From Neisseria sp. (GTDB lineage Bacteria > Pseudomonadota > Gammaproteobacteria > Burkholderiales > Neisseriaceae): a stretch of DNA of 38,698 nt. The stretch covers positions 1 to 38,698 of the forward strand of contig NZ_JAUMUI010000019.1 of NCBI RefSeq assembly GCF_030530745.1, in the 5' to 3' direction. Under the pieces are notes generated by a model, which was given only the letters and a program-made list of their open reading frames with translations, had not been told where the DNA came from and made no database searches. How positions within the stretch are numbered: the first letter of the stretch is position 1; each line of letters starts with the position of its first letter. Below are positions 1 to 38,698 of the stretch, in pieces. The position numbers and the translations under genes were made by a program.

Positions 1-3
1 TAC

Positions 4-27
4 GCGGTTTTTGCCTCAAAAAACCGC
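4..27. terminator. Hairpin at left edge
   Basis: GCGGTTTTT at 4-12 pairs perfectly with AAAAACCGC at 19-27 around a 6-base loop. It probably ends a transcription unit lying outside the window. No clear T-tract follows on either strand, so it may instead be a repeat end. Confidence 0.35.
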
Positions 28-296
28 TTCGCCGGTCAATTGTCAACAGACCCTAATGATCAGCATCAGGTCGGGGGATGGCTGGCTTTAAAATGATGTA
101 AGAATACAACATTGTCCGTCAAATTTTTCTTTTCATAATTTAACACATAGATACATTTCTTATTGTTAGTTATAATCATCCCGTTGATACTTTGAAAATA
201 AAAAGGGGTTGTTCCGGTTATTTGGCACAACCCCAAAGAAACAATAAAAAGTCCGGCAATTACGTGGAAATAACCGACTAAATAAGGATGTTTGTC
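28..296. other. AT-rich intergenic region, no gene seen
   Basis: No convincing gene is visible. A minus-strand open frame covers much of it but also runs through the lemA-like gene and has no start, ribosome site or family resemblance that I can support. A possible -35 (TTGAAA at 192-197) has no good -10 partner. Confidence 0.4.
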
Positions 297-884
297 ATGG
301 AACCTCTTCTCGCTTTTCTTTTGATTGTTTTTTGTATGTTGCTGCCAATGACGGCCTATAAGAGGTTGTTGGCCGGAAAAAGACAATGTTGCAAGGATTT
401 CTCGCAAATTCAAATCCAACTCAAACGCCGTCACGATATTATTTCTTCTCTGGTGGATGTCTCCAAAGACAGCCTTAATCATATTCCGGCAGTATTAAAA
501 GAAGTTGCTTGCGCCCGCGCCCGTGCGGAAGCGGTTTTGTTGGCTGCTTCGGCCAATATTGATGAAAATTCGCTTTCTTCTTTAGGGGAGGTTGAAACCG
601 AACTGAATACGGCATTGCGCCGTTTGCAGAGTGTAATCGGAAATTCTCCCGAATTGAAATCAGATCCGGATATCCGCTGTTTGATTGAGGCGTTGGACAA
701 TGTGGAAAGCCGGGTGACGGCGGCACGTCAAGCTTATAATGATTCGGCAGCTTCCTACAACACTATATACCAATCGTTTCCGGCCAATGTGCTGACCGGT
801 TTTTTCGGATGCGACAGAAACGCTGCTTTCTTAAAATTTGAAGACAATACTGCCGACAGTATCAGTTCACGTGTACTGATATAG
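297..884 (+). CDS. LemA family protein
   Basis: Single-pass inner-membrane protein of the LemA family; the family's molecular role is poorly defined. An N-terminal hydrophobic segment (residues 4-22) is followed by the family signature: QLKRRHDIISSLVD matches the usual N-x-L-x-x-Q-x-K-R-R-x-D-L-x-P-N-L-V block, then a helical stretch with VACARARAE, and a C-terminal AYN...FPANVLTGFFG block that matches the family's Y-N...F-P-x-x-x-x-A-x-x-x-G end. At 195 residues it is about family length. I chose ATG 297 over ATG 288 because AAGGA (284-288) lies 8 bases upstream of 297 and overlaps the earlier ATG. The DI-ISS replacing the usual DLIPN is a divergence. It stands alone, 4 bases before an inverted-repeat element, and looks AT-richer than the core genes. 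Confidence 0.8.
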   Translation: MEPLLAFLLIVFCMLLPMTAYKRLLAGKRQCCKDFSQIQIQLKRRHDIISSLVDVSKDSLNHIPAVLKEVACARARAEAVLLAASANIDENSLSSLGEVETELNTALRRLQSVIGNSPELKSDPDIRCLIEALDNVESRVTAARQAYNDSAASYNTIYQSFPANVLTGFFGCDRNAAFLKFEDNTADSISSRVLI

Positions 885-888
885 TTTT

Positions 889-1053
889 GAGATCTTTGCA
901 AAAATACGTTTCATCCTGAATTTATTTATGTTTCGTCATACCCGGGCTTGGCCCGGGTATCTGTTATTTCTTTTAAAACCCAAAGATGCTCGGGCCGGGC
1001 CTGAGCATGATGCAGAGGTTTTAAGATGCTGAAAGAGATTTTGTAAAGGTCCC
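889..1053. mobile_element. Degenerate MITE-like element with GAGACCTTTGCAAAA-type ends
   Basis: The left end GAGATCTTTGCAAAA (889-903) and right end TTTTGTAAAGGTCCC (1039-1053) are imperfect inverted repeats of each other (3 differences in 15). Both match the perfect terminal repeat of the element at 34022-34089. The 165-base interval has no reading frame of note and contains a 10 bp palindrome at 938-960. From memory, similar ends belong to IS5-family elements in Neisseria, so this could be a non-autonomous derivative. Inference only. Confidence 0.45.
938..960. repeat. dRS3-like palindrome
   Basis: ATACCCGGGC (938-947) and GCCCGGGTAT (951-960) form a perfect 10 bp stem with a 3-base loop. 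It resembles the neisserial dRS3 repeat (ATTCCC-N8-GGGAAT) with changed arms and spacing. A second imperfect hairpin, ATGCTCGGG/CCTGAGCAT, follows near 985-1008. Confidence 0.5.
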
Positions 1054-1083
1054 GGTTTGCAGCAATCGAATTATTGCCCGTCA

Positions 1084-1137
1084 ATAAACCAAACCGTCGG
1101 TTTCCTCCTGTTTTTGGAGCCCGGCGGTTTGGTTTAT
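1084..1137. terminator. Long intergenic hairpin
   Basis: ATAAACCAAACCG (1084-1096) pairs perfectly over 13 bp with CGGTTTGGTTTAT (1125-1137); the loop holds a further CTCC/GGAG stem. It lies between the lemA-like gene and pqiA and could terminate transcription on either strand. Confidence 0.45.
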
Positions 1138-1279
1138 GTGATGTAATTCAGACGGCTTGGGTACGGCATTTGTGCAACCGCAGCCTTTTACAACCGCTAT
1201 CCGAAAATGCTGTATTTTATCAGCTATAATATATGTTTCATTTTAGATCCGGCCTGTAGTAAGGGCCGTCTGAACGGCT

Positions 1280-2605
1280 GTGAGATTTGTTCGAAACTAT
1301 CGTCGCTGGTGGCGTTACCATACGCTGCAACGTGATGCGGCGCTGCCCTCGCATACGCTTGATTGCCCCGAGTGCGGGCAGCGCATGGAGCTGCCCCGTT
1401 TGCGGCAGGGACAGGAAGCGCATTGCCCGAACTGCGGTTACGAAGTGGTAGAGGTGGAGAAAAACCCCTATATCGCGCCTTTGGCCTATGCAAGTGCTTC
1501 GTTGGTGCTGATGGCTTTTGTATACAGCATGATGTTTGTTACGGTAACGATGGCTGGGGTAACTTCGATTCTGTCGCTGCCTTCCATGATGAAGCGTTTG
1601 GTGTTGCTGGATTTTGGTTTTCTGGCCGAAGTGATGTTCGTGCTGACTTTCGGCACGCCGCTGCTGTTTTTGCTGCTGTGTATCTATGTTTATTCGGCGC
1701 TGTGGCGTGAAAAAGTGTATCCCGGCCTGCTGTATGCCACGCGCACACTGGTGCGGCTTCGTCATTGGATTATGGTCGATGTGTTTTTTATTTCGACGCT
1801 GGTGGCTTATATCAAGCTCTCTTCTGTGGCGAAAGTGGAATTCGGTGCGGCGTTTTATCTGATGTTTGTGCTGGCGGTGATGCTGATACGCACATCGGTT
1901 TCGATTCCGCAACATTGGGTGTATTACAAAATACACCGTATGTTGGGAAGGGATGCGGTTCAGACGGCCTCTGAAGTGCATATCTGCTGCAGCCGCTGCC
2001 TGTATTTCCGCGGACGTGAAGAAGCAACCTGCGGGGTATGCGGGGCGGATCTGTATGAGCGCCGGCCGAAAAGTTTGAGCATTTCCACCGCTTTTCTGAT
2101 TGCGGCGATGTTGCTGTATGTTCCGGCAAATGTGCTGCCGATTATGATTTCCTCCAACCCGACCACGGTTCAGATCAATACGATTCTCAATGGTATCGTG
2201 TATATGTGGGACGACGGCGACAGGCTGATTGCAGCGATTATTTTCAGCGCCAGCATTTTGGTACCGGGGGCGAAAATCGTGCTGCTGCTGGTGCTCAATA
2301 TCAGCGCGCGATACGGCCTGCCTGCCGGTGCGCGCACCATGCAGCGGCTCTACCGTTTCACAGAATCCATCGGCAAGTGGTCGATGATTGATATTTTTGT
2401 AATTATCATCTTAATGAGCGCATTCCATACCCATGTGGCCCGGGTGGTGCCGGGGCAGGCAGCGGTGTATTTCTGCCTGGTGGTGCTGCTTACTATGGTT
2501 TCCGCCTATTTTTTCGATCCGCGCCTTTTATGGGACAAGGCACATTCTTTTGAACCGTCTGCAAACAGGCCGTCTGAAAACGTGCCGGTAAAACAACCTG
2601 AATGA
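1280..2605 (+). CDS. pqiA: Paraquat-inducible protein A (PqiA), inner-membrane partner of an MCE system
   Basis: Polytopic inner-membrane protein of 441 residues that partners the MCE protein PqiB in lipid-related transport across the periplasm. Two zinc-ribbon-like Cys clusters precede two membrane domains: C29/C32 with C49/C52, and C237/C240 with C251/C254. Each is followed by about four hydrophobic segments (roughly 65-215 and 270-425), the duplicated PqiA layout. The start is GTG at 1280, because the next in-frame ATG would fall inside the first Cys cluster; no strong ribosome site is visible and a DUS-like GGGCCGTCTGAA lies just upstream. Its stop overlaps the start of pqiB (ATGA). Two DUS copies are embedded in the coding sequence (near 1952 and 2570). 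Confidence 0.9.
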   Translation: MRFVRNYRRWWRYHTLQRDAALPSHTLDCPECGQRMELPRLRQGQEAHCPNCGYEVVEVEKNPYIAPLAYASASLVLMAFVYSMMFVTVTMAGVTSILSLPSMMKRLVLLDFGFLAEVMFVLTFGTPLLFLLLCIYVYSALWREKVYPGLLYATRTLVRLRHWIMVDVFFISTLVAYIKLSSVAKVEFGAAFYLMFVLAVMLIRTSVSIPQHWVYYKIHRMLGRDAVQTASEVHICCSRCLYFRGREEATCGVCGADLYERRPKSLSISTAFLIAAMLLYVPANVLPIMISSNPTTVQINTILNGIVYMWDDGDRLIAAIIFSASILVPGAKIVLLLVLNISARYGLPAGARTMQRLYRFTESIGKWSMIDIFVIIILMSAFHTHVARVVPGQAAVYFCLVVLLTMVSAYFFDPRLLWDKAHSFEPSANRPSENVPVKQPE

Positions 2606-4251
2606 TGAGTAACGACAACAAACAACCCACCTACAGGCCTGTTCCGGCCGTGGTGCGTAAGACCAACGTATTTACTTCGGTTATCTGGCTGATTCCGCTG
2701 ATTGCCCTGATTACGGGAGGCTGGCTGCTGATGAAAGACATCCGCAACCGCGGACCGGAAATCACTTTGTTGATGGACAGTGCCGACGGAATCGAAGTGA
2801 ACAACACCGTGGTAAAAGTATTGAGCGTGGAGGTAGGGCGTGTAACCCGCATCCGCCTGCGCGGCGACCAAAAAGGCGTGGAAGTTACGGCCCGCCTAAC
2901 CGCCGATGCTAAAGACATGATGCGCAAAGACACCCAGTTTTGGGTAGTGAAGCCGCGTATCGATCAAAGCGGGATTTCCGGCCTCAACACACTGGTTTCG
3001 GGTTCGTATATCGCCTTTACGCCCGGCAAAAGCGAAGAAACCGAAGAGCGTTTCGAAGTGCTCGATATCCCTCCGATTACCGCCATCGGGCAAAACGGCC
3101 TGCGCCTGAAACTTATCGGCCTCAACGATAAAATGATAAATGCCGGCAGCCCCGTGCTGTATGAGGATTTCAGTGTGGGGGTGGTGGAGAGCGCCGAGTT
3201 TGACCCTAAAGACCAAACCGTTAACTATACTGTGTTCATTCAAAGCCCCAACGATAAACTGGTGGGGGAAAACAGCCGGTTTTGGCTGCAAAGCGGCATC
3301 AATATCGAAACCACCGGCAACGGTATACGCGTGGATTCCGCCCCTATCCCCGCCCTGCTTTCGGGTGCCATCTCATTTGCCTCGCCTACCGGCGGCGACA
3401 AAGGCAACTTTGCTGTTAATGGCGATACTTTCGAGCTTTACAACAACCGCAGCGAAGTCGACAACCTGCCGACCGAACGCTCCCTCTATTACACCGCCTT
3501 TTTCAAGCAAAGCGTGCGCGGCTTGGTGAGCGGTGCGCCCGTTGAATATAAAGGCATCAACATCGGCGCCGTGGCCGACGTACCTTATTTTGCCCAAAAC
3601 GACAGCCTCAAACTGTTTGAAAACGGCTGGATTCCCGTGCGTATCCGCATCGAGCCCGAACGCATGGAGCTTAATGCCGGCGCCCAAAGCCGCGAATATT
3701 GGCAAAACCAGTTTCAGACGGCCTTAAGCAAAGGCTTAACCGCCACCATTGCCAGCAACAACCTGTTAACCGGCAGTAAAATGATAGAGCTGGATGACAG
3801 GCCGTCTGAAAGCGCCAAGCTCAAACCGTTTGCCGACTATAACGGTAATGTTGTTATCGCCACCCGCGGCGGCGGCTTCGACGATTTGCAGGCGCAACTG
3901 GGCAGCCTGCTTGAAAAATTCAACAAACTGCCGCTGGAAAACACCGTGGGCGAATTGAACGGCTCGCTGCGCGAACTGAAGTCCTCCCTGAAGTCCGCCA
4001 ATGCCTTAATCAGCAAGCCGCTAACGCAGAACATTCCCTACGAGCTGAACCTAACCCTGCTCGAGCTGCGCCAAACCCTGCAAGGCGTGTCGCCGCAATC
4101 GCCGCTTTACGGCGACGTGCAGAGCACTTTGCAGAGCATCGATAAAACCCTGAAAGATGCGCAGCCCGTAATCAATACTTTGAAAGAAAAACCCAATTCG
4201 CTGATTTTCAACAGCAACACCAAAGATCCGATACCGAAAGGAAGCCACTGA
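2602..4251 (+). CDS. pqiB: PqiB-like MCE-domain protein
   Basis: Membrane-anchored periplasmic MCE protein of 549 residues, close to the length of Escherichia coli PqiB. A single membrane helix (about 23-44) is followed by three MCE repeats starting near residues 50, 165 and 295. Each carries the G-x-x-V-x-Y/K-x-x-V-x-V-G pattern, for example SPVLYEDFSVGVV and APVEYKGINIGAV. A C-terminal helical region (about 425-530) probably forms the coiled-coil needle known for PqiB. Family knowledge: stacked MCE hexameric rings form a hydrophobic tunnel between the membranes. It overlaps pqiA by 4 bases and pqiC by 1 base, so the three genes are surely cotranscribed. A second ATG at 2605 is possible as the start. 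Confidence 0.92.
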   Translation: MMSNDNKQPTYRPVPAVVRKTNVFTSVIWLIPLIALITGGWLLMKDIRNRGPEITLLMDSADGIEVNNTVVKVLSVEVGRVTRIRLRGDQKGVEVTARLTADAKDMMRKDTQFWVVKPRIDQSGISGLNTLVSGSYIAFTPGKSEETEERFEVLDIPPITAIGQNGLRLKLIGLNDKMINAGSPVLYEDFSVGVVESAEFDPKDQTVNYTVFIQSPNDKLVGENSRFWLQSGINIETTGNGIRVDSAPIPALLSGAISFASPTGGDKGNFAVNGDTFELYNNRSEVDNLPTERSLYYTAFFKQSVRGLVSGAPVEYKGINIGAVADVPYFAQNDSLKLFENGWIPVRIRIEPERMELNAGAQSREYWQNQFQTALSKGLTATIASNNLLTGSKMIELDDRPSESAKLKPFADYNGNVVIATRGGGFDDLQAQLGSLLEKFNKLPLENTVGELNGSLRELKSSLKSANALISKPLTQNIPYELNLTLLELRQTLQGVSPQSPLYGDVQSTLQSIDKTLKDAQPVINTLKEKPNSLIFNSNTKDPIPKGSH

Positions 4252-4835
4252 TGCGCAGATGGATAATGATAGGCGCACTGGCCGCTTTGGGCGCGTGCAG
4301 CACCCCTGCGACCCAATATTTCACGCTGCCCGACAGCCAATACAGCCACCCCGCCAAAAGCGGCAGCGAAATTGCCGTGCGTGTGTATCTGGCCGAGCCG
4401 CTCAATAACGGCGGGCTGGTTTATCAAACCGATGCCTACCATGTGAATTTTGCCCGCAGCCATTTATGGGCAGGCTCGCTGGATAATGCGCTGGCATCCG
4501 GTTTCAGTAATAAACTCAACCGCCTCGGCGGCCGCCATATCTTCGTGCCGGCAGCAAGAAGCAGCAGTACGCAAATACTGAAAATTTATGTGGAAGCATT
4601 TCAGGGCAGTTACCGGGGCAAAACATTGGTAAGCGGCTATGCCTTGTGGCCGAACGGACAAAGCCGCCCCTTCCATGTTGAAACACCACAAAACGGCGAC
4701 GGTTATGCAGCCATGGTCGAATCGTTGAATCAGGGCTTGGAAAAGGCGGCGGCGCCGTTTTATTTATTTATCCGTCCGAAGTTGTTAATGATTAGCCATG
4801 GCTGGAATGGCGGACTGAAAACGGAGTTACCTTAA
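4251..4835 (+). CDS. pqiC: PqiC-like outer-membrane lipoprotein
   Basis: Lipoprotein of 194 residues in the ABC-transport auxiliary lipoprotein family (PqiC/YmbA, formerly DUF330). A signal peptide ends in the lipobox L-G-A-C, making C16 the lipidated residue. The next residues (STPATQYFTLPD) match the family's short N-terminal block before a globular domain. PqiC is known to sit in the outer membrane and bind the tip of PqiB. Its ATG shares one base with the pqiB stop (TGATG). The C-terminal tail (about 175-194, SHGWNGGLKTELP) has no obvious family match and may be a divergent end. Confidence 0.85.
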   Translation: MRRWIMIGALAALGACSTPATQYFTLPDSQYSHPAKSGSEIAVRVYLAEPLNNGGLVYQTDAYHVNFARSHLWAGSLDNALASGFSNKLNRLGGRHIFVPAARSSSTQILKIYVEAFQGSYRGKTLVSGYALWPNGQSRPFHVETPQNGDGYAAMVESLNQGLEKAAAPFYLFIRPKLLMISHGWNGGLKTELP

Positions 4836-4908
4836 GAAACCTTATTTTTCAGACGGCCTGAGCGAGCTTTGAAAAGTTCTGAGCGGGTTGCTAAATTGAG
4901 TTTTCAAC

Positions 4909-4941
4909 AAAAGCAGGCAAGGTTTTACTTTGCCTGCTTTT
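4909..4941. terminator. Intrinsic terminator after pqiABC
   Basis: AAAAGCAGGCAA (4909-4920) and TTGCCTGCTTTT (4930-4941) form a perfect 12 bp stem with a 9-base loop. Flanking A and T runs let it work in both directions, fitting its place between the converging pqiC and M16 peptidase genes. Confidence 0.75.
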
Positions 4942-5154
4942 GTCATGAGAGACTTTTGAAAACCGGGAATCTCTATAACGACATGTTTTCAATGTTTCAA
5001 CACAGGACGACACATAAAGCGCCGCCCTACGTGTTGCCCTGATTGGGAAGGGGCTACACCCCTACCCGATAATCCAAATTCTACTGCCATAAATGGCGGG
5101 GTCTCAACCGAAAAGGAAACTTGATGAAAATATCGGGTTCACTGCCAAATAAGC
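4942..5154. other. Unassigned intergenic stretch with a G-rich hairpin
   Basis: No coding sequence is supported. It contains GGGAAGGGG (5045-5053) facing CCCCTACCC (5059-5067), a 9 bp stem with one mismatch and a 5-base loop, and a small GCCAT/ATGGC hairpin near 5090. Function unknown. Confidence 0.4.
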
Positions 5155-7902
5155 TCATGGCGCAGGGTCTACCAGCAGCACGCGTGCGTTCGGGGTATGC
5201 CACAGTAGTTTGGCGGTTTGGCGCAGGCGGGTTTGGATGATGGTCCGGTGCAGTTCGGGCAGGCGGCTGAGGTAGCGGGCATCACCGTAGCGGCGGTGGC
5301 TGGCCGCCAGTCGTTCCAGCCATATTTCGGGGTTTTGCTGCCGTTTGGCTTCCTGCTCGATAAACAGCTGTTGCAGATTCTCGGCTTCGGTTTTGCTGAT
5401 GTTTTCGGGCAGGCGCTCCAACACTTGCTGGGCGGTTTGCCATGCTTCGGCCGCTTGGGCGGGGGGCGTGCTGAAAAACAGGTTGCTTTCCACGCGGTTA
5501 TAAACCGGCTGCGGCAGGGCGGTGAATTTTACGCCGTAGGTGCTTTGGTTGCGGCTGCGCAGTTCGTCTTTCAGGCGGGCGTTGGCGAGGTTGACCAGCA
5601 GCGGAATCTGCTCGGAAGTATCGGGTGTCCAGTCGTAGAAAGGCTGCCAAGACCAAGCGTTGATGTCGGTGCCGCCGGTGTCGTTGATGGCGGCGCGGCG
5701 CAAAGTGGCGCCTGTTAAAAGTTCGGTCGGGCGGTTTTCGGCGGCGCGGCGCGGAATATCGGCCAGATATTGCACCAGCAGCGGTTTGATTTTTTCAGAC
5801 GGCATATTGCTGACAACATAATACGTTGCAGGGGCTGAGGCAAGTTGCCGCCATTGTTGCAGCAGATCGGTTTGGGTTAGTGCGCGGATTTCCCCGCTGT
5901 TTTGTGCACGGCTTTCGGGGCGGCCGTAGCGCAGCAGTTCCAATTCCTGCTCTTGCCGCCCAGGCACGGATTGCAGGTAAGCGGGGTGGCGCAGGGCGGC
6001 GGTTTCGAGCATGCTTTGCCAATGCTCGGCGGTGGGATCGGTTTGGCGGCTGCGGTAAAGCTGCAGCAGGGCTTCGAGTGTTTGCTGCGGCGCTTGGATA
6101 TCTGTGGTTTGGCGGTCGCTTTCAAGGCGGTAACGGTAAGCGATGCCTTGCTGTTGCTGCCATTGTTTGAACGATTGGCCGCTGAAGCCGGCGGGGGCGG
6201 AACGGGAAACCACATCGGCCGCCAACTGTGCCTGCCATGCTCCGAGGCCGTTTTGCCGGTAGCCGCCGTCGGCCACGGCTCTGAAATAGATTTTGCCGCC
6301 TGCCACGGCTTTTTGCAGCAGCACGGCTTTGTCGCCGTTGCTGAATTGCAGGTAGCTGACTTTATTATTGTTGTCGAAACCTTCCGACATCAGCCTGCCG
6401 TGCCCTTTGTGTTGCGGGAAAACGGTTGTTGCGCTTGCGGCCGATTGTGTAGGCGTTGCGGCGGTGCGCACGGTAACCCGGTCTTTTCCGGGCTTGTCGG
6501 GTTTGGGTTGGGCCGCCGCCGTAACGGAGCCCCCTGTTTTGTTGGCAAGGGTTAATGTGTGTTCGGGGGCTTGGATAATGGTGAGGCGGTCGGGTGCATT
6601 CAGCCATTCGGCGATGCGTTTGTTAACGGCGGCGGCACTGATGCGGTAAAGCTGGCCGCGCTCGACGGCCTGGTTGTCGGGCGTGGGTACGGGTTTGCCG
6701 GCCAACACGGTGTCGTCGGCCAGTTGCACGATTTGCGGTAAGTCGTCGGGAAGTGAGGGAGTGGTGCGCATATGGTTGTGCAGCACTTTGCGGTAGGCAG
6801 CGGTTTCTTCGTCGCCGGCGGGCTGCTGCCGGACGGCTTCGACGGTTTGGTGGAGCAGGTTGAGTGTTTCCTGCTGTGCATCTGCGGCGGCATCGGCATA
6901 AAAGCCCAGCGAACCGGTTTGTTTGCCGATGTTGCCGAGTTTGAAAGAGACGGGTTGCGCCATGCCTTGCAGGCGGCGGCTGATGGTGTGGGCGGCGAAG
7001 TTGTCCAGCAGGCGGTGGTAATACCCCGGGCTGCCGCTGCTTTGCGACGGGGCGTTATTGAAGCGGTAAATCAAGGCCAGTTTGGTTTCGGTGTTGTCTT
7101 TATCGTGTACGCGGGCAGTGCGCGGCATATCGGCGAGTTTGGGTTCGTATTCGCCTGCGGTGCGCTCGGGTAAGGTGGCGGGTTTTAGACGGCCCAAATG
7201 CTCTTCGATGGCGGCGGCGGTTTTTTTAGGGTTGATGTTGCCAACTATTACCAGCACGGCGTTATTGCTGCCGTACCATTTGTTGTGAAAGCGGTTGGCG
7301 GTGTCTGCCTGTGCGGTTTCGATGGCGGTTTTGCTGCCGATGGGTGCATAGCGTGCGCTGCGCGAACCGCTGTGCAGCAGGGCATGGTGTTGCCGGCTTA
7401 AGCGGTGTTGCAGGGTTTGTTGAGCGCGCCATTCGCCCAGCACCACTTGCTGTTCTTTGGCCCAATCGGCGGCGGAAAAGGTTTGCGGGGTGAGAATTTG
7501 CCGGTAAACGGCCAAGGCGTCTTTAAGCTGCCGCCTGCCGTAGGGCGGCGTGAGCATATAGCGGGTGTGGTGGTAGCCGGTTTGGGCGTTGTAGTGCCGC
7601 CCTATCTGCCAACCTTCGGCATTGAGGTAACTGCCCAAACCTTGCGGAAACGCGGGGGAGCTTTGGAACACCATGTGTTCGGTGATATGGGCGATACCTT
7701 CTTCGCCGTCGCCTTCATCGGCGGTGCCTGCGTTGATTTGCAGGCGCAGCACCAAGCGGCTGCCGGCGGAAGGCACTTTGAAAATATGGTATGCCAAGCC
7801 GTTGTCGAGCCTGCCTTCGATATATTCGGCCCGGCCTGCACACGCAGCGGCGGCGGTGAAAACAGCTGCGGCAAACAGCAGAAAACGCGAAAGTAAGAGC
7901 AT
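5155..7902 (-). CDS. M16 family zinc metallopeptidase (PqqL-like), exported
   Basis: Two-part M16 peptidase of about 915 residues, probably periplasmic. The zinc site is H-I-T-E-H (residues 72-76 from the chosen start) with the third ligand E157 in EQQVVLGEW, the inverted zincin arrangement typical of the active N-terminal M16 half. The C-terminal half (about 490-915) looks like the inactive partner that helps form the clam-shell chamber. I prefer ATG 7902 to ATG 7935 because it begins directly with a signal peptide (MLLLSRFLLFAAAVFTAAAACAG); neither has a strong ribosome site. An A-A-A-C sequence is a weak lipobox, so lipidation is possible but unlikely. It stands alone on the minus strand, converging on pqiABC. 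Substrate unknown. Confidence 0.88.
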   Translation of the reverse strand: MLLLSRFLLFAAAVFTAAAACAGRAEYIEGRLDNGLAYHIFKVPSAGSRLVLRLQINAGTADEGDGEEGIAHITEHMVFQSSPAFPQGLGSYLNAEGWQIGRHYNAQTGYHHTRYMLTPPYGRRQLKDALAVYRQILTPQTFSAADWAKEQQVVLGEWRAQQTLQHRLSRQHHALLHSGSRSARYAPIGSKTAIETAQADTANRFHNKWYGSNNAVLVIVGNINPKKTAAAIEEHLGRLKPATLPERTAGEYEPKLADMPRTARVHDKDNTETKLALIYRFNNAPSQSSGSPGYYHRLLDNFAAHTISRRLQGMAQPVSFKLGNIGKQTGSLGFYADAAADAQQETLNLLHQTVEAVRQQPAGDEETAAYRKVLHNHMRTTPSLPDDLPQIVQLADDTVLAGKPVPTPDNQAVERGQLYRISAAAVNKRIAEWLNAPDRLTIIQAPEHTLTLANKTGGSVTAAAQPKPDKPGKDRVTVRTAATPTQSAASATTVFPQHKGHGRLMSEGFDNNNKVSYLQFSNGDKAVLLQKAVAGGKIYFRAVADGGYRQNGLGAWQAQLAADVVSRSAPAGFSGQSFKQWQQQQGIAYRYRLESDRQTTDIQAPQQTLEALLQLYRSRQTDPTAEHWQSMLETAALRHPAYLQSVPGRQEQELELLRYGRPESRAQNSGEIRALTQTDLLQQWRQLASAPATYYVVSNMPSEKIKPLLVQYLADIPRRAAENRPTELLTGATLRRAAINDTGGTDINAWSWQPFYDWTPDTSEQIPLLVNLANARLKDELRSRNQSTYGVKFTALPQPVYNRVESNLFFSTPPAQAAEAWQTAQQVLERLPENISKTEAENLQQLFIEQEAKRQQNPEIWLERLAASHRRYGDARYLSRLPELHRTIIQTRLRQTAKLLWHTPNARVLLVDPAP

Positions 7903-8040
7903 GTTGTAATGTGTCGGTTTAAAGCCCTGCGGCATACGGCAGGGCGGTATTTTTATAGGTTTTGAGCGGCACGGATTGCTGATGGCAGATGTAGTTACTT
8001 TGAAACCGAATTATGCCTGTTTTTAATTATATTGAATACA

Positions 8041-8081
8041 AGGCCGTCTGAAAATAAGAAACTGCGTTTTTCAGACGGCCT
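8041..8081. terminator. Inverted DUS pair after marC
   Basis: AGGCCGTCTGAAAA (8041-8054) faces TTTTCAGACGGCCT (8068-8081) to form a 14 bp stem. It lies just past the marC stop and probably terminates the minus-strand transcript while serving as an uptake sequence. Confidence 0.7.
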
Positions 8082-8117
8082 GATACAACCGATTAACCAA
8101 CATTTCCGCCTGCCGCT

Positions 8118-8777
8118 TCAGACACTCAGCTGCGGAAACAGGGCTTTCAGGCCGGCTGTGATGATTTCCACCGATACCGCAGCCAGCAGCATTCCCATGA
8201 TGCGGTTGAGAATAGAGAGGCCGGTATCGCCCAGCTTTTTGCTCACGCGGGAGGCAGCCGTCAGCACGATATAACAGATCAGGCTGATAATCAGGCCGGC
8301 TGCCAAAATAGACAAAGTGTCTTTATAGTGTTTGGCGGCCGAGGCATAAATAATCACGGTGGAAATGCCGCCCGGGCCTATCATCATGGGAATCGCCAGC
8401 GGCACCACGGCAATGGCGCCGATATTCTGTATCTGTTTGGGGCGGATGGTGATGTCGTTGCTTTCGTCGGTGCCGACATCGGGTTTGGCTGGATTGTTTC
8501 CTTGGTTCATCATGGAAATGGCGATGAGCAGCACCAGAATGCCGCCGCCTACCTGAAACGCGCCGACGCTGATGCCGAACAGCCGCAGCAACACGCCGCC
8601 GGTGAGGGTGAAGGCGGTGATGGCGATCAGCACGGTGAGCGAAGCCACCTGTGCCACTTTTCGCCGCTCGCGCGTGCTTAGGTTGCGGGTGAGGTCGAGA
8701 TAAATAGACAGCGCGCCGAAAGGGTTGATCAGCACCATAAATGCCAGAATCAGCTTGCCGATTTCCATGCCTATCAT
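8118..8777 (-). CDS. marC: MarC family integral membrane protein (UPF0056)
   Basis: Inner-membrane protein of 219 residues with six predicted hydrophobic segments, matching the MarC family. The N-terminal block FMVLINPFGALSIYLDLT is the family hallmark (N-P-x-G), and the second half repeats a similar fold with IPMMIGPGGISTVIIYA. Despite the name, the family is not established as a drug-efflux system; function is unknown. ATG 8777 is chosen because AAGG lies 7 bases upstream. It is downstream of rodA on the same strand but separated by an inverted DUS hairpin, so it may be only partly cotranscribed. Confidence 0.88.
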   Translation of the reverse strand: MIGMEIGKLILAFMVLINPFGALSIYLDLTRNLSTRERRKVAQVASLTVLIAITAFTLTGGVLLRLFGISVGAFQVGGGILVLLIAISMMNQGNNPAKPDVGTDESNDITIRPKQIQNIGAIAVVPLAIPMMIGPGGISTVIIYASAAKHYKDTLSILAAGLIISLICYIVLTAASRVSKKLGDTGLSILNRIMGMLLAAVSVEIITAGLKALFPQLSV

Positions 8778-8812
8778 GGGGTTTTCCTTTTATTGTATCG
8801 GGTGGAAACGCT

Positions 8813-8848
8813 TTCAGACGGCCTTTGGGAATACAAAGGCCGTCTGAA
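8813..8848. terminator. Inverted DUS pair between rodA and marC
   Basis: TTCAGACGGCCTTTG (8813-8827) and CAAAGGCCGTCTGAA (8834-8848) form a perfect 15 bp stem with a 6-base loop. No T-run follows on the minus strand, so it may attenuate rather than fully stop readthrough. Confidence 0.6.
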
Positions 8849-8874
8849 GAATATTTAAACGGGTTTATTTTCTG

Positions 8875-9981
8875 TCAGCGCCGCTGGTTGCTGATGCCCA
8901 TCAGCAAGGCCAGCACCACCATAATCGACAGCGTGGCGGTGCCGCCGTAGCTCACCAGCGGCAGCGGCACGCCTACTACGGGCAAAATACCGCTGACCAT
9001 ACCCATGTTGACGAAAGCATAGCAGAAAAACGTCATCGTGAGTGCGCCTGCCAGCGTGCGGCTGTATAGCGTGGGGGCTTTGGCGGCGATGTAGAGGCCG
9101 CGCCCGAGTATCAGCAGGTAAATTACCAGCAGCAATATATTGCCGATTAAGCCGAATTCTTCGCCGTAAACGGCGAAAATAAAGTCGGTGGTGGCTTCGG
9201 GGATATAGTCGAGATGGGTTTGCGTGCCGTTGAGCCAGCCCTTGCCCCAAACGCCCCCCGAGCCGATGGCTATCATGGACTGCAGGATATGGTAGCCGGC
9301 GCCGAGAGGATCCTGCGTGGGATCGAGCAGGGTGAGTACGCGGGTTTTTTGATAGTCGCGCATGCCGTAGTTCCAAATCAGAGGCAGTGCGGCTGCAAAA
9401 GCCGCTACTGAGGCAACTATCGCTTTCCACGGCAGCCCTGCGAAAAAAACCACAAACAGCCCCGAAGCCATAATCAGAACGGCGGTACCGAGGTCGGGCT
9501 GTTTCAGAATCAGCACACCGGGTACCATCACCAGTGCGATGGCCGCCAGATAGTGATACCAGCGCAGCGACATTTCGTAACGCTGGAAAAACCACGCTAC
9601 CGTCATAGGCAGGCCGATTTTCATGATTTCAGACGGCTGGATGCGCGCTACGCCGATATCGAGCCAGCGTTGGGCACCGTTGACGGTGATACCGAAAAAA
9701 TGTACGCCCAACAGCAGCACCACGCCTGCGGTATACACGGGCAGGGCAAACACGGCCAGTGTTTGCGGGTGCGTTCTTGCGATAAACCACATCAGGACGA
9801 AACCCAACGCAGTGTGCAGGGTTTTGTGTTCGAGCTGGCCGGTTTGCTGGCCGGCGGCAGAATAAAGCAGAAACAGGCTGATGATGTAAACTGCCAGCAT
9901 GGCATAAAACAACCACGGATCCATAGGCTGCCATATGGTGTGCCTGATTCTGCCGAGTAAGGTGTTTTCGTGGATATTCAA
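8875..9981 (-). CDS. rodA: RodA, SEDS peptidoglycan glycosyltransferase
   Basis: Ten-helix SEDS protein (368 residues) that polymerises glycan strands for lateral wall growth with its partner PBP2. It carries the conserved loop LDYIPEATTDFIFAVYGEEFG, which includes the catalytic Asp region of SEDS enzymes, and a C-terminal GVPLPLVSYGG motif. The start is TTG at 9981: it overlaps the mrdA stop (TTGA) and has AGGAG 7 bases upstream, while the next ATG would remove the N-terminal 19 residues. It is the last core gene of the mreB-mreC-mreD-mrdA-rodA operon. Confidence 0.95.
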   Translation of the reverse strand: MNIHENTLLGRIRHTIWQPMDPWLFYAMLAVYIISLFLLYSAAGQQTGQLEHKTLHTALGFVLMWFIARTHPQTLAVFALPVYTAGVVLLLGVHFFGITVNGAQRWLDIGVARIQPSEIMKIGLPMTVAWFFQRYEMSLRWYHYLAAIALVMVPGVLILKQPDLGTAVLIMASGLFVVFFAGLPWKAIVASVAAFAAALPLIWNYGMRDYQKTRVLTLLDPTQDPLGAGYHILQSMIAIGSGGVWGKGWLNGTQTHLDYIPEATTDFIFAVYGEEFGLIGNILLLVIYLLILGRGLYIAAKAPTLYSRTLAGALTMTFFCYAFVNMGMVSGILPVVGVPLPLVSYGGTATLSIMVVLALLMGISNQRR

Positions 9982-12038
9982 GGTGCTGCTCCTGAGGCCG
10001 TCTGAATGCCTGCATCAATGCCGTAGGCTTGTTGGAACACCGATTCCGCAGGCGGGGAAGCAGGTGCGCCGGTTACGGTTTGCGGGGTGTTTTCCTGCCG
10101 TACGGCGGAAGCGCCGGCAGGTTGGGCGGATTCTGCCGATGCTTGATCCGCTTTCAGGGTAAGCAGGTAATAGTCGGTCAGGCTGCGTGCCAACGGCGCG
10201 GCACTGGCACCCCAGCCGCCGTTTTCCAGCAGCACGGCAATGGCGATTTGCGGTTTCTGCACCGGTGCGAACGAAATAAACCAAGCGTGGTCGCGGTGCT
10301 GTTCGGCCAGTGCGGCGGCGTTGTACCGCGCCCCCTGTTTAATCTGAACCACCTGTGCGGTACCGGTTTTACCGCCCATGGTGTAGCCCAGCCCGTGGCC
10401 GATACGGTATGCGGTGCCGCCGGGTTTCAACACTTTGGCCATGGCATCTTTGATATATTCGAAGTTTTCTTTTTTAAACGGAATACTGCGTTCGGGTTTG
10501 GGATCGATAAGCGTGATTTCGCGCCGTTCGTGGTCGAGCAGCTCTTTAACCAGATGCGGGCGGTATACCACGCCGTCATTGGCGAGCGAGGCGGTGGCGT
10601 GCGCCATTTGCAGCGGGGTGTAGGCGTTATAGCCTTGGCCTATGCTCACCGAAACCATTTCGGAAGCATGCCATTCCCGCGCTTTTGGATCTTTCGATTT
10701 GGCGAAACGTTTGGCCTTCCATTCGCGCGAGGGCAGAATACCTTTGTATTCGTTGGGCAAATCGATGCCGGTGGGCGAACCCAAACCGAATTCGGCCAGA
10801 TAAGGGGCGGTTTTGTCTATGCCGAGTTCGTAGCCCAGGCGGTAGAAAAACGTGTCGGACGACACTTGAACCGCTTTGCTCAGGTTGGCAGAGCCGTGGC
10901 CGCGGCGTACCGAATCGCGGAACAGGTGGCGCGATCCGGGTATGCTCCACGCCCCGGGGGCGGGCACCACGGTGGTTTGGGTGATTTTGCCGCTTTCTAG
11001 CAAAGCCATGCCCATAAACGGCTTGAAAGTAGAACCGGGCGGATACAGGCCCTGCGTAACACGGTTGATGAGCGGGCGCTGCCAGTCTTCGTTGAGCGCT
11101 TTCCAAGTATCGTTATCGATGCCGTCGATAAACAGGTTGGGGTCAAACGAGGGTTTGGACACAAACGCCAGCACGCCGCCGGTTTGCGGGTTGAGGGCAA
11201 TCACCGCACCGCGGCGGCCGCTCATCAAACGGTCGGCCTCCTGCTGCAGGCGGATATCCATTGCCAGCCGCAGTGTCTGCCCCGCTTTGGCGGGAACGGT
11301 TTTTAAAATGCGCACCACATGGCCGTAGGCATCCTTTTCCACTTCCTGATAGCCGGGCGCGCCGTGAAGCTGGCGTTCGTAAAAACTTTCCAAACCCGAT
11401 TTGCCGATATGGGTACTGCCGCGATAGAGCGAAACCAAGTTTTCTTCTTCGATTTGTTTCTGGTCGCGGTCGCTGATGCGTCCGATATAGCCGAGGAAAT
11501 GAGCCGTCAGTTCGGGATAGAGGTAGTTTCGGAAGGTTCGGACATTGATTTCCACGCCTTTAAAGCGGTAGAGGCGTGCGGCGAGGCGTGCGGCTTCGTC
11601 GGGCTTCAGCTTGAGCTTCAGGGGAATGTTTTCAAAAGAACGGTATTCTGCACGGAATTTTTTAAAACGCTTCAAATCCCCTGCCGTAATATCGACGTAT
11701 TCCCGCAATGCTTCGATGGTGTCTTCTACTTTTCCTTCTATTTTGCCGGGCACGATTTCCAGAGAATAGGCCGGATAGTTGCTGGCAAGAACCACGCCGT
11801 TTGTATCGACGATTTCGCCGCGCATCGGCGGCGTGGGCACTAGGGAAATACGGTTGGTGTTGGCCCTGGCTACATATTCGTGGTGTTTGAACACCTGCAG
11901 GTACACAAACCTGCACAGCAGCACGGCAAACAGTACCGCCATCAGTATAAACACCAATACCAGCCGCAGCACGAAATCGCGTTGGCGGCTGGCTACATCA
12001 TGATCATAACCGGTGTATTGGTAGATATTGTTATCCAT
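9978..12038 (-). CDS. mrdA: Penicillin-binding protein 2 (PBP2), transpeptidase
   Basis: Class B penicillin-binding protein of 686 residues that crosslinks peptidoglycan during elongation. One membrane anchor (about 24-45) is followed by the pedestal domain and the transpeptidase domain. The active-site motifs are S-T-F-K (336-339), S-S-D (393-395) and K-T-G (557-559). ATG 12038 is chosen because it shares one base with the mreD stop (TGATG) and begins right before the anchor; a longer open frame to 12134 would overlap mreD heavily. The C-terminal 60 or so residues are Ala/Pro-rich, and a DUS lies in the last codons. Gene order and spacing show it works with RodA and MreBCD. Confidence 0.95.
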   Translation of the reverse strand: MDNNIYQYTGYDHDVASRQRDFVLRLVLVFILMAVLFAVLLCRFVYLQVFKHHEYVARANTNRISLVPTPPMRGEIVDTNGVVLASNYPAYSLEIVPGKIEGKVEDTIEALREYVDITAGDLKRFKKFRAEYRSFENIPLKLKLKPDEAARLAARLYRFKGVEINVRTFRNYLYPELTAHFLGYIGRISDRDQKQIEEENLVSLYRGSTHIGKSGLESFYERQLHGAPGYQEVEKDAYGHVVRILKTVPAKAGQTLRLAMDIRLQQEADRLMSGRRGAVIALNPQTGGVLAFVSKPSFDPNLFIDGIDNDTWKALNEDWQRPLINRVTQGLYPPGSTFKPFMGMALLESGKITQTTVVPAPGAWSIPGSRHLFRDSVRRGHGSANLSKAVQVSSDTFFYRLGYELGIDKTAPYLAEFGLGSPTGIDLPNEYKGILPSREWKAKRFAKSKDPKAREWHASEMVSVSIGQGYNAYTPLQMAHATASLANDGVVYRPHLVKELLDHERREITLIDPKPERSIPFKKENFEYIKDAMAKVLKPGGTAYRIGHGLGYTMGGKTGTAQVVQIKQGARYNAAALAEQHRDHAWFISFAPVQKPQIAIAVLLENGGWGASAAPLARSLTDYYLLTLKADQASAESAQPAGASAVRQENTPQTVTGAPASPPAESVFQQAYGIDAGIQTASGAAP

Positions 12039-12538
12039 CAGCGTAGACTGCGCGAATTCAGCAAACCGAGCGTTATTTTGTCCAACAAAGGCCACAGCAG
12101 CGCGCCGGTAAGGGGGGCGGCGAAACCTTTCCAATCGGTGAAAACATGAACGTGCATCAGGCGTACCAAAGCTATAACCGCCTGGTTGCAGAGCAGGGCG
12201 GCAAATACCGCCACTGCCTGAACCCCGTAACTGTACAGCATAATCTGCCGCCGGCGCTGCTGAACAAGAAACACCATCACCATATACGACAATGCGTGTT
12301 GGCCCAGCGGTGCAGCTGTACCGATGTCGGCCAGCAGCCCTATGGCAAATGCCGTGCCCACACCGACCGACTGGGGTTTGTGCAAAGCCCAGTAGAGCAG
12401 TACCAGTGCGGTAAATTCAGGCAGCCAGAAAAACGTTTCAAACGGAAACGGCATAAAATCCAGTAACATGGCGAGCATGAAGCCGGATACGATAATGCGC
12501 TTGGGTACGCGGTTGTGAAATTCTTCGAAATCAGTCAT
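12038..12538 (-). CDS. mreD: Rod shape-determining protein MreD
   Basis: Small inner-membrane protein (166 residues) with about five hydrophobic segments, part of the elongasome with MreB, MreC, PBP2 and RodA. The block LPEFTALVLLYWALHKP and the segment AFAIGLLADIGTAAPLGQHAL fit the MreD family. Its ATG overlaps the mreC stop by 4 bases (ATGA) and its stop overlaps the mrdA start by one base, so translation is likely coupled along the operon. Confidence 0.93.
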   Translation of the reverse strand: MTDFEEFHNRVPKRIIVSGFMLAMLLDFMPFPFETFFWLPEFTALVLLYWALHKPQSVGVGTAFAIGLLADIGTAAPLGQHALSYMVMVFLVQQRRRQIMLYSYGVQAVAVFAALLCNQAVIALVRLMHVHVFTDWKGFAAPLTGALLWPLLDKITLGLLNSRSLR

Positions 12539-13386
12539 GGTCGGGGTATTAAGGCGGTAGGCTGCTGTTGCGGCAGCACCAGCACATATCTGCTGCTTCT
12601 GTGTCCGGCAAGCGGTTTCAGGCCGACATGGTAATAAGGCGTGCCTGCCGTCCGGGAAACCTGTTTTACTTCGGCTACGGGTATGCCTTTGGGGTAAATG
12701 CTGTCAAGTCCGGAAGTAAGCAGGATATCGCCGGCCCGTAAATCGGCATCGGCGGGAAAATAGCGCAGGCCGACCTCGCCGCCTCCGCCGTAAAGCAGGC
12801 TGCGCACGCCCGTGCGCGCCACCATCACGGGAATGATGGTTTTGCTGTTGGTCAGCAGGGTCAGTTCGGCACTCAGGGGCTGAACCTGCGTAATCTGGCC
12901 GATTAAGCCGTTTTGGTCGATAACCGCGTCGCCTTCTTCCAGTCCGCTGCTGCTGCCTTTGTTAATGATTAATTTGTCGGACAGCGGATCTTTGCTGTTT
13001 GAAATCACTTCTGCACCGCCGGTGATGCGGATACCGCTTTGCTGCAGGCCGTAGAGTTTTTTCATTTCGGCCAGTTCGCGTGCCTGCAGCTCGGAGCGGG
13101 CGGCCAGCAGCTTCAAACGGCCGTTTTCTTCGCTCAGGCGCTTATTGTCGGCAATGAGGTTTGCCTGCGACTGCATAAACCCGCTTACATAGCGGTAAAG
13201 GCTTACCGGTTGGTTGGCCAGCCATTGCAGCGGATATATCGCCGTAGCCGCATACCCTTTGATGTGCTGTACGGCGGCGTAACGGTTGTCGAGCAGCATC
13301 AAGGCCACGCTGGCAATCGCCAGCACAATCAGCTTGCTTGAAGGTTTGATGCCTTTTTTGGCAAAGTTTAATGATGGTTCGGACAT
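12535..13386 (-). CDS. mreC: Rod shape-determining protein MreC
   Basis: Bitopic periplasmic scaffold protein (283 residues) that links MreB to PBP2. A membrane helix lies near 18-32, a coiled-coil segment near 68-110 (NKRLSEENGRLKLL...LAEMKKLYGL), then the beta domain with GLIGQITQV and GDILLTSGLDSIYPKGIPV, typical of MreC. It ends within the mreD start. It is 66 bases downstream of mreB, and the gap holds a single DUS (about 13395-13406), a possible partial stop point between the two genes. Confidence 0.95.
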   Translation of the reverse strand: MSEPSLNFAKKGIKPSSKLIVLAIASVALMLLDNRYAAVQHIKGYAATAIYPLQWLANQPVSLYRYVSGFMQSQANLIADNKRLSEENGRLKLLAARSELQARELAEMKKLYGLQQSGIRITGGAEVISNSKDPLSDKLIINKGSSSGLEEGDAVIDQNGLIGQITQVQPLSAELTLLTNSKTIIPVMVARTGVRSLLYGGGGEVGLRYFPADADLRAGDILLTSGLDSIYPKGIPVAEVKQVSRTAGTPYYHVGLKPLAGHRSSRYVLVLPQQQPTALIPRP

Positions 13387-13452
13387 ATTTTGTTTTCAGA
13401 CGGCCTGTCTGCGGTTTGCAGAATCAGTATTGTATTCAAAACCATTATGATA

Positions 13453-14707
<1,255 letters not shown>

Positions 14708-14998
14708 ATGGCACTCACCCTGAGCGATGTAGAGAAAATCGCCCGTCTTTCCCGTTTGAGCCTTACCGAGGAAGAAAAGGCGCAAAACCTGAAAGAATTG
14801 AATGACATATTTTCATTGGTGGAAAAAATGCAAACGGTGGACACCGACGGCGTGGAGCCGATGGCGCACCCCCACGAAACCGCCCTGCGCCTGCGCGGAG
14901 ACGCCGTAACCGAAACCGACCGCGCCGCCGACTACCAAGCCGTTGCCCCCGAAGTGCGCAACCGTTTGTATATTGTTCCCCAAGTAATTGAAGAATAA
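14708..14998 (+). CDS. gatC: Aspartyl/glutamyl-tRNA amidotransferase subunit C
   Basis: Small subunit (96 residues) of the GatCAB amidotransferase, which converts misacylated Asp-tRNA(Asn) or Glu-tRNA(Gln) to the amide form. The opening [19 protein letters not shown] and the central [11 protein letters not shown] are family signatures. It wraps around the GatA-GatB interface in known structures. TAAGGA lies 6 bases before the ATG. It heads the gatC-gatA unit, with an inverted DUS pair before gatA. Confidence 0.96.
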
Positions 14999-15009
14999 AA
15001 AAATTAATC

Positions 15010-15050
15010 TTTCAGACGGCCTTTTGTATCAAGGTTGAGGCCGTCTGAAA
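15010..15050. terminator. Inverted DUS pair between gatC and gatA
   Basis: TTTCAGACGGCCT (15010-15022) and AGGCCGTCTGAAA (15038-15050) form a perfect 13 bp stem with a 15-base loop. Because both flanking genes encode subunits of one enzyme, this is more likely an attenuator or uptake-only element than a full stop. Confidence 0.5.
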
Positions 15051-15068
15051 AAGTTTGGAAACAGCGAA

Positions 15069-16520
15069 ATGACCGCCTATACCCTCAAACAAGCCAGCGA
15101 ACTGCTTCAGTCCAAAAGAACCTCCGCCGTTGAGCTGGCGCAGGAATATCTGGCCGCCATCGATGCCAAAAACCCCGCCCTCAACGCCTACATCACCTTA
15201 GATAAAGAAAAAACCCTGGCCGAAGCCCGCGCCGCAGACGAGCGTATCGCGGCGGGACGGGGCAGCCTGCTCACGGGCGTGCCGATAGCGTATAAAGACA
15301 TTTTCTGCCAAACCGGCTGGCGCTCGGCCTGCTCGTCCAAAATGCTCGATAACTTCGTGTCGCCCTACACCGCCACCGTGGTGCAAAACCTGCTCAACGA
15401 AGGCATGGTTACCCTTGGCCGCGTCAACATGGACGAATTCGCCATGGGTTCAACCAATGAAACCTCCTTCTACGGTGCAACGAAAAACCCTTGGAATCCT
15501 GCACACGTTCCCGGCGGTTCTTCGGGCGGCTCCGCCGCCGTAGTAGCCGCCCGCCTTGCGCCCGCCGCACTCGGTTCGGACACGGGCGGCTCCATCCGCC
15601 AACCCGCCTCACACTGCGGCATCACCGGCATCAAACCCACTTACGGCACCGTGTCCCGTTTCGGCATGGTGGCTTATGCCTCCAGCTTCGACCAAGCCGG
15701 GCCGATGGCGCAAACCGCCGAAGACTGCGCCATTCTGCTCAACGCCATGGCAGGCTTTGACGAACGCGACTCCACCAGTTTGGAACGGGAAAAAGAAGAC
15801 TACGCCCGCGAATTGAACACCCCGCTCAAAGGCTTGAAAATCGGCCTGCCCAAAGAATACTTCGGCAGCGGCAACAGCGCCGGCGTTCAGGCAGTCCTGC
15901 AAAATGCCATAGACTTATTAACAGCCCAAGGCGCGGAAATGATTGAAGTTTCCCTGCCGCAAACCGAACTCTCCATTCCCGCCTATTACGTCCTCGCCTC
16001 CGCCGAAGCCAGCACCAACCTCTCCCGCTACGACGGCGTGCGCTACGGCCACCGCGCCGCCCAATTCGGCGATTTGGAAGAAATGTACGGCAACACCCGC
16101 GCCGAAGGCTTCGGCAGCGAAGTGAAACGCCGCATCATGATCGGCACTTATGTGCTGAGCCACGGCTATTACGACGCCTATTACCTGAAAGCGCAAAAAC
16201 TGCGCCGCCTGGTTGCCGATGATTTTCAGACGGCCTTCACGCAATGCGACGTGATACTCGCCCCCACCGCGCCGACCACCGCCCCCAAGCTCGGCAGCGA
16301 CATTCACGACCCGGTGCAAATGTATTTGAGCGATATCTACACCATCGCCGTCAACCTCGCCGGCCTGCCCGCATTGAGCCTGCCCGTAGGTTTCGGTTCA
16401 GACGGCCTGCCCGTCGGCGTGCAGCTTATCGGCAACTATTTTGCCGAAGCCAGGATTCTGGGCGCGGCGCACCAGATGCAGTTGAACAGTGATTGGCATA
16501 CGAAAACGCCCAAACTGTAA
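15069..16520 (+). CDS. gatA: Aspartyl/glutamyl-tRNA amidotransferase subunit A
   Basis: Amidase-signature subunit (483 residues) that releases ammonia from glutamine for transamidation. The Ser-cisSer-Lys triad is visible: K76 in [11 protein letters not shown]151 in [10 protein letters not shown] and S175 in [10 protein letters not shown]. The length is normal. DUS copies lie inside the gene near 16224 and 16397. Its stop is followed by a junction rich in DUS-like sequences and then the restriction-modification cassette, so gatA and gatB are separated by about 3.5 kb. Confidence 0.97.
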
Positions 16521-16522
16521 TG

Positions 16523-16533
16523 GCAGTCTGAAA
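16523..16533. repeat. Left copy of cassette-flanking direct repeat
   Basis: GCAGTCTGAAA occurs here and again, identically and in the same orientation, at 19191-19201, bracketing vsr, the methyltransferase and the endonuclease. It is one base off the DUS core (GCCGTCTGAA), so it may be a mutated uptake sequence that served as a recombination end. A normal DUS follows at about 16535-16546. Confidence 0.5.
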
Positions 16534-16552
16534 AAGGCCGTCTGAAAAAAAT

Positions 16553-16567
16553 TTCAGGCAGCCTGAA
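16553..16567. repeat. Foreign-dialect DUS at cassette left edge
   Basis: TTCAGGCAGCCTGAA is a quasi-palindrome. Read forward, 16556-16567 is AGGCAGCCTGAA, the Kingella-type DUS dialect; read on the minus strand, 16553-16564 is AGGCTGCCTGAA, the Simonsiella-type dialect. It sits 9 bases before the vsr start. The resident dialect elsewhere is AGGCCGTCTGAA. Confidence 0.65.
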
Positions 16568-16575
16568 AACCCGAT

Positions 16576-17016
16576 ATGGATAGATTAAACCCCGAACAAC
16601 GCCGAAAATGTATGCAGGCCAACAAAAGCAAAGGCACAAAACCCGAGCTTTTACTGGCAAAAGCCATGTGGCATCTCGGTCTGCGTTACCGGAAAAACAG
16701 CAAAACCGTATTCGGCAAACCCGATTTCAGTTTTAAAAGGCATAAAATCGCCGTGTTTGTAGACGGCGAATTCTGGCACGGTAAAGATTGGGCAATACGC
16801 AAGGCCGATATTAAAACTAACCGCGAATTTTGGACGGCTAAAATCGAACGCAATATGCGGCGGGATGAGGAAGTTACAGGCCGTCTGAAAAATGAAGGAT
16901 GGAGGGTCTTTCGCTTCTGGGGAGAAGATGTGGCGAAAAATCCGCAGATGTTTGCCGGAAAAATACAGGAAGCAGTTTATGAAAAGTTATCCAACAACAG
17001 CAACGAATCAGAATGA
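16576..17016 (+). CDS. vsr: Very short patch repair endonuclease (Vsr)
   Basis: Vsr nicks next to T:G mismatches produced by deamination of 5-methylcytosine and so protects sites modified by the adjacent methyltransferase. The 146-residue protein has E24 in TKPELLL, the catalytic D50 in FGKPDF, and the D63/H68 block FVDGEFWHGKDW. Compared with E. coli Vsr, the zinc-binding Cys residues around this block (CFWHxHxC) and the later W-E-C are replaced (E65, K70-D71, GED), so the structural zinc site seems absent. The end overlaps the methyltransferase start by 38 bases. An AG-dialect DUS is at 16878-16889 inside the gene. The ribosome site is weak. Confidence 0.9.
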   Translation: MDRLNPEQRRKCMQANKSKGTKPELLLAKAMWHLGLRYRKNSKTVFGKPDFSFKRHKIAVFVDGEFWHGKDWAIRKADIKTNREFWTAKIERNMRRDEEVTGRLKNEGWRVFRFWGEDVAKNPQMFAGKIQEAVYEKLSNNSNESE

Positions 17017-18073
17017 AAACAAGCTGAAAGAACGGGCAGCACAATATCAACTGTTTGAGAACGGTTCAGTCTTTCAGCCTGCTGTACACAAGAAGAAATT
17101 TACCTTTATCGACCTTTTTGCAGGCATCGGCGGTTTCCGTATTGCCATGCAGAATTTGGGCGGAGAGTGTGTCTTTTCCAGCGAATGGGACGAAAAAGCC
17201 AAGCAGACTTACGAAGCCAATTTCGGCGAAGTTCCTTACGGCGACATTACCAAAGAAGAAACCAAAAAATTTATTCCGAAACAGTTTGATATTCTTTGTG
17301 CGGGTTTTCCGTGTCAGGCATTTTCCATTGCCGGTAGACGCGGCGGTTTTGAAGATACACGCGGTACACTGTTTTTTGATGTGGCCGAGATTATACGCCG
17401 CCACCGCCCGAAAGCATTCTTTTTAGAAAACGTCAAAGGTCTGACCAATCACGACAAAGGGCGTACGCTGCAAACCATTTTGCACACCTTGCGTGAAGAT
17501 TTGGATTATTTCGTTCCTGAGCCGGAGATTGTGAATGCAAAAGATTTCGGTGTACCTCAAAACCGTGAACGGATTTTTATTGTCGGATTTAGGAAAGATT
17601 TGGGGGTGGAAAGTTTCAAATATCCGGAACCGTTTGATTTTCAGACGGCCTTTATAGACATTAGGGAAAAAGAAACCGTTCCGACAAAATATTATCTGTC
17701 CACACAATATATCGACACATTACGCAAGCATAAAGAACGCCATGAAAACAAAGGCAACGGTTTCGGCTATGAAATTATTGCCGATAACGGCATTGCCAAT
17801 GCAATCGTGGTAGGCGGTATGGGCAGGGAACGAAACCTTATTATCGATAAACGGATTACCGACTTTACTCCGACCACCAACATCAAAGGAGAGGTAAACC
17901 GCGAAGGTATCCGTAAAATGACACCGAGAGAGTGGGCACGGCTGCAAGGGTTTCCGGAAGATTACAAGATTGTGGTTGCCGATGCTTCCGCATACAAACA
18001 GTTTGGTAATTCGGTGGCAGTACCTGCAGTTCAGGCGACAGCAGAGCAGATTATAAGAAAATTAATGGAGTAG
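16979..18073 (+). CDS. DNA (cytosine-5)-methyltransferase, probably M.HpaII-type (CCGG)
   Basis: C5-cytosine methyltransferase of 364 residues. Motif I is FIDLFAGIGGFRIAM (43-57), motif IV has G-F-P-C-Q with catalytic C112, motif VI is E150-N151-V152, motif VIII is QNRERIF (195-201), motif IX is around 311-326 and motif X is QFGNSVAVP (341-349). The target-recognition region spans about 215-310. CCGG specificity is inferred from the adjacent HpaII-like endonuclease, not read from the sequence. I chose ATG 16979 over an upstream frame opening at 16892 because AGGA lies 8 bases before it and the longer frame overlaps vsr with no family match. An AG-dialect DUS is at 17640-17651. The endonuclease follows 3 bases after the stop. 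Confidence 0.93.
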   Translation: MKSYPTTATNQNENKLKERAAQYQLFENGSVFQPAVHKKKFTFIDLFAGIGGFRIAMQNLGGECVFSSEWDEKAKQTYEANFGEVPYGDITKEETKKFIPKQFDILCAGFPCQAFSIAGRRGGFEDTRGTLFFDVAEIIRRHRPKAFFLENVKGLTNHDKGRTLQTILHTLREDLDYFVPEPEIVNAKDFGVPQNRERIFIVGFRKDLGVESFKYPEPFDFQTAFIDIREKETVPTKYYLSTQYIDTLRKHKERHENKGNGFGYEIIADNGIANAIVVGGMGRERNLIIDKRITDFTPTTNIKGEVNREGIRKMTPREWARLQGFPEDYKIVVADASAYKQFGNSVAVPAVQATAEQIIRKLME

Positions 18074-18076
18074 AAC

Positions 18077-19177
18077 ATGTCAGAAGTCTTTTCAGGCAAC
18101 AAAGGCGAATGGAGCGAACCGTACGTTTTATTAAAGCTCTTGGCCGACGGGAAACTGTATTTGGGTGATGGCAACCTTAACAAACTTGAAAGCTTAATGT
18201 TGCCGATTATCAGTATTTTGCGTGAGGAACAGGACGGTGCGAGAAGATATTCTTATTCGGACGATAAATCGAGGATTGTGTTCGATTTCGGAACAGCAGA
18301 CGAATTATTGGCCGTTCCCGTTGATGAGTTTGAAAAACATGCCCTGCTTTTACTGTCAGCCATCAAAGAAAACCGTACTTCATCTTTCACCGTACCCGAT
18401 GTTGAAGAATTTTTAAGAAAAATAGGATGTACCCGCCTTAGTGCAAGATCTTTATCGAAAAGCGATATACATATTGTTGTTCATGATATTCGGACAGGAA
18501 TATGCCCTACGCTCGGTTTCAGCATCAAATCCGAACTTGGCAAAAAAGCCACTTTGCTGAATGCCAGCGGCGCAACCAACTTTCTTTACGAGGTTCAAGG
18601 ATGTGATAACCGGATTGCAGATGAATTTAACAGTCTGTTCAACAACAGGGGAAAAAAGGATTTCCGCCGCAGGATGGCCTTGCTCGAAAATACAGGCTGT
18701 TTCCTTGTGTTTCAAAAAGTAGATCACAGTATTTGTTCCAACAACCTGATTCTGATTGACAGCAGGCTGCCTGAAATTCTGGCAGAAATGCTGTGTCAAT
18801 ATTATGCAGGCCGTGCAAAAAACACATCTGATTTATCTGCAAAACTTTGTGGCATCAATCCCAACGGCTACGATTATTCCAACAACCACCATTTTTACGA
18901 ATACAAGGTAAAACGCCTGCTTTGCGAAGCTGCCTTGGGAATGCGTCCTGCCGAAATATGGCACGGCAAATATGATGCCACGGGAGGCTATTTGGTCGTG
19001 CGCCAAGACGGTGAAATTGTCTGCTATCACTTATACAGCCATAATCAGTTTGAAGACTATCTTTTCCGGAATACAAAGTTTGACACACCCAGCTCTTCCA
19101 GACACGGTTTCGGTGATATTGTTCAAGAAGAAGGCAGATTTTTCCTCAAACTGAATCTGCAAATCCGGTTTAGTTGA
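18077..19177 (+). CDS. HpaII-family type II restriction endonuclease
   Basis: Predicted restriction enzyme of 366 residues, near the length of HpaII (about 358), which cuts unmethylated CCGG. The opening NKGEWSEPYVLLKLLADGKLY matches my recollection of the HpaII family N-terminus. A likely nuclease centre is D130...F148-S-I-K151 (KSDIHIV...LGFSIKSELG), as in several restriction enzymes, followed by a conserved-looking LLNASGATNF. GGAG lies 6 bases before the ATG. It is AT-rich: the 60 bases at 18421-18480 are 37 percent GC, against 75 percent at 15541-15600 in gatA. It contains an exact Simonsiella-dialect DUS. Family assignment is from memory and should be confirmed by search. Confidence 0.82.
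   Translation: MSEVFSGNKGEWSEPYVLLKLLADGKLYLGDGNLNKLESLMLPIISILREEQDGARRYSYSDDKSRIVFDFGTADELLAVPVDEFEKHALLLLSAIKENRTSSFTVPDVEEFLRKIGCTRLSARSLSKSDIHIVVHDIRTGICPTLGFSIKSELGKKATLLNASGATNFLYEVQGCDNRIADEFNSLFNNRGKKDFRRRMALLENTGCFLVFQKVDHSICSNNLILIDSRLPEILAEMLCQYYAGRAKNTSDLSAKLCGINPNGYDYSNNHHFYEYKVKRLLCEAALGMRPAEIWHGKYDATGGYLVVRQDGEIVCYHLYSHNQFEDYLFRNTKFDTPSSSRHGFGDIVQEEGRFFLKLNLQIRFS
18764..18775 (+). repeat. Simonsiella-type DUS inside the endonuclease gene
   Basis: AGGCTGCCTGAA is an exact copy of the AG-simDUS dialect and differs from the resident AGGCCGTCTGAA at two positions. It encodes part of SRLPEI. A specific 12-mer is expected only about 0.005 times by chance in a window this size, counting both strands. 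Confidence 0.65.
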
Positions 19178-19190
19178 AAATTAAAAAAGC

Positions 19191-19217
19191 GCAGTCTGAA
19201 AGTTTTTCAGACGGCCT
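19191..19217. repeat. Right copy of flanking repeat plus DUS hairpin
   Basis: GCAGTCTGAAA (19191-19201) repeats the sequence at 16523-16533. GTCTGAAA (19194-19201) also pairs with TTTCAGAC (19205-19212), the start of a normal reverse-strand DUS, giving an 8 bp hairpin that may terminate the restriction cassette transcript. Confidence 0.5.
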
Positions 19218-19240
19218 TAAATCGGTGAAAGGAGTAAGCA

Positions 19241-19414
19241 ATGACCAAACGCGAAGAATTGTTGGAACAGCAACGGCGGCTTCATGTCGTGTTTGAGGCA
19301 TGGATGAACGATAAAAAGCAGCGTGAAATATTGACTTTTGAGCGTGAAAACGGCGACATCGTCCGCCATCACCCTGACGGCAGGGAAGAAATCATTGTTT
19401 ATGGAAAACAATAA
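19241..19414 (+). CDS. 57-residue protein, candidate antitoxin of the zeta-type kinase
   Basis: Short gene with ATG at 19241, a good ribosome site (AAAGGAG, about 7 bases upstream) and a stop at 19412-19414. The protein runs from an amphipathic, charged N-terminal half (REELLEQQRRLHVVFEAW, DKKQREI) to a C-terminal half with alternating residues and two turns (TFERENGDIVRHHPDGREEIIVYG) that looks like a beta hairpin. It overlaps the zeta-like kinase gene by 14 bases, so translation is probably coupled. Position, size and overlap suggest an antitoxin, but it does not resemble the three-helix epsilon antitoxin of Gram-positive plasmids. The function is inferred from context only; a regulatory role is also possible. 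Confidence 0.7.
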   Translation: MTKREELLEQQRRLHVVFEAWMNDKKQREILTFERENGDIVRHHPDGREEIIVYGKQ

Positions 19415-20003
19415 TCTGGCCATTTTCTATTGCGGCACCAACGGCGCAGGCAAATCCACCCTGCGTAGCCTGAACAGCGATGCGGTGCAAGTGGTGATTG
19501 ATTCTGACCACATCGCGCAGGAAATAAATCCGCACAATCCGCGCTTAGCGGATATTCGAGCAGGTAGAAAGGCCGTGGCTTTGTTTGACTTTGCCATTGA
19601 AAACCGCATTTCTTTTTCGATGGAATCGACGCTGTCCGGCCGCTCGGTTTTGCAGCGGATCAAAACCGCCAAACACAATGGTTTTTGCGTACGTTTGAAC
19701 TATGTCGGCGTAAACAATGTACGCATCAACATCGAACGCGTTGCCGCCCGTGTGAAAATCGGCGGCCATTTTATCGATGAGGCAAGCATACGGCGGCGTT
19801 ATCAAAGCAGTGCCGAACACCTTTTGCAAGCCGTGCCGCTGTGCGATGACGTTTTTGTCTACGACAATTCGGGCGAACATGTGCAACTGGTTTTTTGGAT
19901 TAACCAACGTGAAATAAACCTGATGAGTAATAAGCTGCCTGAATGGTGCCGCAGCTTGCAAACGCAATTGCAGCAATTGGATTATCATACCGTTTCATTT
20001 TAA
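19401..20003 (+). CDS. Zeta-toxin-like P-loop kinase (COG4185-type)
   Basis: P-loop protein of 200 residues. Walker A is GTNGAGKST (12-20), followed by strand-end VVIDSD (31-36), where zeta toxins carry catalytic Asp residues, then FSMESTLSG, and a basic helix ERVAARVKIGGHFIDEASIRRRY (124-147 region) with Arg residues likely to contact ATP phosphates. Known zeta toxins phosphorylate UDP-N-acetylglucosamine and block cell-wall synthesis; whether this branch does so is unproven. ATG 19401 is preferred over an upstream opening at 19338 because the P-loop strand follows at once. It overlaps the 57-residue gene and ends 12 bases before gatB. AAGCTGCCTGAA at 19932-19943 is one base off the Simonsiella DUS. 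Confidence 0.8.
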   Translation: MENNNLAIFYCGTNGAGKSTLRSLNSDAVQVVIDSDHIAQEINPHNPRLADIRAGRKAVALFDFAIENRISFSMESTLSGRSVLQRIKTAKHNGFCVRLNYVGVNNVRINIERVAARVKIGGHFIDEASIRRRYQSSAEHLLQAVPLCDDVFVYDNSGEHVQLVFWINQREINLMSNKLPEWCRSLQTQLQQLDYHTVSF

Positions 20004-20015
20004 GAAAGACCCCCT

Positions 20016-21446
20016 ATGACCTGGGAAACCGTAATCGGACTGGAAATCCACGTCCAACTGAACACCAAATCGAAAATTTTCAGCGGCGCGTCCACCGCCT
20101 TCGGTGCGGAGCCGAACGCGCATGCGAGTGTGGTGGAGTGCGCGCTGCCGGGCGTATTGCCTGTGATGAACCGCGAAGTGGTTGAAAAAGCGATTAAACT
20201 GGGTTTGGCCTTGGATGCCGAAATCAATCAGAAAAACGTGTTCGACCGCAAAAACTATTTCTATCCCGACCTGCCCAAAGGCTATCAAATCAGCCAGTTG
20301 GATTTGCCGATTGTGGAACACGGCAAGCTGGAAATTGTGGTGGGTGATGAGGTGAAAACCATCAACGTTACCCGCGCGCATATGGAAGAGGATGCGGGCA
20401 AATCGGTGCATGAGGGCTTGAACGGCGCAACGGGTATCGATTTGAACCGTGCGGGCACGCCGCTGTTGGAAGTGGTGTCCGAACCCGAGTTGCGCTCTGC
20501 CGCCGAGGCGGTGGCCTATGCCAAAGCGCTGCACGGCCTGGTTACCTGGCTGGACATTTGCGACGGCAATATGGCCGAGGGATCGTTCCGTATTGATGCC
20601 AATGTGTCGGTGCGCCCGAAGGGGCAGGCTGAATTCGGCACGCGCCGAGAAATCAAAAACCTGAATTCGTTCCGTTTTTTGGAACAGGCGGTTAATTACG
20701 AGGTGGAGGCACAAATCGAAATTCTGGAAGACGGCGGCAAAGTGCAGCAGGCGACCATGCTGTTCGATCCCGACAAGGGCGAAACCCGTGTGATGCGCCT
20801 GAAAGAAGATGCGCACGACTACCGCTATTTCCCCGACCCCGACCTGTTGCCCGTAATCATTTCAGACGGCCAATTGCAGGCAGCCAAAGCGGCCATGCCC
20901 GAATTGCCGAAAGAAATGGCCGCGCGCTTCGTGGCCGAATACGGCGTGAGCGGCTACGATGCCCGCTTGCTGACCGCCACCCGTGCCCAAGCCGCGTTTT
21001 TCGAGCAGGCTGCGCAACAAAGCGGGCAGGGCAAATTAACCGCCAACTGGATGAACGGCGAGCTGGCGGCCACCTTGAACAAAGAAGGTTTAAGCCTGTC
21101 TGAAAGCCCGATTCAAGCCGACCGCTTGGCCGGTTTGGTGGCGAAAATCGCCGACGGCACCTTGAGCAGCAAACTGGCCAAACAGGTATTCGAAGCGATG
21201 TGGGGCAGCGATTTGAACGCCGAAGCCATTATCGAACGCGACGGCCTGAAACAGATGACCGACACCGGAGCCATCGAGAAAATCATCGATGAAGTGCTGG
21301 CCGACAACGCCAAGTCGGTGGAAGAATACAAAGCGGGCAAAGAAAAAGCGTTTAACGCATTGGTCGGCCAGGTGATGAAAGCCAGCAAAGGCAAGGCCAA
21401 CCCGCAGCAGGTGCAGGAATTGATGAAGGCGAAATTGGCCGGCTAA
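20016..21446 (+). CDS. gatB: Aspartyl/glutamyl-tRNA amidotransferase subunit B
   Basis: Subunit of 476 residues that binds the misacylated tRNA and carries the kinase/transamidase centre. The opening [22 protein letters not shown], the [18 protein letters not shown] block and the [10 protein letters not shown] motif are all diagnostic, and the C-terminal YqeY-like tail ends in [16 protein letters not shown]. The length is normal. It starts 12 bases after the zeta-like gene, so its transcription may now come partly from within the inserted region. Confidence 0.97.
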
Positions 21447-21466
21447 CAGTCGGATCAGGCAGAGTC

Positions 21467-21495
21467 AGGCCGTCTGAAATGGTTTCAGACGGCCT
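21467..21495. terminator. Inverted DUS pair between gatB and surA
   Basis: AGGCCGTCTGAAA (21467-21479) and TTTCAGACGGCCT (21483-21495) form a perfect 13 bp stem with a 3-base loop. It sits between converging genes and likely acts in both directions. Confidence 0.75.
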
Positions 21496-21527
21496 TGATA
21501 TTGGGGCTGTTTCAGTATCGTACCTGT

Positions 21528-22484
21528 TTAACGGCGGATTTCCACATAAGAGGTTTCATGCAGCTCTTTGAGCAGGTTGACGGTGGCCTGTTCGGCTTTT
21601 TGGCGGGCGATATATTGGCGCACGGCTTCACGCTGGCGCTCTTCGGGCGTGCCTGCTTCGCGCACGTCGTTCAGTTTGATGATGTGCCAGCCGAATTGGC
21701 TGCGTACGGGGCGGCTTATTTGGCCGGGTTTCAGATTATGCACGGCGTTTTCAAACTCGGGCACCATTTGGCCGTCTGAAAACCAGCCTAAATCGCCTCC
21801 GTTGGCCGCGCTGCCGTCTTGCGAATATTGGCGGGCGAGTGCGGTGAAGTCGGCACCGCTGCGCGCTTGGTTGTGAATTTTGCGGATGCTGCTTTCAGCA
21901 GCTTTGGCGGCATTGGTGTTTTCGGCTTTCAGCAGGATGTGCTGGGCACGGTATTGGCGCAACGGTTCGCCTTGCGGCAGGGGGGTGCCTTGTTGTTTGG
22001 CATGGGCGATCATGCTGTCCACTTCGGCATCGCTCACGCGGCTTTGCTGCATCACGGCCTGCTGCTGCACTTTTTGGGTAATGATGCTGTCGGCAATGCT
22101 GCGGCGCATGGCGGCTTTGCTCACACCGCTTTTAGCGGCTTGGGCGTAGAGGCCGTCAACGGTGGTTTTGCGGGATTGGGCGATATCGCTTAATGCTGCG
22201 TCGATTTCGGCATTGGAGGCAGTGATGTTGCGTCGTTTGCCGGCCTGCACAATCAGGGATTGGTTGATCAGCTGCTGCAGCACTTGGGTGCGCAGCTCGG
22301 TTTCGTTAACGTTTTTACCCAAGCGGCTGCGGGCTTCGGCCATGCCTTGGCGCACGTCGCGTTGGGTAATCACCTCGCTGCCGGCAACGGCGGCGATACC
22401 GTCTACATGTCTGACTCCGGCGGCTTGTACGGTTTGCAGTGCCAAGCCGATGGCGGCGGCCAGTATCAGGGGTTTGAAATTCAT
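21528..22484 (-). CDS. surA: Periplasmic peptidyl-prolyl isomerase/chaperone SurA
   Basis: Exported chaperone (318 residues) for outer-membrane proteins. A signal peptide ends near LQTVQA|AG. An N-terminal SurA_N chaperone domain (about 25-160) is followed by one parvulin-type isomerase domain (about 170-285) with QYRAQHILLK, FTALARQYSQDGSAANGGDLGWF and RSQFGWHIIKL. E. coli SurA has two parvulin domains; the single one here fits the shorter neisserial form. Its ATG overlaps the lptD stop by 4 bases (ATGA), with GAGGTAG as ribosome site, so lptD and surA are cotranscribed. Confidence 0.9.
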   Translation of the reverse strand: MNFKPLILAAAIGLALQTVQAAGVRHVDGIAAVAGSEVITQRDVRQGMAEARSRLGKNVNETELRTQVLQQLINQSLIVQAGKRRNITASNAEIDAALSDIAQSRKTTVDGLYAQAAKSGVSKAAMRRSIADSIITQKVQQQAVMQQSRVSDAEVDSMIAHAKQQGTPLPQGEPLRQYRAQHILLKAENTNAAKAAESSIRKIHNQARSGADFTALARQYSQDGSAANGGDLGWFSDGQMVPEFENAVHNLKPGQISRPVRSQFGWHIIKLNDVREAGTPEERQREAVRQYIARQKAEQATVNLLKELHETSYVEIRR

Positions 22485-24811
22485 GGTTTGACTACCTCGT
22501 TGGATTTGCTGTAGCCGGGAACGGCCAAGCGCAGTTTTTCAAAGGGGTTGTTGCCGATATTGCTCAAGTCTTTCAATTGAAGGTTGAAGAATACGGCGTT
22601 TTTGGTGTCGTTCAGGCCGGTTACGTAGCGCTGGCCGACCACGCTGGCGCTCCAGCAGCCGCAGCCGCTTTTGTATTCGAGGCCGGCCAGCATTTCAATC
22701 GGTTTTCTGCCCTGCAGTTCATAGTTATAGCGGGCAACGGCGTAGAGGTTTTTGGCAATCGGCCATTGTGCGGCCAAGTCGATTTGGCGGATTTTATCGT
22801 AGAAATATACGCCGTTATCTTGCAGGTAGATTCTTTCGTTGCGGCCGTATTTGTAGCGCGCGCTCAATACTTTGCCGGGTTCGGGGTTGTAGAGCAGGGC
22901 GGTCGAGTAGCTTTCGGCGCGGCTTTCGTTTTGGTTGTAGTGGATGTCGGCATCTATGCGGATGCTGTCGGTGATTTTGCCGTTGGCAAACGCTACCCAG
23001 TCGGAACGGTTACGCGGATAGCGGCCGATGCTGCCGTCGAGCTGTACGTTGTCGTTTTTCAGATAAAACTTCTGGCCGATACCGGCACGTAACAGTTCTG
23101 TGCCGTTGCGGGGGTTGAGGAAACGGGTTTGTACGGCGGTGGAAATACTGTTGGCCGAGTTGATGCGGTCGTTACCCGAATAGAGGTTTTCACGGAAAAG
23201 CTGGTCGTAGCTGAAACTGTTTTCAGAGGTGTCGAAGTTGGGCAGGTCGTTTTGCGATTTGGTGGGGATATAGTTGTAAAACAGGCGCGGTTCCAGCGTT
23301 TGGATGTAGTCGCTGCCTAAAAACGAGGTTTTACGCTCTAAGGTCATGCCGCTGTCGACGTTGAAAACCGGCAGGGTGAGGCTGGCTGTACGCGAGGGGG
23401 AACCGCCGGATTCTTCCAGATCGTAATACACAGAATGCACGCCGATTTTCGGGCGGATATAGCCCCATGAGTTATGGAAGTCCCATCTTACGCCGGGTTT
23501 GACAACCACGCGCTTGCCCGACTGTTTGCTGTCGTGGTCGAAGCGTGTGAACTGGCCGAATAAATCTACCTGTGCGTTGCCGATGTTTTTGCTCCAAGTG
23601 CCTTGAAGGCGCGGCACGATGGCGTAGGGTTCGTCTTTATAGCCGTAAATATTGGCCAGCGTTTGGTATTTCTGCACGGTGAAGTGGCCGCTGAACGCAC
23701 CGTCCCACAGGGTGTCGTTGTAGTCGAGCCAGACTTGGCGGTTGAGGTTGACGTTGGCGGCAATGTCGTCTTGGCCGTAAAAGTCGCGGTAGTAACTGTT
23801 GTCGGAAACGCGGTTGTAGTCGATGCCTCCGCTGAGTTTTTCGGTAAGCTGCTGGCCGTGATTCCATTTGAACTGATAACGGTTGCTGTGTTCGCTTTTA
23901 CGGTCGTCGGGCATCCAAGTGCCTTCAACCTGACCTGCGTATTTCGGCTGCAGGTAGCGGAACTGGCCGCCGATGCGTGCCCCCCGGCTGCCGATAACGC
24001 CGGGGGTGATGGTGGCGTCGTAATTGGGCGCGAGGTTCATATAATAGGGCATATCCAGCTCAAGGCCGTCTGAACCGATGCCGACAGTAGGCACCAAAAG
24101 GCCGCTTTTGCGGTTGCCGTTAAGCGGAAAATCAGCCCACGGCGTGTAAAGAACCGGCACGCCGCCGAACACCAGCGAAGCATTTTTGGCTACGCCGATG
24201 CCGGTGTTTTGATCAGCTTCTATGCTTTTGGCTTTGATATACCAGCTTGCGTCGCCGGGTTCGCAGGTGTTGAATTTGGTGTTGACCAATTTGTAGCGGC
24301 CCTCGCCCTGCATTTCGGCCGATTCGCTTACGCTTTGCAGGCGGCGGCCGTTTTGCTCGCTTTCCATGCGGGTGTTGTATGCAGTGCCGGTGCGATCGGC
24401 CAGGTTGTATTGCATATTTTCGCCGGTAACGGTGGTGCCGTTTTGGTAAAGCACGAAGGTGTTGCCGGCGGTAACGGTTTCGGCAGTTTGGTCGTAATCC
24501 ACCCATTGCGCGTTTAATATCTGGTCGTTGCGTTCGATAATCACATCGCCTTCGGCACGCACTTTTACGTTGGATTGGCCTTCCACCGAATCGGCGGTTA
24601 CGCGGGTGTAGTCGGCGGGCAGCGGTTCGCTGCCGCTGCGTTTGATCTCGGGCACGGCGTGTGCCGCCGCTGTATTTTTCAGTTTTTCGGGGGTGCATTT
24701 CAGGCAGGTGCTGCCCAGCGGCAAGCCGTCGGCCGCCTGTGCCGAAGCCGCCGCGCCGAAGCCTACGCCCAAAGCGATCACCACCGGTTTTAATGAAAAT
24801 AAACGAACCAA
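22481..24811 (-). CDS. lptD: LPS-assembly protein LptD
   Basis: Outer-membrane beta-barrel (776 residues) that inserts lipooligosaccharide into the outer leaflet with LptE. A signal peptide ends at AQA (24-26). The N-terminal periplasmic beta-jellyroll holds SVEGQSNVKVRAEGDVIIERND, and the rest is the barrel. C36/C39 near the N-terminus and C717/C719 near the C-terminus are the pairs expected to form the structural disulfides. The start is TTG at 24811: it begins directly with VRLFSLKPVVIALG, as in known neisserial LptD, with AAGGTGAG just upstream. It is divergent from amgK. Confidence 0.95.
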   Translation of the reverse strand: MVRLFSLKPVVIALGVGFGAAASAQAADGLPLGSTCLKCTPEKLKNTAAAHAVPEIKRSGSEPLPADYTRVTADSVEGQSNVKVRAEGDVIIERNDQILNAQWVDYDQTAETVTAGNTFVLYQNGTTVTGENMQYNLADRTGTAYNTRMESEQNGRRLQSVSESAEMQGEGRYKLVNTKFNTCEPGDASWYIKAKSIEADQNTGIGVAKNASLVFGGVPVLYTPWADFPLNGNRKSGLLVPTVGIGSDGLELDMPYYMNLAPNYDATITPGVIGSRGARIGGQFRYLQPKYAGQVEGTWMPDDRKSEHSNRYQFKWNHGQQLTEKLSGGIDYNRVSDNSYYRDFYGQDDIAANVNLNRQVWLDYNDTLWDGAFSGHFTVQKYQTLANIYGYKDEPYAIVPRLQGTWSKNIGNAQVDLFGQFTRFDHDSKQSGKRVVVKPGVRWDFHNSWGYIRPKIGVHSVYYDLEESGGSPSRTASLTLPVFNVDSGMTLERKTSFLGSDYIQTLEPRLFYNYIPTKSQNDLPNFDTSENSFSYDQLFRENLYSGNDRINSANSISTAVQTRFLNPRNGTELLRAGIGQKFYLKNDNVQLDGSIGRYPRNRSDWVAFANGKITDSIRIDADIHYNQNESRAESYSTALLYNPEPGKVLSARYKYGRNERIYLQDNGVYFYDKIRQIDLAAQWPIAKNLYAVARYNYELQGRKPIEMLAGLEYKSGCGCWSASVVGQRYVTGLNDTKNAVFFNLQLKDLSNIGNNPFEKLRLAVPGYSKSNEVVKP

Positions 24812-24837
24812 AGTCTCACCTTAAATCGGTTTTGCCA

Positions 24838-24860
24838 GTTAGAATAGCGGCTATTCTAAC
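24838..24860. promoter_or_regulatory. Palindrome in the lptD/amgK divergent region
   Basis: GTTAGAATAG (24838-24847) and CTATTCTAAC (24851-24860) are perfect 10 bp inverted repeats separated by CGG. Each arm contains TAGAAT, a plausible -10 for either direction. It could be a shared operator or back-to-back promoters for lptD-surA and amgK. No T-run makes it an unlikely terminator. Confidence 0.5.
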
Positions 24861-24882
24861 CCGAAAAATCAAAAAAACCACC

Positions 24883-25887
24883 ATGCAACGACAAACCGAA
24901 CTGAAAAACTGGCTTGAAACGGTTTACCCGAACCGGATTTTTGAATTGAATTTTGCCGCCGCCGATGCGGATTTCCGACGTTATTTCCGTGCCGCTTTTT
25001 CAGACGGCGGCACGGTTGTCTGCATGGATGCGCCGCCCGATAAAATGAGCGTGGCGCCTTATCTGAAAGTGCAAAAACTATTCGACATGATAAACGTGCC
25101 GCAGGTTCTGCATGTCGATGAAAAACTCGGCTTTATGGTGTTAAACGATTTGGGCAACACCACTTTTTTAACCGCCATGCAGCAGGCGCGCAACGAAACG
25201 GCCGATAAAGCGCTGCTGCTCGAAGCCATCGACGAATTGGTGGTTTTGCAGAAAAACAGTCGTCCCGGCCTGCTGCCCGAATACGACCGCGAAGTGATGC
25301 TGCGCGAAATCAACCTGTTCCCCGAATGGTTTGTGGCCAAAGAGTTGGGCAAAACCCTGAATTTCAAGCAGCGTGAATGGTGGAACCAAACGGTTGAAAC
25401 GCTGCTGCCGCCCCTGTTGGCGCAGCCGCAGGTGTATGTTCACCGCGACTATATCGTCCGCAACCTGATGCTGGCCGAAGGCCGCCCGGGTGTGCTCGAC
25501 TTTCAAGACGCGCTCTATGGTCCGATTTCGTATGATTTGGTGTCGCTGCTGCGCGATGCCTTTATCGAGTGGGAAGAAGAATTTGTGTTGGATTTGGTGA
25601 TCCGCTATTGGGAAAAGGCGCGTGCCGCCGGTTTGCCAGTGCCGGAGCAGTTCGATGAGTTTTACCGCTGGTTCGAATGGATGGGCGTGCAGCGCCATCT
25701 GAAAGTGGCAGGCATTTTCGCGCGCCTTTATTACCGCGACGGCAAAGACAAATACCGCCCCGAAATCCCGCGCTTTTTAAATTACCTGCGCCGCGCTTCG
25801 CGCCGCTATCACGATTTGGCGCCGCTGTATGCGCTGCTGGTGGATTTAGTGGGCGACGAAGAGTTGGAAACCGGGTTTACTTTCTGA
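24883..25887 (+). CDS. amgK: N-acetylmuramate/N-acetylglucosamine anomeric kinase (AmgK-like phosphotransferase)
   Basis: Aminoglycoside-phosphotransferase-fold kinase of 334 residues. The catalytic loop VHRDYIVRNLML has D189 and N194, and the metal-binding D206 is in LDFQDA. Placement beside lptD-surA matches the amgK locus of pseudomonads, where AmgK with MurU recycles cell-wall amino sugars and bypasses fosfomycin-sensitive MurA. murU is not adjacent here. ATG 24883 is chosen over an upstream opening at 24661 because that extension lies over lptD and has no family match; the ribosome site is weak. A terminator follows. Confidence 0.85.
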   Translation: MQRQTELKNWLETVYPNRIFELNFAAADADFRRYFRAAFSDGGTVVCMDAPPDKMSVAPYLKVQKLFDMINVPQVLHVDEKLGFMVLNDLGNTTFLTAMQQARNETADKALLLEAIDELVVLQKNSRPGLLPEYDREVMLREINLFPEWFVAKELGKTLNFKQREWWNQTVETLLPPLLAQPQVYVHRDYIVRNLMLAEGRPGVLDFQDALYGPISYDLVSLLRDAFIEWEEEFVLDLVIRYWEKARAAGLPVPEQFDEFYRWFEWMGVQRHLKVAGIFARLYYRDGKDKYRPEIPRFLNYLRRASRRYHDLAPLYALLVDLVGDEELETGFTF

Positions 25888-25902
25888 TTGCCTGAAAATT
25901 GT

Positions 25903-25935
25903 TTTCAGACGGCCAACAGGCCGTCTGAAATTTTT
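25903..25935 (+). terminator. Inverted DUS terminator after amgK
   Basis: TTTCAGACGGCC (25903-25914) and GGCCGTCTGAAA (25919-25930) form a 12 bp stem with loop AACA, followed by TTTTT. This is a clear Rho-independent terminator built from two DUS copies. Confidence 0.85.
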
Positions 25936-26093
25936 ATTTAATGAAAACAGTATCCTGAAAATTTATGTAAACCCGAATCGAATTGCAACAGTGCAGCGTA
26001 AAAAATACCCCGCCGCTTGCCGCCGCCGCCGTTTGCCCCTATTCTGCATACATCGGCGTATGTATCGCGCCATTATCCAAAGGAAACACTTCC

Positions 26094-26378
26094 ATGAACA
26101 AAACCAAATTCTTTGCCCTGTCTGCCGTTGCCGCGCTTGCCCTCAGTGCCAATGCTTATGCGGCCAAAGAAATCAAAGTAGCGTCTAACAACACACCTTA
26201 CACTCAAGACAACGTGCAGAAACTTGCCGCCACCGCCGTGAGCATGGGGGTGAAAGAACCGGTCAGCCTGAATCTGGCCGGCGGCAGCCTCACCGTTTCA
26301 GGCAGCAGCGCCACCAAGTGCGTATTTAAAGTGGGCGACGGCGACACCCCGAAAATCCAAGGCGTAAACTGCAAATAA
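26094..26378 (+). CDS. Small exported protein of unknown function
   Basis: Protein of 94 residues with a clear signal peptide (MNKTKFFALSAVAALALSANAYA, cut after residue 23). The mature part (about 71 residues) has two Cys, C76 and C93, probably a disulfide, and a beta-rich pattern (SLNLAGGSLTVSGSSATKCVFKVGDG). I do not recognise a family. ATG 26094 is supported by AAGGA about 9 bases upstream and the immediate signal peptide; a longer frame opening at 25983 lacks support. It stands alone between two terminators, so it is a one-gene transcript. Confidence 0.75.
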   Translation: MNKTKFFALSAVAALALSANAYAAKEIKVASNNTPYTQDNVQKLAATAVSMGVKEPVSLNLAGGSLTVSGSSATKCVFKVGDGDTPKIQGVNCK

Positions 26379-26417
26379 CGGTTTGCGGCTTTCGCACCGT
26401 TTGTTTTCAGAATTTGG

Positions 26418-26445
26418 CCGCAGCGTGTTCAAGCGCTGCGGTTTT
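26418..26445 (+). terminator. Terminator after the small exported gene
   Basis: CCGCAGCG (26418-26425) and CGCTGCGG (26434-26441) form an 8 bp GC stem with an 8-base loop, followed by TTTT. Confidence 0.75.
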
Positions 26446-26513
26446 CCGTTTTCAGACGGCCTTAATCTTGATAAGATGCCCGCATTTTCCAAAACGTTAT
26501 AAAGAGACGCGCG

Positions 26514-27563
26514 ATGTGGCGTTATATTTTCCAACGCTTGCTGCTGCTGGTGCCCACGCTGTTGGGCATTTTGGCGGTTACGTTTGCCGTTATTCAGTTC
26601 GTGCCCGGCGGGCCGGTGGAGCAGATGGTGCAGCAGCTCACCCAAACCGGCGCGGGCGGCGAGACGGCGGGCGGTGCGTCTTCTGTGTTTAAAAGCGGCA
26701 GCCGCCTGAGTGCGGAAGACATGGCCGCGCTCAACGCCTTATACGGTTTCGATAAACCGCCGCTCACGCGTTTTGTCGAGATGGTCGGCCGTTTCGTACG
26801 CTTCGATTTGGGCGAGAGTTTTTTCCACCATCAAACCGTGTTCGAACTGGTGAAAGAAAAAATGCCGGTGTCGATGAGTTTGGGTTTGTGGACGTTTTTT
26901 CTCACTTATTTCATCTGTATCCCCTTGGGCATTGCCAAAGCCGTGCGCGACGGTTCGCGGTTCGACGTTGTGTCGGGCGCAGTGGTGTTGGTCGGTTATA
27001 CCGTGCCGCCGTTCGTGCTGGGTTTGGTGCTGCTGGTGTTTTTCGGCGGCGGCAGCTTTTTCGCCTGGTTTCCGCAGGGCGGTTTGGTGGGCGACGATTG
27101 GGAAACGCTCGGCACGGCAGCCAAAATCAAAGACTATCTCTGGCACATGGCGCTGCCGGTTACCGCTTCTGTGGCGGGCAATCTGGCGGTGATGACGGTG
27201 CTCACCAAAAACGTGTTTCTCGAAGAAATCCGCCGCCAATATGTTTACACCGCCCGCGCCAAAGGCCTGCCCGAACGGCAGATTTTGTGGAAACACGTTT
27301 TCCGCAACGCCATGATTCCGCTGGTTACCGGTTTTCCCGCCGCCTTTATCGGCGCGTTTTTTACCGGCAGCCTGCTGATAGAAACCCTGTTTTCGCTCGA
27401 CGGCTTGGGGCTGCTTTCTTACGAAGCGGTGATGAAGCGCGATTATCCGGTGGTAATGGGCACGCTGTATGTGTTTACCTTGATGGGGCTCTTGGCTAAA
27501 CTGCTGTCGGATATTTCGTATTCCTGGGTTGACCCGCGCATTCATTTCGGCGGGCAGAAATAA
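26514..27563 (+). CDS. yejB: ABC transporter permease, YejB-like
   Basis: Inner-membrane permease (349 residues) of the oligopeptide/microcin C type. The opening RYIFQRLLLLVPTLLGILAVTFAVIQFVPGGP and a long first periplasmic loop fit YejB. The cytoplasmic coupling loop (EEIRRQYVYTARAKGLPERQILWKHVFRNA) carries the E-x-x-x-x-x-Y-V-x-x-A-R-A-K-G pattern. It pairs with the YejE-like gene downstream. No binding protein (YejA) or ATPase (YejF) gene is next to it, so these must be encoded elsewhere or be shared. Confidence 0.88.
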   Translation: MWRYIFQRLLLLVPTLLGILAVTFAVIQFVPGGPVEQMVQQLTQTGAGGETAGGASSVFKSGSRLSAEDMAALNALYGFDKPPLTRFVEMVGRFVRFDLGESFFHHQTVFELVKEKMPVSMSLGLWTFFLTYFICIPLGIAKAVRDGSRFDVVSGAVVLVGYTVPPFVLGLVLLVFFGGGSFFAWFPQGGLVGDDWETLGTAAKIKDYLWHMALPVTASVAGNLAVMTVLTKNVFLEEIRRQYVYTARAKGLPERQILWKHVFRNAMIPLVTGFPAAFIGAFFTGSLLIETLFSLDGLGLLSYEAVMKRDYPVVMGTLYVFTLMGLLAKLLSDISYSWVDPRIHFGGQK

Positions 27564-27568
27564 ACCGC

Positions 27569-27597
27569 AGGCCGTCTGAAATGCTTTCAGACGGCCT
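27569..27597. terminator. Inverted DUS pair between yejB and yejE
   Basis: AGGCCGTCTGAAA (27569-27581) and TTTCAGACGGCCT (27585-27597) form a perfect 13 bp stem with a 3-base loop. It lies between two genes of one transporter, so it may attenuate rather than stop. Confidence 0.55.
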
Positions 27598-27619
27598 ATC
27601 GCAACCATACCGACACACC

Positions 27620-28642
27620 ATGCAGAAAATATTCTCTTCCCAAGCCTGGCAGGCATTCAAACAGCACAAACGCGGCTGGCTGGCGTTGCGCGTGCTCGCG
27701 GTACTGTTTGCCGTGGCGCTGCTGGCACCCGTGTGGAGCAACGATAAGCCCTTATGGGTGAAATACGACGGCCGCTATTATTTCCCGCTGGCCAACACCT
27801 ATAACGAAACCGAGTTCGGCGGCGACTTCGACACCCCCGCCGATTATTTCGACCCGCTGGTGCGCCGCAACATCACCACCGGCGGCAATTATGCCGTGTA
27901 TCTGCCTAACCCCTATGCTGCCAACACCTTAAACGAATTCGACACGCAGCCTGATCCGGCCGGGCCGTCTGAAAGGCATTGGCTCGGCACCGACGACCGC
28001 GGCCGCGACGTGCTGGCGCGGCTGGTGTACGGCTTTCGCGATTCGCTGCTGTTTGCGCTGGCGCTCACCGCCGCAACCACCCTGATCGGCGTGGCGGCGG
28101 GCGCGGTGCAGGGCTATTTCGGCGGGCGGGTCGATTTGCTGATGCAGCGCTTTCTCGAAATCTGGGGCGGCCTGCCCGAGCTTTACCTGCTGATTATTCT
28201 GTCGTCGTTTTTCAACCCCGGCCTGCTGGTGCTGCTGGTGATTCTGTCGCTGTTCGGCTGGATGGGGCTTTCGGATTACGTGCGCGCCGAGTTTCTGAAA
28301 AACCGCCAGGCCGATTATGTTTTGGCCGCCAAAAGCATGGGCGTTTCCAACAGCCGCATTATGTGGCGGCATATTCTGCCCAACAGCCTCACGCCCGTGT
28401 TGGCGTTTCTGCCGTTCCGCATTTCCGGCGCGGTGCTGGCGCTCACCAGTTTGGACTTTTTAGGCTTGGGCGTGCCCGCTTCGCAAGCCAGCTTGGGCGA
28501 ACTCCTGGCGCAGGGCAAAGACAACCTCGACGCCTGGTGGATAGGCTTATCCGCCGTGGGCGCGCTAACGGTGATGCTGCTGCTGTTGGTGATGATAGGC
28601 GAGGGGTTGCGCCATGCGTTTGACGTGCGGGCAAGGGGTTGA
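27620..28642 (+). CDS. yejE: ABC transporter permease, YejE-like
   Basis: Second permease (340 residues) of the YejB/YejE pair. A membrane helix near residues 20-40 is followed by a large periplasmic domain (LWVKYDGRYYFPLANTYNETEFGGDFDTPADY), characteristic of YejE, then HWLGTDDRGRDVLARLVYG and the coupling loop VRAEFLKNRQADYVLAAKSMGVSN. ATG 27620 is chosen over 27581, which lies in the loop of the preceding hairpin; no strong ribosome site is visible. A DUS-like GGGCCGTCTGAA is embedded near 27963. Confidence 0.88.
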   Translation: MQKIFSSQAWQAFKQHKRGWLALRVLAVLFAVALLAPVWSNDKPLWVKYDGRYYFPLANTYNETEFGGDFDTPADYFDPLVRRNITTGGNYAVYLPNPYAANTLNEFDTQPDPAGPSERHWLGTDDRGRDVLARLVYGFRDSLLFALALTAATTLIGVAAGAVQGYFGGRVDLLMQRFLEIWGGLPELYLLIILSSFFNPGLLVLLVILSLFGWMGLSDYVRAEFLKNRQADYVLAAKSMGVSNSRIMWRHILPNSLTPVLAFLPFRISGAVLALTSLDFLGLGVPASQASLGELLAQGKDNLDAWWIGLSAVGALTVMLLLLVMIGEGLRHAFDVRARG

Positions 28643-28806
28643 GGCCGTCTGAAGGCACTGTTGGAGCTAGGACAGAAAGGACGGTTGTTAATATTTAACA
28701 TTCATATATCCGTCGGTTATTTCAAAATAATGTCCTGTTATTTCCGGCTTGACTGAAGCTGCCGGAAAATAGCCGTTATTTATTTTAGGGGTTATGGAGT
28801 AATGTT
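28643..28806. promoter_or_regulatory. Intergenic region before mtrF
   Basis: It contains a DUS right after yejE and an imperfect hairpin TTCCGG/CCGGAA around 28742-28767. TTGACT at 28749-28754 would make a good -35, but no convincing -10 lies 16-18 bases on. GGAG at 28796-28799 is the mtrF ribosome site. Confidence 0.35.
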
Positions 28807-30387
28807 ATGTCCGAGCAGAAGAACAAACAAACATTTCTACACCGTTTTCTAAATACAATTGAGTGGCTGGGAAATATCCTGCCTAATCCGGTTGTGTTGT
28901 TTGTCGGCTTTATCGCGGTTTTGCTGGCCTTTTCGGCAATCGGTGCCTATTTTGATGTGAGTGTGGCCGATCCGCGCCCTGCAGGGGCAGCGGGCCGTTC
29001 GGCAGACGGCGTTATCCGGGTGGTCAGTCTGATTAACGGTGAAGGGCTGGCAAAAATTGTTTCCAACTTAGTGCCCAACTTTACCGGTTTTGCCCCTTTG
29101 GGTACTGCCCTGGTGGCTTTGCTGGGCGTGGGGATTGCAGAAAAATCCGGCCTGATTGCCGCAGCCATGCGGTTGATTGTGCTTAAGGCGCCGCCACGGT
29201 TGGTTACGCCGGCGGTAGTGTTTGCCGGCGTGATGTCGAATATTGCCAGCGAATTGGGCTATGTGGTGATTATTCCCCTTGCCGGTATGGTTTTTTATTC
29301 GCTCGGGCGGCACCCGCTTGCCGGTGTTGCAGCGGCATTTGCAGGTGTGTCGGGCGGTTATAGTGCGAATCTGCTGATTGGTACTGTGGATCCGGTTTTG
29401 TCGGGAATTACCCAGCAGGCGGCACAGCTGATTGCTCCGGATTATGTGGTGGGTGCTTATGCAAACTGGTATTTTATGGCTGCCGGTGCCGTATTGGTTT
29501 CACTGCTGGGGTTTTGGGTAACCGACAAATTTGTCGAACCGAGGTTGGGCGCGTATAAACCGTCTGAACAGGAAAAAGGCAGTATTAACAACGGCAGTAT
29601 GGATATCGGGCGGCTTTCAGGGGCAGAGAAAAAGGGCTTGCTGGCGGCGTTGGCTGCCTTATTGTTTCTGGTTGTCCTGACGGCATCCGCCGTTGTGCCG
29701 GAAAACGCCCCCCTGCGTAATCCGCAAACCGGCGGGCTGGATGATTCCCCTTTCCTGCAAGGCATTGTGGCTTTGATTTTTGTATTTTTTGCTGTTGCCG
29801 GTTTGGTGTACGGCTATGTGGCCGGCACAATGTCGGACAGTGCCGATGTGGTGGAGGGTATGGTTGGTTCTATGCGTTCGATGGCACTTTATCTGGTGCT
29901 GATGTTTTTTGTGTCGCAGTTTGTAGCTTATTTCAGTTGGAGCAACCTGGGGCCGATTCTGGCGGTGAAGGGGGCCGGTTTTTTAAAAGAAGCAGGCCTT
30001 ACCGGCGGTATGTTGCTGATTTGCTTTATTGTAATATGCTGTCTGATTAACCTGGCGATTGCCTCTGCTTCGGCACAGTGGGCGGTTACGGCGCCGATTT
30101 TCGTTCCGATGCTGATGCTGGCGGGATACGCGCCGGAAACCGTGCAGGCGGCCTACCGCATCGGAGACTCGGTAACCAATATTATCACACCGATGATGCC
30201 TTTTTTCGGCCTGGTGCTTGCAGTAGCAATACGCTATAAAAAAGATACGGGTGTGGGCACGTTGGTATCATTGATGCTGCCTTATACGGTGGTGTTCGCT
30301 ATCGGCTGGAGCCTGCTGTTTTATGTATGGGTGTTTGTGCTCGGCTGGCCTGTCGGTCCGGGTTCGGCCTTGTTTTACCGTCCTTAA
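28807..30387 (+). CDS. mtrF: AbgT-family transporter, MtrF-like
   Basis: Polytopic inner-membrane transporter (526 residues) of the AbgT family. It closely resembles gonococcal MtrF as I recall it: FLxTxEWLGNxLPxPVxLF near the N-terminus, the block FAPLGTALVALLGVGIAEKSGLI, AAFAGVSGGYSANL, and QAAYRIGDSVTNIITPMM. Gonococcal MtrF exports sulfonamides and is linked to high-level resistance with the MtrCDE pump; AbgT members otherwise move p-aminobenzoyl-glutamate. No mtrCDE or mtrR genes are nearby, so the genomic setting differs from the gonococcus. GGAG lies 7 bases before the ATG. Confidence 0.9.
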   Translation: MSEQKNKQTFLHRFLNTIEWLGNILPNPVVLFVGFIAVLLAFSAIGAYFDVSVADPRPAGAAGRSADGVIRVVSLINGEGLAKIVSNLVPNFTGFAPLGTALVALLGVGIAEKSGLIAAAMRLIVLKAPPRLVTPAVVFAGVMSNIASELGYVVIIPLAGMVFYSLGRHPLAGVAAAFAGVSGGYSANLLIGTVDPVLSGITQQAAQLIAPDYVVGAYANWYFMAAGAVLVSLLGFWVTDKFVEPRLGAYKPSEQEKGSINNGSMDIGRLSGAEKKGLLAALAALLFLVVLTASAVVPENAPLRNPQTGGLDDSPFLQGIVALIFVFFAVAGLVYGYVAGTMSDSADVVEGMVGSMRSMALYLVLMFFVSQFVAYFSWSNLGPILAVKGAGFLKEAGLTGGMLLICFIVICCLINLAIASASAQWAVTAPIFVPMLMLAGYAPETVQAAYRIGDSVTNIITPMMPFFGLVLAVAIRYKKDTGVGTLVSLMLPYTVVFAIGWSLLFYVWVFVLGWPVGPGSALFYRP

Positions 30388-30507
30388 AAAGTAAGGCAGG
30401 GCTGCTGTTAAGAAACTTTTTCTGAAGTGCATTTCAGACGGCCTTGGCGGATAAGGGCATGATCAAGTCGGGTTATCCGGCATATGGTTAGATACTGGAA
30501 AAATAAT

Positions 30508-31011
30508 ATGGCTGTTACCAAAACCGTTATCGTTAGTTCCTGCCTGCTCGGCTCACCTGTGCGTTACGACGGTTGCGGCAAAGCATGTGATGCCGCGCTT
30601 GCTTTGCAGCGTTCGGAGGGTTATCGTTTGATTGCCGTGTGCCCCGAACAAATGGGCGGCCTGCCTACGCCCCGCAATCCGGCAGAAATTGTGGGCGGCA
30701 GCGGTGCGGAGGTGCTGCAGGGCAAGGCAAGGGTGGTGGATAGTGCGGGATGTGATGTGAGTGAGGCATTTATCAAGGGGGCACAGAAGGTGTTGGATAT
30801 TGCTTATCGGGAAGGGGCGGCGGAAGCGCTGCTGAAAGCCTGCAGCCCGTCTTGCGGTTGCAGGCAGGTTTATGACGGCACTTTCAAAGGCCGTCTGAAA
30901 AAAGGTGAGGGCGTAACGGCGGCTTTATTGCGGCAACGCGGCGTGGCAGTATACTCGGAAGACGAGGCCGGATATTTGGTTGAAAGGTTAAAGCCGTACC
31001 GGCCTGCATAA
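30508..31011 (+). CDS. DUF523 family protein
   Basis: Cytosolic protein (167 residues from the preferred start) of the DUF523 family; role unknown. It shows the N-terminal SSCLLGSPVRYDGCGK, the central CPEQMGGLPTPRNPAEI and the C-terminal KACSPSCGCRQVYDGTF, a Cys-rich pattern suggesting metal or cluster binding. ATG 30508 is preferred over 30484 because GGAAA lies at a workable distance and the family begins near here. A DUS lies inside near 30888. It precedes hisI by 34 bases and may share its transcript. Confidence 0.82.
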   Translation: MAVTKTVIVSSCLLGSPVRYDGCGKACDAALALQRSEGYRLIAVCPEQMGGLPTPRNPAEIVGGSGAEVLQGKARVVDSAGCDVSEAFIKGAQKVLDIAYREGAAEALLKACSPSCGCRQVYDGTFKGRLKKGEGVTAALLRQRGVAVYSEDEAGYLVERLKPYRPA

Positions 31012-31045
31012 CCGCCCTTATCGGATTTAAAAAGGAATTCAAACC

Positions 31046-31444
31046 ATGTCGCAAGCATTATTAGAAAGCGTGAAATTCGACGCCGACGGCTTGGTGTGCG
31101 CCATCGCGCAAGACGCGCAAACCCTTCGTGTGCTGATGGTGGCGTGGATGAACGCCGAAGCCCTGCAAAAAACCGCTGAAACGGGTTTCGCCCATTATTA
31201 CAGCCGTTCGCGCAAAAAACAGTGGATGAAAGGCGAAGAATCGGGGCATACGCAAAAAGTTCGCGAACTTCGGTTGGACTGCGACGGCGATGCGGTGGTG
31301 ATGTTAATCGAACAGGCGGGCGGCATCGCCTGCCACACCGGCCGCGAAAGCTGCTTCTACCGCGTGTGGCGCGACGGCGCATGGCAAACGGCAGATGCCG
31401 TGCTGAAAAGCGAAACGGAAATTTACGGCAAACCGCACGGTTGA
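31046..31444 (+). CDS. hisI: Phosphoribosyl-AMP cyclohydrolase
   Basis: Histidine biosynthesis enzyme (132 residues) that opens the adenine ring of PR-AMP. Metal ligands are visible: D78, D80 and D82 in LDCDGD, plus the Cys residues C79, C96 and C103 in the [12 protein letters not shown] region that bind zinc. MNAEALQKT and [18 protein letters not shown] are family blocks. It is a separate gene from hisE, as usual in betaproteobacteria. AAGGA lies about 9 bases upstream. Confidence 0.96.
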
Positions 31445-31487
31445 GGCCGTCTGAAAAGTTAATATTTTCCTGAAACGGAAGAAAGAA

Positions 31488-31811
31488 ATGACCGAGCAAG
31501 TGCTGATTGAAATCCAAAACGTGATTGATTCCCGCAAGGGGCAAAACCCCGAAACATCTTATGTTGCCCGGCTTCTGCACAAAGGCGGCGACAAAATCCT
31601 GAAAAAAGTGATCGAAGAGGCGGGCGAAGTGTTGATGGCCTCGAAAGACGGCGGCGGCGGGCATTTGGTGTATGAAGTGGCCGATTTGTGGTTCCACACG
31701 CAGGTGCTGCTGGCGCACCACGGTCTGCGTGTGGAAGACGTGTTAAGCGAGCTGGCGCGCCGGCAGGGTTTGTCGGGATTGGCGGAAAAAGCCGCGCGGC
31801 GGGAAGGTTAA
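31488..31811 (+). CDS. hisE: Phosphoribosyl-ATP pyrophosphohydrolase
   Basis: MazG-like enzyme (107 residues) that turns PR-ATP into PR-AMP, the step before HisI. The metal-binding helix [15 protein letters not shown] and the second E/D helix [15 protein letters not shown] are intact. The order hisI-hisE-HIT-tatABC is a conserved betaproteobacterial arrangement. A DUS lies between hisI and hisE. Confidence 0.96.
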
Positions 31812-31873
31812 CGCTGCGGGCGGTTAAAACAACCCCGCGTATTGAAACTGTATTACAATTTGACTCTTGCAAG

Positions 31874-31912
31874 GCAGGCCGTCTGAAAGAAGCCTGTGTT
31901 CAGACGGCCTGC
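31874..31912. terminator. Inverted DUS pair after hisE
   Basis: GCAGGCCGTCTGAA (31874-31887, allowing for the flanking G) and TTCAGACGGCCTGC (31899-31912) form a 13 to 14 bp stem with an 11-base loop, between hisE and the HIT gene. Confidence 0.6.
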
Positions 31913-31946
31913 AAACTTTTGCAAAAATAATTGGAGTATTTTCGTG

Positions 31947-32270
31947 ATGACAGACTGTATTTTCTGCAAAATCGCCGCCAAAGAAATCCCCGCATCGGTG
32001 GTGTATGAAGACGGCGAAATGCTGTGCTTCAAAGACATCAACCCTGCCGCGCCCGTGCATCTGCTGCTGATTCCGAAAGTGCATTTCGATTCGCTGGCGC
32101 ACGCTCAGCCGCAGCATGAGGCGCTGCTGGGCAGAATGATGATGAAAGTGCCGCAAATCGCCGAAGCGGCGGGCCTGACCAACGGTTTCAAAACCCAAGT
32201 CAACACCGGCAAAGGCGGCGGGCAGGAAGTGTTCCACCTGCATATCCATATTTTGGGGCGGCCTGCCTAA
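31947..32270 (+). CDS. HIT family hydrolase (HinT-like)
   Basis: Histidine-triad nucleotide-binding protein (107 residues), probably a purine nucleoside phosphoramidase. The triad is H97-x-H99-x-H101 in FHLHIHILGRP, and C4/C7 in DCIFCKI are typical of the family N-terminus. ATG 31947 is preferred; GTG 31944 is possible, with GGAG upstream. It lies between hisE and tatA, as in related genomes. Confidence 0.93.
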   Translation: MTDCIFCKIAAKEIPASVVYEDGEMLCFKDINPAAPVHLLLIPKVHFDSLAHAQPQHEALLGRMMMKVPQIAEAAGLTNGFKTQVNTGKGGGQEVFHLHIHILGRPA

Positions 32271-32325
32271 AGCGCGCGGGGCCGTCTGAAATATTATTGA
32301 AGCAACTGAAATTAAAGGATTAACA

Positions 32326-32532
32326 ATGGGCAGCTTTTCTATTTGGCACTGGGTGATTGTGCTGGTGATTGTGGTTTTGGTGTTCGGCACTAAGAAACTG
32401 CGCAATGTCGGCAAAGACTTGGGCGGTGCGGTGCACGATTTCAAACAAGGTTTGAATGAAGGTAACGAAGCCGGCCAGGCAAAAAAAGATGATGTGATCG
32501 AGCATCAAAAAGACGACAACAAATCGGCCTGA
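32326..32532 (+). CDS. tatA: Sec-independent translocase subunit TatA
   Basis: Pore-forming subunit (68 residues) of the twin-arginine translocase. A short N-terminal helix ([20 protein letters not shown]) is followed by the F-G-x-x-K-L hinge and an amphipathic helix, then a charged tail. AAAGGA lies 6 bases upstream. It starts the tatA-tatB-tatC operon. Confidence 0.96.
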
Positions 32533-32535
32533 ACC

Positions 32536-33084
32536 ATGTTTGATTTCGGCTTCAGCGAGCTTTTGCTGATCGGTGCGGCGGCGCTGGTGGTGCTCGGCCC
32601 CGAACGGCTGCCCAAGGCCGCGCGTATGGCGGGCAGCCTGATCGGCCGCGTGCAGCGCATGGTGGGCAGTGTGAAGCAGGAGCTGGGTGCACAGATAGAA
32701 ATGGAAGAGCTGCGCAAAGCCAAACAGGAATTCGAATCGGCCGCCGAAAACCTCCGCACCGAAATCGGCAGCGTGGGCGAAAGCGTGCAAGGCAGCCTCA
32801 GCGAAATTTCGAGCGGCCTCAAACCTTGGGAACGCGTGCCCGAGCAGCGCACGCCCGCCGATTTCGGTTTGGACGAACACGGTAGGCCGCTGGCAGGGGC
32901 GGAACAGCAAACCGGAGCGGGGCAGGATGAGGCATGGGCATCTTATTTAACGCCGTCTGAAAAAAACACGTACACTGCCGGCGGTTTTCAGACGGCCTCT
33001 CTGTATAAACAGGCGATGCGGCGCAAACGCGACATGCGCCCGCGCAACCGCCCCAAACCGCAGTTACGCGTGCGTAAAAAGTGA
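32536..33084 (+). CDS. tatB: Sec-independent translocase subunit TatB
   Basis: Receptor subunit (182 residues) that works with TatC in binding twin-arginine signal peptides. The N-terminal FDFGFSELLLIGAAALVVLGPERLPKAAR is diagnostic, followed by amphipathic and coiled-coil helices. The C-terminal 60 residues are low in conservation. Two DUS cores lie here in inverted orientation (32952-32963 and 32985-32996) and encode PSEK and FQTA, so part of the tail is dictated by uptake sequences. The stop overlaps the tatC start region. Confidence 0.95.
   Translation: MFDFGFSELLLIGAAALVVLGPERLPKAARMAGSLIGRVQRMVGSVKQELGAQIEMEELRKAKQEFESAAENLRTEIGSVGESVQGSLSEISSGLKPWERVPEQRTPADFGLDEHGRPLAGAEQQTGAGQDEAWASYLTPSEKNTYTAGGFQTASLYKQAMRRKRDMRPRNRPKPQLRVRKK
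32952..32996. repeat. Inverted DUS pair within tatB
   Basis: GCCGTCTGAAAA (32952-32963) and TTTTCAGACGGC (32985-32996) make a 12 bp stem inside the coding sequence. As a hairpin in the mRNA it could slow or partly terminate transcription before tatC. Confidence 0.6.
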
Positions 33085-33849
33085 GTGAATGTGTCTGAAA
33101 CCGAACAACCCACCCAACCGCTGGTTGAACACTTAATCGAACTGCGCCGCCGCCTGGTATGGATTGCTGCGGTGCTGTTACTGTTTTTTTTCGGGCTGAT
33201 GCCGTTTGCGCAAAAGCTCTATACCTTTGTGGCTCAACCCCTGATGGCAACGCTTCCGGCCAATACCAGCATGATTGCCACTGATGTGATTGCGCCGTTT
33301 TTCGTGCCGGTGAAGGTTACGCTGATGGCGGCGTTTCTGCTGACGCTGCCGCACACGCTCTATCAGGTGTGGGCGTTTGTGGCGCCCGCGCTTTATCAAA
33401 ACGAAAAACGGCTGGTGGTTCCGCTGGTGTTTTCCAGCGTGGTTTTGTTTTTCACCGGCATGGCGTTTGCCTATTTTTTGGTATTTCCCGTCGTGTTTAA
33501 GTTTTTGGCAGGCGTAACGCCGCTGGGTGTGAGTATGGCCACTGACATCGACAAATACCTTTCTTTTGTGTTGGGGATGTTTGTGGCGTTCGGCACCACG
33601 TTTGAAGTGCCGGTGGTGGTGGTTCTGCTCAACCGTATGGGTGTGGTGCCGCTCGGGCACTTGAGGGCAGCCCGTCCGTATGTGATTGTGGGGGCGTTTG
33701 TAGTGGCTGCCGTGATAACGCCGCCCGATGTGATTTCACAGGTGCTGCTGGCTGTGCCGCTGATTCTGCTTTATGAGGCGGGGTTGTGGTTCTGCCGTTT
33801 CGTGAAACCTGTGCAGCTGCGGCAGGAAGCGGAAACCGCCGCCGATTGA
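33085..33849 (+). CDS. tatC: Sec-independent translocase subunit TatC
   Basis: Six-helix core (254 residues) of the Tat translocase that recognises twin-arginine signal peptides. The N-terminal PLVEHLIELRRRL and the later PPDVISQVLLAVPLILLYE are family signatures. The start is GTG 33085, immediately after the tatB stop, or GTG 33091, giving MSETEQ; both are plausible. It closes the tat operon. Confidence 0.95.
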   Translation: MNVSETEQPTQPLVEHLIELRRRLVWIAAVLLLFFFGLMPFAQKLYTFVAQPLMATLPANTSMIATDVIAPFFVPVKVTLMAAFLLTLPHTLYQVWAFVAPALYQNEKRLVVPLVFSSVVLFFTGMAFAYFLVFPVVFKFLAGVTPLGVSMATDIDKYLSFVLGMFVAFGTTFEVPVVVVLLNRMGVVPLGHLRAARPYVIVGAFVVAAVITPPDVISQVLLAVPLILLYEAGLWFCRFVKPVQLRQEAETAAD

Positions 33850-34128
33850 TAAATTTTGCCGTGTGCAGGTTTGAGGCCGTCTGAAAGTTTTCAGGCGGCT
33901 TGGCTTATCGTGTTCTCTTTATGACATAAAGCTAAAAAATATGGTTTTTTTTGAGCAGATGGGAATTTTTCTGCCTGAAAACCAACTAACCCGATTAGGC
34001 CGTCTGAAAATCAAACAAGTCGAGACCTTTGCAAAGTTAATGGCGGGAAATAAACTTTTGTGATGATTTTTTAATTTTGCAAAGGTCTCAAATCTCGAAT
34101 TTTTCAGACGGCCTGAACAGAACGCCGG
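33850..34128. other. Intergenic region with DUS copies and a MITE-like repeat
   Basis: It holds an imperfect DUS hairpin at about 33873-33900, single DUS copies near 33996 and 34103, and the inverted-repeat element at 34022-34089. No gene seen. Confidence 0.6.
34022..34089. mobile_element. 68-base MITE-like element with perfect terminal repeats
   Basis: GAGACCTTTGCAAA (34022-34035) and TTTGCAAAGGTCTC (34076-34089) are perfect 14-base inverted repeats around an AT-rich core. The same end sequence occurs at 38657 and, in degenerate form, at 889 and 1053. From memory this end is shared by IS5-family elements of Neisseria. No clear target duplication is visible. Confidence 0.65.
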
Positions 34129-34149
34129 ATGATATTGGAAATTAAAATA

Positions 34150-34524
34150 ATGGATACACCGCAATCTGCCGCCGGTAAAGGCTGGCCGTATAAATTGGCA
34201 GCCGTCTGCCTGCCGGTGATGATTTTTATCTGTCTTGCCTGGGAATTGTGGCTGGCACCGCTGCGGCCGGGCGGCTCTTGGCTGGCGGTGAAAGCGCTGC
34301 CTTTGTGCCTGCCGCTGGCCGGTATCCTCAAGGGCAGGGTTTATACTTTTCAATACAGCAGCCTGCTGATTTTGCCGTATTTTGCCGAAGCGGTGGTGCG
34401 CCTGTTTGATGCTTCGGCAGCCAGCCGCGCCTGCGCGGGGGCGGCGCTGCTGTGTTCGGCGGCGTTTTTTGTTGCTTGTTTGGCTTATGTGAAACAACAG
34501 CGTAAGGCGGTTGGGCATGTTTAG
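34150..34524 (+). CDS. DUF2069 membrane protein
   Basis: Small inner-membrane protein (124 residues) with about four hydrophobic segments. The block WLAVKALPLCLPLAGILKGRVYTFQYSSLLILPYFAEAVVR matches DUF2069 closely; function unknown. ATG 34150 is chosen, with 34129 as an alternative start; both have weak ribosome sites. It overlaps pglL by 8 bases, so the two are cotranscribed. Confidence 0.82.
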   Translation: MDTPQSAAGKGWPYKLAAVCLPVMIFICLAWELWLAPLRPGGSWLAVKALPLCLPLAGILKGRVYTFQYSSLLILPYFAEAVVRLFDASAASRACAGAALLCSAAFFVACLAYVKQQRKAVGHV

Positions 34525-36346
34525 AGAGATTTCGTTTTCAGACGGCCGCGAAACGGTGTGGACCATGCGTTTGTGGCCGTTGTGGTTTTGCTTTATTTGG
34601 ATTTGCGTGGCGCCGTTTGTATCGCTTTACCGCGTGGGGCCGCTGTCGGGCTTTTACCTTGAAGCCGGTTCGCTGGCCGGTGCGGTGATGCTGCTGATGC
34701 TAACGGCACTGTTTGGCCGTTTAAACGTGAAAGTGCCGGCGGCGGGTATCTATTTTCTGGCGTTGGCTGCATTTTGGTGGTTTCAGGCGCGGGTGATGGG
34801 GCTGCTTTATCCGGGCATGAACGACATGGTAACGGCATCATTCGTGATTCTGGCGCTGGCGGCATGGGCCTGCCGGGGCTGGGTGGCCGGCTTCGGCCAG
34901 GAACGGGTGGTGTCGGTGTTGGCGTGGGCTTTGCTCGGCGGCGCATTGGTGCAGGCGGCAGTAGTGCTGATGCAGTTTACCGGCTGGGCGTCGGCAGATA
35001 TGTTCCGCGGCATTGTAGCCTACCGGGGGGTACGCGAAATCAGCGGACAGCTCGGCCAGCGCAACCATTTGGGGCATTATCTGATGTGGGGCACGTTGGC
35101 GGCATCGTATCTGTGGGCACAGCGAAGAATGCCCGGCTGGCTGGGTTTTCTGGCGGTATCGGCGCTCACCTCCGCCTTGGGTTTGGTGAATTCGCGCACG
35201 ATTTTTACTTATGTGCTGGGCGTGGGGCTGCTGCTGCCGCTTTGGCGGATATTGGCGGGGCGCGAAGCCAACCGCATCGTGTTGGTGATGCTGCTCGCGC
35301 TGGTGATGACGGTGGCGGTGCAGTTCGGCATAGGCCCATTGTTGGATTTGTTTTCGGGCGTACAATACGACACGGCGCTGGAACGCGTGGAAGGCGGCAG
35401 TTTCGGCGGTTCCGCCCGAGATGTGGAGTGGCGCAAGGCTTGGGCGGTGTTTTTGTCGGCTCCGGTATGGGGGCACGGCTGGGGCAGTTATGCGCTGCAG
35501 GGTTTTTTGGCACATGCCGAAACAGGGCAGTTTGCCCCCAATTATCTGAATGTGCTGTTTACCCATTCGCACAATCTGTTTTTGCAGTTATTGGCCGAAA
35601 TGGGGCTGGCCGGAACACTGGCCGTGGTGCTCGGGTTTGCAGCGGTCGTGCGGCGTATGATACGGCGGCCTGCAAACGCCGCTTCGCTGCTGCTGCTGGC
35701 AATGATGACCGTATCGCTTTGCCACAGTATGCTGGAATACCCGCTTTGGTATATTTATTTCCTCACCCCGTTCGCCCTGATGATGAGCTTGTCGCCTGCG
35801 CGCGAAAGTGATGTTTCAGACGGCCTGCAATCGGTTAAAAGCCACAATGCCGGCGGTGCGGTGCTGGCAGTGTTTTTGTTGGCAGGCATCGTCCGCTTGG
35901 GCTTTGTTTACACCGATCTTACGGCCTTCGACCGCCAGCCCAAAGGCGAAACCGTGGCGCAGGCCGCAGAAAAAATCAGCGGTTTGCACCGGATTGCCGA
36001 AACCGAACCCATGCTGCGTTATTACGCCCAACTGTCGCTGACCCGCCGTGCCAACCCGGCCGACGAAGTATTGCAGCCGTGGGCGGAGGAAGCCGCATCG
36101 GAAGCGTTGGTGTTCCGCCCGTATTCCAATGCCTATCAGGTGGGGCTGTACAGCTACCGTATGGGCAAAGAGGCTGAAGGGCGCGAATGGCTGCGCAAAG
36201 TTTATCTGTATTATCCGCTTATGATGCCGCATTATGCGGAAAAGATACGCAGCAGCGGTTTCCTGATGCCGCTAAAAGCGCAGGTTGAAGCAGCCTGTCA
36301 AGAATTTAATAAAAAATATCCTAAAGAAAAACAATGTGATATTTAA
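34517..36346 (+). CDS. pglL: O-oligosaccharyltransferase PglL (O-antigen ligase family)
   Basis: Inner-membrane enzyme (609 residues) that transfers lipid-linked glycans to pilin and other periplasmic proteins. About eleven hydrophobic segments and a large periplasmic loop match meningococcal PglL: QARxMxLLYPGMND, the active-site-region blocks QLGQRNHLGHYLMWG and FTHSHNLFLQLLAEMG, and CHSMLEYPLWYIYFL. The soluble C-terminal domain carries PYSNAYQVGLYSYRMGKEAEGREWLRK. ATG 34517 is chosen (AAGGCGG about 7 bases upstream); TTG 34511 is also open. A DUS core in the first codons encodes F-S-D-G. No other pgl genes are nearby. Confidence 0.93.
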   Translation: MFREISFSDGRETVWTMRLWPLWFCFIWICVAPFVSLYRVGPLSGFYLEAGSLAGAVMLLMLTALFGRLNVKVPAAGIYFLALAAFWWFQARVMGLLYPGMNDMVTASFVILALAAWACRGWVAGFGQERVVSVLAWALLGGALVQAAVVLMQFTGWASADMFRGIVAYRGVREISGQLGQRNHLGHYLMWGTLAASYLWAQRRMPGWLGFLAVSALTSALGLVNSRTIFTYVLGVGLLLPLWRILAGREANRIVLVMLLALVMTVAVQFGIGPLLDLFSGVQYDTALERVEGGSFGGSARDVEWRKAWAVFLSAPVWGHGWGSYALQGFLAHAETGQFAPNYLNVLFTHSHNLFLQLLAEMGLAGTLAVVLGFAAVVRRMIRRPANAASLLLLAMMTVSLCHSMLEYPLWYIYFLTPFALMMSLSPARESDVSDGLQSVKSHNAGGAVLAVFLLAGIVRLGFVYTDLTAFDRQPKGETVAQAAEKISGLHRIAETEPMLRYYAQLSLTRRANPADEVLQPWAEEAASEALVFRPYSNAYQVGLYSYRMGKEAEGREWLRKVYLYYPLMMPHYAEKIRSSGFLMPLKAQVEAACQEFNKKYPKEKQCDI

Positions 36347-36527
36347 AAACTTGCTGCTCTGTAAACAGGCCGTCTGAAATGTAAAGGCCGTCGGCCGCAT
36401 TGCAAAAAAGCGCAAAAGCATAGAAGCATACGCTATCAATAAAGCTGATTTGCATGTTAAGATTCACAGCATATCCAACGGCCGCCCGAGCAGGCGGCTG
36501 CCTCAGCAACCATATAAAGGACAGGCC
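36347..36527 (+). promoter_or_regulatory. Upstream region of misR with possible MisR site
   Basis: GAAATGTAAAG at 36376-36386 matches the core of the MisR binding consensus as I recall it (KWWWTGTAARG), although the following bases do not. A second GTAAA lies 20 bases upstream at 36361-36365. This would fit autoregulation. A DUS overlaps the left part. AAAGGA about 10 bases before ATG 36528 is the ribosome site. Confidence 0.35.
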
Positions 36528-37205
36528 ATGAGTCGCGTATTATTGGTAGATGATGATGCTTTGTTAACCGAGCTGTTAACCGAATACCTAACGGCCGAAG
36601 GTTTGAGCGTAAACAGCGTGCCCGACGGCGAAGCCGGCGTGCAGGAAATTTTATCGGGTCAATACGATGTCGTCGTGTTGGACTCTATGATGCCGAAAAT
36701 GAACGGCTTGGACGTATTGAAAAACGTGCGCAACCAAAGCAGCGTTCCCGTGATTATGTTGACCGCCAAGGGCGACGATATCGACCGTATCATCGGTTTG
36801 GAAATGGGCGCCGACGATTACGTGCCCAAACCCTGTACCCCGCGCGAGCTGCTGGCGCGCATTAATGCCATTTTGCGCCGTGCACAGCAGTCCGGCGAAC
36901 AAACCAGCAGCCCCAACAGCATTTCGGTGAGCGACGTTGTTCTGTATCCGGCCAAGCGGCAGGCTTCAATCAAAGATGTTCCGCTGGAGCTGACCAGCAC
37001 CGAATTCAACCTGCTTGAAGTGCTGATGCGCCATGCCGGCCAGGTGGTGAGCAAAGAAACCCTGTCGGTTGAAGCGCTCGACCGCAAACTGGCCAAGTTC
37101 GACCGCAGTATCGACGTGCACATTTCCAGCATCCGTCATAAATTGGGTGATGCCTCCCTGATTCAAACCGTGCGCGGCTTGGGTTACCTGTTTGTGAAAA
37201 ACTGA
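36528..37205 (+). CDS. misR: Response regulator MisR (CpxR-like)
   Basis: OmpR-family response regulator (225 residues). The receiver domain has the acidic pocket D8-D9-D10 and the phospho-acceptor D52 in LDSMMP; the C-terminal winged helix carries LTSTEFNLLEVLMRHAGQVVSKETL and the recognition helix region RSIDVHISSIRHKLGD. It is nearly identical, as I recall it, to meningococcal MisR, which controls envelope stress, LOS phosphoethanolamine and virulence. ATG 36528 begins the receiver strand directly; an upstream opening at 36450 lacks support. It is followed by misS after 19 bases. Confidence 0.95.
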   Translation: MSRVLLVDDDALLTELLTEYLTAEGLSVNSVPDGEAGVQEILSGQYDVVVLDSMMPKMNGLDVLKNVRNQSSVPVIMLTAKGDDIDRIIGLEMGADDYVPKPCTPRELLARINAILRRAQQSGEQTSSPNSISVSDVVLYPAKRQASIKDVPLELTSTEFNLLEVLMRHAGQVVSKETLSVEALDRKLAKFDRSIDVHISSIRHKLGDASLIQTVRGLGYLFVKN

Positions 37206-37224
37206 TGAAAAGACAAGCAGCTAA

Positions 37225-38601
37225 ATGAAATTGTTTCAACGCATATTCGCCACGTTTTGCGCAGTAATCATCTGCGCCATATTCGTGGCGAGTTTTTCGT
37301 TCTGGCTGGTTCAGAACACCATAGCCGAAAACCAGTTCCAACAACGGCGCACCATCGAAACCACCCTGATGGGCAGCATCGTTTCCGCATTCAAAGTGCG
37401 CGGCGAGCAGGGTGCGCGCGAAATTTTAAGCGAATGGCAAGACAGCCCCGTCGCGCGCAATGTGTTTGTGATTGCCAGTGATGAAGAAGAAGATATCCTG
37501 AACCGTCAGGTAGAAACAAAAGTAATTCAAGAGGCGCGCAAGTTTGCCATTGAGAACCCCGGTTCGGAATTGGCGCGCATCGAGTTCGACCGCTGGGGCG
37601 AGGAATACCTGTTTTTCATCCGCAACTGGGACAACCGGCAAATCCAGCGCCTGCCCAGCCCGCTGTTCATACCCGGCCTGCACCTGAAGCCGATCTGGCA
37701 TGAATTTATCATTCTTTCGTTTATTATCTTAGTGGGCTTGCTGCTGGCCTATATTCTGACCAACAACATCACCAAACCCATCCGTGTGTTGGGGTTCGGC
37801 ATGAGCCGCCTGGCTGCGGGCGATCTGGAAACCCGAATTTCCCAGCAGATGGAAGACCGTACCGATGAGCTTTCGCAGCTTGCCGGCCAGTTTGATAAGA
37901 TGGCGGCCCAATTGCAGAAACTGGTAGCTAAAGAGCGCCACCTGCTGCACCACGTTTCCCATGAAATGCGTTCTCCTCTGGCGCGTATGCAGGCGATTAT
38001 CGGCCTGATTCAGTCGCAGCCGCAAAAACAGGAGCAGTATCTGAAGCGCCTGGAGGGCGAGCTTACCCGCATGGATGCGCTGGTGGGCGAGTTGTTGACG
38101 CTTTCGCGTCTGGAAACATCGAATATGCCTTTAGAAAAAGACAATCTCGCACTGGTGCCGTTTGTCGAACAATTGGTAGAAGACAGCAGGGCCGTTGCAC
38201 AACAAAACAGCCAGAATATATTGTTTGAAACCGAGAAAGTGCCGGAAAACGCGCAACTGTGTGCCAACGAAAGTTTCCTCTACCGCGCTTTCGACAACGT
38301 TATCCGCAATGCCATGGCTTACAGCCCCGAGGGCAGCACGATTAAGGTGTTCCTGCATCAGAATGCAAAAAACTGGCTGGTAGATATTACCGACAACGGC
38401 CCGGGGGTAGACGAGATGCAGCTGCCGCATATTTTTACGGCGTTTTACCGCGCCGACAGCAGCGCACACAAACCGGGCACCGGTTTGGGTTTGGCTATCA
38501 CCCAGCACGTTATTCACCAGCACCATGGCAAAATCATAGCCGAAAACGTCAGCCCAAACGGTTTGAGAATACGTTTTATTTTGCCGAAACAGGGTAAATA
38601 A
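37225..38601 (+). CDS. misS: Sensor histidine kinase MisS (CpxA-like)
   Basis: Two-helix membrane sensor kinase (458 residues). Membrane segments are near 8-29 and 160-180, enclosing a periplasmic sensor domain; a HAMP linker (about 182-235) leads to the H-box HHVSHEMRSPLARM with phospho-acceptor H246. The ATP-binding domain shows N-box VIRNAMAYSPEG, G1 DNGPGVDE, F-box and G2 GTGLGLAI. It partners MisR. An inverted DUS pair ends the transcript. Confidence 0.95.
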   Translation: MKLFQRIFATFCAVIICAIFVASFSFWLVQNTIAENQFQQRRTIETTLMGSIVSAFKVRGEQGAREILSEWQDSPVARNVFVIASDEEEDILNRQVETKVIQEARKFAIENPGSELARIEFDRWGEEYLFFIRNWDNRQIQRLPSPLFIPGLHLKPIWHEFIILSFIILVGLLLAYILTNNITKPIRVLGFGMSRLAAGDLETRISQQMEDRTDELSQLAGQFDKMAAQLQKLVAKERHLLHHVSHEMRSPLARMQAIIGLIQSQPQKQEQYLKRLEGELTRMDALVGELLTLSRLETSNMPLEKDNLALVPFVEQLVEDSRAVAQQNSQNILFETEKVPENAQLCANESFLYRAFDNVIRNAMAYSPEGSTIKVFLHQNAKNWLVDITDNGPGVDEMQLPHIFTAFYRADSSAHKPGTGLGLAITQHVIHQHHGKIIAENVSPNGLRIRFILPKQGK

Positions 38602-38623
38602 ACAAGGTTGGATCCAATATCGA

Positions 38624-38656
38624 AGGCCGTCTGAAAATGTGTGTTTCAGACGGCCT
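38624..38656. terminator. Inverted DUS pair after misS
   Basis: AGGCCGTCTGAAA (38624-38636) and TTTCAGACGGCCT (38644-38656) form a perfect 13 bp stem with a 7-base loop; probable end of the misRS transcript. Confidence 0.7.
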
Positions 38657-38698
38657 GAGACCTTTGCAAAATACCTAAAACCCCATCCAAACGGTTAC
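38657..38698. mobile_element. Partial element starting with GAGACCTTTGCAAAA
   Basis: The sequence GAGACCTTTGCAAAA (38657-38671) abuts the DUS hairpin and matches the terminal repeat of the element at 34022-34089. The other end, if any, is outside the window, so this may be another small element or the end of a full insertion sequence. Confidence 0.4.

Follow-up and report, generated by a model that had tools for sequence, protein, structure and literature searches.

Between gatA and gatB, two subunit genes of one enzyme, the Neisseria sp. DNA analysed here (a stretch of 38,698 nucleotides, referred to as the window) carries a block of five genes. The first three, vsr, a C5-cytosine methyltransferase gene (M) and an HpaII-family endonuclease gene (R), form a restriction-modification cassette of low GC content (Table 1). 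These three genes had been recognised in the first-pass annotation, and both their profile matches and their positions were confirmed. The span then given to the cassette, 16523-19240, does contain them, but its right end has to be corrected; the block reaches gatB and includes a 57-aa ORF and a zeta-like gene that the annotation omitted.

Table 1. Genes and DNA uptake sequences (DUS) at the gatA-gatB locus, in window coordinates.
Feature	Position	Strand	Evidence
gatA, left conserved flank	15069..16520	+	TIGR00132 603.5 bits, cut-off 481.1
Native AG-DUS AGGCCGTCTGAA, between gatA and dyad	16535..16546	+	
Overlapping simDUS(-)/kingDUS(+) dyad TTCAGGCAGCCTGAA	16553..16567	.	
vsr, very-short-patch mismatch endonuclease, 146 aa	16576..17016	+	TIGR00632, E 1.7e-48
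AG-DUS within vsr	16878..16889	+	
C5-cytosine methyltransferase (M), chimeric	16979..18073	+	PF00145 E 4.3e-105
AG-DUS within M	17640..17651	-	
HpaII-family type II restriction endonuclease (R), 366 aa	18077..19177	+	PF09561 E 5.6e-128
simDUS AGGCTGCCTGAA inside R	18764..18775	+	
AG-DUS between R and 57-aa gene, in terminator-like inverted repeat	19206..19217	-	repeat by eye
57-aa ORF, candidate antitoxin partner	19241..19414	+	
Zeta-toxin-like kinase gene	19401..20003	+	PF06414 E 2e-9
gatB, right conserved flank	20016..21446	+	TIGR00133 557.2 bits, cut-off 314.8

Vsr scored 163.8 bits against TIGR00632, above the curated cut-off of 97.85, and thus belongs to that family; its sequence also matched structure 1cw0 in the PDB (E 1.9e-14). 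For M, the mechanically called ORF begins at the first ATG, 16892, and 16979, preceded by AGGAAG, is the likelier start. The M protein matched the M.HhaI structures (E about 1e-78), and its translation contains PCQ, ENV and QNRER, found by eye, which we take to be the catalytic motifs of C5 methyltransferases. Three bases separate the stop of M from the start of R, which covers the whole PF09561 profile (1-359 of 359), belongs to the HpaII family and was also matched by the PADLOC model REase_II (E 2.5e-115). A sequence search of the PDB with R gave no match below E 0.12. Judged from their families, the predicted roles are cleavage of a CCGG-type site for R, protection of that site for M, and repair of the T:G mismatches left by deamination of methylated cytosines for Vsr. 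No integrase or transposase family was found by Pfam and NCBIfam profiles among the five genes of the block.

The GC content was 45% in vsr, 44.5% in M and 43% in R, against 59% in gatA and 56% in gatB, and the five 2.6-kb stretches of lowest GC in the window start at 16,501-16,901. The earlier figures of 36.7% GC at 18421-18480 and 75% at 15541-15600 were reproduced, both 60-bp stretches being extremes.

The 57-aa ORF matched nothing in Pfam, NCBIfam or PADLOC. The zeta-like gene had no match in NCBIfam or PADLOC and a single match by sequence in the PDB (E 0.076). In all five gatA-gatB gaps that hold the zeta gene, the 57-aa ORF precedes it, and in one genome (G009) the order is gatA, 57-aa ORF, zeta gene, gatB without restriction genes, in a gap of 807 bp with no other ORF of at least 50 aa. 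The two genes, which other species carry without vsr-M-R, are regarded as a putative toxin-antitoxin pair.

The locus was compared across the family in 61 loci, the window and 60 fetched ones. In 53 of them gatA and gatB were neighbours and the gap between them could be measured; the remaining 8, in which the 3' end of gatA was not found in the fetched stretch, were left out. The 53 gaps ranged from 45 to 5750 bp (median 1113) and contained 117 ORFs in 50 clusters, so that different whole-gene cassettes stand between this conserved pair in different species. Restriction, methylation or nuclease genes were present in 18 of the gaps, among them adenine methyltransferase pairs (D12 + N6/N4, 8 gaps), DpnI/dam-replacing genes (7 gaps) and EcoRII pieces (1 gap). 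A vsr gene was found at this site in 3 of the 53 gaps. In the congener G025 two cassettes stand in tandem with flank remnants between them in the order gatB'-gatA' (gatA' identified by eye). Two other gaps, L040 and L056, contain transposase genes, and other routes must therefore also act at this site. The identity of gatA to its relatives in sliding windows rises and falls without a clear break, and no recombination junction was located in gatA or gatB. The gatA-gatB junction is hypervariable between species and resembles a minimal mobile element site in its behaviour, the variation having been measured with one genome per species, whereas the definition of these elements uses strains of one species. 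Our literature search, which did not extend to the catalogue of Snyder et al. 2007, found no paper that names gatA-gatB or ties this junction to minimal mobile elements; PMC12748263, in which gatB occurs together with Neisseria, is a phylogeny.

It has been proposed that DUS dialects restrict the exchange of DNA among species. In the window, AGGCWGCCTGAA 12-mers occur only at 16553(-), 16556(+) and 18764(+), next to 41 copies of the AG-DUS and one AT-DUS. The left-edge dyad and the simDUS within R are exact and stand out from the AG-DUS background as the first-pass annotation had described, and a chance origin was rejected, no match being obtained in 100 dinucleotide-shuffled windows. The 15-mer corresponds to the overlapping king/simDUS dyad known from Simonsiella, with 1294 copies reported for S. 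muelleri (PMC3630211), and the available text of PMC7371117 describes it also in an element imported into Neisseria. Across the genome (2.28 Mb), 46 such 12-mers were found at 35 places, 11 of them overlapping dyads (n = 0 for the reversed pattern used as control). Hence 33 places lie beyond the cassette, and frequent occurrence elsewhere was what the first-pass annotation had itself named as counting against its reading. Both the dyad and the simDUS within R hint at an earlier stay in, or recombination with, a king/sim-dialect species, of which they would be peregrine marks, a reading taken solely from the 12-mers.

The marks might instead have formed in place from AG-DUS-like sequence, by mutation or gene conversion, and would then be uninformative about a donor. 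The spread over 35 places is in keeping with this, several lying within core genes (valS, gcvP, carB and alaS, identified by eye), as are two clusters, on contigs C17 and C41, away from any recognisable defence or mobile genes. Dyads with a C/G centre, one step from the AG-DUS, also exist (7 in the first 100 entries of a list of 141 AGGCNNCCTGAA matches). An origin in place needs two changes from the AG-DUS, however, and the places are not evenly spread: 15 of the 35 have a neighbour within 3.5 kb, a number that one of 2000 uniform placements attained (mean 3.4), and among the clusters are one at the pheS-pheT cassette and one at a type III restriction locus. Moreover, to judge from its gap start sequence, the congener G051 carries the same dyad, preceded by an AG-DUS, at the same place before vsr. 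Formation in place is on these grounds considered unlikely.

The first-pass annotation derived the cassette from a Simonsiella/Kingella-like donor. If the whole cassette had been transferred directly from such a species and had gained its AG-DUS afterwards, the exact dyad at its edge and the simDUS in R would be explained. The dyad also lies near the gatA end of the gap in three dyad-rich genomes, at gap position 17 (L075, L077) and 6 (L073), and the second cassette of G025 opens with a remnant of gatA and then the dyad. In the 12 dyad-rich genomes of the family (201-2067 dyad copies each, one genome per species), no close relative of vsr, M or R was found: R had relatives in 2 (36-37%), M in 6 (E up to 1e-40, at most 52%) and Vsr in 1 (E up to 1e-20, 50%), and none of the three genes is nearest to a king/sim-dialect species. 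The g8 versions are M-R fusions, and their M falls in a different supported clade of the M tree (two rows were left out of this tree as second copies of genes already included). The block carries 4 AG-DUS in 3.5 kb (1.14 per kb), a native density compared with 0.94 per kb genome-wide. With no close gene in the 12 dyad-rich genomes, a recent donor of this kind was rejected, and direct transfer of the cassette is regarded as quite improbable.

Homologous cassettes occupy the same site in two AG-DUS congeners. G025 has vsr (86%) and an R remnant corresponding to residues 318-366 (86%), and shares the AG-DUS within vsr at the same place; G051 lacks this AG-DUS and has vsr (84%) and M (62%), and it carries the N and C domains of EcoRII where the HpaII-type R stands here. 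For M, the nearest genes (77-81%) are found at loci other than gatA-gatB, and R is only 33-35% like the R adjoining M in G046 and G053. A class-wide search of 369 genomes found relatives of R at 36-38% in 3 genomes besides this one, and a scan of genome contigs gave 3 loci, the best at 47%. Closest relatives in AG-DUS Neisseria at the same locus in all species, which the first-pass annotation had named as contrary evidence, were thus found for vsr and R, not for M, and not in all species. The last donor of the vsr-M-R block was most likely an AG-DUS Neisseria relative, because the dyad-rich genomes searched are without close genes, AG-DUS congeners hold the nearest vsr and R remnant, and the AG-DUS density is native.

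The earlier suggestion of a mosaic cassette was upheld by a breakpoint test, according to which M is chimeric, the break lying near 17,210-17,230. At 405 sites informative between G051 and G046, G051-like to G046-like sites were 139:37 to the left of the break and 53:176 to the right (p 5e-30 in a Fisher test for the best-fitting break), and the breaks relative to G013 and G053 fell within 20 bp of it. That the block is an ancestral locus, vertically inherited and lost in most species, agrees with the presence of vsr in 3 of the 53 gaps but is very improbable given the widely varying gap contents among congeners, the chimeric M and the differing R companions (HpaII here, EcoRII in G051).

The arrangement is probably best understood as a cassette port of the minimal mobile element type, at which different gene blocks would be exchanged by homologous recombination in both conserved flanking genes, with natural transformation as the presumed route of entry. 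This port would here hold two modules, the vsr-M-R operon and the 57-aa/zeta-like pair adjoining gatB. The vsr-M-R block would have arrived from another AG-DUS Neisseria, and an older passage through a king/sim-dialect species would have left behind the dyad and the simDUS found in R. More tentatively, and with less than even confidence, gatA-gatB and pheS-pheT may be family-wide ports sharing one pool of restriction and toxin-antitoxin genes, whose cassettes cross DUS barriers, gain host DUS and keep peregrine dyads as a travel record, and whose specificity is reshuffled by recombination in M and exchange of endonucleases (EcoRII versus HpaII types). Cassettes with several dialects at one small site make the frequency and order of barrier crossing testable, and a chimeric methyltransferase next to an exchanged endonuclease suggests that restriction specificity is rebuilt in place. 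For annotation, gatA-gatB in Neisseriaceae is a spot to check for defence genes. The pheS-pheT junction is a known site of the minimal mobile element type.

Among known systems, the ICEriNK island, as far as described in the available part of PMC7371117, likewise combines peregrine king/simDUS dyads in a canonical-DUS host with low GC; the block here differs in its size of 3.5 kb, its lack of integrase and conjugation genes, its native AG-DUS density and the absence of a matching donor among the genomes searched. As in other HpaII-type systems (PF09561), R is full length with M, a C5 methyltransferase, directly upstream, and the loci of Halothermothrix (M 71%, R 47%) and Porphyromonas (M 71%, R 40%) are similar; the same search found no vsr in these two loci, while here it stands at the head, M is chimeric and R diverges (33-35%) from the R beside the G046 and G053 M genes. 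Minimal mobile elements of Neisseria (Saunders and Snyder 2002; Snyder et al. 2007; as defined and cited in the accessible text of PMC3082526) share with this locus two conserved genes, varied whole-gene cassettes including restriction genes and, for the window block, no mobility gene, but the variation here is between species of a family and at gatA-gatB. NmeDI, described in the portion of PMC7973814 available as a type II system of N. meningitidis located at the pheS-pheT junction, is at another locus, but like the present system it is of type II, includes a Vsr, has a CCGG-containing target (here a predicted one) and stands between subunit genes of one enzyme.

The window is contig C15 (38,698 bp) of a 2.28-Mb genome in 53 contigs, and in it 3495 bp separate gatA from gatB. 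The first-pass annotation of a restriction-modification cassette between these two genes is sound and well located. The genes vsr, C5 methyltransferase (M) and HpaII-family endonuclease (R) have a GC content of 43-45%, where gatB and gatA reach 56-59%; at third positions the figures are 44-48% and 71-72%. The overlap of M with vsr and the short spacing between M and R make the three genes look like one operon.

Coordinates of features in the window's genome (G000) and in two AG-DUS congeners (G025, G051).
Feature	Location	Remarks
gatA	C15, to 16520	
vsr	C15, + strand	
M	C15, + strand, most likely start 16979	overlaps vsr by 38 bp
R	C15, + strand	three bases between M stop and R start
57-aa ORF	C15, + strand	
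Zeta-toxin-like gene	C15, + strand	
gatB	C15, from 20016	
Best break in M	C15, 17,230, 17,210 and 17,225	one value each against G046, G013, G053
pheS-pheT cassette	L112 (C16:47000-63000), about 4200-7000	pheS by Pfam, pheT by eye
Type III restriction subunit gene	L114 (C47:61500-68500)	two king/sim dyads; N6/N4 methyltransferase and, by eye, a transposase-like ORF nearby
TTCAGGC(C/G)GCCTGAA dyads	C11:2325, C11:3770, C21:5574, C27:80, C28:16157, C36:10306, C38:18438	one step from AG-DUS
G051, first region	C1:1328343-1337234	five king/sim dyads; ORFs resemble two-partner secretion locus (by eye)
G051, second region	C1:1478051-1486943	same five dyads, mirror-image spacing; looks like an inverted duplicate of the first
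G025 region	L128 (C1:101000-108500)	three king/sim dyads; Mu-type prophage tail region by eye

Between its left edge and ~17,220, the block mostly has its closest relative in G051, whose cassette goes on into pieces of an EcoRII-type endonuclease; beyond this point the closest relatives of M are its counterparts in G046, G013 and G053. The 405 sites informative between G051 and G046 were divided 139:37 to the left and 53:176 to the right (Fisher p 5e-30, which overstates the certainty because the break was picked as best-fitting). A 100-nt segment on the left side of the break (gap 300-400) was even against G046 and G013, but the overall pattern was alike in all three comparisons. The chimeric M backs the earlier description of the cassette as a mosaic, and supports a Neisseria origin for both identifiable parts.

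Vsr had matches (E up to 1e-20) in 14 of the 84 family genomes. The best non-self matches, 86% in G025 and 84% in G051, are both located at gatA-gatB; nine more congeners displayed 69-76% and three weaker matches 38-50%. Relatives of M were found in G013, G046 and G053 at other loci (77-81%), each beside a vsr, and in G051 at gatA-gatB (62%), and in the 12 dyad-rich genomes M reached at most 52% (E cut-off 1e-40). R was present in six of the 84 genomes, those of the window, G025, G053, G064, G065 and G046. The G025 copy is a 49-residue remnant (86%), and the other four are 35-37% identical, that of G046 being split in two with 43% in the smaller piece. The two R-bearing genomes of g8, a group of dyad-rich genomes, have M and R fused as one protein, and the M of the R-bearing g8 genomes formed a separate supported clade in the M tree. 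Outside the family, R gave 47% (Halothermothrix) and 40% (Porphyromonas), and across the class (369 genomes) 36-38% in three other genomes. With relatives of M, R and Vsr this weak, no dyad-rich genome among the 12 searched is a plausible direct donor; with one genome per species in the set, the donor could still be an unsampled strain. The gene-level comparison does not support the Simonsiella/Kingella-like donor proposed from the uptake sequences.

The genome contains 2134 copies of AGGCCGTCTGAA, the uptake sequence of AG-DUS Neisseria; the block has four (1.14/kb, near the genome's 0.94/kb). The 15-mer TTCAGGCAGCCTGAA is the overlapping kingDUS/simDUS dyad, counted 201-2067 times in 12 of the 84 family genomes, 0-63 times in the remaining 72 and 11 times in the window's genome. 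Genome-wide, AGGCWGCCTGAA 12-mers occurred 46 times at 35 places, and the reversed-pattern control gave 0. Fifteen of these places lay no more than 3.5 kb from another; uniform placement disregarding contig ends, repeated 2000 times, gave 3.4 on average and attained 15 once. The clusters comprise the window cassette, pheS-pheT, the type III restriction locus of C47 and two places, on C17 and C41, that were not recognised as defence loci. Isolated copies were also seen in a cas4-like gene and an N6/N4 methyltransferase gene on C7. Several copies inside core genes (gene names by eye), and seven dyads with a C or G centre among the first 100 of 141 matches, count against over-reading such marks. 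The AG-DUS species are enumerated in PMC3630211, where 1294 kingDUS/simDUS pairs are given for S. muelleri (Frye et al.), and in a 2020 study king/sim dyads served as the sign by which imported elements were identified in Neisseria (PMC7371117).

More generally, the analysis shows gatA-gatB to be a cassette site that varies strongly across the family. Of the 82 other family genomes in which gatB had a match, 60 contributed their gatB-upstream region, and eight of these loci were dropped as no gatA 3′ end was within reach. The resulting 53 gaps, the window's included, were 45-5750 bp long (median 1113) and harboured, after removal of overlapping ones, 117 ORFs of ≥50 aa in 50 clusters; three gaps had no such ORF. 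Of the 53 gaps, 18 contain restriction, methylation or nuclease genes and 15 a DUF535 gene; six have the 57-aa and/or zeta genes and two have transposases. King/simDUS 12-mers were detected in 10 gaps, four of these in dyad-rich hosts. The 807-bp gap of G009 consists of the 57-aa/zeta pair alone and shows the site without restriction genes. The 5750-bp gap of G025 (L072) holds a tandem pair of cassettes: in the first, vsr and an HNH gene are accompanied by an R remnant and zeta-like remnants, and the second has a histidine phosphatase, two adenine methyltransferases and a MutH-like endonuclease; between them lie a gatB start remnant and then a gatA end remnant (by eye), followed by a king/sim dyad. 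The gaps of AG-DUS genome G021 (L055) and of G003 (L050) contained four and seven eikDUS 12-mers, respectively, and have 746 bp in common at 86%, possibly another cross-dialect case at this junction.

In the king/simDUS-tagged pheS-pheT cassette of the window's genome, a short dam-type methyltransferase is overlapped at its end by a DpnI/dam-replacing gene, and a nucleotidyltransferase and its partner are also present; more simDUS and kingDUS copies were found within pheT (by eye) and pheS. By hand comparison of coordinates, the DpnI-like gene matches the gatA-gatB gaps of at least seven other genomes (70-78% DNA identity) and the dam-type gene those of at least eight (72-75%); both match other places in other genomes too. 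The two junctions thus have related cassettes in common.

By family prediction, R would cleave CCGG-type sites in unmodified DNA, M would protect the host, and Vsr would repair T:G mismatches from deaminated methylcytosine. The housekeeping genes on both sides most probably supply homology for exchange, with uptake favoured by DUS; exchange through flanking-gene homology is the minimal-mobile-element model (summarised in PMC3082526). A literature search with little reach into subscription papers, mostly judged at listing level, found no report on the gatA-gatB junction in Neisseria. In meningococci, a type II system with Vsr is on record between pheS and pheT (PMC7973814), which resembles the window's block in being a Vsr-containing type II system and differs from it in locus.
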